Below, piece by piece: positions 1 to 64,000 of a DNA stretch of 64,000 bases (within the stretch, counting starts at the first letter, position 1; every line of letters begins with the position of its first letter). The position numbers and the translations under genes are program-made. Under the pieces are notes generated by a model, which was given only the letters and a program-made list of their open reading frames with translations, made no database searches and was not told where the DNA came from. Source of the stretch: Streptomyces lienomycini (GTDB taxonomy: Bacteria; Actinomycetota; Actinomycetes; Streptomycetales; Streptomycetaceae); the NCBI RefSeq assembly GCF_027947595.1, contig NZ_CP116257.1:7748001-7812000 (forward strand), given 5' to 3'.

Positions 1-262
1 AGACGACCGCCGGCTGGGTGGGTATGCGCGCCGGGGCGATCTCGAAGTGATCGCGGACGTGGGCGGCGCAGTGGGCGATGACTGCCTCCTCCAGGTGCGT
101 CGGGACCTCGACGTAGTCGCTCTTGCGCAGCGTTTCGTCGATGACGCCCTGGTAGGTGCGCGGGCGGGCGGTGTGGTTCTTCACGTGGTCCATCAGCGCT
201 CCGCAGAGGCTGACGGGGATGGCGCTCTCTACGACGAGCGGTAAGCGGCTCTTCCAGGTCAT
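1..262 (-). CDS. Possible 2OG-Fe(II) oxygenase, N-terminal part (partial)
   Basis: The visible N-terminus begins MTWKSRLPLVVESAIP at an ATG whose first bases form an ATGA overlap with the stop of the upstream CysRS-like gene, so it is translationally coupled and the last visible gene of the leftward operon. The 87 visible residues, with a hydrophobic first strand, a helix containing LCGALMDHV and a following R.YQGVIDETLRKS stretch, resemble the start of prolyl-4-hydroxylase-type 2OG-Fe(II) oxygenases. The HxD...H iron ligands would lie beyond the window edge. The family call is therefore tentative; the existence of the gene is well supported by the overlap and by GC-rich third positions. Confidence 0.5.
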   Translation of the reverse strand, partial: MTWKSRLPLVVESAIPVSLCGALMDHVKNHTARPRTYQGVIDETLRKSDYVEVPTHLEEAVIAHCAAHVRDHFEIAPARIPTQPAVV

Positions 263-1635
263 GAGGTGGTCTCCTTCCACCAACGGGTGCCTTCGGGCGA
301 GTCCTCAAGGACGACGCCCTGCTGGGTGAGCTGTTCACGGATCGCGTCGGCCTCGGCGAACTTCTTCGCCGCGCGGAGCCGGTCGCGTTCCTTCACGAGT
401 TCGTCGACGGCGGCGTCGCTCTGGGCGGCGCCGGGGATGTCGAACGTTCCGAAGAGGTTGTTCACGTCCTCGATCAGCCGCAGAGCGGCCGGGCCGGCCG
501 GCTCCTCCATGCGGTTCTGCTCGCGGATGTACTGGAACAGGACGGCGAGGGCACCGGGGGTGTCGAAGTCGTCGTCCAGGCGCTCGCGCATCTCCTTCCA
601 GGCGTCCGTCGCGCGTGCGGCGTTCGCCGGGCTGTCGGTGTGCGCGGGGTCGATGGTCCGGGCGAAGTTCTCGATCCGGCGGCGTGCCCCTCGGGCCTGC
701 TCCAGGGTGGAGTCGTTCAGCTCCATGGAGGAGCGGTAGTGCTGGGAGAGAAAGGCGTGCCGCAGGGTGCGGAAGTCCGTCCGGGCGAGGGCGTCGCGGA
801 TGGTGAGGAAGTTGCCGGTGCTCTTCGACATCTTCTCGCCGTCGACCCGCAGCAGACCGGTGTGCATCCAGTAGCGGGCCAGCGGCTCGATGCCGGAGGC
901 GGCTTCCATCTGGGCGACCTCGGCCTCGTGGTGCGGGAAGATGAGGTCGACGGCGCCGCCGTGCAGGTCGTACGAGGGCCCGAAGAAGGTCTCCGTGATC
1001 GCGGTGTCCTCGATGTGCCAGCCCGGCCGGCCCGGGCCCAGGTCGGTCTCCCAGAACGGCTCGCCGTCCTTGCGGCCCTTCCACAGGGCGAAGTCGCCCG
1101 GGTTGCGCTTCTTCGAGTTGTCGTCGATCCGCGAAACCGAGTCCTCGGGGCGCAGGTCGGTGCGGCCGGAGAGCTTGCCGTACGCGGGGAACGAGGCCAG
1201 GTCGAAGTACCAGCCGTCGTCGAGCTGGTAGGCGTGGCCGCGCTCGATCAGCCTCTTGATCTGGTCCACGATCGCGTCGATGTGGTCGTGGGCTCGCGCG
1301 TGGACATCGACGCGGGTGTTCCCCAGCGCGGCCATGTCCTCCAGGTACTGCTTCTCGAAGAGGGCCGCGATCTCCTCCGGCGGGACGTCCTCCTCCGCCG
1401 ACCGCCGGATGATCTTGTCATCGACGTCGGTGATGTTCTGGAGGTACGTGACCTTGTACCCGCTCGCCTCCAGGTACCGGGCGATGAAGTCGAACTGCGT
1501 GTACGTCTTCGCGTGCCCGACGTGGCTGGGGCCGTACACGGTGGGTCCGCACACGAACATCCGCACCTCGGCCTCCCGCTCGGGGCGGAACTCCTCGGTC
1601 TGGCCGGTCAGCGTGTTGTGGACCTTGATCGACAT
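259..1635 (-). CDS. Orphan cysteinyl-tRNA synthetase-like class I ligase
   Basis: The protein (458 aa) has the complete class I catalytic layout: the HIGH-like box PSHVGH near residues 36-41 after the CGPTVYG strand (Cys29, a zinc ligand position in CysRS), PHHEAE for the other zinc ligands, and GEKMSKSTGNF near residue 268. Known CysRS enzymes activate cysteine with ATP and charge tRNA-Cys. It differs strongly from what I recall of the housekeeping Streptomyces CysS and from MshC, and the zinc-ligand cysteine expected in GWHIEC is Asp210 (GWHIED). It sits in an operon with an NTase and an ATP-grasp ligase, so it may supply activated cysteine to a pathway or replace CysS under inhibition. The ATG at 1635 is preferred over 1638 because AGGAGG lies only one base from the latter. 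CysRS fold is sure; role is not. Confidence 0.85.
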   Translation of the reverse strand: MSIKVHNTLTGQTEEFRPEREAEVRMFVCGPTVYGPSHVGHAKTYTQFDFIARYLEASGYKVTYLQNITDVDDKIIRRSAEEDVPPEEIAALFEKQYLEDMAALGNTRVDVHARAHDHIDAIVDQIKRLIERGHAYQLDDGWYFDLASFPAYGKLSGRTDLRPEDSVSRIDDNSKKRNPGDFALWKGRKDGEPFWETDLGPGRPGWHIEDTAITETFFGPSYDLHGGAVDLIFPHHEAEVAQMEAASGIEPLARYWMHTGLLRVDGEKMSKSTGNFLTIRDALARTDFRTLRHAFLSQHYRSSMELNDSTLEQARGARRRIENFARTIDPAHTDSPANAARATDAWKEMRERLDDDFDTPGALAVLFQYIREQNRMEEPAGPAALRLIEDVNNLFGTFDIPGAAQSDAAVDELVKERDRLRAAKKFAEADAIREQLTQQGVVLEDSPEGTRWWKETTS

Positions 1636-1689
1636 CATGCCTCCTGTGTAAGCGGATCACGCAGCGTACTGACGCCCGGACATAAGCGT

Positions 1690-2619
1690 CTAACTGGAAC
1701 CGCCGCGCTCGCCGAAGGGGACGAATCGCGGGGACGGCAGCGTGGCGAAGACCGACGCCTCCCCCCCGAGCAGGTGGTGGTTGGCCTGCTGGTACGCCTT
1801 CCGCACGGCCTCGATCGCCCTGGGGCTGAGGTCCATCCCGACCACGCGACAGAACTCGCTCAGGGCCTCGCACCGCCGCTCCAGGTCGACCATCGACAGC
1901 GGGTCGCACTGCTGGGCCTCGATCAGCAGGTTCTCCTGCTCGCCGCTGATCAGGCCGAGCGCGCCGAGGGAGTACAGCTTCCACTTCATGTTCGGCAGCA
2001 GCTGGCCCGAGCGGGCGTACATCCAGTCCACGACCTCGTCCAGCGCCCCGGAGAGGACGAAGTGGCCCGTGGGCACTCCGACCCTCCGCGCCATGCGCAG
2101 CGGGATCTCGCGCACGTCCCAGGTGAGCCGGTTGTGCAGCCGGTGGGTCTCGCCCTCCAGGCGCTGGAGCTGCTCACGCGTCTTGTGGGAGATCAGTGCC
2201 GCGAAGGCTTCCTCGCGGTCGAACAGCGGCTCGCCCTTGTTCCCGTAGGCGTCGCACTTGTCGCTGTTCCACGTCGTGCGGGGGTCGGCCTCGTACTGGA
2301 AGAGGAGCTGGTGGACGTTGACCTCCATGCGTCCCCAGGGAACCGGCAGGTGGAAGCTGAACTCCGGGATCCAGGCGGGGAGCCGGTCGCGGACCAGGGC
2401 GTACGTGTCCGCCGGCCGCGACCTCCACTCGTCCTCCTTGATCGGGACATCGAGGATGACGGCCAGGTCGAAGTCGGAATCGGTGCTGAACCGGGTGACG
2501 TTGCGGGGCGCGACCGCCGAGGAGGACAGGACGTAGAGCGCCTGGACCTCGGGCATCGTCTTGAGCGTGTCGAGCAGACCTCCGGCCGCGGCGCGGGCCT
2601 GCATTCTCAGGTTTTCCAC
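1690..2619 (-). CDS. Nucleotidyltransferase-fold protein
   Basis: The 309-aa protein carries a nucleotidyltransferase signature near residues 32-55: LSSSAV followed by STDSDFDLAVIL, the G/S-S ... DxD metal-binding motif, and a later acidic strand (RMEVNVHQ near residue 110) that could provide the third carboxylate. The helical C-terminal part resembles substrate-binding domains of aminoglycoside nucleotidyltransferases and MNT-like proteins. Start is GTG with AAGGAG five to six bases upstream. It lies 13 bp downstream of the ATP-grasp gene and about 50 bp upstream of the CysRS-like gene on the same strand. It may adenylylate a small molecule, tRNA or protein partner; the substrate cannot be read from the sequence. 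Confidence 0.65.
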   Translation of the reverse strand: MENLRMQARAAAGGLLDTLKTMPEVQALYVLSSSAVAPRNVTRFSTDSDFDLAVILDVPIKEDEWRSRPADTYALVRDRLPAWIPEFSFHLPVPWGRMEVNVHQLLFQYEADPRTTWNSDKCDAYGNKGEPLFDREEAFAALISHKTREQLQRLEGETHRLHNRLTWDVREIPLRMARRVGVPTGHFVLSGALDEVVDWMYARSGQLLPNMKWKLYSLGALGLISGEQENLLIEAQQCDPLSMVDLERRCEALSEFCRVVGMDLSPRAIEAVRKAYQQANHHLLGGEASVFATLPSPRFVPFGERGGSS

Positions 2620-2632
2620 GGGAACTCCTTGG

Positions 2633-3754
2633 TCAGATGATCGGGCGATCCATCACGGAGCGGAGCGCGGGAACGAGCTCCAGCGCGACGCCGCCGTGGG
2701 TGCGCTGGATGTGTGCGAGGGAAGGGCTGCTGTTGCCCTCGATGACCACGGGTCCGCCGGGCGTCAGCGCGATGTCCCAGCCGATGAAGGGCACCTGCGG
2801 GAACAGGCGGGCACAGCGCTCGGCCAGCTCTCGGACCTCCGCCATGCGGGAGATCCGGTGGTCGGCGAACAGCACCGAACTGACCTCGTGGCGGGTGTGG
2901 GCATTCAGGTACCGGTCGTACCCGTGACGGTCGAGCCTTCCGTCCGGATGAACACGGATCTGCATGCCGCCGGCGGCCGAGTTGTCCGTGGTGCTATCGG
3001 CGCCGCCGAGCTTCAACATCACGTACAGAACCTCGGCGGCACCATCGCGCAGCAGGGTGATCACGCGGAACGTGTTGAGGGCGTACGGGTTCAGCATGTC
3101 CAGGTCGGGATGCTGGGGTACGTGCTGCTCCACCAGCCACGTGCCCCACCGCTGCGCGTAGGCCGCAAGGTCGAAGGCGTCCTCGCCAGGCCGCACGATC
3201 ACGACGCCGGACCCACCGCTGGAGTAGCGGGAGGGCTTGACCACCATGCGGCCGAGTCCGGAAGCGTGGTCGAAGACCTCCGTCAGCGGCACCACATCGC
3301 CAGCGGACGTCACACCCGTGCGACGGTCACCGCTTGCGATGAGCGCGGGCTGCGGGATGCCTGCGGACGCGAGGATCCTCTTGCAGGACGACTTGTCGTC
3401 CAGGTCGATCGCGTCCCGGTTCACGCGGGGAAGGAGCCGGTGGAAGAGGGCGCTCTCCGGCAGGTACGAGCAGGCCCGCTCGGAGGACACCTCGCGCCGG
3501 TATCCGCCGTAGCGGAAGTAGTGGAACGGCAGGCAGCGCCACCGCGCGGAGACCTTCACCAAGTCGCCGGCGATGCGGGCCAGGCTCTTCCTGTCCTCGT
3601 CGAGCAGCATCGCGGGAAGGTGCTCGCTCCGCAGTTGCCGCACCTGGTAAGGGAGAAACCGCGCGCCGGACACGCGGGGAAGGACCTGGGTGCGGAACCA
3701 CTCCTCTGTCACGGCTTGGCGGTGGTTGAAGCCGCGGTTCGCGGTATGTCTCAT
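2633..3754 (-). CDS. ATP-grasp ligase (sugar-transfer-associated type)
   Basis: At 373 aa it shows the ATP-grasp core: VVKPSRYSSGGSGV (nucleotide-binding lysine and glycine loop, about residues 172-185), LNTFRVITLL, and the metal-binding C-terminal motif FIGWDIALTPGGPVVIEGNSS (about residues 325-345). This pattern fits the family annotated as sugar-transfer-associated ATP-grasp. ATP-grasp enzymes join a carboxylate to an amine or thiol through an acyl-phosphate. GGGAGGAG precedes the ATG by about four bases. It is the first larger gene of the leftward operon, 17 bp after a 29-codon ORF. A role in amide ligation with the neighbouring CysRS-like and NTase proteins is inference. Confidence 0.8.
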   Translation of the reverse strand: MRHTANRGFNHRQAVTEEWFRTQVLPRVSGARFLPYQVRQLRSEHLPAMLLDEDRKSLARIAGDLVKVSARWRCLPFHYFRYGGYRREVSSERACSYLPESALFHRLLPRVNRDAIDLDDKSSCKRILASAGIPQPALIASGDRRTGVTSAGDVVPLTEVFDHASGLGRMVVKPSRYSSGGSGVVIVRPGEDAFDLAAYAQRWGTWLVEQHVPQHPDLDMLNPYALNTFRVITLLRDGAAEVLYVMLKLGGADSTTDNSAAGGMQIRVHPDGRLDRHGYDRYLNAHTRHEVSSVLFADHRISRMAEVRELAERCARLFPQVPFIGWDIALTPGGPVVIEGNSSPSLAHIQRTHGGVALELVPALRSVMDRPII

Positions 3755-3771
3755 GGTGCTCCTCCCGTTTC

Positions 3772-3861
3772 TCAGCGGTTCGGGGTTCCGGCGATGGCCA
3801 ACGTGACGACGAGCGCGGTGACGGCGATCACGTAGGCCACGACAGCGAGGCGCTGCCTCAT
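3772..3861 (-). CDS. 29-aa hydrophobic peptide
   Basis: This ORF is short: MRQRLAVVAYVIAVTALV followed by a hydrophobic run and TPNR. It has a basic N-terminus and a single strongly hydrophobic helix, so it would sit in the membrane or be exported. Its ATG overlaps the TGA of the preceding 67-aa ORF (ATGA), and the ATP-grasp gene starts 17 bp later, which is strong evidence for translation. It has no family I recognise. It could be a membrane anchor, a toxin-like peptide, or a peptide signal for the divergent HTH-TPR regulator; none is shown. Confidence 0.6.
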   Translation of the reverse strand: MRQRLAVVAYVIAVTALVVTLAIAGTPNR

Positions 3862-4061
3862 CGGGCGGGCCCGATGTTGTTGGCGGCGGTGGACCAGGCG
3901 ATGCCGTTCGCGGGCTGGATGTAGGCGATGCGGATGAGCCGGCCGCCGTGCCTCTCGTGGACGACTTCGGTCAGCTCTCCTTCACCGCGGCTCGCGATAT
4001 CGCGGACCAGGCAGTGAAGGAGGGGATGGTCCTCCCGGCCTTCGGCATCGACCGGATTCAC
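3858..4061 (-). CDS. 67-aa small hypothetical protein
   Basis: Starting at a GTG that overlaps the stop of the 54-aa ORF (GTGA), it reads VNPVDAEGREDHPLL and continues with LVRDIASRGEGELTEVV and RIAYIQPANGIAWST. A longer reading from 4112 is possible, but the overlap argues for 4061. The compact beta-rich pattern with conserved-looking tryptophan and tyrosine suggests a folded small domain. Similar small proteins are, from memory, frequent next to HTH-TPR regulators in Streptomyces, but I do not know a function. Confidence 0.6.
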   Translation of the reverse strand: MNPVDAEGREDHPLLHCLVRDIASRGEGELTEVVHERHGGRLIRIAYIQPANGIAWSTAANNIGPAR

Positions 4062-4222
4062 CGCTCGGACTCCTCGCGGTCGCTCGCTCCGCGCCGGAGG
4101 AATCTCTCCCACCCGGACTCGGCGCGGGCACGGAGAGCCGGACTCGGACCGGCCGGCGGCTCGGGAACCGTGTGCTGTCGTCCGCTGTCGCCGGGCGTAC
4201 GGACGGGCAGAGGCTGGCTCAT
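4058..4222 (-). CDS. 54-aa small hypothetical protein, first gene of operon
   Basis: The ORF begins MSQPLPVRTPGD and ends REESER. The ATG at 4222 is chosen because GAGGAGA lies at the correct distance upstream; an in-frame upstream ATG at 4258 lacks a ribosome binding site. It is polar, proline-rich at the start and Arg/Glu-rich at the end, with no recognised domain. Its stop overlaps the GTG of the next ORF, which makes three successive 4-bp overlaps or close junctions into the ATP-grasp operon. Confidence 0.5.
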   Translation of the reverse strand: MSQPLPVRTPGDSGRQHTVPEPPAGPSPALRARAESGWERFLRRGASDREESER

Positions 4223-4480
4223 CACGATCTCCTCGGGGTGGTGCAGCCCGTCACCCACGCGAGGGACGTCGATGACGGGCTGCGGTCCTGGGAGCCGTCC
4301 GGAGCAGGGCGGGGGAGCCGGTTAACCCGGGTGCTCAGCTCCGAACGGCGTGAGGCCCAGTGAACGGCCGTGGACCACGGGCCCGGAACGTTTCCAGGGG
4401 GTTCCTCCAGCGAGAGAAACCCCCGTTTCCCGCACGCACGGGGAGTAGCCTCCTGACTACCAACCTGAGGGGAGGGTGGG
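4223..4480. promoter_or_regulatory. Divergent promoter region
   Basis: This 258-bp gap separates the leftward operon from the rightward regulator gene. It must hold both promoters. A GGGGAGGGTGGG ribosome binding site ends it on the plus strand just before the ATG at 4481. I could not define a clear inverted-repeat operator or -10/-35 pair. Confidence 0.4.
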
Positions 4481-5821
4481 ATGTCTGACCCGATGGCCCT
4501 GCACCCGCTGACCTACGTGCGAGAAGGCAAGGGCTGGGGTAAAGCCGAGTTAGCCCGGCTCATGCGCGAACGCGGGGCCGAGCTGGGCGTACCACTGGCC
4601 ACCAACCGGACGACGGTCTGGAAGTGGGAGCAGGGACAGGCACCTGACGCGGACGCGCAACGGGTACTCGCCGACCTCCTGGGCGTCCCCGAGGAACACG
4701 TACGCTCGGTGCCTTGGCCCCGATGGCTGCCAGCCTGGGAATCCACAGCCCTCGCGGCCCCGTGGACTCCGGCCGGCACCGTGAAGGTATTCGCCGATCT
4801 GGTCAGGAGCGGTCACATGGACCGACGGGGATTCCTGTCCATCACCGGCGTCGCGCTGACGGGAGTAGCCGCCAACTGGGCAGCCGCACCAGAGGCGTTC
4901 GCCTCGGCAATCGACGGCGACCGCGTCACCGACGCGATGGTGACCACCATCGAAGCGCGCGTGGACACCCTCCGCACCCTCGACGACCAGATGGGCGGCG
5001 CCCGCCTCCTGGACCAGGCCACCAGCGACCTCGCACTGATCACCAGCCTTCTTGACCACGGGCGCTACACCGACGCCATCGAACACCGCCTGTACGCCAC
5101 GGCCGCCCGTGTGTCCTACCTCGCCGGATGGATGGCCTACGACAAGGGCCTCCGCTCCCTCGGCCAGCGCTACTACGTCGGCGCCCTCCGCAGCGCCCAC
5201 AGCGCGAAGGACGACGGCTTCGGCGCCTTCATCCTGGCCGAGATGGGCGTCCACATCTCCGACTCCGGCGACACGGCCGCACGCGTGAAGCTGATCGACA
5301 CCGCCATCGGCAACGCCCCCTCGGCCCTCCCCCCGGCGGCGACCTCGTACCTCCACCTCCACCAGGCCGAAGCCCTCTCCCGGGACACCCAGCACGAAGC
5401 AGCCGGCAAGTCCCTCAACCGCGCCTACGACCTGTGGGGAACCCACCGCGAAGGCGACCGCCCCGACTGGCTCGGCTGGTATGGCGAGGCCCAACTCAAG
5501 TCGACCGAGGGCAAGATCATGCTGCGCTCCGGCTTCCCCGAGCGAGCCACCAGCGCCCTCGCCGTCGCGGTAGACCAAGCGGTCCCCCGCGACCGTGCCG
5601 TACGCTCCGGCCGCCTCGCCACCGCACGCCTGGCAGCCCGGGACCTGGATGGCGCCCTGGACGCCGCGAACGTCGGTCTGGAGCTGCTGGAGAACCGAGT
5701 CCGCTCCGACCGAGCACACGTCCGACTGACGAAGTTCAGCGACTACCTGGAGCCGCACGCCAGGGTGCCGTCCGTGCGTGAGTTCCGGGACAGGCTGCGG
5801 GCCCTTCCAACAGTCGTCTGA
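4481..5821 (+). CDS. XRE-type HTH regulator with TPR-like C-terminal domain
   Basis: This 446-aa protein has an N-terminal helix-turn-helix (about residues 10-68, with NRTTVWKWEQGQ as recognition region and VLADLLGVPEEHV after it), a linker containing MDRRGFL and a hydrophobic stretch, and an all-helical C-terminal two thirds with repeated Ala/Leu/Arg-rich helices typical of tetratricopeptide-like repeats. Proteins of this layout in Streptomyces control neighbouring biosynthetic or mobile genes. It faces the CysRS/ATP-grasp operon and probably controls it. Codon 24 is TTA (4550-4552), the leucine codon read by the bldA tRNA, so translation may depend on development. Ligand unknown. Confidence 0.8.
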   Translation: MSDPMALHPLTYVREGKGWGKAELARLMRERGAELGVPLATNRTTVWKWEQGQAPDADAQRVLADLLGVPEEHVRSVPWPRWLPAWESTALAAPWTPAGTVKVFADLVRSGHMDRRGFLSITGVALTGVAANWAAAPEAFASAIDGDRVTDAMVTTIEARVDTLRTLDDQMGGARLLDQATSDLALITSLLDHGRYTDAIEHRLYATAARVSYLAGWMAYDKGLRSLGQRYYVGALRSAHSAKDDGFGAFILAEMGVHISDSGDTAARVKLIDTAIGNAPSALPPAATSYLHLHQAEALSRDTQHEAAGKSLNRAYDLWGTHREGDRPDWLGWYGEAQLKSTEGKIMLRSGFPERATSALAVAVDQAVPRDRAVRSGRLATARLAARDLDGALDAANVGLELLENRVRSDRAHVRLTKFSDYLEPHARVPSVREFRDRLRALPTVV

Positions 5822-6427
5822 CAGCATTCCGCCACCTCTCCATCCTGGTCTCCTCCCGGGCCCCGGTCGGCCCCTTCTTTGGGCAGTTGGACCCGGGCGT
5901 GAAGTAGACCTCGCGGCCGACCGGAGCGGCTTTGGCCGGTGTCCTGTTCGGGTTGGGGTCGGGCATGTTCAGGGGGCCGTACGCTGGCCCGGCAACTCGG
6001 GCAGGCTTTGCCCCTGCCCGGAATTTGAACGAGTGGCCCCCTGGACTTGCCCGACGCGGGCCCCGGCCCGAACAGGTGGGTAAAGCCGTGGAGGCCGGCC
6101 GCCCCCGCCACAGCTGGTTGAACGGCAATCCGCGGTGACCGGTGCGGACTTGGCATGCGTCCCGCTCCTCCTGGCCGTGCTCGCCGTGGGGCGGCTGTCG
6201 GGGTTCTTTCGCGGGTCTGCCTGCCCGCTTCTCGGGCTTTTGCGGCGCGAGCGGGCGGGGGCCGTCGCGGGCGGTGGCGGAGACATGGAGCCAGCGGCGG
6301 CCTGGGGCCGCCGCGCCGCGCGGCCCGCGCCAGCGGGCCGCCTTGATCCAGTAAAGAAACTTTGGACAGCTCACCCCTTCGGCGACTTCGGCCGGTAGGG
6401 AGTGGGCCGTTTGCCACGTTTCGCCCC

Positions 6428-6449
6428 GATCACATCGTGATCAGCTGAT
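6428..6449. repeat. Two adjoining palindromes
   Basis: GATCAC (6428-6433) and GTGATC (6437-6442) form an inverted repeat with a 3-bp centre, and ATCAGCTGAT (6440-6449) is a perfect 10-bp palindrome sharing bases with it. Such arrangements suit dimeric DNA-binding proteins. No promoter is evident next to it. Confidence 0.4.
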
Positions 6450-6807
6450 TCATGCCGTTCTGTTCGTGGGATCGCCGAAAGATATCCACAGGCTGACCGT
6501 TGCATCGTCATGGCCTGCGGAAGAGTCGACGGCTCACCCGGCGAAATGTGGCGCAGGTCACAACGTGGTGGTGTCACACCGGTAGGGCTTTTCGGCACCT
6601 GTCCCCAGTGCAGGGAGCGATTCGTCGCGGCGAAGGTGTCGGCTTTCGATGGCCTGTTGTCGCGCGCCATGGAGGGCCCGGAGGCGCTAGATGCGGAAGA
6701 GGTGAGAGGTGATCGGCGTCACATTCACCCGGGGTCACACACACCCCGAGAAACCGACCTCTATGGGCGATCCACTGAAAGCGGGGCGGCGGAACATAGC
6801 CGACGAT

Positions 6808-6828
6808 CGCCGGTTAGCCAAACCGGCG
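6808..6828 (+). terminator. Terminator-like hairpin
   Basis: CGCCGGTT and AACCGGCG form a perfect 8-bp stem with a 5-nt loop, followed on the plus strand by TTTCTCC. This would end a plus-strand transcript from the 6.4-6.8 kb region. Confidence 0.4.
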
Positions 6829-7130
6829 TTTCTCCGAACCCTTGATGTACGAGCCGGACGACTGGAAGGACGAGCGGCATGAGCGCACAGAAGAGGCACC
6901 GTCCCGCACGGCAGGACGCAAAGGAAGGTTTCTGCCCGCCCGGCGGGAGGGTTGGGTCAGGGCTCGCGAACCTGTCCGGTCCGGCCGGTAGACCTGACTC
7001 AACAACCGCAGTGACGGCTTGCCGAGCGGCACGGGCAAGCCCTGATCCGCCGGCGGATCACCGCCGGGCAAGCCCTCGGCGGTTGGCTGATCTCGACACG
7101 CAACAAAGGCGCGACAACGAACGGGTGGAA

Positions 7131-7313
7131 ATGAACGAGCGGGAACAGCAGGTACTGGCCGGATGCCTGGCTCAGTTGGGCGAGCGGGTAGAACGCTTGG
7201 CCCAGTTGGCGGAAGAGGTGGCGAGCCTGCTGGGAGCTATGACGGGTCCGGCTTCTGCACTGCTTCAAGAACCTGCCGGAAAAGCTGCTCAAGCTGGCCG
7301 ACCTGCTGCGTGA
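7131..7313 (+). CDS. Small coiled-coil hypothetical protein
   Basis: From the ATG at 7131 the frame reads MNEREQQVLAGCLAQLG and continues with heptad-like Leu/Val spacing (VERLAQLAEEVASLL), so a short coiled coil is likely. A longer in-frame start at 6879 has a GGAAGGA box, but the intervening codons look non-coding, and another frame there resembles a decayed gene. The 3' end overlaps the convergent GntR gene by 77 bp. Function unknown; expression uncertain. Confidence 0.3.
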   Translation: MNEREQQVLAGCLAQLGERVERLAQLAEEVASLLGAMTGPASALLQEPAGKAAQAGRPAA

Positions 7314-7824
7314 GGGTTTCCACCTGGCGGGCTAGGGCGTTGAACTCCGGGCTGGCGTCCGGGCGGGTCAGCGTTCCCGGCTCGCCGGTGGCTGGCGGTT
7401 CCGCTCGCTGCGTTGTCGGCTCGGCCTCGCCGGTGTCCGACTCGCGTCTGAACAGGTCTCGCAGCGAGGGCGGGCTTTCGGGACGGGCCCACACTTCTTT
7501 GCGGCCGATCGACGTCGTGTACCAGGCCGGAGGGGTGTAGCCGCTGGCGGGCTCGCCCGGGTGTTCGGCGTCACCGGCCTCTTCGGCCTGGGGCGAGAGG
7601 ACGAAACTGCCCCGGCCCTGCACGGTGTGGATCAGGCCCTCGTCCCGCAGGACGCGCAGTGCGCTGCGGGCGGTCATGTTGGCGACCTCGAAGCGTTCTT
7701 GCAGCTCGCGGTGGGAGGGGAGCTGCTGGCCGGGCTTCAGGACACCCCGCTCGATCTCGTCGCGCAGCACGTCCGCCATCCGCCGGTAGGGCGGTCGCGT
7801 GTCGCTGGAGGGCCGTTTCGTCAT
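7237..7824 (-). CDS. GntR-family repressor, KorSA-like
   Basis: The 195-aa protein starts with a GntR winged helix (about residues 12-77: MADVLRDEIERGVLKPG, LPSHRELQERFEV, ALRVLRDEGLI, GRGSFV), then a Pro/Glu/Thr-rich linker and a C-terminal coiled coil (LARQVETLTQQVGQLEQLF). In pSAM2-type elements a GntR repressor of this kind (KorSA) silences transfer and replication genes. It is transcribed away from the transfer operon, and the shared intergenic region holds TAGC-based repeats that are candidate operators. Role as element repressor is a family-based inference. Confidence 0.75.
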   Translation of the reverse strand: MTKRPSSDTRPPYRRMADVLRDEIERGVLKPGQQLPSHRELQERFEVANMTARSALRVLRDEGLIHTVQGRGSFVLSPQAEEAGDAEHPGEPASGYTPPAWYTTSIGRKEVWARPESPPSLRDLFRRESDTGEAEPTTQRAEPPATGEPGTLTRPDASPEFNALARQVETLTQQVGQLEQLFRQVLEAVQKPDPS

Positions 7825-7844
7825 GGTCCCAGGGTAGCGGCCCC

Positions 7845-7942
7845 TAGCCCAGCTATCCCGAGTTCTGCCGAGTCAGGCCAACCCACCTAGCTGGACATAG
7901 CTAAGTCGCTCACTTCTATTTACTTGACCGGGCTAGCTGGGC
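7845..7942. promoter_or_regulatory. Candidate operators of the GntR repressor
   Basis: The divergent intergenic region holds three related sites: TAGCCCAGCTA at 7845-7855, TAGCT-6bp-AGCTA at 7888-7903 and GGCTAGCTGGGC around 7931-7942. Each contains TAGC/GCTA half sites with dyad symmetry. Their position between the repressor and the first transfer gene fits autorepression plus control of the tra operon. Confidence 0.5.
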
Positions 7943-7999
7943 GAGATACTTTCTTCCTCGTCGGGCCCACCAAGGGCCCCGAATCGCAGGAGTGAGCAC

Positions 8000-8407
8000 A
8001 TGGCTCGTATCCCGGTCCTCGTCAAGCCGACCGACATCTACATCACCGGCACCGGCAACACCCCGAAGATCAAGAACCCGGAGACGGGAGAGATCGCGAC
8101 CGACCGCGACACGGGAGAGGTCCTCCACACGGTCACCGTGATGCAGATGTCGGATGGCCGCGCCGAGATCCTCAAGATCACCGTGCCGGAGTCCGGTGTC
8201 CCGGCGGGTCTGCTGCCGGGCGTCATGGTCCGTCCGGTGGACCTGATCGCCACCCCGTGGGCCCGCATCTTCAACGGCAGCCTCTCCGACGGCGTCGCCT
8301 ACCGGGTCACGCGCCTGGAGCTCGTCCAGGCCCCCGCCATGGCCACGCCCGCCGCTCCGGTCGAGACGGCCTCCGAGTCGGCCGCTGCGGCCAAGAAGGT
8401 CGCGTAA
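8000..8407 (+). CDS. SCO3933-family regulatory protein
   Basis: The sequence (135 aa) shows the pattern I associate with the SCO3933 family found in actinomycete integrative elements: an N-terminal strand IPVLVKPTDIYI, the repeat-like turn NPETGEIATDRDTGEVL, then VTVPESGVPAGLLPGVMV and IATPWARIFNG. An Ala/Glu/Lys-rich tail follows. A GGAGTGAG box precedes the ATG. It is the first gene of the rightward transfer operon; the next ORF overlaps its stop (TAATG). Its biochemical role is not established. Confidence 0.75.
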   Translation: MARIPVLVKPTDIYITGTGNTPKIKNPETGEIATDRDTGEVLHTVTVMQMSDGRAEILKITVPESGVPAGLLPGVMVRPVDLIATPWARIFNGSLSDGVAYRVTRLELVQAPAMATPAAPVETASESAAAAKKVA

Positions 8408-8652
8408 TGGGCGCCACTGCCGGGCGGGGTTCGACCACTCCGCCCGGCGGCGGCGACGGGCCCTCGTCCCTCTCCGCTGACGTGCTGGCTGTGTTCACCG
8501 CCCACGGGATCGAACTGGACCCGATCGCCCGGATGCACGTCTCCAGCGCGGTCCATGACGCCCGGATGTCGGTCTACGGCTACGGGATCTGCGCGGACAT
8601 CAAGGCGTCCATCGAGGACATGAACAAGCAACGGAAGGGGAGGGCACGATGA
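8407..8652 (+). CDS. Small hypothetical element protein (81 aa)
   Basis: The ATG overlaps the stop of the preceding gene (TAATG) and its own TGA overlaps the next ATG, so it is clearly in the operon. The N-terminus is Gly/Ser/Pro-rich; the rest (LSADVLAVFTAHGIELD and ADIKASIEDMNKQ) is helical. Its C-terminal helix resembles that of the next protein (IRVSIEDVKKK), so the two may be related. No named family. Confidence 0.6.
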   Translation: MGATAGRGSTTPPGGGDGPSSLSADVLAVFTAHGIELDPIARMHVSSAVHDARMSVYGYGICADIKASIEDMNKQRKGRAR

Positions 8653-9056
8653 CTCCGGAAGAGATCAACAGCGGCCCCGCTCGGGAGGCCGGTACCCCGG
8701 AGGTTCCCGGTTACCCGGTCCTTCTCCCCGAGGGGGGAGACCCCCGGTTCAGCGAGCGGCTGCTGATGGACGTGCACGCTGTGCTGCGGGCGCACGGGTA
8801 CCCCGAGCTCGGCGATGAGCGGGACCTGGAGCACCTGGAGCTGACGCTCCACTGGTTCCTGTACTCCGAACAGATCAACGAGCGCACTCGCGCACTGTGG
8901 GACCTGATGCGGTCCGCGTCCGACGGGGCGGGGCTGCCACTGGGATCCAAGCGGCGGGCTCTGGCCACCGCACTTCTGGCACGGCTTGAGGCCGGACAGG
9001 ACATCAGGGTGTCCATCGAGGACGTGAAGAAGAAGGATTCGGGGAGGGTTCGATGA
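8649..9056 (+). CDS. Hypothetical element protein (135 aa)
   Basis: Helical protein with HAVLRAHGYPEL and LTLHWFLYSEQINER segments, starting in a 4-bp ATGA overlap and ending in one with the Tra gene. Its C-terminal IRVSIEDVKKK parallels the end of the preceding 81-aa protein. Small proteins at this place in AICEs are often annotated as spread (Spd) or transfer-accessory proteins, but nothing in the sequence proves that role. Confidence 0.6.
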   Translation: MTPEEINSGPAREAGTPEVPGYPVLLPEGGDPRFSERLLMDVHAVLRAHGYPELGDERDLEHLELTLHWFLYSEQINERTRALWDLMRSASDGAGLPLGSKRRALATALLARLEAGQDIRVSIEDVKKKDSGRVR

Positions 9057-10459
9057 ACGTGGAACAGGTCTTCGGCTTGCTACCGGTGGTGCTGGTGATC
9101 TGCGCCGTGCTGCTGACGGCGTGGGCGATGGTCAAGACGGTCCGCTACGTCCAGGCGGACAAGGAGATGCGCCGGAGCATCCGGCAGGCCGTGAAGATCC
9201 GGATGACGTGGACGCGGCTGGCGAAGATGGCCGGGCTGTCGGTCACCGACCGCACCCCGCCCTGGCTGTCCTCCCTCAACACGAGCAAGGGCGCTCCGGA
9301 GCCCAAGCCGCGCGAACTGGTCCCGGTGATCAAGACGCAGCCGGACCAGTACGGAGTGATCGTCCACGTCAAGCTGCTGCCGAAGGTCGGGATCAAGGAA
9401 CTCCAGGACAAGGCCCGGTTCCTGGCCGATGCCTGGGGCTGCGTCCGGGTCGCCGTCGAGGCGGGCAAGCCGGGCCTGGCGACCCTGCGGGCGATCCGTC
9501 GCGACCCGTTGGCCGGCCACATCCAGTACGTGCCGACCGGTGAGCCGCCCGCCGACCTGACGGTGTGGCCGGTCGGCCGGGACGAGTACGGCGCCCCGGT
9601 CCACGTCGAGCTCAAGAACAAGTCGGGGGCGGTGGTCGCGGGTGGTGTCGGCGGCGGCAAGTCCAACCTGCTCACCGCGCTAGTCTCCTACTTCGGGCCG
9701 TCCCCGGCCGTGCAGTTCGCGGTGATCGACGGCAAGGTGTCCGACGCCGCCCATGGTGACTACGCGGACGTGCTGCCCCGTGTGTTCGCGCACGCCGGTC
9801 ATGACCTGCGGGAGGCCAACGCGCTGCTGCGGCGGCTGGTCAAGCTGCTGCACGACCGCGCCACGATGGCCCGGACGGTGCTGGGCACGTCGAACATGTG
9901 GAACGTCGGCCCCAGCGAACAATGGCCACTGGTGTTCGCCGTCATCGACGAGTCGCACACCTTCTTCCACGACCACAAGGGCAGCGACAAGGAGACCCGC
10001 GCACTGGCCGCCCTCGCGGCGGAGAACATCCGCCTGACGGGTCTGCTCGTCAAGGGCGGCCGGTCGGTCGGGATCTACACGGTGCCGGCCACCCAGAAGG
10101 CGACCGGCGACGCCATCCCCACCTCGATCCGGGACGTGTGCAGCGCCGCCCTGTCCTTCTACCAGCGCACCACCGAAGCATCCGTCGCCGCGCTCGGGGA
10201 CGACATCCGCAACTGGCCGGACATGGACCCGATCAACCTCCAGGGATCCCAGTACGTGGGCGTCGCCTCCATGGCAGCCGAAGGACGCCCCGGCTTCGTC
10301 CGCGTCCGCACCCCCTACCTCAACCCCGCCCACGCCGCCGCCGTCGCCAAGCTCACCGCCCACCTCACCCAGGACCCGACCGAACTGCTGGCCAACCTGA
10401 CCCCGCCCAACCTGCGCAAGGACGAGCCTCCGGAGGACGACGCCCCCGCCGCAGCCTGA
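9053..10459 (+). CDS. FtsK/SpoIIIE-type transfer translocase (Tra)
   Basis: A 468-aa protein with one N-terminal membrane segment (about residues 7-25, LLPVVLVICAVLLTAW), a Walker A motif GGVGGGKSNLL near residue 200 and a Walker B strand LVFAVIDESHTFF near residue 300, then SVGIYTVPATQK in the sensor region. This is the TraB/TraSA family: single-protein hexameric pumps that move double-stranded element DNA between mycelial compartments and need no relaxase. It lies between the small operon genes and the DUF2637 gene, as in pSAM2-like elements. Expression is presumably held down by the GntR repressor. Confidence 0.85.
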   Translation: MNVEQVFGLLPVVLVICAVLLTAWAMVKTVRYVQADKEMRRSIRQAVKIRMTWTRLAKMAGLSVTDRTPPWLSSLNTSKGAPEPKPRELVPVIKTQPDQYGVIVHVKLLPKVGIKELQDKARFLADAWGCVRVAVEAGKPGLATLRAIRRDPLAGHIQYVPTGEPPADLTVWPVGRDEYGAPVHVELKNKSGAVVAGGVGGGKSNLLTALVSYFGPSPAVQFAVIDGKVSDAAHGDYADVLPRVFAHAGHDLREANALLRRLVKLLHDRATMARTVLGTSNMWNVGPSEQWPLVFAVIDESHTFFHDHKGSDKETRALAALAAENIRLTGLLVKGGRSVGIYTVPATQKATGDAIPTSIRDVCSAALSFYQRTTEASVAALGDDIRNWPDMDPINLQGSQYVGVASMAAEGRPGFVRVRTPYLNPAHAAAVAKLTAHLTQDPTELLANLTPPNLRKDEPPEDDAPAAA

Positions 10460-10510
10460 ACCCAGGACTCCCACCCGTACCCAACTCCCTCGGAAAGGAG
10501 GTGAATTACG

Positions 10511-11272
10511 TTGACGGAAGACCGGACGACGCAGCGCACCATCACCGTTGTAATGATCCTGATCGCCGCCCTGGCGTTCGTGTTCTCCTTCGGGAACGTC
10601 TGGGCCCTGGCCCTGCGCCTGGGAGTCCCGGCCCCCATCGCACCGCTGATCGCGCCCATGGTGGACCTGTCGGTGGTCGGCCTCCTGGTCGCACTGCGCT
10701 CCCTGTCCCTGCGCGGAGTCCCGGCCGGTGACCTGCGCTCGGCAACTCGCCTCATGCACCTGTCCGGCCTGCTGACCCTCGCCCTCAACACCGCGCACCC
10801 GATCCTGGCTGGACACTACGGACGGGCCGCCCTCGACAGCGTGGCCCCGCTCCTCCTGCTCGGCTGGGGCGCGGTGGGCCCCACCCTGCTGCGGCACTTC
10901 CACTCCGTCACCCCCGTCGCCCTGAGTCCCGCACCGGTCCCAGTGCCCGAAACGGTCACGGCACCGGAGCCTGAGCCAGACATCCAGCCGGCCCCGGCCG
11001 TGGCGGAACCCGTCGTGGAACCCGTCGCCGAACCCCTGGCACCCCTCGCCGACCCGGCCCCGGCCGCTACTGCCGCACCGGCCCCCGTGGTGAAACCCGC
11101 ACCGGCTCAGGCGGCCCCCGCGGTGCCGGAGCCGCTGATGAACGCGGCCCGCACCATCGCCGCATCCCACCTGGCCGCACACGGCGAACCCATCACCGCG
11201 GTGCAGCTCCGCGCCCGGCTCGGCATCGCCCTGCCGCTCGCCACCGCCGCACACGCGGCCCTGTCGGCCTGA
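10511..11272 (+). CDS. DUF2637 / SpdB-like spread protein
   Basis: The 253-aa product has four hydrophobic segments in its first 120 residues (for example VVMILIAALAFVFSFGNVW and LMHLSGLLTLALNTAHPIL), a long Pro/Ala/Glu/Val-rich linker and a C-terminal helical domain ending in LPLATAAHAALSA that could bind DNA. DUF2637 membrane proteins accompany Tra in AICEs and aid spread of the element. The start is TTG, supported by a near-perfect AAAGGAGGTG at 10494-10503. It follows tra by 51 bp. Confidence 0.7.
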   Translation: MTEDRTTQRTITVVMILIAALAFVFSFGNVWALALRLGVPAPIAPLIAPMVDLSVVGLLVALRSLSLRGVPAGDLRSATRLMHLSGLLTLALNTAHPILAGHYGRAALDSVAPLLLLGWGAVGPTLLRHFHSVTPVALSPAPVPVPETVTAPEPEPDIQPAPAVAEPVVEPVAEPLAPLADPAPAATAAPAPVVKPAPAQAAPAVPEPLMNAARTIAASHLAAHGEPITAVQLRARLGIALPLATAAHAALSA

Positions 11273-11332
11273 CTCTCCCGCCGGCCTCCCGGCACCTTCC
11301 CCACCCCTGGCCCCCTGGGCCTGACCCATCAT

Positions 11333-11378
11333 GCCCTCGGGCAGCACCACCACCCCTGGCCTGGTGCTGCCCGAGGGC
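11333..11378 (+). terminator. Perfect 17-bp stem-loop upstream of repSA
   Basis: GCCCTCGGGCAGCACCA (11333-11349) pairs without mismatch to 11362-11378 around a 12-nt loop. It lies between the DUF2637 gene and repSA. There is no T-run, so it may act as a factor-dependent terminator, a transcription attenuator or a replication-related structure. Confidence 0.5.
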
Positions 11379-11409
11379 CCTTCCACCGGCGGAAAGGATC
11401 CTCCTGCCG

Positions 11410-12879
11410 ATGCCCCGCGACCTCGACCTGCGGCACGTGATCAGCCCCGCTGTCCGGGACCTGATCGAACTGGCCAATCTGGGCGACTTCGACCGCACCC
11501 GCGAGCAGATCACCCGCCTGCGCGGCTGCGCCCGACCGATCAACCTCGTGGGCCACACCCACACCCACAACGCCGCCACCGGTGAAACGATCCGCTCGTA
11601 CTCCACCAGCGACGAACCCACCGGACGCCTGCTGACCCCCTGCGGCAACCGCCGCGCCTCCCGCTGCCCCGCCTGCTCCCGCACCTACGCCGCCGACACC
11701 TACCACCTCGTCCGCGCCGGACTCTGCGGCGGCAAGAACGTCCCCGAAACCGTCCGCACGCACCCCCGCGTGTTCCTCACCCTCACCGCCCCCTCCTTCG
11801 GCCCCGTCCACAACCGACCCACCAACAAGGACGGCACCACCCAGCCCTGCCGCTGCGGCACCCACCACCCCGAGGGAGCCCCCGAACTCGGAACCCCGCT
11901 GGACCCGAAGGCGTACGACTACACCGGCGCCGTGCTGTGGAACGCCCACGCCGGAGCTCTGTGGGCACGCTTCACCCTCAACCTCCGCCGCGCCCTGGCC
12001 GCCCACTTCAACATCACCCAGAAGGACATGAAGCAGCTCCTTCGCGTCTCCTTCGCCAAGGTCGCCGAATACCAGCAGCGCGGCCTGGTCCACTTCCACG
12101 CCGTCGTCCGCTTCGATGGCCCCGACGGCCACACCAGCGCCCCGCCGGCCTGGGCAGGCGTGGACGACCTCACCTACGCCATCCGCGCCGCCGTCCGCCG
12201 CACCGCCCTGACCGTCTCCTCCGACACCGTGGGAGACCAGCAGATCCGCTGGGGCACGATGCTCGACGTGCGGGAGATCACCGCACTCGGCGACGGCGTA
12301 CTCACCGACGCCGCCGTGGCCGGATACGTCGCCAAGTACGCCACCAAGAGCGCCGAGGACTCCGGCACCGTGGACCGGAGCCTGATCTGCCGGACCTGCT
12401 CCGGCCGGGGCACGATTGGCGGACGGGTGAAGGACCTCTGCCCCGACTGCGATGGCACCCGACAGGCCGAACCTCTCCGGGACCTGCCCGTGCACCGGCA
12501 CGTCCGGCAGATGATCCGCACTGCCTGGGACCTGGGCGGCCTGCCCGAATTCGCGGACCTCAAGCTCTGCAAGTGGGCCCACATGCTCGGCTTCCGCGGC
12601 CACTTCTCCACCAAGTCCCGCGCCTACTCCACCACCCTCGGCGCCCTGCGCGACGTCCGCCGCGCCTGGCGGCTCGCCCAGGCCGACGCCGCCCGCGTCC
12701 GCGCCGGCCACCCCGTACCCGCCCCGGACACCGTGCTCGTCACCGAGTCCTCCTGGGCCTACCTCGCCTCTGGCTACCGCCCCGGCGAAGAACTCCTCGC
12801 CAGCCAGACCCGCCACAACATCGACCAGGCCCGCGACGACAAGGAACGGGCCAAGACCGAAGGGGAGGTCTGGCAGTGA
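11410..12879 (+). CDS. repSA: RepSA-type replication initiator
   Basis: At 489 aa it has the features of rolling-circle initiators of pSAM2-type elements: a cysteine-rich N-terminus (CGNRRASRCPACSRTY, CRCGTHH), an HUH-like strand GLVHFHAVVRF near residue 225, a candidate nicking motif GYVAKYATK near residue 307, and a zinc-knuckle CRTCSGRG ... CPDCDGTRQ. Rep nicks the origin and drives replication of the excised element. The ATG is preceded by GGAAAGGA. It overlaps the xis start (GTGA), giving the order rep-xis-int. Confidence 0.85.
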   Translation: MPRDLDLRHVISPAVRDLIELANLGDFDRTREQITRLRGCARPINLVGHTHTHNAATGETIRSYSTSDEPTGRLLTPCGNRRASRCPACSRTYAADTYHLVRAGLCGGKNVPETVRTHPRVFLTLTAPSFGPVHNRPTNKDGTTQPCRCGTHHPEGAPELGTPLDPKAYDYTGAVLWNAHAGALWARFTLNLRRALAAHFNITQKDMKQLLRVSFAKVAEYQQRGLVHFHAVVRFDGPDGHTSAPPAWAGVDDLTYAIRAAVRRTALTVSSDTVGDQQIRWGTMLDVREITALGDGVLTDAAVAGYVAKYATKSAEDSGTVDRSLICRTCSGRGTIGGRVKDLCPDCDGTRQAEPLRDLPVHRHVRQMIRTAWDLGGLPEFADLKLCKWAHMLGFRGHFSTKSRAYSTTLGALRDVRRAWRLAQADAARVRAGHPVPAPDTVLVTESSWAYLASGYRPGEELLASQTRHNIDQARDDKERAKTEGEVWQ

Positions 12880-13073
12880 CTGCCGCACCGACCACCCGCA
12901 TGCTGACCCTGGGGGAGGCCCTGGCAGAGCTGCGCATGTCCCGGGCCGCCTTCTACCGGCTCCGCGCACGTGGAAGCGCGCCCCGCTGCCTCAAGCTCCC
13001 CAACGGTCAGCTCCGCATCCGCCGGACCGACCTCGACGCCTGGTTCAAGGGCTGCGAGGTGCCCGCATGCTGA
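12876..13073 (+). CDS. xis: Excisionase, helix-turn-helix type
   Basis: The 65-aa ORF starts at a GTG overlapping the repSA stop and contains a MerR/HTH_17-type DNA-binding fold: LTLGEALAELRMSRAAFYRLR followed by the wing LPNGQLRIRRTDLDAW (shown in two short pieces). Such proteins bend att DNA and steer the integrase toward excision. The stop lies inside the int start region (7-bp overlap), so the two are translated together. Confidence 0.8.
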   Translation: MTAAPTTRMLTLGEALAELRMSRAAFYRLRARGSAPRCLKLPNGQLRIRRTDLDAWFKGCEVPAC

Positions 13074-14467
13074 CGTACGACGTGAAGATCTGGAGCATCC
13101 GTAAGCGCCCTGACCGCGCTGCCGCCTACCAGCTGCGCTGGCGGGTCGGTGCTCAGCCGTTCTCCAAGAGCTACAAGCTCAAGGCCCAGGCGGATGGCCG
13201 ACGTTCCGAACTGCTCACCGCGCTGCGCAACCGCGAGCAGTTCGACACCGAGACCGGCCTGCCGGCCTCGGAAGTGCTGGCGTCCCAGTCCCCGACGTGG
13301 TTCGCCCACGCTCGGGAGTACGTGGTGATGAAGTGGCCGAACGCCTCGGCCAAGCACCGTGCGAGCATCGCGGACGCCTTGGCCACGGTCACCCCGCGCC
13401 TGGTAAAGGACAACCGAGGGGCACCCGCCCCCCGGGTCCTCCGCGCCGCGCTCTACTCCTGGGCCTTCCGCCTTGTCCTGGACCAGGACGGCGAGCTCGT
13501 GGCCCGCATCGACGCCGAGGAAGCGCCGGAACCCATCGTGGCGGCCCTCGACTGGATCGGACGCAAGTCCGTGGACATCTCGGCCTTGAACACGCCGGCT
13601 GTCGTCCGGTCCGCCCTGGATGCACTTGCCCGCAAGATGGACGGCACTGCTGCGGCGGACAACACGGTGAACCGCAAGGTACCCGTATTTAGTAACTGCC
13701 TCCGCTATGCCGTCGAGTTGGAGCGCCTGCCGTCGCTGCCGCTGGCCAAGGTGGACTGGACTCCGCCCGAGACTGACGACGAGATCGATTTCCGATACGT
13801 GCCTGGCCCAGCTCTCGCCAGGAAGCTGATCGATGCCGTAGAAACACAAGGTGATCGTGGACGGCACCTCAAGGCGTTCTTCGGGTGCATCTACTACGCG
13901 GCAACCCGCCCCGGCGAGGCCGTGACGCTCCGGGAGTCCGACTTCACCCTGCCCGAGGAGGGCTGGGGCCAAGTCGTCCTGTCATCCAGCTCGGCGCGTG
14001 TCGGCTCCGGGTGGACCGATTCCGGCGAGTCGTACGACTCCCGCGGCCTCAAGAAGCGAGCACGTCGGGCTACCCGCGAGGTACCCATTCCCCCGGTCCT
14101 CGTTCGCATGATCCGTGACCACATCAAGGAGTTCGGTACGGCCGAGGACGGACGACTCTTCCGAGCTGTCCGCAGCGGCGGCCTGCTCAGCAAGGAGTAC
14201 GGAGACATCTGGAAGGCCGCCCGCGAAGCCGTCCTCACCGAGCAAGAAGTCAAGACGCCGCTCGCCGAGGTCCCGTACGGACTCCGCGCCGCCTGCGTCT
14301 CCCTCTGGCTGGAGTCCGGCGTCTCCCCGGCCGAGGTCGCCCGCCGCGCAGGCCACAGCATCGCCGTGCTGTTCCGCTTCTACGCCAAGGCCATCCGCCG
14401 CAACCAGCACCACGCCAACCAGCAGATCGAACGGGCGCTGGAAGCCTCTGACGAGGCAGAACAGTAG
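13067..14467 (+). CDS. int: Tyrosine recombinase integrase
   Basis: The 466-aa protein has an N-terminal arm-binding domain, a core-binding region and a C-terminal catalytic domain with Arg281 (ATRPGEA), Arg407 (YGLRAA), His430 (RRAGHS) and nucleophile Tyr439 (FRFYAK). The first His of the classic HxxR box is Tyr, which I recall as common in Streptomyces AICE integrases. It should integrate the element into a tRNA 3' end and, with Xis, excise it. The nearest tRNA, tRNA-Ser(UGA), lies about 1 kb downstream, with one gene in between. Confidence 0.9.
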   Translation: MLTYDVKIWSIRKRPDRAAAYQLRWRVGAQPFSKSYKLKAQADGRRSELLTALRNREQFDTETGLPASEVLASQSPTWFAHAREYVVMKWPNASAKHRASIADALATVTPRLVKDNRGAPAPRVLRAALYSWAFRLVLDQDGELVARIDAEEAPEPIVAALDWIGRKSVDISALNTPAVVRSALDALARKMDGTAAADNTVNRKVPVFSNCLRYAVELERLPSLPLAKVDWTPPETDDEIDFRYVPGPALARKLIDAVETQGDRGRHLKAFFGCIYYAATRPGEAVTLRESDFTLPEEGWGQVVLSSSSARVGSGWTDSGESYDSRGLKKRARRATREVPIPPVLVRMIRDHIKEFGTAEDGRLFRAVRSGGLLSKEYGDIWKAAREAVLTEQEVKTPLAEVPYGLRAACVSLWLESGVSPAEVARRAGHSIAVLFRFYAKAIRRNQHHANQQIERALEASDEAEQ

Positions 14468-14479
14468 ATCGCAAGGCAT

Positions 14480-14511
14480 GCAAGGGGCTCCCCACAACGG
14501 GAGCCCCTTGC
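14480..14511. terminator. Bidirectional terminator between int and cargo gene
   Basis: A perfect 13-bp stem (14480-14492 with 14499-14511, GCAAGGGGCTCCC arm) with a 6-nt loop sits between two convergent genes, 13 bp after the int stop codon and 12 bp before the convergent stop. Confidence 0.75.
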
Positions 14512-14523
14512 GTGTTGTCCGGG

Positions 14524-15231
14524 TCAGGCGCCTGATGCCCCGTCCTTCCCCTGGCCCTGCTGATACTCCTCAAGCTTGTTCAGCAGCCCTGCCAGAGCCT
14601 CATTAGCCTTACGCACGTCGTCCTTCGTGAGGTCATGAGGAGAGTTGCTGTAAGCCAGGTACCTACCAGGCTCCGTGATGTGGGCAGCACGCAAGGGGAA
14701 GGTGACCAGGTGTTGCCACCCACCTTTCGCTCGCCTCAGCAGTCGATGCCTGAGCAGGCGATGCCCCAGCTTCGCCTCAATCCGCACCTTGTAATCCCGG
14801 GCCTCCGGCACGAAGCTGGGGAACGGCGCCCCAAACTCGACGAACAGCTGGTCCGCTCCCCGCCCAGCAACCGCGAAGCAGGCGGGGAGGCGTAGGCCAT
14901 CGTCCGATTCCGGCCGCAAGCGATCCCTCGTAGTCGTCCACGGCAACGGCAGTACGGAGGAGGGCTCATCTGGAAACGACAGACGTAGGTCGAGTACCAC
15001 AATCGGCTTCGCCCCCGTGTTGTGAAGCACCAGCGGAAACCGGATACGCACCTTGGTCGTGTTCGCCGCGAGGGCGAACGAGTGCGGCTCCCAGGTCTTC
15101 AGATGCCCCCGTCGGGCATTAAGCCACCAGAACGAAGCCACAGTGAAGACCAAAGCGCAGGCAGCGACGAAGGCCGCAGCCGGTAGCGCGGCTATGTTGT
15201 CCCGCGAGGCTGCCAGGTTGAGTGGGATCAC
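14524..15231 (-). CDS. Membrane-anchored hypothetical protein, element cargo
   Basis: This 235-aa protein has one N-terminal membrane helix (about residues 17-37, AAAFVAACALVFTVASFWW), then a soluble beta-rich region (VRIRFPLVLHNTGAKPIVVLDLRLSF) resembling an Ig-like or substrate-binding fold and a C-terminal helical tail (LAGLLNKLEEYQQGQG). Its GC content and third-position GC are visibly lower than the flanking chromosome, suggesting recent acquisition. It sits between int and the presumed att site, a classic place for cargo. Function unknown; an immunity, exclusion or defence role is only a guess. Confidence 0.65.
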   Translation of the reverse strand: MIPLNLAASRDNIAALPAAAFVAACALVFTVASFWWLNARRGHLKTWEPHSFALAANTTKVRIRFPLVLHNTGAKPIVVLDLRLSFPDEPSSVLPLPWTTTRDRLRPESDDGLRLPACFAVAGRGADQLFVEFGAPFPSFVPEARDYKVRIEAKLGHRLLRHRLLRRAKGGWQHLVTFPLRAAHITEPGRYLAYSNSPHDLTKDDVRKANEALAGLLNKLEEYQQGQGKDGASGA

Positions 15232-15299
15232 GCGGAGAGTGTGCCAGGGAGTCCCCCACGCCGCTGCTGTTCACGTTCCGGACGCCCACCGATCTGTTG

Positions 15300-15328
15300 G
15301 TGGACCGTGGTCCACGCCTGGTCCACGC
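15300..15328. repeat. Inverted and direct repeats, candidate integrase arm sites
   Basis: GTGGACC and GGTCCAC (15300-15306, 15309-15315) form an inverted repeat, and GGTCCACGC occurs twice (15309-15317 and 15320-15328). Placed about 110 bp from the tRNA 3' end on the element side, these fit arm-type binding sites for Int or Xis. Confidence 0.45.
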
Positions 15329-15381
15329 ACGGTGATCCAAAGCGGCACAGGGGCGAATCAAGGTGAGACAGGGCCTACGAC

Positions 15382-15413
15382 GAAGGGGCGCCCCGTTCTC
15401 GGGACACCCCTTC
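15382..15413 (-). terminator. Hairpin just downstream of tRNA-Ser
   Basis: A 14-bp stem with two mismatches (GAAGGGG arm pairing with CCCCTTC) closes on a 4-nt loop. It lies 26 bp after the 3' end of the leftward tRNA gene and could terminate its transcript. Confidence 0.5.
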
Positions 15414-15439
15414 TGATCAGCACCTTCTCTGACCTGCTG

Positions 15440-15524
15440 CGGTGGGTGTGGGATTTGAACCCACGGTGACTCGCGCCACGACGGTTTTCAAGACCGTTCC
15501 CTTAGGCCGCTCGGGCAACCCACC
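15440..15524 (-). tRNA. tRNA-Ser (UGA anticodon)
   Basis: Reading leftward, GGTGGGT pairs with ACCCACC as acceptor stem with a G discriminator; the D arm, a loop CTTGAAA with anticodon TGA, a long variable arm typical of type II tRNAs and the T arm GTGGGTTCAAATCCCAC follow. CCA is not encoded. It is the likely attB of the integrative element to its left. The 3' end faces the element. Confidence 0.9.
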
Positions 15525-15587
15525 CGTGCGCCGTCCCGCCTGGGTCGGAGCGGGTACAGCCTACCGGCCCCGTCCGCCGGGCGGGGT

Positions 15588-16175
15588 TCACGTGGGGAGA
15601 GGGGGGCGGGTGGCCTCCCAGGCCGCTTCGATCATCGGGAAGATCTCGTCCAGCGCGGCCTCGGGGTCGGGGTCCTCGCGGGCCAGGGAGTAGGCGTCGA
15701 TCACGAACCTCGCGAGGGTGCGGGCGGCGATGTCGCTCCGGTTCAGGGCGGGGTCCGCGGCGATGACCGCGGCCAGGGCGTCCGCGTGGCGCAGGCGGAC
15801 GGACTCGTCGTACTTCCGCAGGGCGGGGGACGCGTCGATCATGCGCCAGATCGGGGCGGCGCTGTCCGCGGTGCAGTGCCGTACGAGGGCCAGGACCTCG
15901 TGACGCAGGGCGGGGACGAGCGGCTCGTGCGGCGCCCGGTCGGTGACCGCCCGGGTGAGGCGTTGCTCGAAGTCCTCGTCCTGCTCGAACACCAGGGCCT
16001 CTTTCGAGGCGAAGTGGGAGAAGAGCGTGGTGACGGCCACGTCCGCCTCGGCGGCCACGTCGCGGATGCCCACCGCGTCGTACCCGCGCTCCAGGAAGAG
16101 CCGCAGCGCCGTGTCGGCGATCTTCTGACGGGTCGCGGCCTTCTTGCGCTCACGGCGTCCGGACTGCACGGTCAT
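15588..16175 (-). CDS. TetR-family transcriptional regulator
   Basis: 195 aa, with an N-terminal TetR helix-turn-helix (about residues 10-58: ATRQKIADTALRLFLERG, VRDVAAEADVAVTTLFSHF-like sequence, FASKEALVFEQ) and an all-helical ligand domain. It is divergent from a quinone-oxidoreductase-type gene 70 bp away and probably represses it together with itself. The CCGTTA repeats between the two genes are candidate operators. Confidence 0.85.
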   Translation of the reverse strand: MTVQSGRRERKKAATRQKIADTALRLFLERGYDAVGIRDVAAEADVAVTTLFSHFASKEALVFEQDEDFEQRLTRAVTDRAPHEPLVPALRHEVLALVRHCTADSAAPIWRMIDASPALRKYDESVRLRHADALAAVIAADPALNRSDIAARTLARFVIDAYSLAREDPDPEAALDEIFPMIEAAWEATRPPLPT

Positions 16176-16205
16176 GACCGCAGGCTAGCAGGTATGAAAG
16201 TGGAA

Positions 16206-16228
16206 CCGTTATGAAAACCTATCCGTTA
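16206..16228. promoter_or_regulatory. Repeated CCGTTA motif, possible TetR operator
   Basis: CCGTTA occurs at 16206-16211 and 16223-16228 (17-bp period) in the 70-bp gap between the divergent regulator and oxidoreductase genes. The surrounding AT-rich bases suit a promoter. Weak evidence. Confidence 0.35.
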
Positions 16229-16245
16229 GTGCTACGTTCGGCGGC

Positions 16246-17139
16246 ATGAGGAAAGTGAGCTTCGCCGAGTTCGGCGGTCCGGACGTTCTGCAACTCATCG
16301 ACGCCGAGGAGCCTCACGCGGGCCCCGGCCGCATACGTATCGCCGTGCGGGCGGCGGGCGTGAATCCCGTCGACTGGAGGATCCGGGAGGGCCAGGTCCT
16401 GGGGGCCCATCCGATCTCGCTGCCCTCCGGAGTCGGGCTGGACGCCGCCGGGATCGTGGACGAGGTCGGCGAGGGCGTGGCAGGGGTCGAGGTCGGTGAC
16501 CCGGTGTTCGGCGAGGGAGCCGACACCTACGCCGAGTTCGCCGTGCTGTCGGCCTGGGCGCGCATGCCCGAGGGGCTGACGTTCGAAGAGGCGGCCGGGT
16601 ACCCCTCCGTGGTGGAGACCGCGCTGCGCGTCATCCACGAGGTCGGTGTGCGCCCCGGGCAGACGCTGCTGGTCAGCGGCGCGTCCGGGGGAGTCGGGTC
16701 AGCGGTGCTGCAGATCGCCCGCGACCGGGGCATCACGGTGATCGGCACGGCCGGCGCCGCCAACCAGGAGTACCTGCGCGGCCTCGGCGCCCTCGCCACG
16801 ACGTACGGCGAGGGCTGGGTGGAGCGGGTGCGGCGGCTCGGCCGTGTCGACGCGGCGCTGGACCTGGCCGGCTCGGGTGTGATCCCCGAACTCGTCGGGC
16901 TGACCGGGGACCCGGAGAAGGTGGTGACCATCGCTGACCTCGGTGCGCCCGAGTTCGGCGTGCGGTTCTCGGGCGTGGCCGGGAGCGTGCCCGCGGCTCT
17001 CGCCGAGGCCGTCGGCCTCATGGCGCGCGGCCGGCTCCACATCCCGGTCGAGAAGTCGTACCCGCTCGCCGACGCCGCGGCGGCCCACACGGACAGCCGG
17101 GCCGGTCACACGCGCGGGCGGCGGGTCCTGATCGTCTGA
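16246..17139 (+). CDS. NADP-dependent quinone oxidoreductase-like protein (MDR family)
   Basis: The 297-aa protein belongs to the zinc-independent medium-chain dehydrogenase/reductase group. It has the GroES-like N-domain (AVRAAGVNPVDWRIREG), SGVGLDAAGIVDEVG, and a Rossmann motif SGASGGVGSAVLQIA near residue 147. No structural-zinc cysteine cluster is present. It would reduce quinones or enones with NADPH. Divergent TetR regulator suggests induction by an electrophile or quinone. Confidence 0.8.
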   Translation: MRKVSFAEFGGPDVLQLIDAEEPHAGPGRIRIAVRAAGVNPVDWRIREGQVLGAHPISLPSGVGLDAAGIVDEVGEGVAGVEVGDPVFGEGADTYAEFAVLSAWARMPEGLTFEEAAGYPSVVETALRVIHEVGVRPGQTLLVSGASGGVGSAVLQIARDRGITVIGTAGAANQEYLRGLGALATTYGEGWVERVRRLGRVDAALDLAGSGVIPELVGLTGDPEKVVTIADLGAPEFGVRFSGVAGSVPAALAEAVGLMARGRLHIPVEKSYPLADAAAAHTDSRAGHTRGRRVLIV

Positions 17140-17282
17140 GGCGGGGCCGGTCCGCCCTTCACCCAGTCCTTCACACCGACCTCCTGGGAGCCCGAGCACG
17201 GTGCGGCCCGACGACGTGACGGGCACCACCGAACGCTCTCCGAACACCCTTCGAACGCCCTCCGAAGCGGACTCTCCTACGC

Positions 17283-17315
17283 ACTTCGCCACCGGGGGGA
17301 ACCCGGTGGCGAAGT
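17283..17315. terminator. Bidirectional terminator
   Basis: A perfect 14-bp stem (ACTTCGCCACCGGG, 17283-17296, with 17302-17315) and a 5-nt loop lie between two convergent genes (oxidoreductase and HtrA-like protease). Confidence 0.75.
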
Positions 17316-17354
17316 CGTGGCGGATCAGGCGCGGGCAGTCGGGATCAGTCGGGA

Positions 17355-18896
17355 TCAGTCGTCGCCCAGCTTGGAGCCGAGGGTGACGTCGGTCGTGTGC
17401 TGCTTGCCGCCGCGCTCGTAGGTGACCGCGACCTTGTCGCCGGGCTTGTGGGTCCAGATCTCGCCGATCAGGGTCGGGCCGCTGTCGATCACCCGGTCGT
17501 CGAGCTTGGTGATCACGTCGCCGGGCTTCAGGCCCGCGTCGGCGGCTGGACCGCCCTTCTCGACGGGGGCGGAGCCGCCCACGCCCTGCTCGGTGATCTT
17601 GGCGCCGTTCGTGGTCTCCTCCAGGGAGACGGAGGCGCCGATCTTCGCGTACACCGGCTTGCCGGTCTCGATCAGCTGCTGGGCGACGTACTTGGCCTGG
17701 TTCACGGGGATCGCGAAGCCCAGACCGATGGAGCCGGCCTGGCCGGTGCCGAAGCCGCCGCTGCTCGTGGACTGGATCGCGGAGTTGATGCCGATGACGT
17801 TGCCCTGCGCGTCCAGCAGCGGCCCGCCCGAGTTGCCCGGGTTGATCGACGCGTCGGTCTGCAGGGCGCTCATGTAGGACGCCTTGCTGTCGGCACCGCC
17901 GTCGCTGGAGGCCACGGGGCGGTTCTTGGCGCTGATGATGCCCGTGGTCACCGTGTTGGACAGGCCGAAGGGAGCGCCGATGGCGATCGTGGAATCGCCG
18001 ACGGCGACCTTGTCGGAGTCGCCGAGGGGGAGCGGGTTCAGGTCCGAGGGGGCGTTCTCCAGCTTGATGACCGCCACGTCGTAGCCCTGGGCGTGGCCGA
18101 CCACCTCGGCCTCGTACTTCTTGCCGTTCGGGAAGGTCGCGCTGAGCTTGCCGCCGTCCACGGCCTCGGCCACCACGTGGTTGTTGGTGAGGATGTGGCC
18201 CTGCTTGTCGAAGACGAACCCGGTGCCGGTGCCGCCCTCGCCGTTGCTCCCCTCGGCCTGGATGGTGACCGTGCTGGGCAGCGCCTTGGCGGCCACCCCC
18301 GCCACGGTGCCCGCGTCGCGCTTGACGGAGCCGCCCGTGTCGGAGGCGGAGACCGTCGTGGAACCGCTCTCGTCGTTGTTCTTGGCGAGGCCGTAGCCGA
18401 GACCGCCGCCCACGCCCCCGGCGACCAGCGCGGCGATCAGGACGCCGGCGACCAGGCCGCCGCGGCCGCGCCCCGACTTCGGTGGCGGTGGCTGGTACGA
18501 GGCTCCCCAGCCGCCACCACCGGAACCGCCGCCGAAGCCGTCGCCGGAACCCTCGCCGAAGCCGGCGCCGCCGCCCGCGCCGTACGCCGGAAACTGGGTG
18601 GTCGCGCCGGTCGGGGCGCCCGGCGGCGGAGGAGGGGGCCAGGAGGCGTCGGGCGCCGTGGAGCCCTGAGGGACCTCACCCCCCTGCGGTGCCGCGTGCC
18701 CGTGAGCTGCCGTGCCCAGCGGTGCCGTGTGCCCCTGCGGCGCGGCCGGGGCCTGGACGGGGGAAGCCTCCGGCGCCTGCGGAGTCGGCGCCTGGTGCGG
18801 CGCGGGGGGCTGGGCGGAGGCAGCGGGAGCATCCACCGGCACAGGAGGTGCGGACGGGGCCGGGGGTACCGCGGTGCCCTCGTTCTCGGTGCTCAC
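17355..18896 (-). CDS. HtrA/DegP-like membrane serine protease
   Basis: 513 aa. A Pro/Ala/Gln/Gly-rich cytoplasmic segment of about 140 residues precedes one membrane helix (about 143-168), then a trypsin-like domain with catalytic His (LTNNHVV, near 239), Asp (YDVAVIKL, near 274) and Ser (NPGNSGGPLL, near 355), and a C-terminal PDZ domain (about 415-510). It faces the cell exterior and should degrade or refold damaged exported proteins. The low-complexity N-terminus is typical of actinobacterial members. Confidence 0.9.
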   Translation of the reverse strand: MSTENEGTAVPPAPSAPPVPVDAPAASAQPPAPHQAPTPQAPEASPVQAPAAPQGHTAPLGTAAHGHAAPQGGEVPQGSTAPDASWPPPPPPGAPTGATTQFPAYGAGGGAGFGEGSGDGFGGGSGGGGWGASYQPPPPKSGRGRGGLVAGVLIAALVAGGVGGGLGYGLAKNNDESGSTTVSASDTGGSVKRDAGTVAGVAAKALPSTVTIQAEGSNGEGGTGTGFVFDKQGHILTNNHVVAEAVDGGKLSATFPNGKKYEAEVVGHAQGYDVAVIKLENAPSDLNPLPLGDSDKVAVGDSTIAIGAPFGLSNTVTTGIISAKNRPVASSDGGADSKASYMSALQTDASINPGNSGGPLLDAQGNVIGINSAIQSTSSGGFGTGQAGSIGLGFAIPVNQAKYVAQQLIETGKPVYAKIGASVSLEETTNGAKITEQGVGGSAPVEKGGPAADAGLKPGDVITKLDDRVIDSGPTLIGEIWTHKPGDKVAVTYERGGKQHTTDVTLGSKLGDD

Positions 18897-19158
18897 AGCT
18901 TCTCTCCTCGTTCCACGGCTGTTTGTCGCTCACCCTGGTCGCGCTCAGCCACGCTCACGCGCTGCTCCACGGTCCGGCGCGATGCGGATGTGCTGGTGAT
19001 TCTGTATGCCATCAGCTTTTCCCACGGGCCGTCAGAGCACCATAAGCGGTTGCTGTGGGTCCTCGACCGTCCTTTATATGGGTCATCCCAGACTAAACGG
19101 ACGCGTTGCCCATTCCGCCGATGGCACGTCTACCCGCCCGCGGTGGCACCATGACGCG
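18897..19158. promoter_or_regulatory. Divergent promoter region of htrA-like and GDPD genes
   Basis: The 262-bp gap between divergent genes has no coding signal. It includes a TATA-rich patch (CCTTTATATGGG near 19071) likely to be part of a promoter for the protease gene. Confidence 0.35.
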
Positions 19159-19986
19159 GTGACTCACGCTCGACAGCACCGGATCCAGGTCGTCGCCCAC
19201 CGCGGAGCCTCCGAGGAGGCGCCCGAACACACGCTGGCCGCGTACCGGAAGGCGATCGAGGACGGGGCCGACGCGCTCGAGTGCGATGTGCGCCTGACGG
19301 CCGACGGCCACCTCGTCTGCGTCCACGACTGGCGCGTCAACCGTACGTCGAACGGCCGCGGCGCGGTGTCCGCGCTGGAGCTCGCCGACCTGGCCGCGCT
19401 CGACTTCGGCGCCCGCAGGACCCGGGAGTTCTGGCGCACGCGCGACGAGCAGCCCGACTGGGAGCACCGCCCCGAGGACCGGGAGGAAACCTCCGTCCTG
19501 ACCCTGGAGCGGCTGCTGCGGCTGGTCTCCGACGCGGGGCGGCGCGTGGAGCTGGCCATCGAGACCAAGCACCCCACGCGCTGGGCGGGGCAGGTGGAGG
19601 AGCGGCTGCTGCTGCTCCTCAAGCGGTTCGGACTCGACGCCCCCACCTCGGCCGAGGAGTCCCCCGTGCGCGTGATGAGCTTCTCGGCCCGGTCCCTGCA
19701 CCGGGTGCGGGCCGCGTCACCGACGCTGCCGACGGTCTATCTGATGCAGTTCGTCTCGCCCCGGCTGCGGGACGGGCGGCTGCCCGCGAACGTCCGGATC
19801 GCGGGCCCCTCGATACGGATCGTGCGCAACCACCCCGCCTACATCGAGCGCCTGAAGCGGGCCGGCCACGAGGTGCACGTGTGGACGGTCAACGAGCCGG
19901 CCGACGTGGATCTCTGCGCCGACCTGGGCGTCGACGCCATCATCACCAACCGGCCGCGCGCGGTCCTGGACCACCTGGGCCGCTGA
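19159..19986 (+). CDS. Glycerophosphodiester phosphodiesterase
   Basis: The 275-aa protein has the GDPD TIM-barrel signature: VVAHRGASEEAPEHTLAAY at the N-terminus, ECDVRLTADGHLVCVHDW with metal-binding Glu/Asp and catalytic His, and ELAIETKHP. It hydrolyses glycerophosphodiesters to glycerol-3-phosphate and an alcohol. The GTG at 19159 begins VTHARQHRIQVV directly before the first barrel strand; the longer upstream frame has no ribosome binding site and unlikely sequence. No signal peptide, so cytoplasmic. Confidence 0.9.
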   Translation: MTHARQHRIQVVAHRGASEEAPEHTLAAYRKAIEDGADALECDVRLTADGHLVCVHDWRVNRTSNGRGAVSALELADLAALDFGARRTREFWRTRDEQPDWEHRPEDREETSVLTLERLLRLVSDAGRRVELAIETKHPTRWAGQVEERLLLLLKRFGLDAPTSAEESPVRVMSFSARSLHRVRAASPTLPTVYLMQFVSPRLRDGRLPANVRIAGPSIRIVRNHPAYIERLKRAGHEVHVWTVNEPADVDLCADLGVDAIITNRPRAVLDHLGR

Positions 19987-20200
19987 TTCGCCCGCGTCCC
20001 TCGACCCGGCGGCCCTACTGCCGCCTTCTCCGCTCTCGGCCCCACCGATCAAATCCAGCCAGCCGGTCACAGGGAGTGCTCCGGCGCGTTCGGTGCGTGT
20101 TCGACCGTGTCGAATGCGTCACCGTGCGGCGATCGGCCGGTTTCCGGCTCTGGGCGATGGGGCATCCACACCGTGGCGTGGGGCGAAGGAGGTCTCGGGG

Positions 20201-20752
20201 GTGGCGTTGGTGGTGGCACAGGAGGTGCCCACGTCGTCGAGCATGGCCGTGCCCCATGGCCCTGCGGGCGTGGGGGAAGCGAGACACCGCATGCGTGATC
20301 AGTTGCGCAGGGGCGGCGTGGCGGAAGCGGTCATCGACGACGCCGTACTGGTCCTTTCGGAACTCTTGAGCAACGCGTGCAAGCACGGCCGCCCGCTGGG
20401 CGACGCCCTGAGCGGGGACGGCGACGTCCGCGCCGCGTGGCAGGTGGACGCGGGTGGCCGGCTGCTGGTGGAGGTCACCGACGGCGGCGGCCCCACCCGC
20501 CCGGCTCCGGCGACTCCCTCGGTCACCGCGCACGGCGGCCGCGGGCTGAACATCATCACGGCGCTCGCCGATGACTGGGGCGTACGGGACGACGCGCGCG
20601 GGGAGGTCACGGTCTGGGTCGTCGTCCACGACGACGTGCACGACCCGGACGCCGGACACCGGCGCGACGACTTCGCCGCCCGGATCTCGGCACCGGCGGT
20701 GTCGGAGATCCCCGGCCTCGACTTCGCGGACGCCTTCGACGACCTGGGCTGA
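20201..20752 (+). CDS. RsbW-like ATP-binding protein (anti-sigma/serine kinase type)
   Basis: This 183-aa protein is a stand-alone HATPase_c domain: ELLSNACKHG (N box), VEVTDGGGPTRP (G1), HGGRGLNIITALADDWGV (G2). Such proteins phosphorylate or sequester anti-sigma-factor antagonists or sigma factors in Streptomyces. The GTG at 20201 is chosen because AAGGAGG lies 8 bp upstream. The C-terminal tail (ARISAPAVSEIPGLDF) is extra. Its partner is unknown, but a PP2C phosphatase and another HATPase are within 8 kb. Confidence 0.75.
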   Translation: MALVVAQEVPTSSSMAVPHGPAGVGEARHRMRDQLRRGGVAEAVIDDAVLVLSELLSNACKHGRPLGDALSGDGDVRAAWQVDAGGRLLVEVTDGGGPTRPAPATPSVTAHGGRGLNIITALADDWGVRDDARGEVTVWVVVHDDVHDPDAGHRRDDFAARISAPAVSEIPGLDFADAFDDLG

Positions 20753-20792
20753 CTCGGTCGACACGCGGGGCGGGCGCGGCCGGAGCCCGGAC

Positions 20793-20945
20793 CGGACACG
20801 GTCGAAGCCCTGGACTGGTTCGCCCGTCACCTCGGGCGGACACGGTCGACGTCCTGGACTGGTTCGCCCGACACCCCGGGCGGACACGGTCGACGTCCTG
20901 GACTGGTTCGCCCGACACCCCGGGCGGACACGGTCGACGTCCTGG
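20793..20945. repeat. 44-bp tandem repeat, about 3.5 copies
   Basis: Units start at 20793, 20837, 20881 and 20925, each beginning CGGACACGGTCGA and containing CTGGACTGGTTCGCCCG. Copies 2 and 3 are identical, copy 1 differs at a few bases, copy 4 is partial. The period is not a multiple of three and the array lies 40 bp after a stop codon. Confidence 0.85.
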
Positions 20946-21237
20946 GACGACTCGTCCGTTGCCGTCGGGTTCGTGCGACAACCCGACCGGCCCCGCGGCC
21001 GCGCACGGAGCAGCCGCGCACGGGGCAACAACCCCACGCAGGGCGCCCCCAGGCGGGACGTCCACACGCGGGGCATCCAGACGCGGGGCAGGTGGCGGGC
21101 CCGACCGGGCCGACCGCGCGGCGGGCCGGGGTGAGTTGTCCACGGACGGTCCGTTGTCCACAGGGTCCCGTCGGCCGGGGTGGGAACGGCTAGGCTCGCG
21201 CCCGTACGAGTAGAGCCGTAACCGGGAGACACCCACG
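20946..21237. other. Intergenic segment with DnaA-box-like sites
   Basis: The rest of the 485-bp gap is GC-rich and non-coding. TTGTCCACG (21136-21144) and TTGTCCACA (21154-21162) match the actinomycete DnaA box, 18 bp apart in the same orientation, upstream of the DUF5926 gene. Confidence 0.45.
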
Positions 21238-22203
21238 ATGGCCAAGAAGCGACCCCAGACCAAGGCCAAGCGGCCCCAGCTCGACGATGCCGAGGTCCCG
21301 GTCGTCGGCGCCCGCGAGCCCTGCCCCTGCGGCAGTGGCCGCCGGTACAAGGCCTGCCACGGCCGGACCGCCGCGCAGGCCACGACCGCGCTGGTGCAGC
21401 GCCCGTTCGAGGGGCTGCCCGGCGAGTGCGACTGGGTGGCGCTGCGGGAGCTGGTGCCGGCCGCCACCGTCGAACTGACCCTGCGGGACGGCCTGCCCGA
21501 GGGCGTCCCCTCCGTCACGCTGGCCACGGTGCTGCCGATGGCCTGGCCGGCCCTGCGCCGAGACGACGGCTCGGTCCTGCTCGGCCTGCAGAACGACACG
21601 GCGTCGGGCGACATCAGCCGCGACCTCGCCGACACCCTCGCGCGGGCGCTGGCCGCCGAGCCCGGCACCCCGGTGCAGGGCCGCCGCGCACCTGCCGACG
21701 GTCCGCGGCTCCAGGACCTGCTCGCGCCCGAGGGAGCGTTCGAGCCGGAGGTGCACTCGGGCTTCGAGTTCTGGGTCCCGGACCCCGACAACGCCACGCC
21801 GGACGTCACCGCCTCCCTGGAGCGGGCCAACGCCGCGGCCATCCCGACCGTCCGGCTGCGCGGCGTGGACGCCGCCTACTGGTGCGAGACGCCGGACAAG
21901 AACCACCTGCGCTGGGTCATGCCGCACGAGGAGGAGCGGCTTCTGGACGCTCTTGCCCGGCTGCACGCCGCGGGCCGGTCGTCCCTGGGTGAGGGCACCC
22001 GCCTCGTCGGCTCCTTCCGCGCCCACGGACTCACCGTGCCGGTGTGGGACCTGCCGAGCGAGATCACCGCGGAGGACATCGAGAAGCCCGCCGCCGAGTT
22101 CGCCGAGCGGCTCGCCGAGGCTCTGGCCACGGACGCTCCGCTCACGCACGACGAGCGCCGGGCGCGCGGCGGGCTGACCAACCGGCAGGTCACCCTCAGC
22201 TGA
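21238..22203 (+). CDS. DUF5926 family protein with SEC-C zinc motif
   Basis: The 321-aa protein starts with a basic tail (MAKKRPQTKAKRPQ) and a SEC-C motif (REPCPCGSGRRYKACHG, about residues 24-41) that binds zinc and often contacts ribosomes or SecB. The rest matches what I recall as DUF5926, conserved in actinobacteria, of unknown function. GGGAGA precedes the ATG. Confidence 0.75.
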   Translation: MAKKRPQTKAKRPQLDDAEVPVVGAREPCPCGSGRRYKACHGRTAAQATTALVQRPFEGLPGECDWVALRELVPAATVELTLRDGLPEGVPSVTLATVLPMAWPALRRDDGSVLLGLQNDTASGDISRDLADTLARALAAEPGTPVQGRRAPADGPRLQDLLAPEGAFEPEVHSGFEFWVPDPDNATPDVTASLERANAAAIPTVRLRGVDAAYWCETPDKNHLRWVMPHEEERLLDALARLHAAGRSSLGEGTRLVGSFRAHGLTVPVWDLPSEITAEDIEKPAAEFAERLAEALATDAPLTHDERRARGGLTNRQVTLS

Positions 22204-22320
22204 CGCACGGCCGCGGACGTCCATCCGGCTGACCGACCGGTCAGCCGGAGCGGCGCGACCGTGGACGGGTGACTCCGGTCACAACTCCCGGTGATGGAAA
22301 GCCAGTCGGTGACCGGAAAC

Positions 22321-22476
22321 CAAGAGATCGAATTTGCTAACCGCCGATCTCTTGTTACCGTTCCAGTAGCCCGGTTGCTGGTGCATCCCCCGTCGCCAGC
22401 AACCGGGTCTTTCCATGCGCCGCACCGCACACGCACCGCGGTCGTCCGCCAACTCACCGTTCTCGCAGGTGAGTTG
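22321..22476. other. Three consecutive stem-loops
   Basis: CAAGAGATCG pairs with 22345-22354 (10 bp); CCCGGTTGCTGG (22370-22381) pairs with 22396-22407 (12 bp) and is followed by TCTTT; CAACTCACC (22450-22458) pairs with 22468-22476. They fill the 336-bp gap between two convergent genes. The second is a credible terminator; the others may be terminators or parts of a structured RNA. Confidence 0.6.
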
Positions 22477-22539
22477 CTGTCATCGTCTGCCCCGGACCCA
22501 GCAGCCACGCCGCCCGGCTGCACCTCACCGCCCCCGCGT

Positions 22540-23259
22540 CTACGACGCCCCGTCGCTTTCGGGACCGCTCTCGCTTCCGCTGCTTCCGGTACCCCGGGCG
22601 CTTCCGGGGCTCCCGTTGCTTCCCGTGCGCAGCAGCAGCGGTCCATAACCGGCCCGGCTCGCGAACTCCGCGATCGCGGTGTATCCGGCCGACCCGGTCG
22701 GGGTGCGTTCCGGTGGCGTCTCGCAGGTGCTCGGCTCGTCCTCCGCACTCACCGCGCACCGGATCCGCACGCTGCGCCCCTCGGGCCCCAGCAGGCTCAG
22801 CACGGCCTCGAGCGAGCTGCCGGTGATGTTGCGGTAGTAGGTCCTGGCCCAGGTCTCCGTCCCCCGGGTAAGGACACAGGTCTGCGCCTCGACGCCCGCG
22901 GGCGAGGTGAGTTCGGGGCCGCAGCGCGCGGCCAGCGCCGGACCGGGCGGCAGCGGGGAACGGGTGGGCGCGGCCCGTGCCGGAGCCCGTTCGGCCCCTC
23001 CCGGCGCCTTGCCGTCGCCGCCCCGCGACAGGAGGGGCACGGTCGCGGGCACCGTGGCGTCCGCGTCGCCCGAGGGCCCCGCGGACGCCACGGCGAACGG
23101 CAGTACGACCGCGCACACCACGACACCCACGAGCCCGTACAGACGGATCCGCCGACGGCCCGGCCCACCGCGGGCGGCACCGCCGCTCTCGCGAGCGCCA
23201 CGACGTGGCCCGGCGCGGAACCACCCGCCGGCGCGGTGCTCCCCTGCATGAAGCGGCAT
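22540..23259 (-). CDS. Single-pass membrane hypothetical protein
   Basis: 239 aa with an Arg/Gly-rich N-terminus, one membrane helix (about residues 40-59, LYGLVGVVVCAVVLPFAVA), a Pro/Ala-rich linker and an extracytoplasmic domain with three cysteines (RCGPELT, QTCVLTRG, IRCAVSAEDEPSTC). The C-terminus is Gly/Ser-rich. No family recognised. It lies 55 bp after the PrimPol-like gene on the same strand. Confidence 0.6.
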   Translation of the reverse strand: MPLHAGEHRAGGWFRAGPRRGARESGGAARGGPGRRRIRLYGLVGVVVCAVVLPFAVASAGPSGDADATVPATVPLLSRGGDGKAPGGAERAPARAAPTRSPLPPGPALAARCGPELTSPAGVEAQTCVLTRGTETWARTYYRNITGSSLEAVLSLLGPEGRSVRIRCAVSAEDEPSTCETPPERTPTGSAGYTAIAEFASRAGYGPLLLRTGSNGSPGSARGTGSSGSESGPESDGAS

Positions 23260-23314
23260 GGGGCGGACGATAACGACCGGGCCGGGCCCGGGCTTCCGCG
23301 CGCGCCGGACACTC

Positions 23315-23980
23315 CTACAACTCGGGCGCGCTCACACCCGTACGAGTGAGGGCGTCGACCGCCGCGTCCACCACGGCCTCCACGTCGGGCAGCCAGGGGG
23401 AGGCGGAGCCGGGCAGCGGTCCGCGTTCCCAGCGGACGGCACCGGCGCCGGTCTCGGACGGGGGCAGCGCCAGATAGCCGCCCTCGCCGTGGAAGCGCAG
23501 GGAGCCGGGGACGAAGTCCTTGGCGTAGAGCAGTTCACCCAACTGCTCCAGGGAGTACGGCCTGACCAGCAGCGCCCAGCGGGTCGGCGAGGCGACGACC
23601 GGGCCGATCCGCAGCCCGGCGCGGTCGAGCGCGGCCAGGGTGTGGGCGGCCGGCAGCGCGGGCAGGGAGACGGCGCACGGAGCGCCGCCCCCGGTGGCGA
23701 GGACGATCGGCGCGGTGGGCCGGTTGGTCCACCACCAGCGCACCATGCGCTCGTTGGTGGTGGCCGCGAGGAGGCCGGGGTCGAAGGGATGCGCGCCCGG
23801 CACCGTGCACTCGGGGTCGGGACAGCCGCAGCGCGAGCGCGCCCGCGGGTCGGCCGACGCACCCGGGAGTACGGGCCACTGCCATTGCGTCGCGTAGGTC
23901 AGGGCCGCGCCGATCAGCTCAGGCCGCCCGTCGTCGTGCCGGGACAGGAGCCTGCGTCGCTTTCCGAGGATCTCGCGCAT
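23315..23980 (-). CDS. PrimPol N-terminal-domain protein, possibly inactive
   Basis: The 221-aa protein resembles the N-terminal domain annotated as bifunctional DNA primase/polymerase in actinobacteria: AALTYATQWQWPVLPG at the start, CGCPDPECTVPGAHP (zinc-like cysteines), NRPTAPIVLATGGG and a C-terminal FHGEGGYLALPPS. In active members a DxD motif follows the TGG strand; here the equivalent reads CAVSLPAL, so catalytic carboxylates seem lost. It has no helicase partner here. It may be a regulatory or structural descendant. Confidence 0.65.
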   Translation of the reverse strand: MREILGKRRRLLSRHDDGRPELIGAALTYATQWQWPVLPGASADPRARSRCGCPDPECTVPGAHPFDPGLLAATTNERMVRWWWTNRPTAPIVLATGGGAPCAVSLPALPAAHTLAALDRAGLRIGPVVASPTRWALLVRPYSLEQLGELLYAKDFVPGSLRFHGEGGYLALPPSETGAGAVRWERGPLPGSASPWLPDVEAVVDAAVDALTRTGVSAPEL

Positions 23981-24514
23981 GAGCGCTCGTTCCTTTCCGT
24001 TGCACGCCTGGCAACACCGTGGTCACTTCACACCATGTGTCGATCACTTCGCTGTGCGTTGCTGGTGGCGCATCACACCCCTGCCGAGGGGCGTCCCCGC
24101 CGGGAACGCCTCCGCCAAGGGCAAGGGAAACCCCTGTGGATCGAGCACTGACTGGGTCCGTGACGGTTCCGACCACACTGCGTCTGGCAACAGCATGGGC
24201 GTGGCGCGGGGGTGGCGAAGTCTGGCGTTTGCCGTCGCGCGTATTTCTCTCCGCCTCCGCCACGGGAGGATGGGGCACGGTCGTCGGTGGATAGGACGCC
24301 CGGGTCCGCCGCCAGGTTCCAAGGTGGTCCCCAACCACCCCTGGCCTTCTCCGAGTACGTACCCATCACGACCGCTGTGACGCTCCGTGAAGCACCCCCA
24401 GTCGACCGCAACAAGGCGTCCTCCAGGGCAGTTTCAAGCCAATTTTGCTTTTGCGCAAGAGGTTGGGGAAGAGGTCGCCCCCACCTCATGGACACCAGGA
24501 ATCCCGGCAGGACA
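23981..24514. promoter_or_regulatory. 534-bp divergent intergenic region
   Basis: No convincing gene lies between the PrimPol-like gene (leftward) and the PP2C locus (rightward). The base composition is lower in GC than the genes. It should carry promoters for both; I could not pick a certain -10/-35 pair or operator. Confidence 0.35.
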
Positions 24515-24607
24515 ATGCTGGACATCCCCTCACGAGTGCGTGTACATGTGGAGACACTGCTAGCGGCGCAGAATGACATGGGGGTTCGCGATGCTTTTCA
24601 GCAGTAA
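24515..24607 (+). pseudogene. Detached N-terminal leader of the PP2C gene, ending in an in-frame TAA
   Basis: The 30-codon frame begins MLDIPSRVRVHVETLLAAQ and ends DAFQQ followed by TAA. The same frame continues without shift as APVGRPDA into the ATG at 24632. From memory, Streptomyces homologues carry this leader fused to the phosphatase with a tyrosine where the TAA stands. So a nonsense change (or a sequencing error) seems to have split the gene. Confidence 0.5.
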
Positions 24608-24631
24608 GCGCCGGTCGGAAGGCCGGACGCC

Positions 24632-26071
24632 ATGAACGCCCCGCACCCTGCGAAAGTGGCCGGAATCGATTCAACGGTTCCTTCCCCCGCACACACTGTC
24701 GCGCCCGCCGCCGCGGGCGCCTCGTCCTCGACGACTCCGCAGAACGGCACGGACACCTCGGCGGTCACGGGTGCCCCGGGCACCCCTTGTGCCCCCGGGG
24801 ACCTGCTCCAGGACCGGCTCGCCGGCTGGGTCTCGGACCTCACGACCCTGCACGAACTGACCGAGCGCCTGGTCCGTACGGACACCCTCTCCGACGGCCT
24901 CCAGGAACTGCTGCGCGCCGGAGCCGCCCTGGTCGGCGCCCCGCGCGGGCTCGTCGTCCTGGAACCGGCCGACGGTCTGGGCCCCCACACCACCCTCGGG
25001 CTCGGGCTCGCCCGCGCCGACCTCGGCCACATCGAGACCGTGCCCCGGAGTTCCCTGTCCTACGGGCGGATCCTGGACGGAGCGCCGACGACCGGCGAGG
25101 GCGGCATCGCCGACCCCGACCTGCTCGCCGAGGAGAACCTCGACCCCCGGCACCGCGAGGTCGCCGCCCGCCTCGGTTACGCCGCCAGCTACACGCTCCC
25201 CCTGTGCGCCGACGGCACCGCCCGCCTCGGCGCCGCGGTATGGCTCTACGACGAACCCGCCGAGCCCGGTGAACGCCCGCGCCACCTCGCCGATCTGTAC
25301 GTCCGCTGCGCCGCGCGGCACCTGGACCGCCTCCTGGAGGTTGAACGCGCCCGCACGTCCATGGCGACGATGGCCGAGGAACTGCTGCCCTCCCGGCTGC
25401 CCCGGGTGCCCGGGGTCCAGCTCGCCGCACGGCACCGCACCGGCCCGCTCGGCGGGGGCGACTGGTACGACGCGCTGCCGCTGCCGGACGCCGCCCTCGG
25501 TCTCGCCGTCGGGTCCGTCACCGGGTCGGGGCCCAGCGCGGTCGCGGCGATGGGGCGGCTGCGCGCGTCCCTGCGGGCGTACGCCGTGATGGAGGGCGAG
25601 GACCCGGTCGCCGTCCTGTCCGACCTGGAGCTGCTGCTGCGGCTCACCGAGCCCGCCCGCTCCGCCACCGCCCTGTTCGGCTACTGCGAGCCCGCGCTGC
25701 GCCGGATCACCCTGGCAGGCGCCGGGCACAGCCCGCCCCTGCTGATCGGGGAGCGGCGCACCGAGTTCGTCGAGACCTCCGTCTCCGCGCCCCTCGGCAT
25801 GCTCGCCTGCTGGGAGGCCCCCAGCGTGGAACTGCACGCCGAACCCGGAGAGACGGTTCTGCTCTACACCGACGGGCTGCTGCACCGCACCGGCGACCCG
25901 GCCGACCGCGCCTTCGCCCGGCTGCACGCGGCGGCGGCCGGCGTACCCCGGGCCGCACGCCACGACCCGGACGCCGTCGCCGAGCACGTCCTGCGCACCG
26001 TACTGCCGGACGGGAAGGCCGACGCGGACTCCGAGGAGGACGTCGTTCTGCTGGCCGTTCGGTTCGAATAA
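24632..26071 (+). CDS. GAF-PP2C serine/threonine phosphatase (RsbU/SpoIIE type)
   Basis: 479 aa: a flexible N-terminus, a GAF domain (about residues 75-240, TLHELTERLVRTDTLSDG onward) and a PP2C/SpoIIE domain (about 255-478) with RTGPLGGGDWYDALPL, LAVGSVTGSGPSA and LLYTDGLLHR. The metal-binding Asp of the usual GDV(M/A)G motif appears as GSVTG, so activity may be altered. Such phosphatases dephosphorylate anti-anti-sigma factors. The ATG at 24632 has GGAAGG upstream, but the gene probably once began at 24515 (see leader). Confidence 0.8.
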   Translation: MNAPHPAKVAGIDSTVPSPAHTVAPAAAGASSSTTPQNGTDTSAVTGAPGTPCAPGDLLQDRLAGWVSDLTTLHELTERLVRTDTLSDGLQELLRAGAALVGAPRGLVVLEPADGLGPHTTLGLGLARADLGHIETVPRSSLSYGRILDGAPTTGEGGIADPDLLAEENLDPRHREVAARLGYAASYTLPLCADGTARLGAAVWLYDEPAEPGERPRHLADLYVRCAARHLDRLLEVERARTSMATMAEELLPSRLPRVPGVQLAARHRTGPLGGGDWYDALPLPDAALGLAVGSVTGSGPSAVAAMGRLRASLRAYAVMEGEDPVAVLSDLELLLRLTEPARSATALFGYCEPALRRITLAGAGHSPPLLIGERRTEFVETSVSAPLGMLACWEAPSVELHAEPGETVLLYTDGLLHRTGDPADRAFARLHAAAAGVPRAARHDPDAVAEHVLRTVLPDGKADADSEEDVVLLAVRFE

Positions 26072-26116
26072 CGGACGGTAGCGCCTCACGCGTCGCACAT
26101 AACGGACGGTAGCGCC
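26068..26116. repeat. 18-bp direct repeat, 31-bp period
   Basis: ATAACGGACGGTAGCGCC occurs at 26068-26085 and 26099-26116. The first copy contains the stop codon of the PP2C gene. They lie 90-135 bp upstream of the aminopeptidase start, a suitable place for an activator or repressor. Confidence 0.7.
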
Positions 26117-26202
26117 CGTATGTAAGAGGCCCTTCGGCCCTGGGCCCCCTTCCGTACGGCCGTACGATGGGGGTGGTCCAGTGCCGTATCGAGGAGGATG
26201 AC

Positions 26203-27675
26203 GTGGCGGAGGAGCTCACCCCGGAAAACCCGGAGAACCCGGAGAACCCGGAGACCGAGGAGCCCAACAAGCAGCGCAAGAACGGCCTGTACCCGGGCGT
26301 GTCCGACGAGCTGGCCGAGAACATGCAGTCCGGCTGGGCCGACACGGAGCTGCACGACCTGGAGCCGATCGCCCAGGCCGCCGAGACGGCCGCCCGACGC
26401 GCCGCCCTGTCCGCCCGCTTCCCCGGCGAGCGCCTGGTGATCCCCGCGGGCAACCTCAAGACCCGCTCGAACGACACGGAGTACTCCTTCCGCGCCTCGG
26501 TCGAGTACGCGTACCTGACCGGGAACCAGACCGAGGACGGCGTCCTGGTCCTGGAGCCCGAGGGCGACGGCCACACCGCGACGATCTACCTCCTGCCGCG
26601 CTCGGACCGTGAGAACGGCGAGTTCTGGCTGAACGGCCAGGGCGAGCTGTGGGTCGGCCGCCGCCACTCCCTCACCGAGGCCGGGAAGCTCTACGGCATC
26701 CCCGCCTCCGACGTCCGCGAGCTGGCCGGCACCCTGAGCGAGGCCACCGGCCCGGTGCGCGTCGTGCGCGGCTACGACGCCGGCATCGAGGCGGCCCTCA
26801 CCGACAAGGTCACCGCCGAGCGGGACGAGGAACTGCGCGTCTTCCTGTCCGAGGCCCGCCTGGTCAAGGACGAGTTCGAGATCGCCGAGCTGCAGAAGGC
26901 CGTCGACTCCACCGTGCGCGGCTTCGAGGACGTCGTGAAGGTCCTCGACAAGGCCGAGGCGACCAGCGAGCGCTACATCGAAGGGACCTTCTTCCTCCGC
27001 GCGCGCGTGGAGGGCAACGACGTCGGCTACGGCTCCATCTGCGCCGCGGGACCGCACGCCTGCACCCTGCACTGGGTGCGCAACGACGGCCCGGTCCGCT
27101 CCGGCGACCTGCTGCTGCTCGACGCGGGCGTGGAGACCCACACGTACTACACCGCCGACGTCACGCGCACGCTGCCGATCAACGGCACGTACAGCGAGTT
27201 GCAGAAGAAGATCTACGACGCCGTGTACGACTCCCAGGAGGCCGGCATCGCGGCGGTGAAGCCGGGCGCCAAGTACCGCGACTTCCACGACGCCTCCCAG
27301 CGCGTGCTGGCCGAGCGGCTCGTCGAGTGGGGTCTGGTCGAGGGCCCCGTCGAGCGCGTCCTCGAGCTGGGCCTGCAGCGCCGCTGGACGCTGCACGGCA
27401 CCGGTCACATGCTCGGCCTGGACGTCCACGACTGCGCCGCCGCGCGCGTGGAGTCTTACGTCGACGGCACGCTGGAGCCCGGCATGGTGCTCACCGTCGA
27501 GCCGGGCCTGTACTTCCAGGCCGACGACCTGACCGTGCCCGAGGAGTACCGGGGCATCGGCGTGCGCATCGAGGACGACATCCTCGTCACCGCCGACGGC
27601 AACCGGAACCTGTCCGCCGGCCTGCCGCGCCGGTCGGACGAGGTCGAGGAGTGGATGGCCGCGCTGAAGAGCTGA
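26203..27675 (+). CDS. pepP: Xaa-Pro aminopeptidase (aminopeptidase P)
   Basis: The 490-aa enzyme has an AMP-N domain followed by a pita-bread M24 catalytic domain with the five metal ligands in place: two Asp (LLLLDAGVETHTYYTADVT), His (HGTGHMLGLDVHD), Glu (LTVEPGLYF) and Glu (GVRIEDDI). It removes N-terminal residues preceding proline. The GTG at 26203 is preferred, with GAGGAGG ending 5 bp upstream; the upstream ATG at 26167 has none. The first 25 residues hold a PENPENPE repeat. Confidence 0.9.
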   Translation: MAEELTPENPENPENPETEEPNKQRKNGLYPGVSDELAENMQSGWADTELHDLEPIAQAAETAARRAALSARFPGERLVIPAGNLKTRSNDTEYSFRASVEYAYLTGNQTEDGVLVLEPEGDGHTATIYLLPRSDRENGEFWLNGQGELWVGRRHSLTEAGKLYGIPASDVRELAGTLSEATGPVRVVRGYDAGIEAALTDKVTAERDEELRVFLSEARLVKDEFEIAELQKAVDSTVRGFEDVVKVLDKAEATSERYIEGTFFLRARVEGNDVGYGSICAAGPHACTLHWVRNDGPVRSGDLLLLDAGVETHTYYTADVTRTLPINGTYSELQKKIYDAVYDSQEAGIAAVKPGAKYRDFHDASQRVLAERLVEWGLVEGPVERVLELGLQRRWTLHGTGHMLGLDVHDCAAARVESYVDGTLEPGMVLTVEPGLYFQADDLTVPEEYRGIGVRIEDDILVTADGNRNLSAGLPRRSDEVEEWMAALKS

Positions 27676-27684
27676 CCCCCACCA

Positions 27685-27724
27685 CGCGAAGGCCGGGCCC
27701 CACACGGGGACCCGGCCTTCCGCG
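27685..27724 (+). terminator. Terminator of pepP
   Basis: An imperfect hairpin with GAAGGCCGGG and CCCGGCCTTC arms lies 10 bp after the stop codon and can serve both convergent genes. Confidence 0.7.
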
Positions 27725-27741
27725 TACTCCGGAGTGGTCCG

Positions 27742-28206
27742 TCACACCGCCATGAGCGGGGCGTCCTCGCGCCACTTGAGGATCTTGTCGAAGCTCACCA
27801 CCGCACCGGCCCGCCCCGGTGCACTGCCGATGTGGACGTGGTCGGCGAGTTCCCGGATGAGGCAGAGGCCGCGACCGCTCTCCGCCTCCGCGGGCGCCGG
27901 GCGGGCCACGCCCTGCGGCCGTCCCGGAGCGGCGGCGGGGAAGCCCGGGCCCGTGTCGGCGACCTCGATGCGGCACCGTTCGCCGTCGAGGTAGGCCGTG
28001 ACGCGGTACGCCTCGCGGGGACCGCCGGGCCCGTCGTCCCCGCCGTGCTCGACGGCGTTGGCGCAGGCCTCGCTCAGCGCGACGGAGAGGTCGAAGGAGA
28101 TGTCGGGGTCGACGCCCGCGGTCTCCATGGTGCCGATCAGCAGGCGGCGGGCCAGGGGCACGCTCGCAGCCTCGCGCCGCAAATGGAGTGACCACCAGAT
28201 GCTCAT
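27742..28206 (-). CDS. RsbW-like ATP-binding regulatory protein
   Basis: 154-aa HATPase_c protein: LSVALSEACANAVEHG (N box), CRIEVADTGPGFP (G1), GRGLCLIRELADHVHIG (G2). The ATG at 28206 is supported by GGGAGG upstream; longer frames lack this. Family members act as serine kinases toward anti-sigma antagonists. The divergent region to the right carries a phased repeat array. Confidence 0.75.
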   Translation of the reverse strand: MSIWWSLHLRREAASVPLARRLLIGTMETAGVDPDISFDLSVALSEACANAVEHGGDDGPGGPREAYRVTAYLDGERCRIEVADTGPGFPAAAPGRPQGVARPAPAEAESGRGLCLIRELADHVHIGSAPGRAGAVVSFDKILKWREDAPLMAV

Positions 28207-28358
28207 GCTCCAGCCTCCCGGCCGCGGCTCGACATACCGATACGTATTGCCCCTCACGCCCCTACGTAAGCGCCCTGCGACCGTGACGCCGCTCATCTGG
28301 CGGATGCGTCCCCACCGCCGATCGGTGTATGCGGGGCGACTCGCACCAGACGGTGATC

Positions 28359-28517
28359 TTCCGGAATGTTCCACCCTTTCCGGGCTGTTCCCTCATCTTC
28401 CGTTGCGTTCCATCCTGTTGCGGAGCGTTCCATCGTGTTCCGTCGCCTTCCGGTCGGTCCTGCCGCCTTACGGTCGCTTCCGTCGCCTTCCGGTCGGTTC
28501 TCCCGCCTTCCCGTCGT
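28359..28517. repeat. Sixteen-unit, 10-bp phased TTCC repeat
   Basis: From 28359 the sequence divides into 16 units, all 10 bp except one of 9 bp (second unit), nearly all starting TTCC, TTCT or a one-base variant (examples: TTCCGTTGCG, TTCCATCCTG, TTCCGTCGCC, TTCCGGTCGG). The same face of the helix would carry the motif each turn. It occupies the gap between divergent genes at 28206 and 28578. No coding potential. Confidence 0.85.
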
Positions 28518-28577
28518 ACGGCATCTTGTGGACCTGCCGTACGGCGCGTGGGTCGTCAGTGCGATGATGAGCGCGCC

Positions 28578-29426
28578 ATGACTGCCCCCCACCCGCCAAC
28601 GGCGCGCTCCGGGAACGACCTCCGGATCCTGCGGGCCGCGGTGTTCGCCGCGGTCTGCGTCGTGCTGGCCGCGGCGGGGCACACCCTCGCTTCCTGCGCC
28701 ACCGTCCCGCTGTGGTCGCTGGGCGCGGGATTCCTCGGGGCGGTCCTGGTCGCCGTGCCCCTCGCCGGACGCCGGCGTTCACTGCCCGGCATCGTGCTGC
28801 TGCTCACCGTCGGCCAGACCGCGCTGCACGCCCTGTTCGGACTGGGCCAGCACGGCGCCACCGCGGCCGCGGCACCCGGCACGGCCGTCGCAACTGGCGG
28901 CGGAGCGGGCGCGCTGTCCGACGCCTCCCTGGTCCAGCAGGCCGCACGGCTGGTCTGCGGCACCACCGCTGCGGCGATCAGCCCGGCCCGGGCCCAGCAG
29001 ATCCTCACCGACGCGCGGATCGCTCCGGACGCCCACACCGGCGCCGTGCACCACCCCGCCGACGCGCTGACGACCGGCGGCGCTTCCGCCTCGCTGCTGC
29101 CGTCCCTGCCGATGCTGCTCGGTCACGTCCTCGCGGCCCTGGCCGCCGGCTGGCTGCTGCGCCGCGGGGACCTGGCCCTGGCCCGCCTCGTCGAACTGTC
29201 GGCGCACTCGGCCCACACGATGGCCGAAGCAGCCTTCGTACGCGCCCTGCGCGCCGCGTTCTCCCTGGTCCGCGCCCTGCACGCCGGGATCGCCGGCGCC
29301 CCCGGCACCGGCCCGCGTCCGCCGCACCCCACCCTGTCGGTGCCGCCACGCCCCCGTACCACCGCGCTCCAGCACACGGTCATCAGGCGCGGCCCGCCCG
29401 GCGGGACGTTCGCCCTCGCCGCCTGA
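28578..29426 (+). CDS. Integral membrane hypothetical protein
   Basis: 282 aa with four or more hydrophobic helices (AAVFAAVCVVLAAAGHTL, LGAGFLGAVLVAVPLAG, LPGIVLLLTVGQTALHALF, LPMLLGHVLAALAAGWLL), a Gly/Ala-rich extracellular loop and a cytoplasmic C-terminal tail with PRPPHP. It sits just before the copper genes and such proteins often travel with YcnI and CopD loci, so a metal-related role is possible but unproven. Start ATG at 28578. Confidence 0.6.
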   Translation: MTAPHPPTARSGNDLRILRAAVFAAVCVVLAAAGHTLASCATVPLWSLGAGFLGAVLVAVPLAGRRRSLPGIVLLLTVGQTALHALFGLGQHGATAAAAPGTAVATGGGAGALSDASLVQQAARLVCGTTAAAISPARAQQILTDARIAPDAHTGAVHHPADALTTGGASASLLPSLPMLLGHVLAALAAGWLLRRGDLALARLVELSAHSAHTMAEAAFVRALRAAFSLVRALHAGIAGAPGTGPRPPHPTLSVPPRPRTTALQHTVIRRGPPGGTFALAA

Positions 29427-29555
29427 CACGACGCGATCACCACCCCCGCTTCGGGGAGGGGCCGCCGTCGTGCGGCACGCGCGCGTGCGCGCATTCCCTC
29501 CCGTCACTCGTCACCGGGTCGTCACCGGTGACCACTCGAAGCGGAGTACCCCTTC

Positions 29556-30320
29556 ATGAAGGCTTCCCGTCTCGTCGCCGTCGGCGCCGTGTCCGGCATC
29601 GCCGTGCTCGCCCTGTCCGCCCCCGCCTTCGCGCACGTCAGCGTGCAGCCGGAGGGCGCGGCCGCCAAGGGCGGCTACGCGGTCGTCGACTTCAAGGTCC
29701 CCAACGAGCGCGACAACGCCTCCACCACCAAGCTGGAGGTCAACTTCCCCACCGACCACCCGCTGGCGTCCGTGATGCCGCAGCCGGTCCCCGGCTGGAA
29801 GGCCGAGGTCACCAAGGCCAAGCCGGCCAAGCCGCTGGAGTCGCACGGCAAGCAGATCACCGAGGTCGTCACCAAGGTGACCTGGACCGCCGACGACGGC
29901 AAGGGCGTCCTGCCCGGCTACTTCCAGAAGTTCCCGGTCTCCATCGGCGCGCTGCCCGAGGACGCCGACCAGCTGGCGTTCAAGGCGATCCAGACGTACT
30001 CCAACAAGGAGGTCGTGCGCTGGATCGAGGTGCCGCAGGAGGGCCAGGAGGAGCCCGACACCCCGGCGCCCGTGCTCAAGCTGTCCGCCGCCGAGGACGA
30101 CGCCCACGGCGCCTCGGGCTCCTCGGACGCCAAGGCCGACGACACCGCGGCCGCCGCGCAGAACACCGCCGCCGACGCCTCCTCGTCGGACTCCGGCTCC
30201 GGCGACGGCAGTGACACCACCGCCCGGGTCCTCGGCATCGTCGGCATCGTCGTCGGTGCGGCAGGCGTCGGTTACGGCGTGCTGGCCGGCCGTCGGCGCG
30301 ACTCCGGCGCCTCGGCGTAA
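29556..30320 (+). CDS. YcnI family copper-related membrane-anchored protein (DUF1775)
   Basis: The 254-aa protein has a signal peptide ending AFAHVSVQP; the N-terminal His after cleavage is the copper ligand of YcnI. The DUF1775 beta domain follows (about residues 29-170, with PGWKAEV and GYFQKFPVSIG), then a Ser/Ala/Asp-rich linker, and a C-terminal membrane helix with an Arg-rich stop (GRRRDS). It starts the copper block and should bind copper outside the membrane. Confidence 0.85.
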   Translation: MKASRLVAVGAVSGIAVLALSAPAFAHVSVQPEGAAAKGGYAVVDFKVPNERDNASTTKLEVNFPTDHPLASVMPQPVPGWKAEVTKAKPAKPLESHGKQITEVVTKVTWTADDGKGVLPGYFQKFPVSIGALPEDADQLAFKAIQTYSNKEVVRWIEVPQEGQEEPDTPAPVLKLSAAEDDAHGASGSSDAKADDTAAAAQNTAADASSSDSGSGDGSDTTARVLGIVGIVVGAAGVGYGVLAGRRRDSGASA

Positions 30321-30451
30321 CAACGCCCGTGCCGGTGCGTCGGCGTGACCTCGCCGACGCATCCTCTCGTCCGGTGCGCGCCGGGTCCCTTCCGTCGGTC
30401 CGACGGACCCCGGCGCGCACCGGAGCACCTCACATCTGGGACATTTTTTCT

Positions 30452-31102
30452 ATGCGCAAGAACACCTTCGCCGCGGCCGCCCTGCTCGCCGCCGCCTCCC
30501 TGGCCCTGTCCGCCTGCGGGAGCGGCGCCGACAACGACAAGCCCGTGACCGTGGTCTCCGAGGACAACAGCCAGCAGGCCGCCACCGTCCTCGACAAGCC
30601 CTTCGAGAAGCCCGACCTGGTCCTCACCGACACCCAGGGCAAGAAGTACGACCTCCGCGAGCAGACCGCCGGCCATCCCACCCTGATCTACTTCGGCTAC
30701 ACCCACTGCCCCGACGTCTGCCCCCTGACCATGAACAACATCGCCGTGGCCAAGAAGCAGCTCTCCCAGGCGGAGCAGGACGACCTGCGCGTCGTGTTCG
30801 TCAGCACGGATCCGGAGCGCGACACCCCGGCCGCGCTCGGCACGTGGCTCAAGGGCATCGATCCGCAGATCGTCGGCCTGACCGGCGACTTCGACACCAT
30901 CCAGGCCGGCGCCCGCACCCTCGGCATCTCGATCGATCCGCCGACCAAGGACAAGAACGGCGAGATCGTCTCGACCCACGGCACCCAGGTCGTGGCCTTC
31001 TCCCCCAAGTCCGACGCGGGTTACGTCCTCTACGGCGACGACGCCACCGTCGACGACTACACCAAGGACCTGCCCAAGCTCCTCAAGGGACAGAACCCGT
31101 GA
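30452..31102 (+). CDS. Sco-type copper metallochaperone lipoprotein
   Basis: 216 aa with a lipoprotein signal (LALSACGSG), a thioredoxin-like fold and the Sco copper site CPDVCP (near residue 90) plus distal His (STHGTQ). Sco proteins deliver copper to cytochrome oxidase CuA; in S. lividans Sco and its neighbours also support copper-dependent development. The stop overlaps the GTG of the PCuAC gene. Confidence 0.9.
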   Translation: MRKNTFAAAALLAAASLALSACGSGADNDKPVTVVSEDNSQQAATVLDKPFEKPDLVLTDTQGKKYDLREQTAGHPTLIYFGYTHCPDVCPLTMNNIAVAKKQLSQAEQDDLRVVFVSTDPERDTPAALGTWLKGIDPQIVGLTGDFDTIQAGARTLGISIDPPTKDKNGEIVSTHGTQVVAFSPKSDAGYVLYGDDATVDDYTKDLPKLLKGQNP

Positions 31103-31623
31103 GGGGGCCCGTAAGGCGAACCGTGAGCCGCGGGCCCGCCCTCGCCGCCGTCGCGGTGATCGGCGCCCTGGTCCTCACGGGCTGTGGCGGCTCGGACTCC
31201 GACTCCCCCGCCTCCGGCGCCGAACTCTCGGTCGACGCCGCCTACATACCGCAGCCCGTCTCCGACTCGATGGCGGCCGGGTTCCTCACGATCACCAACG
31301 AGAGCGACGCGGCGGACGAACTGACCTCGGTCACCAGCGACGCCGGTGAGGTCACCGTGCACGAGACCGTCGACGGGACCATGAAGGAGGTCGACCGCCT
31401 CGAGGTCCCGGCCCACGGGCAACTCGTGTTCAAGAGCGGCGGAAACCACCTGATGTTCGAGAAGCTGAAGCAACAGCCGAAGCAGGGACAGTCGGTCACC
31501 GTCGAACTGCACTTCGCCCACTCCGATCCCGTCACGGTCGAGCTGCCGGTGAAGTCGGCCACCTACCGGCCCGCCGCCGGACACTCCGAGAACTCCGAGA
31601 ACTCCGAACACTCCGGACACTGA
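31099..31623 (+). CDS. PCuAC-type copper chaperone lipoprotein
   Basis: 174 aa. A signal with lipobox (VLTGCGG) precedes a cupredoxin-like domain carrying the PCuAC ligands (VHETV ... GTMKEV and HLMF). The tail ends HSENSENSEHSGH, a His-rich extension likely to bind extra copper. GTG at 31099 overlaps the sco stop; a second GTG at 31123 is possible. It probably passes Cu(I) to Sco. Confidence 0.85.
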   Translation: MRGPVRRTVSRGPALAAVAVIGALVLTGCGGSDSDSPASGAELSVDAAYIPQPVSDSMAAGFLTITNESDAADELTSVTSDAGEVTVHETVDGTMKEVDRLEVPAHGQLVFKSGGNHLMFEKLKQQPKQGQSVTVELHFAHSDPVTVELPVKSATYRPAAGHSENSENSEHSGH

Positions 31624-31636
31624 GGGAGGGACCACC

Positions 31637-33727
31637 TTGACGCAGACCATCGCCCCGCGCGTCCGGACCCTGGTGCTGCTGCTTCTGGCCGCGGCCTGCG
31701 CACTGCTGGCCGGAGCCGGACCGGCCTCCGCGCACGCCGCGCTGACCGGCAGCGATCCCCAGCAGGGGGCGGTGGTCGACAAGGCTCCGGCCCAGGTGTC
31801 GCTCACCTTCTCCGAGTCGGTCTCCATGGACGACGACTCGCTGCGCGTCCTCGATCCCAAGGGCAAGCGGGTCGACGACGGCAAGCCGTCCGGCACGGGC
31901 GGCACGACGTACTCCGTGAAACTCCACGCCGGGCTGCCCGACGGCACGTACACGGTGACCTACCAGGTCGTGTCCGCCGACAGCCACCCCGTGGCCGGCG
32001 CCTACACCTTCTCCGTCGGCGCCCCGTCCGAGACCTCGGTCTCCGTCTCCGGACAGGGAGCGGGCGGCGGATTCGTCGGCGGGCTCTACGGCGTCGGGCG
32101 GTACGTGTCGTACGCCGGGTTCGCCGTCCTGGTGGGCGGCGCCGCCTTCGTGCTGGCCTGCTGGCCGCGCGGCTCCGGGGTCCGGGTGGTGCAGCGGTTC
32201 GTCGTCAGCGGCTGGCTCGCGCTGACCGCCGCCACCCTGCTGCTCCTCCTGCTGCGCGGCTCCTACACCGGGTCCGGGAAGGCCGCCGACGTCTTCGACC
32301 TGAGCCTGCTGGGCGAGGTCCTCCAGACCAAGGCGGGCGCCGCGCTCGTCTCCCGGCTGCTGCTGCTCGCGGCCGCCGCGCTGTTCATCGCCGTGCTCTT
32401 CGGCGCGTACGACAAACGGGAGGACGAGGAGAAGAAGGACCTCACCTTCAGGCTCGCGGTCGGCGGGGGCGTCGTCGCGGTGGGCCTCGCGGCGACCTGG
32501 GCGATGTCCGAGCACGCCTCCGTCGGTCTGCAGGCCGCACTGGCCATGCCGGTTGACGTCGTCCACCTGATCGCCGTCGCCACCTGGCTCGGCGGACTCA
32601 CCGCCCTGCTCGTCGCCCTGTACCGCGCCCCGGCGGACACACCGCTCCCCGCCCGCGCCGTACGCCGGTTCTCCCGCGTCGCCTTCGGCAGCGTGATCGC
32701 GCTGGTGGCGACCGGCACCTACCAGTCCTGGCGCCAGCTCGGTTCCTGGACGGCCTTCACCGACACCCGGTACGGACAGCTGCTCCTCGTCAAGATCGCG
32801 CTCGTCGCGGTACTCGTCGGCGCCGCCTACTTCTCCCGGCGGTGGACGGCACAGCTGGCGGAGGCCGTGCCCGTCATCGCCCGGCAGCGGGGGAAGGAAC
32901 GGGCGGGTACGGCCGGCGACCGCGGGAAGGCCGGGGCGGAGGCCTCGGAGCAGGACCGGGGCGGGAGGAAGGCTGCCCTGGCTTCGCAGGGGGGCGGCAA
33001 GGCTGCCGAGAAGGAGGCCGGGAAGGAAGGCGGACCGACAGCCGAGAAGATGTCCGGGAAGACGTCCGGGAAGTCGTCCGGAAAGACCGCGGGGAAGGGC
33101 GACGTCCCGGAGAAGGCGTCCGGCACGGCGAAGGGCTCGGGCGGATCCCAGCGCGCCGCCCAGCTGGCCAGGCAGCGCGCGGCCGTGGACGCGGCCCGGC
33201 AGAAACGGCAGCGGGACTCCGACCCCCACCGCTTCGGGCTGCGCCGCTCCGTGCTCGCCGAGGCAGGCGTCGCCGTCGTCCTGCTCGCCGTCACCACGGT
33301 CCTGACCCAGACCGAGCCGGGCCGCACCGAAGAGGAGGCCAAGGCCGCCGGCGCCTCCTCCACCGCCGCATCCACCCCCGGCACCGGGGCCGTCACACTG
33401 GACATGCCCTTCGACACCGGCGGGCAGAACGGCAAGGGCGTCGTCCGCGTCGAACTGGATCCCGCCCGGGTCGGCGCCAACGACCTGCACCTCTACGTCG
33501 AGCGCCCCGACGGGACCGCCTTCGACATCCCCGAGGTGAAGGTGGCCCTCACCCAGGAGGCCAAGGACATCGGGCCCCTGCCCGTCGCCCCCGACCACAT
33601 CACCACCGGCCACTGGTCGGCGAGCGGAGTGCAGATCCCGATGGCCGGTGACTGGGAAGTCGCCGTGACCGTACGGACCTCCGACATCGACCAGGTCACC
33701 CTCTCCAAGAACGCGCAGATCGGCTGA
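31637..33727 (+). CDS. CopC-CopD fusion copper protein
   Basis: The 696-aa protein has a signal peptide ending SAHAALTGSDP (mature His start, copper ligand of CopC), a CopC domain (about 33-135), then a CopD membrane domain with about eight helices. A Lys/Gly/Ser/Ala-rich cytoplasmic insertion (about residues 414-530) contains short SGK repeats and is followed by another helix and a C-terminal extracellular beta domain. Start is TTG with GAGGGAGG upstream. It likely imports copper. Next gene is 8 bp downstream. Confidence 0.85.
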   Translation: MTQTIAPRVRTLVLLLLAAACALLAGAGPASAHAALTGSDPQQGAVVDKAPAQVSLTFSESVSMDDDSLRVLDPKGKRVDDGKPSGTGGTTYSVKLHAGLPDGTYTVTYQVVSADSHPVAGAYTFSVGAPSETSVSVSGQGAGGGFVGGLYGVGRYVSYAGFAVLVGGAAFVLACWPRGSGVRVVQRFVVSGWLALTAATLLLLLLRGSYTGSGKAADVFDLSLLGEVLQTKAGAALVSRLLLLAAAALFIAVLFGAYDKREDEEKKDLTFRLAVGGGVVAVGLAATWAMSEHASVGLQAALAMPVDVVHLIAVATWLGGLTALLVALYRAPADTPLPARAVRRFSRVAFGSVIALVATGTYQSWRQLGSWTAFTDTRYGQLLLVKIALVAVLVGAAYFSRRWTAQLAEAVPVIARQRGKERAGTAGDRGKAGAEASEQDRGGRKAALASQGGGKAAEKEAGKEGGPTAEKMSGKTSGKSSGKTAGKGDVPEKASGTAKGSGGSQRAAQLARQRAAVDAARQKRQRDSDPHRFGLRRSVLAEAGVAVVLLAVTTVLTQTEPGRTEEEAKAAGASSTAASTPGTGAVTLDMPFDTGGQNGKGVVRVELDPARVGANDLHLYVERPDGTAFDIPEVKVALTQEAKDIGPLPVAPDHITTGHWSASGVQIPMAGDWEVAVTVRTSDIDQVTLSKNAQIG

Positions 33728-33735
33728 ACCGCACC

Positions 33736-35172
33736 ATGGCTGACCAGTCCATCCCGGAGGCCCGGAACCCCGAGCCGACCCGCGGAACGCCCGCCGGACC
33801 CGGACCGCTCGACTCGGGCAACTCCAAAAACGCCGCGGGCTCCGGGGGCTCCGACAAGTCCGGGACCTCCAAGGACACGACCGCCCCCGGGGGCATCTCA
33901 CGACGGCGGCTGCTCGGCACCGCAGGGGCCACCGGGCTCGTCCTCGGCGCCGCGGGTGCCGCCACGGGCTACACCGCCGCGCCGTCCTCCGCCGCCACCC
34001 CCCTCACCTCGCTCGGCAGCGAGCGAGCGATGTTTCACGGGAAACATCAGCCCGGCATCACCACCCCGATGCAGGCCCGCGGCCACCTCGTCGCCTTCGA
34101 CCTCGCAGCGGGCGCCGGACGCAAAGAGGCCACCGCACTGCTGCGCCGCTGGTCCGACACGGCCCGGCGGCTGATGGCGGGCGAGCCTGCCGGAACCCGG
34201 GACACCGACGTGGCCCGGGACGCCGGGCCCTCCTCGCTGACCATCACCTTCGGATTCGGGCACAGCTTCTTCGGCCGGACCGGCCTGGACAAGCTACGCC
34301 CGGTCGCTCTCGACCCACTCCCCGACTTCTCCTCGGACCACCTCGACAAGAACCGCAGCAACGGCGACCTCTGGGTGCAGATCGGCGCCGACGACGCCCT
34401 GGTGGCCTTCCACGCCCTGCGCGCGATCCAGCAGGACGCCGGGGCGGCCGCCCGCGTCCGCTGGCAGATGAACGGCTTCAACCGTTCGCCGGGGGCCACC
34501 GACCACCCCATGACGGCCCGCAATCTCATGGGCCAGGTCGACGGCACCCGCAACCCGAAGCCCGCCGAGGCCGACTTCGACCAGCGGATCTTCGTCCCGG
34601 GGGAGCCGGGATCCGGGCAGGGAGGGTCCGGGAAGGAAGGGACCGGGAAGGACGGGACCGGGCCGGGTGGTCCGGCCTGGATGGCCAACGGCTCCTACGT
34701 CGTCGTACGCCGCATCCGCATGCTGCTCGACGACTGGGAGAGGCTGTCGCTCACGGCTCAGGAGGACGTCATCGGGCGCCGCAAGTCCGACGGGGCGCCG
34801 CTGTCCGGAGGAACAGGGGCCACCGAGACGACCGAGATGGACCTGGAGAAGACGGACGGGGCCGGGAAACTCGTCGTCCCGATCAACGCCCACGCGCGTA
34901 TCACCCGCCCCGACCAGAACGGCGGCGCGGCCATGGTCCGCCGGCCCTTCTCCTACCACGACGGTTTCGACGCCGACGGCGTGCCGGACGCCGGGCTGCT
35001 CTTCATCTGCTGGCAGGCCGATCCGCTGCGGGGCTTCGTGCCCGTGCAGCGCAAGCTGGACCGGGGCGACGCGCTGTCGCGCTTCATCCGGCACGAGGCG
35101 AGCGGCCTGTTCGCGGTGCCGGGCGGGGCGGCGGACGGAGAGTACGTGGGGCAGCGGCTGCTGGAGGGGTGA
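33736..35172 (+). CDS. DyP-type heme peroxidase, Tat-exported
   Basis: 478 aa. A Tat signal (SRRRLLGTAG) with hydrophobic core lies near residue 55 after a long N-terminal extension. The DyP motif GQVDGTRNP (catalytic Asp near residue 268) and the proximal-His region FSYHDGFD follow. DyP enzymes oxidise dyes, phenols and lignin-like substrates with H2O2. In S. lividans the corresponding enzyme (DtpA) works with Sco/ECuC and the copper oxidase GlxA; gene order here agrees. A Gly/Lys-rich loop (about 293-312) is low complexity. Confidence 0.9.
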   Translation: MADQSIPEARNPEPTRGTPAGPGPLDSGNSKNAAGSGGSDKSGTSKDTTAPGGISRRRLLGTAGATGLVLGAAGAATGYTAAPSSAATPLTSLGSERAMFHGKHQPGITTPMQARGHLVAFDLAAGAGRKEATALLRRWSDTARRLMAGEPAGTRDTDVARDAGPSSLTITFGFGHSFFGRTGLDKLRPVALDPLPDFSSDHLDKNRSNGDLWVQIGADDALVAFHALRAIQQDAGAAARVRWQMNGFNRSPGATDHPMTARNLMGQVDGTRNPKPAEADFDQRIFVPGEPGSGQGGSGKEGTGKDGTGPGGPAWMANGSYVVVRRIRMLLDDWERLSLTAQEDVIGRRKSDGAPLSGGTGATETTEMDLEKTDGAGKLVVPINAHARITRPDQNGGAAMVRRPFSYHDGFDADGVPDAGLLFICWQADPLRGFVPVQRKLDRGDALSRFIRHEASGLFAVPGGAADGEYVGQRLLEG

Positions 35173-35252
35173 ACGGGCCGGTGAATCACCCCGGGGAGGG
35201 GCTGGTGCGAAACGCGTGAGCCGGGTCCCGCCGGGCCCATTAGGGTGAGGAC

Positions 35253-36185
35253 ATGCCAGCCAGTTACGCGTATCTCGGCCCTGAAGGCACCTTCACCGAA
35301 GTCGCCCTGCGCACACTTCCGGAGACGGCGACCCGGGAACTGGTCCCGTACGTGTCCGTCCAGTCCGCGCTCGACGCGGTGCGCACCGGCGAGGCCGAGG
35401 CCGCCTTCGTGCCGATCGAGAACTCCGTCGAGGGCGGCATCACCACCACCCTCGACGAGCTGGTCGCCGGCCAGCCGCTGATGATCTACCGCGAGGTGCT
35501 GCTGTCCATCACCTTCGCGCTGCTGGTCCGTCCCGGCACCAAGCTGTCGGACATCAAGACGGTCACCGCCCACCCGGCCGCCCAGCCCCAGGTCCGCAAC
35601 TGGCTCAAGGCACACCTCCCGGACGTCGCCTGGGAGTCCGCCGCCTCCAACGCGGACGGCGCCCGTCTGGTGCAGGAAGGGCGGTACGACGCGGCCTTCG
35701 CCGGTGAGTTCGCCGCGGAGCGCTACGGCCTGGAGGTGCTGGAGGCCGACATCCACGACGCGGAGAACGCCCAGACGCGCTTCGTGCTGGTGGGCCGTCC
35801 CGCCCGGCCCGCCGCACCGACCGGTGCCGACAAGACGTCCGTCGTGCTCTGGCAGCGCGACGACCACCCCGGCGGCCTGCGCGACCTGCTGGGCGAGTTC
35901 GCCACCCGCGGTGTCAACCTGATGTTGCTCCAGTCCCGGCCCACGGGCGCCGGGATCGGCAACTACTGCTTCTGCATCGACGCCGAGGGCCACATCTCCG
36001 ACCGCCGGGTGGCCGACGCGCTGATGGGTCTGAAGCGCTCCTGCCTGCAAGTGCGCTACCTCGGTTCGTATCCGCGCGCGGAGGTCGAGCCGACGGACGT
36101 GGACGCGCCGCGGCCGGGCACCTCCGACGAGGCGTTCGTGGCGGCGGCTGACTGGGTGGCACGCTGCCAGGACGGCCGGTTCTGA
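35253..36185 (+). CDS. pheA: Prephenate dehydratase
   Basis: 310 aa, with a periplasmic-binding-like catalytic domain (YLGPEGTFTEVAL at the start; VPIENSVEGGI; the TRF motif appears as AQTRFVLVG near residue 170) and a C-terminal ACT domain (DHPGGLRDLLGEFATRGVNL) that binds phenylalanine for feedback. It converts prephenate to phenylpyruvate. No chorismate mutase domain, as usual in actinobacteria. Confidence 0.93.
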   Translation: MPASYAYLGPEGTFTEVALRTLPETATRELVPYVSVQSALDAVRTGEAEAAFVPIENSVEGGITTTLDELVAGQPLMIYREVLLSITFALLVRPGTKLSDIKTVTAHPAAQPQVRNWLKAHLPDVAWESAASNADGARLVQEGRYDAAFAGEFAAERYGLEVLEADIHDAENAQTRFVLVGRPARPAAPTGADKTSVVLWQRDDHPGGLRDLLGEFATRGVNLMLLQSRPTGAGIGNYCFCIDAEGHISDRRVADALMGLKRSCLQVRYLGSYPRAEVEPTDVDAPRPGTSDEAFVAAADWVARCQDGRF

Positions 36186-36694
36186 CCGCCTTTCCTATCT
36201 GCCGATTTTCGTTGTCCACAGAAGTTATCCACAGGTCCCCTTCTCGACCTGGGGACAAGTCGACAACGAAGCGGCATTTGGTCGACAAATCCGCCTACGA
36301 TCCCCTACTTCACCCACAGAGGGCCAGGTCACCCTTCGTCCACCTGTCTCTTGCACCCCATCCTCCAGAGTGACGCCAGGTGCCCCGTTTCCACTCGAAA
36401 GTGAGGGCATGGAGGGTTTGGGTGGCCCGCCTTCACGAATCGGGAATGATCACTTCCATGAATCCACAGATCTTTCGCACAGCCTGTGGATAACTTTTCC
36501 CGACTGTGGATCCCTGTGGACAGTCCCTCCTCAAGTCCCGCCCCGCACAAGGAAATCCGGTCAACCCGGCACCCGTACGGGACCTCGTTCCAGGGATGTC
36601 GCGCCTCCTTCTTGACCGGTCGGTCGAGGTACGGGCCCCGCGCCCGGCAATAGTGGGTCGAGACCCGACACCGCGCACCGGTAGCCTTGACCGC
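36186..36694. promoter_or_regulatory. Intergenic DnaA-box group between pheA and serS
   Basis: The 509-bp gap has no gene. Boxes matching the Streptomyces DnaA consensus are TTGTCCACA 36212-36220 (+), TTATCCACA 36225-36233 (+), TTATCCACA 36485-36493 (-) and CTGTCCACA 36515-36523 (-). Weaker sites are at 36250-36258, 36336-36344, 36460-36468 and 36505-36513. The serS promoter must also be here. Confidence 0.7.
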
Positions 36695-37972
36695 GTGATT
36701 GACCTTCGCCTGCTCCGTGAGGACCCCGACCGTGTGCGCGCGTCGCAGCGCGCCCGTGGAGAGGACGTCGCGCTCGTCGACTCCCTCCTGTCCGCCGACG
36801 AACGGCGCAGGTCGTCCGGCGTCCGCTTCGACGAGCTGCGCGCCGAGCAGAAGGGCCTCGGCAAGCTGATCGGCAAGGCCGCCGGAGACGAGAAGGCCGA
36901 CCTGCTCAAGCGGGCCGAACAGCTCAAGACCGACGTCAAGGCCGCCGACGCCGAACGCGACGCGGCCGACGCCGAGACCCAGCAGCTGCTCCAGCGGCTC
37001 GGCAACCTCGTCCACCCCGACGTGCCCGTCGGCGGCGAGGAGGACTTCGTCACGCTGGAGACGCACGGCACGCACCGCGACTTCGCCGCCGAGGGCTTCG
37101 AGCCCCGCGACCACCTGGAGCTGGGCCAGCTGCTCGGCGCCATCGACGTCGAGCGCGGCGCCAAGGTCTCTGGCTCGCGCTTCTACTTCCTGACCGGTGT
37201 CGGCGCGCTCCTGGAGCTGGCCCTGGTCAACGCGGCGATCGCGCAGGCCACGGCGGCCGGCTTCACGCCGATGCTGACCCCGGCCCTGGTGCGCCCGCAG
37301 TCGATGGCCGGCACCGGCTTCCTCGGCCAGGCCGCCCAGGACGTCTACCACCTCGACAAGGACGACCTGTACCTCGTCGGCACGTCCGAGGTGCCGCTGG
37401 CCGCGTACCACATGGACGAGATCCTGGACGCCGGCAGCCTGCCGCTGCGCTACGCCGGATTCTCGCCCTGCTTCCGCCGAGAGGCGGGCTCGCACGGCAA
37501 GGACACCCGGGGCATCTTCCGCGTGCACCAGTTCGACAAGGTCGAGATGTTCTCCTACGTCCTCCCGGAGGACTCGCAGGCCGAGCACCAGCGCCTGCTG
37601 GAGTGGGAGAAGCAGTGGCTGACGTCGCTGGAGCTGCCGTTCCGGGTGATCGACGTGGCCTCGGCCGACCTGGGCTCCTCGGCCGCCCGCAAGTACGACT
37701 GCGAGGCCTGGATCCCGACCCAGGGCAAGTACCGCGAGCTGACCTCGACCTCGGACTGCACCGAGTTCCAGTCCCGCCGGCTGTCGATCCGGGTGCGCGA
37801 GGACAAGAAGGTGCGCCCGCTGGCCACGCTCAACGGCACACTGTGCGCCGTTCCGCGCACGATCGTCGCGATCCTGGAGAACCACCAGCAGGCCGACGGC
37901 TCGGTGCGGGTGCCCGAGGTGCTGCGCCCGTACCTGGGCGGCCGGGAGGTCCTGGAACCGGTGGCCAAGTGA
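36695..37972 (+). CDS. serS: Seryl-tRNA synthetase
   Basis: 425 aa, class II synthetase: N-terminal coiled-coil arm (about residues 25-110, rich in KAAD and AERDAADAE heptads) that grips the long variable arm of tRNA-Ser, then the catalytic domain with motif 2 ([15 protein letters not shown]), [12 protein letters not shown], and motif 3 ([16 protein letters not shown]). The GTG at 36695 begins [12 protein letters not shown], the usual SerRS start. The following HAD gene overlaps by 4 bp. Confidence 0.95.
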
Positions 37973-38811
37973 CTGACACCGGAGCAGCCGCCGTCTCCGA
38001 CACCGGCCCCGCCGGGGGCTTCCCCTACCGGCTGATCGCGACCGACCTCGACGGCACGCTGCTGCGCGGCGACGACACGATCTCGCGACGCACCCGTGCC
38101 GCGCTCGCCGCGGCCACCGCTGCGGGCGCGGCCCACATCGTGGTCACCGGGCGGGCGGTTCCGTGGACCCGGCACATCCTGGACGACCTCGGGTACGACG
38201 GGCTGGCCGTCTGCGGTCAGGGCGCGCAGGTCTACCACGCCGGGGAACACCGGCTGCTGACCTCCGTGACGCTGGACCGGCAGCTGGCCGGGGTGGCGCT
38301 GGCCAAGATCGAGGCGGAGACCGGTCCCCTGTACCTCGCCGCCAGCCGGGACGGTCTGGACGGCGACGTGCTGGTGGGCCCGGGCTACGAGGTCGGGGGC
38401 GACCTCCCCGCGGTGCCCTTCACCGACGCGTCGGACCTGTGGTCGGCCCCACTGAACAAGATCTACATCCAGCATCCGACCCTGTCGGACGACGAGCTGG
38501 CCGAGGCGGCCCGGCGTACCGCGGGCGGCTTCGTCACGGTGACCATGGCCGGAGCGGGCATCGTCGAGCTGCTCCCCCTCGGCCTGTCCAAGGCGACCGG
38601 CCTGTCACTGGCGGCACGCCGGCTCGGCCTCAAGGCCGCGGACACGATCGCGTTCGGCGACATGCCCAACGACATCCCGATGTTCGGCTGGGCGGCCCGC
38701 GGCGTGGCGATGGCCAACGCCCACCAGGAGCTTAAGGCGGTCGCCGACGAGGTGACCTCCTCCAACGACGAGGACGGCATCGCGGTCGTGCTGGAACGCC
38801 TCTCCGCCTGA
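37969..38811 (+). CDS. HAD-family phosphatase (Cof type)
   Basis: 280 aa. Motif [15 protein letters not shown] (about residues 20-33), VVTGRAV (motif II), Lys in GLSKATGLS (motif III), and [11 protein letters not shown] (motif IV) define a Cof-like HAD phosphatase. Substrate is probably a sugar phosphate or flavin phosphate. The GTG overlaps the serS stop (GTGA), so it is co-translated. Confidence 0.88.
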
Positions 38812-39203
38812 CGCCCCGTCGCCTCGACCGGCCTCCGGTCCTGACGGCCGGGCGGACGTGCACATCGTCGGGCGGGCGGACACATCGCCGGGCGGGCGAG
38901 CACCTGGTCGGCCCGGCACCCGTTCCGGCACCGCAGACCGCATCCGGCCGGTCCCGCCCGAATCCGTCGCCGCGGTCGACGTCCGGTCCGCCTTGGCGGC
39001 CGTGGTCCCGGCGCACGGTCCGGACAGCGACGGCGTCCCCGTCGGTCGGCCCACGCGAGGCATCTCGCGTGCTCGAAGCGGCCGCCCGATGCGCCGGCGC
39101 CGCCCGGCCTCGTGCATCCCCCACATTGCCGCCGCAGGAAGCCGGACGCCACCGATTAAAAGCGGACGTACACCGCAGACCCGCCGTGCGGGCCCGCGCC
39201 ACG
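38812..39203. other. 392-bp gap without a gene
   Basis: Convergent gap between the HAD gene and a leftward small gene. It contains GGGCGGGC-type short repeats (38858-38900) but no coding frame with proper bias and no clear terminator. Confidence 0.4.
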
Positions 39204-39461
39204 TCAGTCCCGGCGCCACCTGCGCCGTCGGCGGCCCTTGCCGAAGAACCAGCCGGCGGGCGGCTCGTCGGAACGCCACGGCTGCGGTTCCGGCTTCTCC
39301 CGACGCCAGCGGGCGGTGAGCATCCGGGCGCGGGCCGAGGGCTCGGAAGCCCCGGCCTCCCGTATGAACTCCTCGTCCAGGACGAGGTCGTCCCAGGCGG
39401 TGTCCTCGGCACGGCTCTCCGGCTGTTCGCGCCCGTCCTGTCGAGGTGTGTGGCCCGCCAT
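39204..39461 (-). CDS. Small basic hypothetical protein
   Basis: 85 aa: MAGHTPRQDGREQPESR, an acidic middle (WDDLVLDEEFIREAG) and a strongly basic tail (KGRRRRRWRRD). No domain recognised; conserved small genes of this type occur beside serS in Streptomyces, from memory. The basic tail may contact nucleic acid or membrane. Confidence 0.65.
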   Translation of the reverse strand: MAGHTPRQDGREQPESRAEDTAWDDLVLDEEFIREAGASEPSARARMLTARWRREKPEPQPWRSDEPPAGWFFGKGRRRRRWRRD

Positions 39462-39568
39462 CCGATTCCTCCCAGCCGTGCCGTGGTATTCGTGCGTCCT
39501 TGTCCGTATATTTCCTGCGCCCAGTGTGCCCGGGCCGACGTGAAGGCCCCGTCAGTGCCCGGGCCCGA

Positions 39569-40288
39569 TCACTCCTCCCCGGCCAGCGTCAGCGACCGCA
39601 GCTTCTGGCCCGCGTACCAGGTCGCGAGCACGGTCACCGCGGCGAGCAGCACGGTCGCGGTCGGCAGGCCGACGTCGGACGTCACCAGGTTTCCGTCGGC
39701 GACCTTCTGGGCCACCGCGAGCGACCACTGCTGGACGCTCAGCGTGCGGGCGCCCGGCACCAGGGAGCCGAAGAGGGCCTCCCAGACGAGCGCGTAGACG
39801 AGCCCGAAGACCACCGCGTGCCGGGAGACCGTACCCAGGAGCAGGAACAGCGCGGCGTAGGCGATCGAGGCGACCAGCGCGGCGATCGTGTAGGCCACGG
39901 CGACCTGCTGGCCGTTGCCGTTGAGGATCAGGCCGGCGAGCAGGGTGGGCACGGCGGAGAAGACCATCGTCACGGCTATGGCGACGATCAGCTTGGTGAA
40001 GATGATCGTCGGCCGCTTGATCGGCTTGGACAGCAGGTACACCACCGAGCCGTCGTCGATCTCGGGGCCGATCGCGCCGGTTCCGGCGATGACGCCGATG
40101 ATCGGCACCATGGTGGCCAGGGCGAACCCGCCCAGCACGTCCGACGCGGTCTGGTCGTCGACTCCGGCGAGCGCCCGCACCGCGACGGCGATGACGAGCA
40201 GCAACAGGGGCAGTGCGCCCAGGATGAGGGCCCGGCGACGGCCGAGGAGAGCTCGGTAGGTGAGCCGGGCGACTGTGGGGTCGTACAT
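39569..40288 (-). CDS. ABC transporter permease
   Basis: 239-aa ABC-2 type permease with six hydrophobic helices (LILGALPLLLLVIAVAV, FALATMVPIIGVIAGTG and others) and the loop IDDGSVVYLLSKPIKR typical of this family. It is the last gene of a leftward four-gene cassette and pairs with the ATPase ending 11 bp upstream. Substrate unknown. Confidence 0.85.
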   Translation of the reverse strand: MYDPTVARLTYRALLGRRRALILGALPLLLLVIAVAVRALAGVDDQTASDVLGGFALATMVPIIGVIAGTGAIGPEIDDGSVVYLLSKPIKRPTIIFTKLIVAIAVTMVFSAVPTLLAGLILNGNGQQVAVAYTIAALVASIAYAALFLLLGTVSRHAVVFGLVYALVWEALFGSLVPGARTLSVQQWSLAVAQKVADGNLVTSDVGLPTATVLLAAVTVLATWYAGQKLRSLTLAGEE

Positions 40289-40299
40289 TCTTCGGCCTC

Positions 40300-41211
40300 C
40301 TACGCCGCGACGAGATACGAGAAGACGGACTCGAGGGACTCGTCGGACGGCGAGACCGTGAGGAGCCGGATGCCGTGGTCGCGGGCGACCTTCGGCAGCA
40401 GGGCCGTGAACCGGCCGAAGTCGACCGCCTGGATGCGCAGGGCGCCCTCGACCAGGTCGACCTCGATGCCGGACGTCGACGGGTCGGCGATCAGCGCCGC
40501 CGCGAGGGCCCGGTCGTCGCTGGAACGCACCAGGTAGCGGTGCGGCCGGTCGGTCATCAGACGGCGGATCTTGCGGAAGTCGCCGCTGGCCGCGTGGCGT
40601 CCGGCGACGATGACCTCGATGTGCCAGGCGAGCTGTTCGACCTCTTCGAGGATGTGCGAGGAGAACAGCACGGTGCGGCCCTCGTCGCCCATGCGCCGCA
40701 GCAGGTCCATCAGCTGCATGCGCTGGCGCGGGTCCATACCGTTGAACGGCTCGTCGAGCAGGAGCAGCGACGGCTGGTGGACGAGGGCGGAGGCCATCTT
40801 CACGCGCTGGCGCATGCCCTTGGAGTACGTGGCGATCTTGCGGTCCTGGGCGTAGGCCATCTCCACGGTGGCCAGGGCCTCGTCAGCGGCCTTGGCGCCC
40901 AGGCCGTGCAGCTCGGCGTTGGCGAGGACGAACTCGCGGCCGGTGAGGAAGTCGTACATCGCCTCGCGCTCGGGGACGATGCCGATGTGCCGGTAGATGG
41001 CCTCGTTGCGCCAGACCGGCTGGCCGTCGAGGGTGACGCTGCCGGTGGAAGGGGCGAGGAAGCCGCCCATCATGTTGATGAGGGTGGACTTGCCCGCTCC
41101 GTTGGGGCCGAGCAGGCCGGTGACGCCGGGGCCGATCGTCATGGTGATGTCGTTGACTGCGACCACGTTGCCGAACCAGCGGGAGACGTGGTCGATGTTC
41201 AGCGTGGTCAC
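40300..41211 (-). CDS. ABC transporter ATP-binding protein
   Basis: 303 aa with Walker A GPNGAGKST, Q-loop, signature region YSKGMRQRVKMA, Walker B LLLLDEPFNGMD and switch His (LFSSHILEEVEQ). The C-terminal extension (about 220-303) is usual for ABC-2 exporters. GTG at 41211 overlaps the stop of the upstream permease (GTGA). Confidence 0.9.
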   Translation of the reverse strand: MTTLNIDHVSRWFGNVVAVNDITMTIGPGVTGLLGPNGAGKSTLINMMGGFLAPSTGSVTLDGQPVWRNEAIYRHIGIVPEREAMYDFLTGREFVLANAELHGLGAKAADEALATVEMAYAQDRKIATYSKGMRQRVKMASALVHQPSLLLLDEPFNGMDPRQRMQLMDLLRRMGDEGRTVLFSSHILEEVEQLAWHIEVIVAGRHAASGDFRKIRRLMTDRPHRYLVRSSDDRALAAALIADPSTSGIEVDLVEGALRIQAVDFGRFTALLPKVARDHGIRLLTVSPSDESLESVFSYLVAA

Positions 41212-42116
41212 AGTCCCACCTTCTTGTAGCGGCGCATCAGCAGGCCGTAGGCGCCGGCGATCAGGCCGAGGGTGACGAGGACGTAGAGAGCTCCCACACC
41301 GCTGCTCGGGCCGGCCCCTCCGGGGAAGGCCGAGGTGGCGCCCAGGAACGCCGATGACACTCCGTCGATCAGGGTGATCGGCGAGAACAGGCCGATCCAT
41401 GCGACGGCCCCGGAGCTGCTCTGGACGTCCGCGATGGCCTGGAGCGTGGAGACCGCGCCGTAGGTGATGGTGAGGACGGCGATGACGGCCGCGATGCCGA
41501 AGCCGCGACGCGGGGTGACCGAGGCGACCACGAGACCGAGGCCGGCGAAGAGCAACGAGAGCAGTGCCACGGAGACGAGTCCCTGTGCGAACCCCTTGGT
41601 CTGGTCCGCGAAGTCGAGCTTGGCGAGCAGCGCGCCCACATAGAGCACCAGCAGAGGGGCGGCGGTCAGGACGAACAGGGCCGAGGCCAGCGACGCGTAC
41701 TTGGCGCGGACGTAGTCGGAGGTCTCGATCGGCCGCGAGAAGTACAGCGGCACGGTCTTGAAGCGCAGGTCGCGCGAGACGGACTGCGGTGCCTGGGAGG
41801 CGACGTAGAGGCTGATGACGGCCTGGAGGACGATCGCGTAGCGCGTGTAGTCCACGGGCAGGTCGTTGGCCTTGGTGGCGACGGCGACGGCGACCATGAT
41901 GGCCGCCGGCAGGCACATCACCACGAACAGCAGCATCGGCAGCACCTTGGACTTGGCCGAGCGGCCGAGGCCGTAGGCGCCGCGCAGGGACTGCGAGTAC
42001 AGCGAGCGACGGGCGTAGGCGCGGCCGAGGCGGGGGCCGTCGTAGCTGCGGTAGCCGATGTTGTGGATGCGGGTCTGGTCACCCGTCACCGTGGCTGTGG
42101 GGTGCTCAGCTGCCAT
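41208..42116 (-). CDS. ABC transporter permease
   Basis: 302-aa ABC-2 permease. The N-terminus is polar (HNIGYRSYDGPRLGRAYARR), followed by six helices; KTVPLYFSRPIETSDYV is the coupling region. It overlaps both neighbouring ATPase genes, so stoichiometry may be controlled by coupling. Confidence 0.87.
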   Translation of the reverse strand: MAAEHPTATVTGDQTRIHNIGYRSYDGPRLGRAYARRSLYSQSLRGAYGLGRSAKSKVLPMLLFVVMCLPAAIMVAVAVATKANDLPVDYTRYAIVLQAVISLYVASQAPQSVSRDLRFKTVPLYFSRPIETSDYVRAKYASLASALFVLTAAPLLVLYVGALLAKLDFADQTKGFAQGLVSVALLSLLFAGLGLVVASVTPRRGFGIAAVIAVLTITYGAVSTLQAIADVQSSSGAVAWIGLFSPITLIDGVSSAFLGATSAFPGGAGPSSGVGALYVLVTLGLIAGAYGLLMRRYKKVGL

Positions 42117-43074
42117 GGCCGACCGCCTCCTTCCGTTCTGCGTCGCTGTCGGTGAAGACCTCCGAGATGTGGTGCCTCCGCTGCTCCATGCGGACCAGGC
42201 CGAGGCCGAGGTCGGCTATGACGTCGCGGACCAGGTCGTAGGTCTCCTCGCCCGACGCGGTGAGCAGCAGGACGTGGCCGGCGCCGGGCAGGCCGCTGCC
42301 GTCCTGGACGGTCACCCCGCGCGCGTCGAGCGCGTCGCGGACCGCGCGGGTGCCGTCGGGGTGTTCGTCGGTGTCGGTGACCTCGATCGCGAGGGTCGTG
42401 GTGCTCTGGGTGAAGTCCGTGGTGGAGCTGGAGCGCAGCAGCTTGCCGCCGTCCACGACGACGACGTGGTCGCAGGTGCGTTCCAGCTCGCCCAGCAGGT
42501 GGGAGGTGACCAGGACGGAGATGCCGAAGTCCGTGTGGATGCGCCGGATGAGACCGAGCATCTCGTCGCGGCCGACCGGGTCGAGGCCGTTGGTCGGCTC
42601 GTCGAGGAAGACCAGCTGGGGATCGTGCACGAGGGCCTGTGCGAGCTTCACGCGCTGCTTCATGCCGGTCGAGTAGCCGCCTATGGGCCGATAGCGCTCC
42701 TCGTACAGGCCGACGTGGCGCAGGGTGTCGGCCGTGCGTTCGCGGGCGGCGGTGGGCGGCAGGCCGGACATGCGCGCCATGTGGACGACGAACTCGGTGG
42801 CCGAGACGTCGGGTGGCAGGCAGTCGTGCTCCGGCATGTAGCCGACCCGCTCGCGGATGTCGGCGCCCTTGGTGGCGACATCGAGTCCGAGCACTTCGGC
42901 TCGGCCCTCGGTGGCGGGAGACAGACCCAGCAGGATCTTGATCAGGGTGGACTTGCCGGCGCCGTTGGCACCGACGAGTCCGGTCACACCCGGCCCGACG
43001 TCCACGGACAGCCGGTCGAGCGCGGTCACCCGGGGGAACCGCTTGCTCAGGCTTTCGGTCGCGATCACAGTCAC
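42106..43074 (-). CDS. ABC transporter ATP-binding protein
   Basis: 322 aa: Walker A GANGAGKSTL, signature YSTGMKQRVKLA, Walker B LVFLDEPTNGLD, switch VTSHLLGELE. First gene of the cassette. The GTG at 43074 (VTVIATESLSKRF) is placed at the first beta strand; no strong ribosome binding site is seen, so a nearby start at the next GTG cannot be excluded. The two ATPases are paralogous and may form a heteromer. Confidence 0.87.
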   Translation of the reverse strand: MTVIATESLSKRFPRVTALDRLSVDVGPGVTGLVGANGAGKSTLIKILLGLSPATEGRAEVLGLDVATKGADIRERVGYMPEHDCLPPDVSATEFVVHMARMSGLPPTAARERTADTLRHVGLYEERYRPIGGYSTGMKQRVKLAQALVHDPQLVFLDEPTNGLDPVGRDEMLGLIRRIHTDFGISVLVTSHLLGELERTCDHVVVVDGGKLLRSSSTTDFTQSTTTLAIEVTDTDEHPDGTRAVRDALDARGVTVQDGSGLPGAGHVLLLTASGEETYDLVRDVIADLGLGLVRMEQRRHHISEVFTDSDAERKEAVGHGS

Positions 43075-43366
43075 ATCGACGACAGTAGTGACGAGCGCCA
43101 CTGCGGTCGTCAGACCGTAGAGCCGTCCTGGCGTCAGACTCGAGTAGTACGGGCCCGTAGGGGATGCCGTACCTGAGAGCCACGGCACGCCCTCCTCGGG
43201 CCCGCTCCCCGCCCTATTGACGATCGGTCTAACAGCTGGGAGATTCGGCGGCGTCGGGTGACGAGCGAGTAGCACGGCCGGTGCGAACGGCACCGGGACA
43301 GGTGGATCAGGCACGGGACCGGGTGGACGACGAACCGCCGCACGTGCGGCGCTGGGCGGAGGATCG

Positions 43367-45124
43367 ATGACGATGCCGGACGGCGCGCGGGAGCGCCGGG
43401 TACGCACGGGCGGGGTCGAGCTGTGCGTGGTGGAGATGGGCGATCCGCGACAGCCCACGGTCGTCCTGGTGCACGGCTACCCGGACAGCAAGGAGGTCTG
43501 GTCCGAGATCGCCGCCCGTCTCGTCGGCCGCTTCCACGTGGTCCTCTACGACGTCCGCGGCCACGGCCGGTCCACCGCGCCGCGTCCGCTGCGCGGCGGG
43601 TTCACGCTGAAGAAGCTGACGGACGACTTCCTGGCCGTGGCCGACGCGGTCAGCCCGGACCGCCCCGTCCACCTGGTGGGTCACGACTGGGGGTCGGTGC
43701 AGTCCTGGGAGTTCGTCACGGTCAGGCGCACCGAAGGCCGCATCGCCTCCTTCACCTCGATGTCCGGTCCGTCCCTCGACCATTTCGGGCACTGGATCAA
43801 CAGGCGTCTCAGGCGGCCCACCCCGCGTCGGGTGGGGCAGGTCCTCGGCCAGGGCGCCAAGTCCTGGTACGTCTACCTGCTGCACACCCCCGTCCTGCCC
43901 GAGCTGGCCTGGCGCGGCCCCCTCGGCAAGCGCTGGCCGGGCATCCTGGAGCGGGTCGAGAAGGTGCCCGGCGGTGACTACCCGACCGCGTCCCTGCCGA
44001 CGGACGCGGCGAACGGGGCGTGGCTGTACCGCGACAACGTCCGGCCCCGGCTGCGCCGACCGCGCGACGACGCCTACGCCCACGCTCCCGTGCAGCTCAT
44101 CACGCCTCTGGGGGACGCCTTCCTGTCGGAGCGGCTCTACGACGGGCTGGAGCTCTGGGCGCCGCGGCTGACCCGGCGCACGCTGCCCGCGGGGCACTGG
44201 GTGCCGCGCACCCGGCCGGATCGGCTGGCCGACTGGATCACGGAGTTCGTCACCGCCACCGAGGAGGGGCGGTCCGAAGCCCCGGCAAGCGGGAGGCACG
44301 CCGACCGTTTCGGCGGGCAGTTGGTCCTGGTCACCGGCGCGGGCAGCGGCATCGGGAGGGCGACGGCGCTCGCGTTCGCCGAGGCCGGGGCACGTGTGGT
44401 GGTCGTCGACCGGGACACCGAGGCCGCCGGCCGCACCGTAGAGCTGGCCCGGCTGATCGGGGCGCGGAACGCGTGGGCGGAGACGGTGGACGTCGCCGAC
44501 GAGCCGGCCATGGAGAAGCTCGCGGCCAAGGTCGCCGCCGAGTACGGCGTGGTGGACGTGCTCGTCAACAACGCCGGGATCGGCCTGTCGGGCTCCTTCT
44601 TCGACACCACTCCGGAGGACTGGAGGAAGGTCCTCGACGTCAATCTGTGGGGTGTGATCCACGGCTGCCGCCTGTTCGGCCGGCAGATGGCCGAGCGCGG
44701 GCAGGGCGGTCACATCGTCAACACGGCTTCGGCGGCGGCCTTCCAGCCCTCCAGGGCGCTGCCCGCCTATGGCACCTCCAAGGCGGCCGTGCTGATGCTG
44801 AGCGAGTGCCTGCGCGCCGAACTGGCCGAGCAGGGGATCGGTGTCACGGCGGTCTGCCCGGGCCTCGTCAATACCGGCATCACGTCCACGGCGCACTTCG
44901 CGGGTGTCGGAGCCGACGAGGAGAAGCGCCGGCAGCAGCGCGCCTCCCGGCTGTACGGGCTGCGCAACTACCCGCCGGAAAAGGTGGCCGATGCCGTCCT
45001 CGACGCGGTCGTGCGCAACCGGGCCGTGGTCCCGGTGACGCCGGAGGCGCGCGGCGCCCACCTCCTGTCCCGGGTGGCACCAGGGATGCTGAGGCGCCTC
45101 GCTCGTGTGAGGCCGCCTCTGTAG
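43367..45124 (+). CDS. Alpha/beta-hydrolase-SDR fusion oxidoreductase
   Basis: 585 aa. Residues 1-295 are an epoxide-hydrolase-like alpha/beta hydrolase (LVHGYPDSKEVW oxyanion region; nucleophile Asp near residue 106 in GHDWGS). Residues about 318-560 are a short-chain dehydrogenase with TGAGSGIGRA, NNAGIGLSG and catalytic YGTSK near residue 467. The same fusion is known as EphD in mycobacteria, linked to lipid processing. GGAGGATCG precedes the ATG. Confidence 0.87.
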   Translation: MTMPDGARERRVRTGGVELCVVEMGDPRQPTVVLVHGYPDSKEVWSEIAARLVGRFHVVLYDVRGHGRSTAPRPLRGGFTLKKLTDDFLAVADAVSPDRPVHLVGHDWGSVQSWEFVTVRRTEGRIASFTSMSGPSLDHFGHWINRRLRRPTPRRVGQVLGQGAKSWYVYLLHTPVLPELAWRGPLGKRWPGILERVEKVPGGDYPTASLPTDAANGAWLYRDNVRPRLRRPRDDAYAHAPVQLITPLGDAFLSERLYDGLELWAPRLTRRTLPAGHWVPRTRPDRLADWITEFVTATEEGRSEAPASGRHADRFGGQLVLVTGAGSGIGRATALAFAEAGARVVVVDRDTEAAGRTVELARLIGARNAWAETVDVADEPAMEKLAAKVAAEYGVVDVLVNNAGIGLSGSFFDTTPEDWRKVLDVNLWGVIHGCRLFGRQMAERGQGGHIVNTASAAAFQPSRALPAYGTSKAAVLMLSECLRAELAEQGIGVTAVCPGLVNTGITSTAHFAGVGADEEKRRQQRASRLYGLRNYPPEKVADAVLDAVVRNRAVVPVTPEARGAHLLSRVAPGMLRRLARVRPPL

Positions 45125-45149
45125 TTTCCACAGGAAGCACCGGCCGGCC

Positions 45150-45178
45150 TGTGGATAAGCGGCCCCGACTGTGGATCA
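45150..45178. promoter_or_regulatory. DnaA-box-like pair
   Basis: TTATCCACA (45150-45158, minus strand) is perfect; TGATCCACA (45170-45178, minus strand) has one mismatch. They lie between the fusion gene and kptA, 20 bp apart in the same orientation. Confidence 0.4.
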
Positions 45179-45234
45179 AACCCTGCCCGTAAAACCCATC
45201 GCGTGACGTGGGTCTCACTAGGCAGGCTGGTGTC

Positions 45235-45822
45235 ATGCAACGGGAACACACCGACGACGGACACGACGACCGCATCGACGACAGACGCACGGTCCGGGTC
45301 TCCAGGTACTTGTCGAAGCACCTGCGCCACCAGCCGGAGAGGATCGGGCTCACGCTCGACGAGGGCGGCTGGGTCGAGATCGACACGCTGATCGCGGCCG
45401 GGGCCGCTCACGGCTTCCGCTTCACCCGGGAAGAACTCGACCATGTGGTCGCCACCAACGACAAACGGCGCTTCGCCGTCGAGGGCACCCGTGTCCGCGC
45501 CAACCAGGGCCACAGCGTCGACGTGGACCTCGGACTGCCGGCGGCCACCCCGCCGCCGTACCTCTACCACGGGACCGTGGCCCGGCATCTGGAGGCGATC
45601 CGCGCCGAGGGACTGCGGCCGATGAACCGGCACGACGTGCACCTTTCGGCCGACCGTGAGACCGCGACCCGGGTCGGTGCCCGTCGCGGCCGCCCGGTCG
45701 TGCTCTCGGTGGACGCCGCCGCCATGCACCACGACGGCCATGTCTTCCACATCAGCGCGAACGGGGTATGGCTCACGAAGAGCGTGCCGGCACGCCATCT
45801 GCGTTTTCCCGCTCCGCACTGA
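45235..45822 (+). CDS. kptA: RNA 2'-phosphotransferase (Tpt1/KptA)
   Basis: The 195-aa protein has the KptA fold: VSRYLSKHLRHQPE (catalytic Arg/His), GWVEIDTLIAA, NDKRRFAVEG, VRANQGHSV, LYHGT and RHDVHLSADRETA. It transfers an internal RNA 2'-phosphate to NAD+, forming ADP-ribose 1''-2'' cyclic phosphate. Bacteria lack the tRNA splicing that produces such phosphates in yeast, so its role here is open. Start ATG at 45235; an upstream GTG at 45208 is less likely. Confidence 0.9.
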   Translation: MQREHTDDGHDDRIDDRRTVRVSRYLSKHLRHQPERIGLTLDEGGWVEIDTLIAAGAAHGFRFTREELDHVVATNDKRRFAVEGTRVRANQGHSVDVDLGLPAATPPPYLYHGTVARHLEAIRAEGLRPMNRHDVHLSADRETATRVGARRGRPVVLSVDAAAMHHDGHVFHISANGVWLTKSVPARHLRFPAPH

Positions 45823-45828
45823 ACCAGC

Positions 45829-46287
45829 ATGATCGAAGGCATGGAGCACCTGCCCACCACCCAGGCCGCCGTCACCGCCCTCCGCGCCATCGCCGAGGAG
45901 TACGCGCTGGAGATCGAGGTCCACGACGACATCGGCGCCGACCAGACCTCGCGCCGCAGCGCCGCGGGGGTGGGCGTGACCACCGACGCCGACGGCTCCC
46001 TCCCGCACGAGGCGTTCGTCGAGTTCGGGGGTGTCCCCCGGGTGAGCGTCCGGCTCTTCCCCGAGGGCGACGCCCTGATCACCGTCGAGAACGTGGAGTG
46101 CCCCGACATCCCACGCGACGACGTCCCCGCGTTCCTGCGCTCCGTCTTCGACGACCGCGCCTTCGTCAAGGGGCGCCGCTTTCCACCCGGCCACCACCTG
46201 ATCGTGCCCCTGCCCGGTGACCGCGCCCACCGGGAGTACGTGCCCCTGATCTTCCTCAGTCCGTGGCTGAGCAGCCGCGTACGGTGA
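45829..46287 (+). CDS. Hypothetical protein (152 aa)
   Basis: A soluble alpha/beta protein without recognised family: helix LRAIAEEYALEIEV, beta segments SVRLFPEGDALITVENV, and a PGHHLIVPLPGD turn. It starts 6 bp after kptA, so the two are likely co-transcribed. ATG at 45829 or 45841. An immunity- or chaperone-like role would be a guess. Confidence 0.65.
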   Translation: MIEGMEHLPTTQAAVTALRAIAEEYALEIEVHDDIGADQTSRRSAAGVGVTTDADGSLPHEAFVEFGGVPRVSVRLFPEGDALITVENVECPDIPRDDVPAFLRSVFDDRAFVKGRRFPPGHHLIVPLPGDRAHREYVPLIFLSPWLSSRVR

Positions 46288-46298
46288 CGGCGAGCGCT

Positions 46299-46312
46299 GT
46301 TTCACGTGAAAC
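46299..46312. other. parS site
   Basis: The perfect palindrome GTTTCACGTGAAAC, the ParB-binding core in Streptomyces and Bacillus, lies 27 bp upstream of the LLM oxidoreductase gene. ParB bound here loads SMC and organises the origin region. Confidence 0.85.
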
Positions 46313-46339
46313 CGGAAGCCTCCGCATAGGCTCGGAGAC

Positions 46340-47245
46340 ATGAGTCTGCGCCTGAGTACCGTGATCCTTCCGTACCGCCGCTGGCACGAAGGCGGCCGTT
46401 CGACGTGGACGCGGGCCGAGCAGCTCGGCTTCCACACCGCGTACACCTACGACCACCTGTCCTGGCGGAGTTTCCGGGACGGCCCATGGTTCGGCGCCGT
46501 GCCGACACTCACCGCCGCGGCGGCCGTCACCGAGCGGTTGCGTCTGGGCACCCTGGTCACCTCGCCGAACTTCCGGCACCCGGTGACACTCGCCAAGGAG
46601 CTGATCTCCCTCGACGACGTCTCCGGCGGCCGGATCACGCTCGGCATAGGAGCGGGCGGTACCGGATTCGACGCCACGGCACTGGGCCAGGAGCCGTGGA
46701 CGCCGCGCGAGCGGGCCGACAGGTTCGGCGAGTTCGTGCCGCTGCTCGACCGGCTGCTGACGGAGGACGCCGTGTCGTACGAGGGCGACTTCTACTCGGC
46801 ACACGAGGCACGCAACATCCCGGGCTGCGTACAGCGGCCCCGGCTGCCCTTCGCGGTGGCCGCGACCGGCCCCCGGGGCCTGCGGCTCGCCGCGCGGCAC
46901 GGGCAGGCGTGGGTGACCACCGGGGACCCGAAGCTGTTCGAGAGCGGCACCCCCGAGCAGTCGGAACGGGCGTTGCGGGACCAGGCCGACCGGCTGGCCG
47001 ACGCCTGCGCCGCGATCGGCCGCGAGGTGAGTGAGCTGGACAGAATCCTGCTCACCGGCTTCACGCCGGAGCGCAGTCGCCCGCTGGAGTCCGTGGACGC
47101 GTTCGTGGACTTCGCCGGCCGGCATCGGGACCTCGGCTTCACCGAGCTCGTCGTCCACTGGCCGATCGCCGATTCGGACTTCGCCGCCGACGAGAAGCTC
47201 TTCGAGCGGATCGCCATGGAGGCACCGGCACAGCTGGGGGAATGA
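46340..47245 (+). CDS. LLM-class flavin-dependent oxidoreductase
   Basis: 301 aa with the luciferase-like barrel: EQLGFHTAYTYDHLSW at the first strand, RLRLGTLVTSP, GRITLGIGAGGTGFD, PFAVAATGPRGLRLAARH. It would use FMNH2 or F420 to act on an unknown organic substrate. The parS site lies directly upstream. Confidence 0.85.
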   Translation: MSLRLSTVILPYRRWHEGGRSTWTRAEQLGFHTAYTYDHLSWRSFRDGPWFGAVPTLTAAAAVTERLRLGTLVTSPNFRHPVTLAKELISLDDVSGGRITLGIGAGGTGFDATALGQEPWTPRERADRFGEFVPLLDRLLTEDAVSYEGDFYSAHEARNIPGCVQRPRLPFAVAATGPRGLRLAARHGQAWVTTGDPKLFESGTPEQSERALRDQADRLADACAAIGREVSELDRILLTGFTPERSRPLESVDAFVDFAGRHRDLGFTELVVHWPIADSDFAADEKLFERIAMEAPAQLGE

Positions 47246-47351
47246 GAGCGGGGAACCGACAGTCTGGAACGGATGCCGAAAATGAGAGCCGTAGCTCACA
47301 CATGTGCGGACCGCCGCACGAACGTGCACGCATATGCATGACAATGGCTGG

Positions 47352-48221
47352 GTGACCTCAGCGACCCGACAGTCCGAGCCCCCGGCCGCCGCCACCCGCC
47401 CGCGGCTCATCGCCACCGACCTCGACGGCACCCTGCTGCGGGACGACAAGTCGGTCTCCCCACGCACGGTCGCCGCGCTGGCCGCCGCGGAGCAGGCCGG
47501 CATCGAGGTCTTCTTCGTCACCGGCCGGCCCGCCCGCTGGATGGACGTCGTCAGTGCGCACGTTCACGGTCACGGCCTCGCCATCTGCGGCAACGGCGCC
47601 GCGGTGGTCGACCTCCACGGAGGCCCGGGCGCACACCGGTTCGTGAAGGTCCGCGAGCTCCCCCGGGAGAACGCGCTGGACGCCGTACGACTGCTGCGGG
47701 AGGCGGCGCCCGGCACGGTGTACGCGGTGGAGCAGACGTACGGCTTCCACCAGGAACCGGCGTACCCGAAGCTGCACGTGGAGGTCCCCGACGATCTCCT
47801 GCCCGCCGAGGAGATCCTGGCCCCGGGCGGTCGCGCCGCCGCCGAGCCGGTCCTCAAGATCCTGGCCTTCCACCCGGAGCTGGATCCGGACGGCTTCCTC
47901 ACCCTGGCCCGCCTCGCTATCGGCGACCGCGCCAACGTCACCCGGTCCAGCCCGAGCGCTCTGCTGGAGATCAGCGGGCCGGACGTGTCCAAGGCCAGCA
48001 CGCTCGCCCTGTGCTGCGCCGAGCGCGGTATCTCGCACGAGGAGGTCGTCGCCTTCGGTGACATGCCGAACGATGTCGAGATGCTCACCTGGGCGGGGCG
48101 GTCGTACGCCATGGGCAACGCTCACCCGGACGTGATCGCCGCGGCCTCGGGGCGGACGGTCGCCAACAACGACGACGGAGTGGCGGTCGTGATCGAGCGG
48201 GTGCTGGCGGACCTGCGCTGA
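47352..48221 (+). CDS. HAD-family phosphatase (Cof type)
   Basis: 289 aa with [24 protein letters not shown], a C2 cap and [13 protein letters not shown]. It is similar in layout to the HAD gene next to serS. The GTG at 47352 (VTSATRQS) is preferred because the upstream bases look non-coding; ATGs at 47304 and 47334 remain possible. Substrate unknown. Confidence 0.85.
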   Translation: MTSATRQSEPPAAATRPRLIATDLDGTLLRDDKSVSPRTVAALAAAEQAGIEVFFVTGRPARWMDVVSAHVHGHGLAICGNGAAVVDLHGGPGAHRFVKVRELPRENALDAVRLLREAAPGTVYAVEQTYGFHQEPAYPKLHVEVPDDLLPAEEILAPGGRAAAEPVLKILAFHPELDPDGFLTLARLAIGDRANVTRSSPSALLEISGPDVSKASTLALCCAERGISHEEVVAFGDMPNDVEMLTWAGRSYAMGNAHPDVIAAASGRTVANNDDGVAVVIERVLADLR

Positions 48222-48252
48222 CCTGCCCCCAGCCGCGGCACACCCGGTGCCG

Positions 48253-49302
48253 TCACAACGGCACCCCGCGCCGCGACAGCCAGGGCACCGGGTCCAGTGC
48301 CGAGCCCATCTCGGGTGTGACCCGTACCTCGAAGTGCAGATGGGGGCCGGTGGAGTTGCCGGTGGTGCCGGACTGACCGATCCACTGCCCGGGGCCCACC
48401 CGGTCGCCCTGGTCGACGGCGACAGCGGCGAGATGGGCGTACTGCGTGTAGTAACCGTCCGCGTGCTGAACGACGACCTGGATACCGAAGGCCCCACCGC
48501 AGGTCACCTTCAGGACGCGGCCCGTGCCGACCGCGCGCACCGGTGTCCCGACCGGAACCGCGAAGTCCTGGCCGGTGTGCCGGTTCGCCCATCGCGACCC
48601 TCCGCTGCCGAAGGACGCCGACAGTTCGTAGGTCTCCACCGGCGCCACCCAGGACGGGCCGGCGCGCTCTTCGGGCTGGTCCAGCCGGACCGCGCCGGGG
48701 CAGGACCCGGCCGTGACGGAGGCATCCGCCTGTCCCTGCAGCCGTGAACGCGCCGACCCCAGCTTGGCCTCGATCTCCTTCTTCAGCTTCACCAGGTCGG
48801 CGTTGCGTTTGTCCAGCGCCTGCCAGGCCGCCTGTGCCTTGGCCTCGTCGGCGGCGAGCCGCTTCTCCGCCCGCAGGCTCTTGCCGACGGCGGTGCTGAC
48901 GGTCAGGTTCGCGCGGGAGACGGCCCGTTGACCGCGCATCAGCTCATCGGGATCGTCGGCGAGGAGCATCCGCGCGGTGAACGGAAGTCCGCCGGCGCCA
49001 CGGTACTGGGCGCGTGCGATGCGGCCCAGATCCTCGTGCATGGCGTCGATCTCCTGCCGCTGCCCGTCCAGCAGTCGCTCGTACTCCAGCGCCTTCGACC
49101 GCTGGACCTCGGCCTCCCGCCGTCCGTCCTCGTACTGGCGGGTGGCCTTCGCCGCGTCCTCGTACAGTCGCGCCACCTGCGGGCCGAGGGCGGTACCGGA
49201 TCCGCCGTCCCCCTCCACGCCGTCGGTGGGGCGGGCCGCGAGCACGGCCAGTGCGCACAGCAGCCCCGGAACGAGCAGCGGATGTCGGCGAGATGAGCGC
49301 AT
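48253..49302 (-). CDS. Secreted M23 metallopeptidase
   Basis: 349 aa. Signal peptide (PLLVPGLLCALAVLAARP), two coiled-coil stretches (about residues 45-95 and 135-190), then a LytM/M23 domain with zinc ligands in NRHTGQDFAV and PHLHFEV. Coiled-coil plus M23 is the EnvC/NlpD-like layout; it cuts peptidoglycan cross-bridges or regulates an amidase. Confidence 0.88.
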   Translation of the reverse strand: MRSSRRHPLLVPGLLCALAVLAARPTDGVEGDGGSGTALGPQVARLYEDAAKATRQYEDGRREAEVQRSKALEYERLLDGQRQEIDAMHEDLGRIARAQYRGAGGLPFTARMLLADDPDELMRGQRAVSRANLTVSTAVGKSLRAEKRLAADEAKAQAAWQALDKRNADLVKLKKEIEAKLGSARSRLQGQADASVTAGSCPGAVRLDQPEERAGPSWVAPVETYELSASFGSGGSRWANRHTGQDFAVPVGTPVRAVGTGRVLKVTCGGAFGIQVVVQHADGYYTQYAHLAAVAVDQGDRVGPGQWIGQSGTTGNSTGPHLHFEVRVTPEMGSALDPVPWLSRRGVPL

Positions 49303-49424
49303 GTCAGCGATCGTGGACCCGCGCGAGGCCCCGGGTCTCGTTCAGGTCGTACGTGCGGGGTACCCATTGCTCCACACGGCTCAGCGCGACTGCTGCACAC
49401 GAGTGGACACGGTGTCGGCAGCGC

Positions 49425-51107
49425 TCAGTACGGCGCCTCCCACAGCACGGTCGTGCCGCCGTCCTCCGCTCCGATGCCCGGCCCCAGCCGGCTGGCGCCG
49501 CCGACGCTCTCGGCCCGCCGCTCCAGATTGCGCAGACCGCTGCGCCGACCGCCCTCGGGGACACCGACACCGTCGTCCGCGACGGTCAGACGTACCCCCG
49601 GCCGGCCGTCCGGCAGGGTCGCCGTCGCGTCCACGACCACCTCGATCCGGGTGGCGCGGGCGTGCCGGAAGGCGTTTGACAGGGTCTCACGCAGCGCGGC
49701 GACGAGGTTCTTGCCGGTCAGGTCGCCGACGGCGGCGTCGACCGGGCCGACGAAGCGGTACGCGGGTGTGAAACCCAGTGGTACGGCGGCCATGGTGATC
49801 TCCCGCAGTACACGGGTGCGCAGTCCCGCGGGTTCCTCCGCCGGCTGCTGGAGCGCGAAGATCGCCGAGCGGATCTCCTGGATGGTGACGTCGAGTTCGT
49901 CGACGGCCCCACCGATCCCGTCGCGCACCTCGGGCACGGCCGCCCCGCGCTGGGCGCTCTCCAGCATCATCCCCGTGGCGAACAACCGCTGGATGACGAG
50001 GTCGTGCAGGTCACGGGCGATGCGGTCCCGGTCCTCGTACACGGCGAGCCGTTCCCGGTCGCGCTGCGTGTCGGCCATCATCAGCGCCAGCGCGGCCTGG
50101 GCGGCGAACCGGTCGCCGAGCTCACGCTCCGTCCGGGTGAACGGACGGTCTCCCCGGGCGCGGGGCATGACGAGGCCCCCGAGGACCTTCCCGTCCCGGC
50201 ACAGCGGCAACAGCATGATCGGCCCGTAGTCGCGCGCCGGTCCGGCGGACAGACGGGGGTCGGTGGCGGCGTCGTCCACGAAGACGGGACGCCCGGCGAG
50301 GAGTTCGGCGACGATGCCGTTCTCCGGCGGAATGACCACGCCGAGAGCGCCGGTGCGGTGGGGCGCGTCGACCGCCACGATCTCCAGGCCGCCCCCGTCG
50401 GCCGGCAGCAGCACGATTCCGGCGGCCGCTCCGGAGACCCGACGGGCCTGCTCGGCGACGGTCTGGAGGGCGTCGTCGGTGTCTCCGCCGGCCAGCAGGG
50501 CAGTGGTGACGGCGACCGATCCGTCGATCCAGCGCTCCCGCTGCTGGGCTGCCTCGTACAGGCGGGCGTTGCCGATGGCGATACCGGCCTCCGTGGCCAG
50601 CACCCGGACCATGGCGAGGTCGTAGTCGTTGAAGGGCTCGCCCGCGTGCTTGTCCGTCAGGTAGAGATTGCCGAAGATGGCGCCCTGCACACGGATGGAG
50701 ACCCCCAGGAAGCTGCGCATCGGCGGGTGGTGCGCGGGAAGGCCGCTCGGGCGGGGGCCCTCGGCCGGATCGGTCGGCCGTCCCGGCTCGCGATCACGGA
50801 TGAGCGCCTCGAGCAGGCCCCTGCGGCCGTCCGGGAGGTCGCCGACGCGCCGGACGGTCGCGTCGTCGAGGCCGTGATGGACGAAGTCGACGAGGCCGTC
50901 ACCGTCCTCGTCGAAGACGCCGATGGCCGCGTACCGGGCGTGAGCCAGCTGCGCGGCGGTCTCGCAGATCCGGTTCAGCGTGGAGTGCAGCTCCAGTCCG
51001 CTGCCGACGGACCGCATGGCGTCCAGCAGCTTCGGCACCCGCGCCAGAAGCTCGGCCGAGGCCGCCTCGCGGGGCGGCTGCGGACCGGAGGGCGGTGCTG
51101 GAGGCAT
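49425..51107 (-). CDS. GAF-domain sensor histidine kinase (DevS-like)
   Basis: 560 aa, soluble: two GAF domains (about residues 35-185 and 215-345), HisKA_3 with RIARDLHDLVIQRLF (phospho-His near 366), and HATPase_c with TLSNAFRHA and VADDGVGVPEGG. It resembles the DevS/DosT group sensing redox or gas signals. No response regulator gene is adjacent. It sits 91 bp from cydDC, so it may relate to respiration. Confidence 0.88.
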   Translation of the reverse strand: MPPAPPSGPQPPREAASAELLARVPKLLDAMRSVGSGLELHSTLNRICETAAQLAHARYAAIGVFDEDGDGLVDFVHHGLDDATVRRVGDLPDGRRGLLEALIRDREPGRPTDPAEGPRPSGLPAHHPPMRSFLGVSIRVQGAIFGNLYLTDKHAGEPFNDYDLAMVRVLATEAGIAIGNARLYEAAQQRERWIDGSVAVTTALLAGGDTDDALQTVAEQARRVSGAAAGIVLLPADGGGLEIVAVDAPHRTGALGVVIPPENGIVAELLAGRPVFVDDAATDPRLSAGPARDYGPIMLLPLCRDGKVLGGLVMPRARGDRPFTRTERELGDRFAAQAALALMMADTQRDRERLAVYEDRDRIARDLHDLVIQRLFATGMMLESAQRGAAVPEVRDGIGGAVDELDVTIQEIRSAIFALQQPAEEPAGLRTRVLREITMAAVPLGFTPAYRFVGPVDAAVGDLTGKNLVAALRETLSNAFRHARATRIEVVVDATATLPDGRPGVRLTVADDGVGVPEGGRRSGLRNLERRAESVGGASRLGPGIGAEDGGTTVLWEAPY

Positions 51108-51198
51108 GACCCGAGCGTAATGAGACCCTTTCGTCCAGGAAAGTCATGAATCGGGAATTCCGGGGGAATCTCGCGGAAGCGCGCGCCGGATCGGCCGG

Positions 51199-54100
51199 TC
51201 ACCGCGCTCCCACCAGCGATTCCGCCGCCGCTTCCCGTCCGGCCATCTCCCGCAGCTGCCCCGGTACGGCCACCAGTTCCGCGTACGCGCCCCGCTGCAC
51301 GACCCGGCCCCGGTCCAGCACGACCACCTCGTCCACAGCTCGCAGACCAGCCAGCCGGTGCGTGATCAGCAGGATCGTACGGCCCTCGGTGGCGGCCAGC
51401 AGATCGGCGGTGAGCGCGTCGGCGGTGGGCAGGTCGAGGTGCTCGGCGGGCTCGTCCAGCACCAGGACGGGGAAGTCGGCGAGCAGCGCCCGGGCCAGGG
51501 CGAGCCGCTGGCGCTGACCGCCGGACAGTCGTGCCCCGTGCTCACCGACCAGCGTGTCCAGACCGGCGGGCAGGCCGTCGGCCCACTCCAGCAGCCTGGC
51601 CCGCGCCAACGCGTCGCGCAGTTCGCCCTCGGTGGCGTCCTTCCTGGCCAGGAGCAGGTTCTCGCGCACCGAGCTGTCGAAGAGATGCGCGTCCTGGGCA
51701 CACAGCCCGACGAGCCGCCGTACGTCGTCGCCGGCGAGGGCATGGGCGTCCACACCGGCCAGCGTGTAGGACCCCGCGTCCGGGTCGAGGAAGCGCAGCA
51801 ACACCTGGGCCAGGGTCGTCTTGCCGGAGCCGGACGGTCCGACGACGGCGATGCGGCGCCCCCGCTCCAGTGTCAGGTCCAGCTCCGCCAGCGCCTCCCG
51901 GTCCTGCCCGGCGTGCCGCGCGGCCAGCCCCTTGAGGACCACCGGGAACGGCGAGGCGGGCGCCTGCCGGGGCGGCTTCGGCTCCCGCACGGGCTCCGGG
52001 GCGTCGAGCACCTCGTACACGCGCTCGGCGCTCCGGCGCACCCGTTGCCGGTACTGCACGGCGAGCGGCAGCCCGAGTACGGCCTCGAACGCGGCCAGCG
52101 GGGTGAGGACGACGACGGCCACGGCCACACCGGCGAGTCGACCGTCGGCGACCGCCTGGGCCCCGACCAGGGCGGCGCCCGCGACCGTCAGGCCGGAGAC
52201 GAGCGCGGTGAGCCCGTCCCCCAGCGCGGTGGCGGTGGCGGCACGCGAGGCGATCTTGGTGAGCGTGCCGTCGGCCCGCCGCGCCTCGGCGGCCCGCGCG
52301 GGCAGCGCACCGGCGACGGTCAGCTCGGCCGTGCCGGTGAGCAGATCCGTCACCCGGGTGGCGAGCACGCCCCGGGCGGGGGCGAGCCGGTGCTCGGCCC
52401 GTCGTGCGACCGCTGCGGTGACCAGCGGAACACCGGCACCGGCGACCAGCAGACCGACCGCGAGCACCGCGCCGGCCTCCGGCAGCAGCCAGGCCGTGAA
52501 GCCCACCGACGCGGCGGAGACGACCACCGCGTTGCCGGCGGGCAGCAGCCAACGAAGCCAGTAGTCCTGCAAGGCGTCGACGTCGGCGACGAGCCGGGAG
52601 AGCAGGTCGCCGCGGCGGCTGCGGCGCAACCCCGCGGGAGCCAGCCGCTCCAGTCTCCGGTACACGGCGACCCTCGTGTCGGCCAGCATCCGCAGCACGG
52701 CGTCGTGCGACACCAGCCGCTCCGCGTAGCGGAACACGGCCCGTCCGATGCCGAAGGCGCGCGTCGCCGTCACCGCCACCATCAGGTACAGCACCGGCGG
52801 CTGCTGGGAGGCTCGCGAGATGAGGTATCCGGAGGTGGCCATCAGGCCGACGGCGCTGCCGAGCGCCAGGCTGCCGAGCAGAAGCGCGAGCCCCAGCCGC
52901 CCCCGCCGGGCGCCGGACATGGCACGGACCCGGGGCAGCACGCCTCGCCGGGCATCCGCCGCGGGTCCGGACGGCTCCGCCGCGGCGAAGGGTTCCGGAA
53001 CAAGGGCGGCCGGGGCCGCCTCGGCGGTCCGGGCGCTCGGCAGTCCGGCGGTGCCGACTGATGCGGCGACGGGCGTCGGCTCGTCCAGACGCACCACCCG
53101 GTCGGCCACTTCCAGCAGCGCCGGACGGTGCACCACCAGCAGTACCGTCCGGCCCTTCGCGAGCCTGCGCACGGCCGCCACGACCTCGGCCTCCGTGGCC
53201 CCGTCCAGGGCCGCCGTCGGCTCGTCGAGCAGCAGCACCGGCCGGTCGGCGAGAAACGCCCGGGCGAGTGCGAGCCGCTGCCGCTGCCCCGCGGAGAGGC
53301 CGGTCCCGTCCTCTCCGAGCACGGTCGCCGTGCCCTCGGGCAGTACGTCCACGAACTCCAGGGCGCCCGCGTCCCGCAGCGCCCTCCGTACGGCCGCGTC
53401 ATCGGCGTGGGGACTGGCCAGCCGTACGTTCTCCGCGATCGTGCCGGCGTACAGGTGCGGGTGCTGCGGTACCCAGGCGACATGGGCGTGCCACTGCGCC
53501 GGGTCCAGCGAGGAGAGGTCGGCCGACCCGACCCGGACGCGTCCGCCGGCCGGGGGTACGAAGCCGAGGAGGGTGTGGAGCAGCGTCGACTTGCCCGCTC
53601 CGCTCGGGCCGACGAGGGCGACCGTCTCCCCGGACTCGACCGTGAAGCTCACGTCCGTGACGGCGTCCGTGGCGCGTCCGGGGTAGCGGACCGTCACGCC
53701 CTCGAAGGCCAGGGCCCCGTCCGCCGGGACCGGGTCGGTCCCGGACGCCGGTACGGGACGCTCCAGCACCGAGAAGATGTCCTCGGCGGCGGCGAGGCCC
53801 TCGGCGGCCGCGTGGTACTGCGCTCCCACCTGCCGCAGGGGCAGATACGCCTCCGGCGCCAGGACGAGGACCACCAGACCGTCGTACAGCGCCATGTCAC
53901 CGTGGACGAGACGCATGCCGATGGTGACGGCGACGAGCGCCACGGACAGCGTGGCGAGCAGTTCCAGCGCGAAGGACGACAGGAAGGCGATCCGCAGGGT
54001 CCTCATGGTCGCCTGTCGGTACTCGCCGGTGATGCGCTTGATCGACTCGGCCTGCGCCTTGGCCCGGCCGAAGACCTTCAGCGTCGGCAGCCCCGCGACC

Positions 54101-54708
54101 ACGTCCAGGAAATGTCCGGACAGCCGGGACAGCAACCGCCACTGCCGGTCCATCCGGGACTGGGTGGCCCAGCCGATCAGCATCATGAAGATCGGGATGA
54201 GGGGCAGGGTGCCGACGATGATGGCAGCCGATACCCAGTCCTCGGTGACGACACGGGCCAGTACCGCCACGGGCACGACCACCGCGAGGCCCAACTGCGG
54301 CAGGTAGCGCGAGAAGTAGTCGTCGAGGGCGTCGATTCCCCGGGTGGCCAGAGCGACCAGCGACCCGGTGCGCTGCCCAGTCAGCCAGCCGGGTCCGAGC
54401 GCGGTGGCACGCTCCAGCAGCCGGCCCCGCAGCTCGGACTTCACCGCCGCGCTCGCCCGGTGTGCGGCCAGCTCGGTGAGCCAGCCCACCAGCGCGCGTC
54501 CACAGGCAACGGCCACCAGCAACAGGAGGGGCGTGCGGAGCCCTGCGGCGGTCGTGTCGTGCTGGAACGCTCCGACGACCACCTCGGCGATCAGCATCGC
54601 CTGGGCGACGAGCAGTCCTGCCCCGACGGCGCCCAGGGCGACCACGGCTGCCAGGAAGAACCTGGTGGCGCGGGCGTACCGCAGAAGACGTGGATCGATG
54701 GGTTTCAC
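51199..54708 (-). CDS. cydDC: Fused CydD-CydC thiol exporter ABC protein
   Basis: 1169 aa, two complete ABC exporter halves in one chain. Half one (1-560) has six helices, Walker A GPSGAGKST near 369, LSAGQRQRLALA and LLLDEPTAALD. Half two has Walker A GPSGSGKTT near 961, LSGGQRQRLALA and LVLDEPAEHLD. CydDC exports cysteine/glutathione-type thiols and is needed for cytochrome bd assembly. The GTG at 54708 lies inside a parS palindrome; AAGGAGG is about 10 bp upstream. Confidence 0.92.
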   Translation of the reverse strand: MKPIDPRLLRYARATRFFLAAVVALGAVGAGLLVAQAMLIAEVVVGAFQHDTTAAGLRTPLLLLVAVACGRALVGWLTELAAHRASAAVKSELRGRLLERATALGPGWLTGQRTGSLVALATRGIDALDDYFSRYLPQLGLAVVVPVAVLARVVTEDWVSAAIIVGTLPLIPIFMMLIGWATQSRMDRQWRLLSRLSGHFLDVVAGLPTLKVFGRAKAQAESIKRITGEYRQATMRTLRIAFLSSFALELLATLSVALVAVTIGMRLVHGDMALYDGLVVLVLAPEAYLPLRQVGAQYHAAAEGLAAAEDIFSVLERPVPASGTDPVPADGALAFEGVTVRYPGRATDAVTDVSFTVESGETVALVGPSGAGKSTLLHTLLGFVPPAGGRVRVGSADLSSLDPAQWHAHVAWVPQHPHLYAGTIAENVRLASPHADDAAVRRALRDAGALEFVDVLPEGTATVLGEDGTGLSAGQRQRLALARAFLADRPVLLLDEPTAALDGATEAEVVAAVRRLAKGRTVLLVVHRPALLEVADRVVRLDEPTPVAASVGTAGLPSARTAEAAPAALVPEPFAAAEPSGPAADARRGVLPRVRAMSGARRGRLGLALLLGSLALGSAVGLMATSGYLISRASQQPPVLYLMVAVTATRAFGIGRAVFRYAERLVSHDAVLRMLADTRVAVYRRLERLAPAGLRRSRRGDLLSRLVADVDALQDYWLRWLLPAGNAVVVSAASVGFTAWLLPEAGAVLAVGLLVAGAGVPLVTAAVARRAEHRLAPARGVLATRVTDLLTGTAELTVAGALPARAAEARRADGTLTKIASRAATATALGDGLTALVSGLTVAGAALVGAQAVADGRLAGVAVAVVVLTPLAAFEAVLGLPLAVQYRQRVRRSAERVYEVLDAPEPVREPKPPRQAPASPFPVVLKGLAARHAGQDREALAELDLTLERGRRIAVVGPSGSGKTTLAQVLLRFLDPDAGSYTLAGVDAHALAGDDVRRLVGLCAQDAHLFDSSVRENLLLARKDATEGELRDALARARLLEWADGLPAGLDTLVGEHGARLSGGQRQRLALARALLADFPVLVLDEPAEHLDLPTADALTADLLAATEGRTILLITHRLAGLRAVDEVVVLDRGRVVQRGAYAELVAVPGQLREMAGREAAAESLVGAR

Positions 54709-54715
54709 GTGAAAC
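54702..54715. other. parS site overlapping the cydDC start codon
   Basis: Perfect GTTTCACGTGAAAC. The GTG start codon and the next Lys codon of cydDC are part of the palindrome, so ParB binding would cover its translation start region. Confidence 0.85.
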
Positions 54716-54728
54716 AGGCCTCCTTGCC

Positions 54729-54772
54729 GAGGGGGTGCGTTTCCCTGCGTTTCACGTGAAACGCACCCCCTC
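54729..54772. terminator. cydB terminator hairpin
   Basis: GAGGGGGTGCGTTT (54729-54742) pairs perfectly with 54759-54772 around a 16-nt loop. It lies between the cydB stop and the cydDC start, so it may reduce readthrough from cydAB to cydDC. Confidence 0.7.
54749..54762. other. parS site inside the hairpin
   Basis: Perfect GTTTCACGTGAAAC, 47 bp from the preceding parS copy. It overlaps the loop and right arm of the cydB hairpin. Confidence 0.85.
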
Positions 54773-54776
54773 GGAC

Positions 54777-55781
54777 TCAGTGCGCGGCGTCGGCGAGGTG
54801 CTGGGTGCCGATGCGCTTGCGGAACACCCAGTACGTCCAGCCCTGGTAGAGCAGGACGACGGGCGTGGCGATCACGGCCAGCCAGGTCATGATCTTCAGC
54901 GTGTAGGCACTGGACGAGGCGTTGGTGACGGTGAGGCTCCAGTCCGCGTTCAGCGTGGAGGGCATGACGTTCGGGAAGAGCGTCAGGAACAGCATCGCCA
55001 CGGCGGCCACGATGGTGACGCCGGACAGGGCGAACGACCAGCCCTCACGCCCGGCCTGGTTGGCCATCAGCGCGGCGACGAGAGCGGCGACGGCCACCAC
55101 GAGGGCGACCAGGCTCTTGGCGTCCCCACTGTGGGCCTGCGTCCAGACCAGGAAGGCCAGGGCCAGCACGGCCGTGACCAGCCCGACCCGCAGCGCCAGC
55201 TTCCGCGCCCGCTCACGGATCTCACCGACGGTCTTGAGCGCCGTGAACACCGTCCCGTGGAAGGTGAACAGTGTCAGCGTCACCAGGCCGCCGAGGAGGG
55301 CGTACGGGTTGAGCAGGTCCCAGACGGAACCGACGTACTCCAGATCCCGGTCGATCTCCACGCCGTGGACGATGTTGCCGAAGGCCACGCCCCAGAGGAA
55401 CGCGGGGATCAGCGAGGTCCAGAAGATCGCCGTCTCCCAGTTGCGCTGCCACTTCTCCTCGGGCCGCTTCACCCGGTACTCGAAGGCGACGCCCCGGACG
55501 ATCAGACAGACCAGGATGACCAGCAGGGGAAGGTAGAACCCGGAGAAGAGCGTGGCGTACCACTCCGGGAAGGCGGCGAAGGTGGCGCCGCCGGCCGTGA
55601 GCAGCCACACCTCGTTGCCGTCCCACACGGGGCCGATGGTGTTGATCAGCACCCGCTTCTCGGCCCGGTCCCGGGCGAGCAGCTTGGTGAGTACACCCAC
55701 CCCGAAGTCGAAGCCCTCCAGGAAGAAGTAGCCGGTCCACAGGACGGCGATCAGAACGAACCAGACGTCGTGCAGTTCCAT
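54777..55781 (-). CDS. cydB: Cytochrome bd ubiquinol/menaquinol oxidase subunit II
   Basis: 334 aa with about eight to nine helices; N-terminus MELHDVWFVLIAVLWTGYFFLEGFDFGVG, the standard CydB start (given as two known motifs: WFVLIAVLW and FLEGFDFGVG). It follows cydA by 20 bp. Together with CydA it forms the high-affinity oxidase used at low oxygen. Confidence 0.93.
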   Translation of the reverse strand: MELHDVWFVLIAVLWTGYFFLEGFDFGVGVLTKLLARDRAEKRVLINTIGPVWDGNEVWLLTAGGATFAAFPEWYATLFSGFYLPLLVILVCLIVRGVAFEYRVKRPEEKWQRNWETAIFWTSLIPAFLWGVAFGNIVHGVEIDRDLEYVGSVWDLLNPYALLGGLVTLTLFTFHGTVFTALKTVGEIRERARKLALRVGLVTAVLALAFLVWTQAHSGDAKSLVALVVAVAALVAALMANQAGREGWSFALSGVTIVAAVAMLFLTLFPNVMPSTLNADWSLTVTNASSSAYTLKIMTWLAVIATPVVLLYQGWTYWVFRKRIGTQHLADAAH

Positions 55782-55801
55782 GACTGTGCAGCTCCCTCGG
55801 C

Positions 55802-57307
55802 CTAGTACGAGAAGGCCATCGGCTTGTCGGCGTCACGGAGATCGCCGCCGATCTTCGTGGGCGGATTGAGGTCGTCCTCGGTCAGCTCGGGCGGACCCGC
55901 CTTGACGTACTTCGCCAGGAGCTTGACCTCGATGACGGCCAGGACGGCGTACAGCAGCGTGAAGACGGACATCGAGATGATGACCTCGGCGGTGGAGACG
56001 CCGGGGGAGACCGCGTCCCGGGTCTGCATCACGCCGTAGACCACCCAGGGCTGCCGGCCCATCTCCGTGAAGATCCAGCCCCAGGAGTTGGCGATCAACG
56101 GGAACGCCATCGTCCACAGCGCCAGCAGCCAGTACATCCGGGAGAGCTTCGCCCCGAGCGGCTTCTTCAGCAGCACCAGGTGCGGGACCTCGTCCTCTCC
56201 GGTGCGCAGGGCCGGTGGCAGCAGGAACCGCTTCCGCGTCAGCCACAGGCCCAGCAGACCGAGGGAGAAGGACGCCATGCCGAAGCCGATCATCCAGCGG
56301 AAGCCCCAGTAGGCGACGGGGACGATGGGCTTGTAGTCACCGGGCCCGAACTGCTCCTGGAGGGCCTTGTTGGTGTCGTTGATGCCGGGCACGTAGGACT
56401 CGAAGTCGCTGTGTGCGAGGAAGGACAGCAGGCCGGGGATCTCCAGCGCGACCTTGTTGTGCCCCTCGTCGACGTCTCCGTACGCGAAGACGGAGAAGGG
56501 TGCCGGCTCCTCGCCGTCCCAGAGGGCCTCGGCGGCTGCCATCTTCATCGGCTGCTGCTCGTACATGACCTTGCCGAGGGTGTCGCCGCTGACCGCGGTG
56601 AGCAGGCCGCCGACCGCCAGGGTCACCAGTCCGAGCCGGAGCGAGGTCCGCATCACCGGGATGTGCTTCTTGCGCATCAGGTGGAAGGCGGCGATGCCGA
56701 CCATGAAGGCGCCGCCCGTGAGGAAGGCCGCGGAGAAGCTGTGGAAGACCTGGTTGAGGGTGGTGTTCTGGGTGAGGACCTGCCAGAAGTCGGTGAGTTC
56801 GGCGCGGCCCTTCTCCTCGTTGATCCGGTAGCCGACGGGGTGCTGCATCCAGGAGTTGGCGGCGAGGATGAAGTACGCCGACAGCAGGGTGCCGATCGAG
56901 ACCATCCAGATGCAGGCCAGGTGGATCTTCTTGGGGAGCTTGTCCCAGCCGAAGATCCACAGGCCGATGAAGGTGGACTCGAAGAAGAAGGCGATCAGCG
57001 CCTCGAAGGCGAGGGGGGCACCGAAGACATCACCGACGAAGCGGGAGTAGTCGGACCAGTTCATGCCGAACTGGAACTCCTGCACGATGCCGGTGACGAC
57101 ACCCATCGCGATGTTGATCAGGAAGAGCTTGCCCCAGAACTTGGTCGCCCTGAGGTACTTCTCCTTCTCCGTGCGGACCCAGGCGGTCTGCAGTCCGGCC
57201 GTGAGGGCGGCCAGCGAGATCGTCAGCGGGACGAACAGGAAGTGGTAGACGGTCGTGATGCCGAACTGCCATCGCGCCAGCGTCTCCGGCGCCAGAGCCA
57301 GATCCAC
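55802..57307 (-). CDS. cydA: Cytochrome bd oxidase subunit I
   Basis: 501 aa with nine helices. His of the b595/d site is near the start (ARWQFGITTVYHFLFVPL), GFRWMIGFGM and GRQPWVVYGVMQT mark the conserved C-terminal parts. The Q-loop is of the short type usual for actinobacteria. The GTG at 57307 (VDLALAPETLARWQF) with GAGGAG upstream is the likely start. Promoter carries a Rex site. Confidence 0.93.
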   Translation of the reverse strand: MDLALAPETLARWQFGITTVYHFLFVPLTISLAALTAGLQTAWVRTEKEKYLRATKFWGKLFLINIAMGVVTGIVQEFQFGMNWSDYSRFVGDVFGAPLAFEALIAFFFESTFIGLWIFGWDKLPKKIHLACIWMVSIGTLLSAYFILAANSWMQHPVGYRINEEKGRAELTDFWQVLTQNTTLNQVFHSFSAAFLTGGAFMVGIAAFHLMRKKHIPVMRTSLRLGLVTLAVGGLLTAVSGDTLGKVMYEQQPMKMAAAEALWDGEEPAPFSVFAYGDVDEGHNKVALEIPGLLSFLAHSDFESYVPGINDTNKALQEQFGPGDYKPIVPVAYWGFRWMIGFGMASFSLGLLGLWLTRKRFLLPPALRTGEDEVPHLVLLKKPLGAKLSRMYWLLALWTMAFPLIANSWGWIFTEMGRQPWVVYGVMQTRDAVSPGVSTAEVIISMSVFTLLYAVLAVIEVKLLAKYVKAGPPELTEDDLNPPTKIGGDLRDADKPMAFSY

Positions 57308-57399
57308 GTCGTCACTCTCCTCACATCGCCACACCACCGTCGTCAGCGGCAGTTTGAGCGCGTCTGTCACACCCAATGCGGGCGCAATCGGGACACGCT

Positions 57400-57415
57400 T
57401 GTGAACGCGTTCACA
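57400..57415. promoter_or_regulatory. Rex operator (ROP) of the cyd operon
   Basis: TGTGAACGCGTTCACA is a perfect 16-bp palindrome and the Rex operator defined upstream of cydABCD in S. coelicolor. Rex leaves DNA when NADH/NAD+ rises, so the operon is induced at low oxygen. It lies 93 bp upstream of the cydA start. Confidence 0.92.
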
Positions 57416-57545
57416 TTCACAAGCAATTATGACCTACTGCTTTTCGACACCGGAAGGGGGGTCCCCTGTGACGTCAACCCCTTGGCGGGGACCTGCACAC
57501 GTGGTCGACCGGGTGCTCCGGCCCCGCGCGCCGCGGGCATGACGA

Positions 57546-57577
57546 ACCCGCGGGGCGGCACCTGCCGCCCCGCGGGT
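57546..57577. terminator. hisC terminator
   Basis: A perfect 15-bp stem (ACCCGCGGGGCGGCA arm, 57546-57560, with 57563-57577) with a minimal loop lies 23 bp after the hisC stop on the minus strand. Confidence 0.8.
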
Positions 57578-57599
57578 CGTTCTTCTCAGGCAGTGAGGT

Positions 57600-58679
57600 C
57601 TACAGCTCCTTGCGGAACTCTTCCGACACCTTCAGGAAGATGTCGTTCGCCTCGCTCTCGCCGACCGTCACCCGCACCCCCTCGCCCGCGAAGGGCCGGA
57701 CGACGACGCCGGCCTGCTCGCACGCGTTCGCGAACGCGACCGTGTGCTCCCCCAGCCGCAGCCAGACGAAGTTGGCCTGCGTGTCCGGCACCGTCCAGCC
57801 CTGGGCGCGCAACGCGTCGACCACGCGCGTGCGCTCGCACACGAGCGAGCCGACCCGGCCGATCAGCTCGTCCTCGGCACGCAGCGAGGCGATCGCCGCC
57901 TCCTGCGCAATCTGGCTGACCCCGAACGGCACCGCGGTCTTGCGCAGCGCCGCGGCCACCGGCTCGTGCGCGATCGCGAACCCCACCCGCAGTCCCGCCA
58001 GGCCGTAGGCCTTGGAGAAGGTGCGCAGGACGCAGACGTTGGGCCGCTGACGGTAGAACTCGACGCCGTCCGGGACCTCGGCGTCGCGGATGAACTCGCG
58101 GTAGGCCTCGTCCAGGACCACCAGCACATCGGTCGGCACCCGGTCGAGGAACCGTTCCAGCTCGGCCCGGCGCACCACCGTTCCCGTCGGGTTGTTGGGG
58201 TTGCAGACGAAGATCAGCCGGGTCCGGTCGGTGATCGCGTCCGCCATCGCGTCCAGGTCGTGCACGTCCCCGGGCGTCAGCGGCACCTGTACGGAGGTCG
58301 CGCCGCTGATCTGCGTGATGATCGGGTATGCCTCGAAGGAGCGCCAGGCGTAGATCACCTCGTCGCCGGGGCCCGAGGTCGCCTGGATCAGCTGCTGGGC
58401 CACACCGACCGACCCGGTGCCGGTGGCCAGGTGGGAGAGGGGCACGCCGAAGCGGTCCGACAACTCGGCCATCAGCGAAGCGCAGGACATGTCCGGGTAC
58501 CGGTTGAACGAGGCGGCGGCGGACGTCACCGTCTCCATCACGCCCGGCAGGGGCGGATAGGGGTTCTCGTTGGAGGACAGCTTGTAGGCCACCGGGCCGT
58601 CGGCCGCGGCGGGCTTGCCCGGCTTGTAGGTGGGAATCCCCTCCAGCTCGGCGCGCAGCTTGGGGCTCTTCTCGCTCAC
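57600..58679 (-). CDS. hisC: Histidinol-phosphate aminotransferase-like enzyme
   Basis: 359-aa fold-type I PLP enzyme: [14 protein letters not shown] at the start, [20 protein letters not shown], and the PLP lysine in [15 protein letters not shown] near residue 225. It should transfer an amino group to imidazole-acetol phosphate or to aromatic keto acids. It is not in the main his operon, so it may be the aromatic or second HisC. Confidence 0.88.
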
Positions 58680-59081
58680 CGCAGTCCTCCTCGTGACTCA
58701 CCACCGGCATTCAATACTTCTCACCTTATGAGGATTGGCCTCTGCTGCGTATAGGTGGGACCAGACCTCGTCCGTCACACCGGCAACAGGGGCATCAGTG
58801 CACGAAGGCGCACGATTCGGGGGGCGCGCTGCACATATATCTATGCGCCGGTGGCTCGCGCCGTGGCGCGCATCCCTCGTGCAGGTGAGTTGAGACCTCT
58901 TCGCAACATCGGCCACTTGGCAGGCCCTCGCTGGTCGACACGTCAGGTATCGGCATGGTCAGCCCCAACTGCCTGACATTCCATGGCTGTTCCCTGTTAA
59001 TGATCATGCAGAAACGTGACTGTCAACGCGTGCATATGCGTCCGCCCTACCCCACCCCATGAGCCCTACTATCGGCTCGCC
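58680..59081. promoter_or_regulatory. Divergent region hisC / LacI gene
   Basis: The 402-bp gap has no gene. It holds both promoters. A CATATATCTATG patch (about 58832-58843) and TGCATATGCG (about 59032) show partial dyads that could be operators of the LacI protein. Confidence 0.35.
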
Positions 59082-60194
59082 ATGACAGCAGCAGGGAAGC
59101 ACCAGGTGAGCCGCGCGGAAACCTCACGTCGAGGCAGCCGGCCGGGCCGGGCGGGTATCAGGGACGTGGCCGCCGCCGCCGGAGTATCCATCACTACCGT
59201 CTCCGACGCCCTCAACGGCAAGGGCCGACTCCCGGACGCCACCCGGCGCCATGTGCGCGAGGTGGCCGACCGACTGGGCTACCGGCCCTCGGCCGCCGCC
59301 CGCACGCTCCGCACCGGCAAGTCCGGACTGATCGGCCTGACCGTGACGACGTACGGGGATGAACCTTTCACCTTCACCGAGTTCGCGTACTTCGCCGAGA
59401 TGGCGCGCGCCGCCACGTCCGCCGCGCTCGCACGCGGCTACGCCCTCGTCATCCTCCCGGCGACCTCCCGTCACGACGTGTGGTCCAACGTCGCGCTCGA
59501 CGGCACGGTCGTCATCGACCCCTCGGACCACGATCCGGTCGTCAGCGAGTTGGTACGCCAGGGCTTACCCGTCGTCTCCGACGGCCGCCCCGCCGGTTCG
59601 CTCCCCGTCACCGCCTGGGTCGACAACGACCACGAGGCCGCCGTACTCGGCATCCTCGACCACCTCGCCGACGCGGGCGCCCGCAGGATCGGCCTGCTCA
59701 CCGGCACCACCACCGACACGTACACCCGTCTGTCGACCACGGCCTACCTGCGCTGGTGCGAGCGCGTCGGCCAGGATCCGGTCTACGAGGCCTATCCCGC
59801 GCACGACCCGTGCGCCGGCGCGGTCGCCGCCGACCGGCTGCTCGCCCGCCCCGACCGGCCCGACGCCGTCTACGGCCTGTTCGACCCGAACGGCACCGAC
59901 CTGCTCGCCGCCGCCCGCCGTTACGGGCTGCGCGTCCCCGAGGACCTGCTGCTGGTCTGCTGCAGCGAGTCCACCGTGTACGCGAGCACCGAGCCGCCGA
60001 TCACCACCCTGTCGCTGAAGCCGCGCCGCATCGGCACCGCCGTGATCCAGGTCCTCATCGACGCGATCGAGGGGCTCCACACCGACCGGCCGGTCGAGCA
60101 GGTCATACCGACCGAACTGATCGTGCGTACGTCGTCGCAGCGCCGCCCGCCGCGTACGACGGTCAGCCCGCCGCGGTCTCCCGAGGGCACCTAG
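59082..60194 (+). CDS. LacI-family regulator with a TTA codon
   Basis: 370 aa. HTH near residues 28-50 (GIRDVAAAAGVSITTVSDAL, hinge KGRLPDATRRHV) and a periplasmic-binding-like effector domain. Codon 162 is TTA (59565-59567), suggesting bldA dependence. ATG at 59082 is chosen over 59016 because upstream residues look non-coding. Target unknown. Confidence 0.88.
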   Translation: MTAAGKHQVSRAETSRRGSRPGRAGIRDVAAAAGVSITTVSDALNGKGRLPDATRRHVREVADRLGYRPSAAARTLRTGKSGLIGLTVTTYGDEPFTFTEFAYFAEMARAATSAALARGYALVILPATSRHDVWSNVALDGTVVIDPSDHDPVVSELVRQGLPVVSDGRPAGSLPVTAWVDNDHEAAVLGILDHLADAGARRIGLLTGTTTDTYTRLSTTAYLRWCERVGQDPVYEAYPAHDPCAGAVAADRLLARPDRPDAVYGLFDPNGTDLLAAARRYGLRVPEDLLLVCCSESTVYASTEPPITTLSLKPRRIGTAVIQVLIDAIEGLHTDRPVEQVIPTELIVRTSSQRRPPRTTVSPPRSPEGT

Positions 60195-60616
60195 GGACTT
60201 GGCCGACGCGCCCCCGGAAACGCGCGACGTGTACGCGGGGGCGAGGGCGAGCACGCCGGGGGCGCGCGCCCCCGGCGCGAACGGAGAGCTCGGAAGGCCG
60301 ACGAGGACCGCATCCGTACGTCCGGGGGCGATCCGGAGCCCGGTCGGCGTGCGCCGAGCCGTGGCCCGAGCACGTTTGGGGTGCGGCGCAAGCCCATTCG
60401 AGGTGCGGCCGGTGCGCTTCGGGCCACAGTCGCGGACGGGTCAAGACGGGTCCAACCGGGGCGAAAGCCGCGGCGAACCGGAGTCCTGTTCTGATTCACC
60501 ACCCCTGGGTCATCACACAGCGCGATCCGCATTCCTATGATGGGCCCACACACCGCGGGCCGCTGCGACCAGGCAGTCCGAAGCGGTGCAGATGCGGCGC
60601 GATGGTGGAGGGGTCG
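60195..60616. other. 422-bp gap without a gene
   Basis: GC-rich intergenic DNA between two rightward genes. GGTGGAGGGG near its end is the ribosome binding site of the next gene. No repeat or hairpin of note. Confidence 0.35.
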
Positions 60617-61708
60617 ATGACTCAGGGGGCCGGTCAGGGACCCGAGGTGGAACGGACGGCGACGGTGCGCGACTTCCGGGTGCCCGCGTACGTCCACGAG
60701 ACCGCTCCGTACGCCGACCCCGGCACGCACGCCAGCGAGGCCGCGCCACCCTCCGAGGAGGGGTACGAGGAAGCCCTTCCGGAGGGGTACACGCCCACCC
60801 AGCGGGATCTGCCGGTCATCCGTCGGGGTGACACGGTCCAGGTCCCCGTCGCCCCCGAGCCGGTCGCGGTGCAGCAGCCGGCCACGGGCCAGGGCCCCCT
60901 GTTCGTCGTCGGCGACGTGCACGGCTACCTCGACGAACTGCTGGCCGCCCTGCGCGAGAAGGGCCTCCTCGACGACGCCGGCCAGTGGTGCGCCGGCACG
61001 TCCCGCCTGTGGTTCCTCGGCGACTTCACCGACCGGGGCCCGGACGGCATCGGCGTCATCGACCTGGTGATGCGGTTGTCCGCGGAGGCCGCCGCGGCCG
61101 GCGGCTACTGCAAGGCGCTGATGGGCAACCACGAACTGCTGCTGCTCGGCGCCAAGCGGTTCGGCGACACGCCCGTCAACTCCGGCGCGGGCACCGCCAC
61201 CTTCCAGGCCGCCTGGCTGCTGAACGGCGGCCAGAAGACCGACATGGACCGCCTCCAGGACCACCACCTGCAGTGGATGGCCCGCCTCGACGCCATGGAG
61301 GAGGTCGACGACCACCTCCTGGTCCACTCGGACGCCACCACCTACCTCGACTACGGCCGCTCCATCGAAGAGGTCAACGACACCGTCCGCGAGACACTCA
61401 CGCGCAACGACGCGGAGGAGGTGTGGGACCTGTTCCGCAAGTTCACCAAGCGCTTCTCCTTCCGCGACGAGGGCGGCGCCGACGCCGTGCGCTCGCTGCT
61501 GGACACCTACGGCGGCACCCGGATCGTCCACGGTCACAGCCCCATCCCCTACCTGCTGGGCGAAGTGGGCTCCGAGGACGGCGAGGACGACACCCGCACC
61601 GCGGTCGAGGGACCGCACGTCTACGCGGACGGCCTGGCCATCGCGATGGACGGCGGCGTGACCATGGCCGGAAAACTACTGGTGGAACAACTCCCGCTCG
61701 ACGTCTGA
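60617..61708 (+). CDS. Metallophosphoesterase
   Basis: 363 aa. After an 80-residue acidic, disordered N-terminus come the calcineurin-like motifs: VVGDVHGYLDEL, GDFTDRGPDG, LMGNHELLLL, HSDATT and VHGHSP. It is likely a protein or nucleotide phosphatase of the PrpA type. ATG at 60617 with GGAGGGG upstream. Confidence 0.87.
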   Translation: MTQGAGQGPEVERTATVRDFRVPAYVHETAPYADPGTHASEAAPPSEEGYEEALPEGYTPTQRDLPVIRRGDTVQVPVAPEPVAVQQPATGQGPLFVVGDVHGYLDELLAALREKGLLDDAGQWCAGTSRLWFLGDFTDRGPDGIGVIDLVMRLSAEAAAAGGYCKALMGNHELLLLGAKRFGDTPVNSGAGTATFQAAWLLNGGQKTDMDRLQDHHLQWMARLDAMEEVDDHLLVHSDATTYLDYGRSIEEVNDTVRETLTRNDAEEVWDLFRKFTKRFSFRDEGGADAVRSLLDTYGGTRIVHGHSPIPYLLGEVGSEDGEDDTRTAVEGPHVYADGLAIAMDGGVTMAGKLLVEQLPLDV

Positions 61709-61895
61709 CCGTTCGCGGAGCAGGATTCCCGGGGCGTTGTCCGTACGGACCGGCACCCAATTTCTGGAAACCCCCTGTCACCACCCACCGTCACCGCTCT
61801 ACCATCGGCTTATCCGTAGCAGGCTCCCCTCCGTTTCTGCCCGACGGCTCGTTGGCATGCGAGCCCCAAGCCCTACGGAGCATCGGGGGATGCAC

Positions 61896-62762
61896 ATGAA
61901 CAGCGTTCCGCAGCACCTGTCGAACGAGGACCGTCAAGAGTACGAGCGGGTCCTCGACGAGGCGCTGCGCTCCGCACCACACCGACCGGAACTGGCCGCT
62001 GTCGGACAGCGGCTCACCTCCGAACAACTGCGCACGATGGCACTCAACGCCACCGCCCTCATCACGGCGGCGGCCACGACCGAGTACCAGCACTACGTGA
62101 AGGTCCGCGAGGAACTGCGTCACCCGGCGCCCTCCGGTCCGTCATCCGCCACGCGCGAGTCCGGCTCCGAGGAGGAGCGGGGCACGGGCGCGGTGGGGCT
62201 CGCCGCCACCGTGGGCGAGATGGCCGAGGCGACCGGCGCGGGTGCCGTCGCCGTCGTCGCCGTCCTGGCGCCGGTCCTGGCCGGCACCGCAGCGGCGATC
62301 TTCCTCCTCGTCGGGTACGTCCTGAAGATGCTCGACCCGGAGCAGGCCTTCGCGCGGACCATGCTCACCACCGGATGGGTCTTCGGCGCCGTGACCGTGG
62401 TGGCGATCCTCGTCGCGGCGGTGGGGCTGCTGCTCACCGCACTGCGCAACCGGCCCACCGCGGAGTCCGGCTTCTACGGCGCGCTCGACGAGGAAGTGGC
62501 CCGCGCCAGGGACGCCTGGCACGACGCCCTGCTGGAGCGCGGCATCCTGCCCTTCCTCCGGGATGCGCTCACCGACCCGGGCACGGCGGCACTGCACCGC
62601 GCGGGACCGGCGGCCCCGAGCAGCCGTATGCCGCATCTCGGCTACGGCCGCCCCGGGTTCACCAGCCCCGACGGTGGCCCCGACGCGGGCCCGCGCCCGA
62701 GCTACTCCAGGCCGGACTACAGCAGTCCGGACTTCGGCGGCCCGGATCACCGGCCCGAGTAG
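61896..62762 (+). CDS. Two-helix membrane hypothetical protein
   Basis: 288 aa: helical N-terminus (SNEDRQEYERVLDEAL), two membrane helices (GAVAVVAVLAPVLAGTAAAIF and VTVVAILVAAVGLLLTAL, each shown in part), then a Pro/Gly/Ser-rich tail with repeated SRPDYSSPDFGGPD. No family known to me. GGGGGA precedes ATG 61896; ATG 61890 is possible. Confidence 0.7.
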   Translation: MNSVPQHLSNEDRQEYERVLDEALRSAPHRPELAAVGQRLTSEQLRTMALNATALITAAATTEYQHYVKVREELRHPAPSGPSSATRESGSEEERGTGAVGLAATVGEMAEATGAGAVAVVAVLAPVLAGTAAAIFLLVGYVLKMLDPEQAFARTMLTTGWVFGAVTVVAILVAAVGLLLTALRNRPTAESGFYGALDEEVARARDAWHDALLERGILPFLRDALTDPGTAALHRAGPAAPSSRMPHLGYGRPGFTSPDGGPDAGPRPSYSRPDYSSPDFGGPDHRPE

Positions 62763-62786
62763 CCACCGGCACGGGCGGGCAGCGCG

Positions 62787-64000
62787 TCAGAGGATGCCCG
62801 CCCGGCCGGCGGCAGTGGTCCAGGACGGGAACTCGGACAGCAGGCGGTCGTACAGTTCCGGGTCCGGTACGGTGCCGATGTCGTCGACGGCGAAGAAGCC
62901 CACGTTGTCGACGCGGCGGTCCGGCAGGGTGTCGAAACGCTCGAGCACCCCGTAGTCGGAGCGCCCGAGCCCCACGAACTGCCAGAAGACGGGTTCCTCC
63001 ACGGCTTCCCGCAGCTCCCGCTCGATCTCGGCGTTGCGGTGGACGCCGCCGTCGGAGAAGAACAGCACCAGAGTCGGAACCGGCGCCGGGTTGCCCCGGA
63101 CGAAGGCGCGGACCTCGGCGATCACCTTCTGCTCCTCGTTCTGGATGCCGACTGCCCTCATGTCGACCTGCTCGGGGTGCAGGCCCTTCTTCCTGCCCCG
63201 CCGGAACAGGCTGATCTCCCCCACGCGTACGTGCAGCCGCAGCCACTCGGGCAGCTCGCCGAGGCTCAGGTCGGGCAGACGCGCCGGGTTGGAGGCGAAG
63301 GTCCATGCCTGCATCTCCCCGTCGTCGTCCAACTGCGCGGCGACGGCGGCCATCCGCTCCACGACGTCCGCGACGACGCCCTTGGAGTAGAGGAAGGACA
63401 TGGACCCCGAAGCATCCAGTACGAGGATGACGCGGGCCGTGGCGCCGGCCGCCCCGTGCTTGCTCAGGCTCACCGCGACCTGCTGCTTGCGCAGGGACAG
63501 CCGCTTGCGCATGTCCACGGGGAGACGGTCCTCGCCCTTGGTGAGGCGGGGGCCGGGGGCGGGCGGCGACATCGACGGCACGGGCGGCACCGTTGCCGTC
63601 GGCGGCGGTGGGGGCGTGGAGGCCGTCGACGACCGCGGTGCCGTCGGCGGGGCGGTGTCCCGGTCGGCAGCCTGGTCGGCGGCCCGGTGGGCAGCCGCCG
63701 CCAGGGGAGCGTCGTCCACGGTGATGCCGAAGTCGGTGGCCAGCCCCGCGAGTCCCGAGGCGTACCCCTGCCCGACCGCGCGGAACTTCCACTTCCCCTG
63801 GCGTCGGTACAGCTCGCCGCCGACCAGCGCGGTCTCCGTCCCGGCCGTCATGTCGAACCGGGCCAGCTCGGTGCCGGTCCCGGCGTCCAGCAGGCGCAGT
63901 GACAGCCCTGGGACCCGGCCGAACGCCCCGCCGTCCGCCGACGCGCACAGGGCGATGCGTTCGACGACGGGCTCCACCGAACGCAGATCGACCTCTACGG
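62787..64000 (-). CDS. TerD-vWA tellurium-resistance-like protein (5' end outside window)
   Basis: The visible 404 residues begin with the second half of a TerD domain ([49 protein letters not shown]) and continue through a Pro-rich linker to a von Willebrand A domain with MIDAS motif VLDASGSMS. An internal GTG at 63977 is not the start, because the frame stays open with TerD-like sequence to the window edge. Such proteins belong to calcium-dependent stress systems (ter). Confidence 0.85.

What the first reader, a model, noticed from the sequence alone, without database searches (positions are those of the whole stretch)
1..4222. Unrecognised operon combining an orphan CysRS, an ATP-grasp ligase, a nucleotidyltransferase and a possible 2OG oxygenase
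Seven leftward ORFs are tightly packed or overlap. The enzymes would fit together as an amino-acid activation and ligation pathway: CysRS activates cysteine, ATP-grasp makes an amide or thioester bond, NTase adds a nucleotide or activates a carrier, the oxygenase hydroxylates. Three tiny ORFs precede them. I know of no described system with this set. It could make a cysteine-derived small molecule, modify a short peptide, or give resistance to a CysRS inhibitor.
Basis: partly seen in the sequence, partly recalled or inferred. Interest (0 to 1): 0.85.

Follow-up and report, generated by a model that had tools for sequence, protein, structure and literature searches.

The report
Mobile CysRS-immunity and peptide-ligase operon
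A transferable DNA element in a Streptomyces carries a small conserved gene set that looks as if it makes an unknown peptide-like antibiotic and protects the maker with a spare, altered copy of the enzyme that loads cysteine onto its tRNA.

Summary
In detail: seven packed leftward ORFs (three tiny ones, ATP-grasp, NTase, CysRS2, 2OG oxygenase). The four-gene core recurs in 17 of 17 loci, 41-69% identical outside the genus (one copy broken). In one sample of 295 Streptomyces genomes NTase and CysRS2 occur in the same 8. The operon is cargo of a 22.3-kb pSAM2-type integrative element. CysRS2 is a deep paralogue that keeps HIGH, KMSKS and anticodon-binding residues but has Asp for zinc-ligand Cys209 in all 16 intact operon copies and the 120 best homologues. 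The 12 carrier genomes found all keep a housekeeping CysRS; one has CysRS2 without the three partners. The NTase model matches ANT(4')/LinB antibiotic nucleotidyltransferases, the ATP-grasp model LysX/ArgX/RimK amide ligases. Best reading: ATP-grasp and oxygenase make a small amide-linked product; NTase and CysRS2 protect the maker, CysRS2 as target bypass. Product, CysRS inhibition and resistance are inferred. No such system appeared in the literature listings seen.

The parts
1..262 (-). 2OG-Fe(II) oxygenase (prolyl-hydroxylase-like), 189 aa; runs off the window (to L005:14693, i.e. 307 bases left of the window)
   Evidence: PF13640 44.8 bits; weak sequence matches to solved PKHD-type hydroxylases; ATGA overlap with CysRS2; HHD and distal H and R kept in 9 of 9 rows looked at (8, L038)
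259..1638 (-). CysRS2: second cysteinyl-tRNA synthetase, Cys209 (E. coli numbering) replaced by Asp
   Evidence: TIGR00435 441.6 bits; residue table over 14 operon copies and 120 homologues, 127 distinct proteins; tree
1690..2619 (-). nucleotidyltransferase of the antibiotic-modifying (ANT/LinB) fold, no Pfam family
2633..3754 (-). ATP-grasp (ATPgrasp_ST) ligase
3772..3861 (-). pep29, 29-aa hydrophobic ORF, start overlaps orfB stop (ATGA)
   Evidence: in 12 of 17 loci, all in two Streptomyces subclades, so not a core part
3858..4061 (-). orfB, 67 aa, GTG start overlapping orfA stop
   Evidence: full-length relatives in 5 other loci of the window's subclade
4058..4222 (-). orfA, 54 aa
4481..5821 (+). 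divergent NsdA-family regulator, possible controller (inferred from position)
   Evidence: NF053720 348 bits, cut-off 75; in 7 of 17 loci, those of the window's subclade (L026 has a relative elsewhere in its locus)
9053..10459 (+). TraB-like FtsK/SpoIIIE translocase of the integrative element
   Evidence: PF01580 25.6 bits, cut-off 24
11410..12879 (+). RepSA replication initiator of the integrative element
   Evidence: PF20199 508.3 bits
13067..14467 (+). presumed integrase by position only
   Evidence: gene; no Pfam family at 0.001
15437..15493 (.). right end repeat of the element, 3' part of tRNA-Ser(TGA) 15439-15524; the other copy (56 of 57) lies 6851-6795 bases left of the window (G000:C1:7741149-7741205)

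Best explanation
A mobile, self-contained biosynthesis-plus-immunity cassette. The ATP-grasp enzyme joins a carboxylate to an amine (amide/peptide bond) and the 2OG oxygenase hydroxylates a building block or the product. The NTase transfers a nucleotide to the small molecule, most likely to mask it inside the producer or as a last tailoring step. CysRS2 is a genuine tRNA-charging CysRS with a changed zinc site that keeps cysteine decoding running while the product inhibits the housekeeping CysRS (target bypass, as reported for the extra AlaRS AcmD of the ascamycin cluster and for mupirocin-resistant IleRS2). Shown: gene set, synteny, co-occurrence, mobile location, retained catalytic and tRNA-binding residues, invariant C209D, one stand-alone CysRS2. 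Inferred: amide formation, hydroxylation, nucleotidylation of the product, inhibition of CysRS, resistance.
For: Core in 17 of 17 loci; these loci were collected with the NTase, so the independent count is by CysRS2: of 12 carrier genomes 11 have the NTase next to it. NTase and CysRS2 in the same 8 of 295 Streptomyces genomes (P about 8e-16 if genomes were independent, which they are not). Housekeeping CysRS in 12 of 12 carriers. CysRS2 monophyletic (15 rows, 100/100), apart from 12 housekeeping and 8 MshC-type rows. HIGH, KMSKS and R427, D436, R439, D451 kept in 14 of 14 operon copies, C209D in 14 of 14 plus 120 of 120 homologues, 127 distinct proteins. The stand-alone CysRS2 (L062) nests among operon-linked ones (96/96), in a genome without ATP-grasp, NTase or oxygenase homologues. 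NTase fold of antibiotic-inactivating ANT/LinB enzymes; ATP-grasp fold of LysX/ArgX/RimK/Ddl. L038 has an MshC-like gene upstream of, and a second ATP-grasp gene after, its ATP-grasp gene; L026 a TauD-type oxygenase gene just upstream: biosynthetic accessories. Precedents: AcmD, SbzA (PMC12945691, passages and section 6 read); IleRS2 (PMC10485003, passages read).
Confidence: 0.5

Rival explanations
1. tRNA-dependent biosynthesis: CysRS2 supplies, or itself transfers from, Cys-tRNA(Cys) to a scaffold built by the ATP-grasp enzyme, as SbzA (an IleRS copy) does with Ile-tRNA; resistance may be a second role.
For: SbzA and AcmD/AcmF precedents; CysRS2 keeps tRNA recognition residues and sits inside the operon, overlapping the oxygenase start.
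Against: No aminoacyl-tRNA transferase (GNAT/Fem or LanB-like) among the family hits of the core genes; SbzA's KMSKS is altered (AMSKA) while the 16 intact operon CysRS2 keep KMSKS; a genome keeps CysRS2 without the pathway.
Confidence: 0.2
2. Anti-phage or inter-element conflict system: a mobile cargo that disturbs translation of invaders, with CysRS2 as a spare protected synthetase.
For: Cargo of an integrative element with an R-M-like module beside it; relaxase genes in 8 of 17 loci; a Wadjet-like JetABC set next to L012; the NTase fold also resembles HalB and MNT proteins, more weakly.
Against: CysRS2, NTase and ATP-grasp hit no PADLOC model, the oxygenase only generic associated models; amide ligase, oxygenase and the MshC-like, TauD and second ATP-grasp accessories point to metabolite making.
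Confidence: 0.13
3. CysRS2 is a zinc-starvation stand-in for the housekeeping CysRS, like Zur-regulated CysS paralogues.
For: CysRS paralogues in Zur regulons are published (PMC2770081, passages read); here a zinc ligand is replaced by Asp.
Against: In that paper the CysRS paralogues keep their zinc-binding residues; C28, H234 and E238 remain here, so zinc may still bind; I noticed no zinc-uptake or COG0523 gene in the gene lists, but did not search for one; a recalled Zur-box-like pattern gave no match near the operon start (pattern uncertain); it does not explain ATP-grasp, NTase and oxygenase.
Confidence: 0.07
4. One reading: CysRS2 is a tRNA-independent cysteine-activating ligase like MshC, feeding cysteine into the product.
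For: CysRS fold and operon position; MshC precedent; an MshC-like gene does occur in L038.
Against: CysRS2 scores below the MshC cut-off (281 of 485.1 bits), keeps the anticodon domain (PF23493) and four anticodon residues in 14 of 14 operon copies and 120 of 120 homologues, and groups apart from MshC.
Confidence: 0.07

Closest known systems
Ascamycin acm cluster: AcmD (extra AlaRS, self-resistance and Ala-tRNA supply), AcmF (PMC12945691, passages read)
   Same: Second synthetase inside a small-molecule gene cluster of Streptomyces, beside a canonical copy
   Different: Alanine, not cysteine; sulfamoyl-nucleoside chemistry; no ATP-grasp/ANT-fold NTase/2OG set in the passages I read
SB-203208 sbz cluster: SbzA (extra IleRS, self-resistance and Ile-tRNA-dependent transferase; PMC12945691 section 6, PMC9113183 passages)
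   Same: Resistance-type synthetase copy clustered with biosynthetic genes
   Different: AMP ligases and carrier proteins instead of ATP-grasp; SbzA motif is AMSKA, operon CysRS2 keeps KMSKS
Mupirocin-resistant IleRS2 (PMC10485003, passages read)
   Same: A second synthetase type for one amino acid; active-site signature change in the second; plasmid-borne in Staphylococcus
   Different: Altered HIGH motif there, altered zinc ligand here; no biosynthetic partners there
MshC, mycothiol cysteine ligase
   Same: CysRS relative working in a small-molecule pathway
   Different: MshC lacks the anticodon-binding domain and keeps Cys at position 209; CysRS2 is the reverse
Kanamycin/ANT(4') and LinB nucleotidyltransferases
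   Same: Two-domain fold over 231-235 aligned residues, acidic catalytic residues
   Different: 8-10% identity in the alignments; substrate unknown
pSAM2-type actinomycete integrative and conjugative elements
   Same: RepSA, FtsK-like translocase, tRNA-overlapping end repeats
   Different: Cargo: the CysRS2 operon plus an R-M-like module

Membership tests
Cysteine--tRNA ligase (TIGR00435) | Score above the curated cut-off over the full length | tested here: met
   441.6 bits, cut-off 340, residues 4-455
Cysteine--tRNA ligase (TIGR00435) | HIGH and KMSKS motifs | tested here: met
   14 of 14 operon copies, also L028 and L031
Cysteine--tRNA ligase (TIGR00435) | Anticodon-recognition residues (E. 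coli R427, D436, R439, D451; roles recalled) | tested here: met
   14 of 14 operon copies and 120 of 120 homologues; W432 is F or Y in all but one homologue
Cysteine--tRNA ligase (TIGR00435) | Zinc ligands C28, C209, H234, E238 (roles recalled) | tested here: not met
   C28, H234, E238 kept; C209 is D in 14 of 14 and 120 of 120. A variant of the family; whether zinc still binds is untested
MshC | Score above the MshC cut-off and no anticodon domain | tested here: not met
   281 bits, cut-off 485.1; PF23493 present
Self-resistance synthetase (AcmD/SbzA/IleRS2 kind) | Divergent second copy beside a housekeeping copy | tested here: met
   12 of 12 genomes; tree
Self-resistance synthetase (AcmD/SbzA/IleRS2 kind) | Linked to biosynthetic genes | tested here: met
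   11 of 12 carrier genomes; not in G429/L062. That the linked genes are biosynthetic is inferred
Self-resistance synthetase (AcmD/SbzA/IleRS2 kind) | Less sensitive to the cluster's product than the housekeeping enzyme | not testable with these tools
   needs the product
ATP-grasp carboxylate-amine ligase (PF14397; LysX/RimK/Ddl fold) | Family score and fold | tested here: met
Antibiotic nucleotidyltransferase (ANT/LinB) | Two-domain fold | tested here: met
Antibiotic nucleotidyltransferase (ANT/LinB) | Match to a curated sequence model | tested here: not met
   none for the window protein at the cut-offs; over 23 members best DUF4037 E 0.026 and Polbeta E 0.1, 3 members each
PEARL (peptide aminoacyl-tRNA ligase) | LanB-like ligase gene | tested here: not met
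   no such family among the core proteins
Known anti-phage defence system (PADLOC 2.0) | Core genes match system models | tested here: not met
   CysRS2, NTase, ATP-grasp none; oxygenase only generic 2OG models
pSAM2-type integrative element | RepSA and tRNA-overlapping end repeats enclosing the operon | tested here: met
   the integrase is only presumed

The most novel reading that the evidence does not exclude
A horizontally moving gene cassette that makes a natural antibiotic whose target is cysteinyl-tRNA synthetase, with immunity from a CysRS whose amino-acid-binding zinc site was rebuilt (Cys209 to Asp) and from nucleotidylation of the drug. The element would act as a chemical addiction and competition module: cells that carry it kill neighbours without it, and CysRS2 alone spreads as a resistance gene.
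Probability: 0.3. Interest if true: 0.87.

Novelty: new variant of a known kind. Interest (0 to 1): 0.68.

Why it matters
In the listings and passages I saw, no paper describes this gene set, and no paper in the 5.39-million-paper library holds the phrases for a CysRS inhibitor. If right, the cassette points to an antibiotic class against a synthetase for which I know no natural inhibitor (recall), and gives a resistance-gene handle to find more of them. It also offers a natural test of how zinc-site changes in CysRS alter substrate or inhibitor choice.

Tried and rejected
Tiny ORFs as a ribosomal peptide precursor: rejected as a general feature; pep29 is in 12 of 17 loci, all in two Streptomyces subclades. 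MshC-like role of CysRS2: see membership test. Orphan tRNA in the operon: no tRNA-Cys in any of 18 sources; at the gathering threshold no Rfam element in 7 loci except a tRNA. Viral carriers: no NTase or CysRS2 relative confirmed in viral contigs; no NTase on plasmids. Class-wide samples of 394 genomes found either gene only in the window's genome (the CysRS2 search used a strict limit of 1e-165), so the set is rare. PDB search with the NTase profile found nothing by sequence. Archaeal origin of CysRS2: an impression from recall, not tested, because no archaeal sequence could be fetched; I make no claim. A Foldseek search for the ATP-grasp model by itself was never accepted; the VIA run was used.


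Full report
What is there. The window lies at G000:C1:7748001-7812000 of a one-contig 7.86-Mb chromosome whose relatives are Streptomyces. Window 1-4222 holds seven packed leftward ORFs: orfA, orfB, a 29-aa hydrophobic ORF (pep29), ATP-grasp, NTase, CysRS and a 2OG oxygenase that runs off the left end. From orfB on, the gaps are -4 to 51 nt, with ATGA overlaps at pep29 and at the oxygenase. A serine hydrolase (PF00144) follows in part of the loci; a divergent NsdA-family regulator lies at 4481-5821.

Conservation. A scan of one genome per species with the NTase gave 10 Streptomyces loci at 84-97%, all with ATP-grasp, NTase, CysRS2 and oxygenase in the same order, one of them (L013) broken. Whole-genome searches added Streptomyces loci and, further out, L026 (53-65% for the four proteins), L036 and L037 (41-69%) and L038 from a third genus (45-65%). 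L038 has a second ATP-grasp gene between ATP-grasp and NTase. Leaving out L027, L029 and L030 as repeats of L008, L011 and L012, 17 distinct loci remain; the four proteins are found in 17 of 17. L013 lies in a strain that also has an intact copy, L015. Since these loci were collected with the NTase, the fair test is CysRS2: in 295 Streptomyces genomes the NTase occurs in 8 and CysRS2 at E up to 1e-130 in the same 8; in a family-wide sample of 297 the NTase occurs in 4 and CysRS2 in 5. So of 12 genomes found with CysRS2, 11 have the operon. In a class-wide sample of 394 each gene is found only in the window's genome. The set is thus rare and patchy, and purifying selection holds (dN/dS 0.11-0.30, two comparisons).

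Mobility. A 57-bp repeat (56 of 57) links the 3' end of tRNA-Ser at 15437-15493 with a site 6851-6795 bases left of the window. The 22,345-bp interval holds an R-M-like module (GIY-YIG/Eco29kI-like, C5-methylase, Vsr), the operon, the NsdA-like gene, a TraB-like translocase and RepSA (508.3 bits). This is a pSAM2-type integrative element and the operon is its cargo. Relaxase genes lie in the fetched flanks of 8 of the other 16 loci; the window's RepSA and TraB were not found in those flanks. L011 has phage-like neighbours (an amidase, an AAA protein and a nuclease match just below cut-off) and L012 a JetABC-like set.

CysRS2. It is a full CysRS by family score, 36-37% identical to the genome's housekeeping CysRS and 42.7% to that of E. 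coli, so it is no recent duplicate. In 14 operon copies and the 120 best homologues (7 of them the same proteins, 127 distinct) the zinc ligand equivalent to E. coli Cys209 is Asp in every one, while C28, H234, E238 and the anticodon residues R427, D436, R439 and D451 are kept in every one (residue roles recalled). The two intact operon copies not in that table, L028 and L031, and the stand-alone L062 also read GWHIED and KMSKS. KMSKS is intact in the operon copies; among the 120 homologues its first serine is A or G in 55. Housekeeping CysRS (12 rows) and MshC-type proteins (8 rows) all have Cys. The tree puts 15 CysRS2 rows in one clade (100/100), apart from both; the tool warns about long branches, so only the separateness is used. 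All 12 carrier genomes have a separate housekeeping CysRS. In G429 CysRS2 stands alone: within 18 kb there is no partner, and genome-wide searches with the ATP-grasp, NTase and oxygenase alignments found none, while the control G447 gave each. Its CysRS2 nests with the operon-linked ones of L036 and L037 (96/96), so CysRS2 has been kept or acquired without the pathway. That is what an immunity gene does; it is hard to square with a purely biosynthetic role. It is one genome, and a draft.

How it most likely works. Inferred: ATP-grasp forms an amide, the oxygenase hydroxylates, the NTase nucleotidylates the product (masking or tailoring), and CysRS2 replaces the inhibited housekeeping CysRS. 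The precedents are AcmD and SbzA (PMC12945691; passages and section 6 read) and IleRS2, where a changed class-I signature motif gives mupirocin hyper-resistance (PMC10485003; passages read). Against a mainly SbzA-like transferase role stand the intact KMSKS and the stand-alone copy; I give it 0.2. Defence (0.13), zinc-starvation replacement (0.07; PMC2770081 passages) and the MshC-like ligase (0.07) are the other rivals.

Novelty. Aravind et al. 2010 (PMC2922099; abstract, outline and passages read) describe MetRS paralogues in peptide synthesis and related ATP-grasp operons; I saw no such set in what I read of it. No searched paper holds the CysRS, ATP-grasp and gene-cluster terms together, none pairs CysRS with self-resistance, and none has the CysRS-inhibitor phrases. 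Of the broader searches I saw the top of the listings only; two searches were for background. The library lacks most subscription journals. I file it as a new variant of a known kind: a synthetase-immunity cluster, here for cysteine, with an NRPS-free ligase, and mobile.

Limits. The product is unknown; the number of independent lineages is small (two Streptomyces subclades, L026, the L036/L037 group, L038); neighbourhoods of many 60-69% CysRS2 relatives could not be fetched; C209D is shared by that wider clade; gene calls in the related loci come from my own script.

Noticed in passing
L005:10338-13353 (4662-1647 bases left of window start): R-M-like module inside the same integrative element: GIY-YIG/Eco29kI-like nuclease, C5-methylase, Vsr; a DUF4062 gene lies at L005:8314-9432.
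   Followed up: partly
L012:2-5339: JetABC (Wadjet-like: DUF3375, DUF4194, SbcC-type ATPase) next to the operon of another Streptomyces.
   Followed up: no
L013:8879-12560: Decayed second copy of the operon in the strain that also carries the intact L015.
   Followed up: no
L038:1892-5566: Extra MshC-like cysteine ligase gene and a second, different ATP-grasp gene within the operon of another genus, besides a further MshC-scoring gene of that genome (G410:C175).
   Followed up: partly
L026:11233-12033: TauD-type 2OG dioxygenase gene overlapping the ATP-grasp start.
   Followed up: partly
plasmid collection, hits: cysS-like matches occur in 624 records called plasmids, 503 of them Klebsiella, among them several Salmonella records of 82-94 kb; some records are chromosome-sized, so the count mixes both.
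   Followed up: no
L036:3888-6042 and window 46340-47245: Luciferase-like monooxygenase gene with similar-looking fragments upstream in L036; a relative lies in the window far from the operon (by eye).
   Followed up: no
L006:14585, L008:14529, L031:12572: A tRNA-Arg(CCT) gene lies 0.4-0.6 kb beyond the operon's last gene in three loci, a possible integration site.
   Followed up: no
L011:6118-8709 and its relatives: A second Streptomyces subclade (L011, L012, L015, L028, L031) has an HAD hydrolase and a 400-aa XRE-type regulator, and in four of the five a 149-aa or similar protein without Pfam match, in place of NsdA-like/orfA/orfB.
   Followed up: partly
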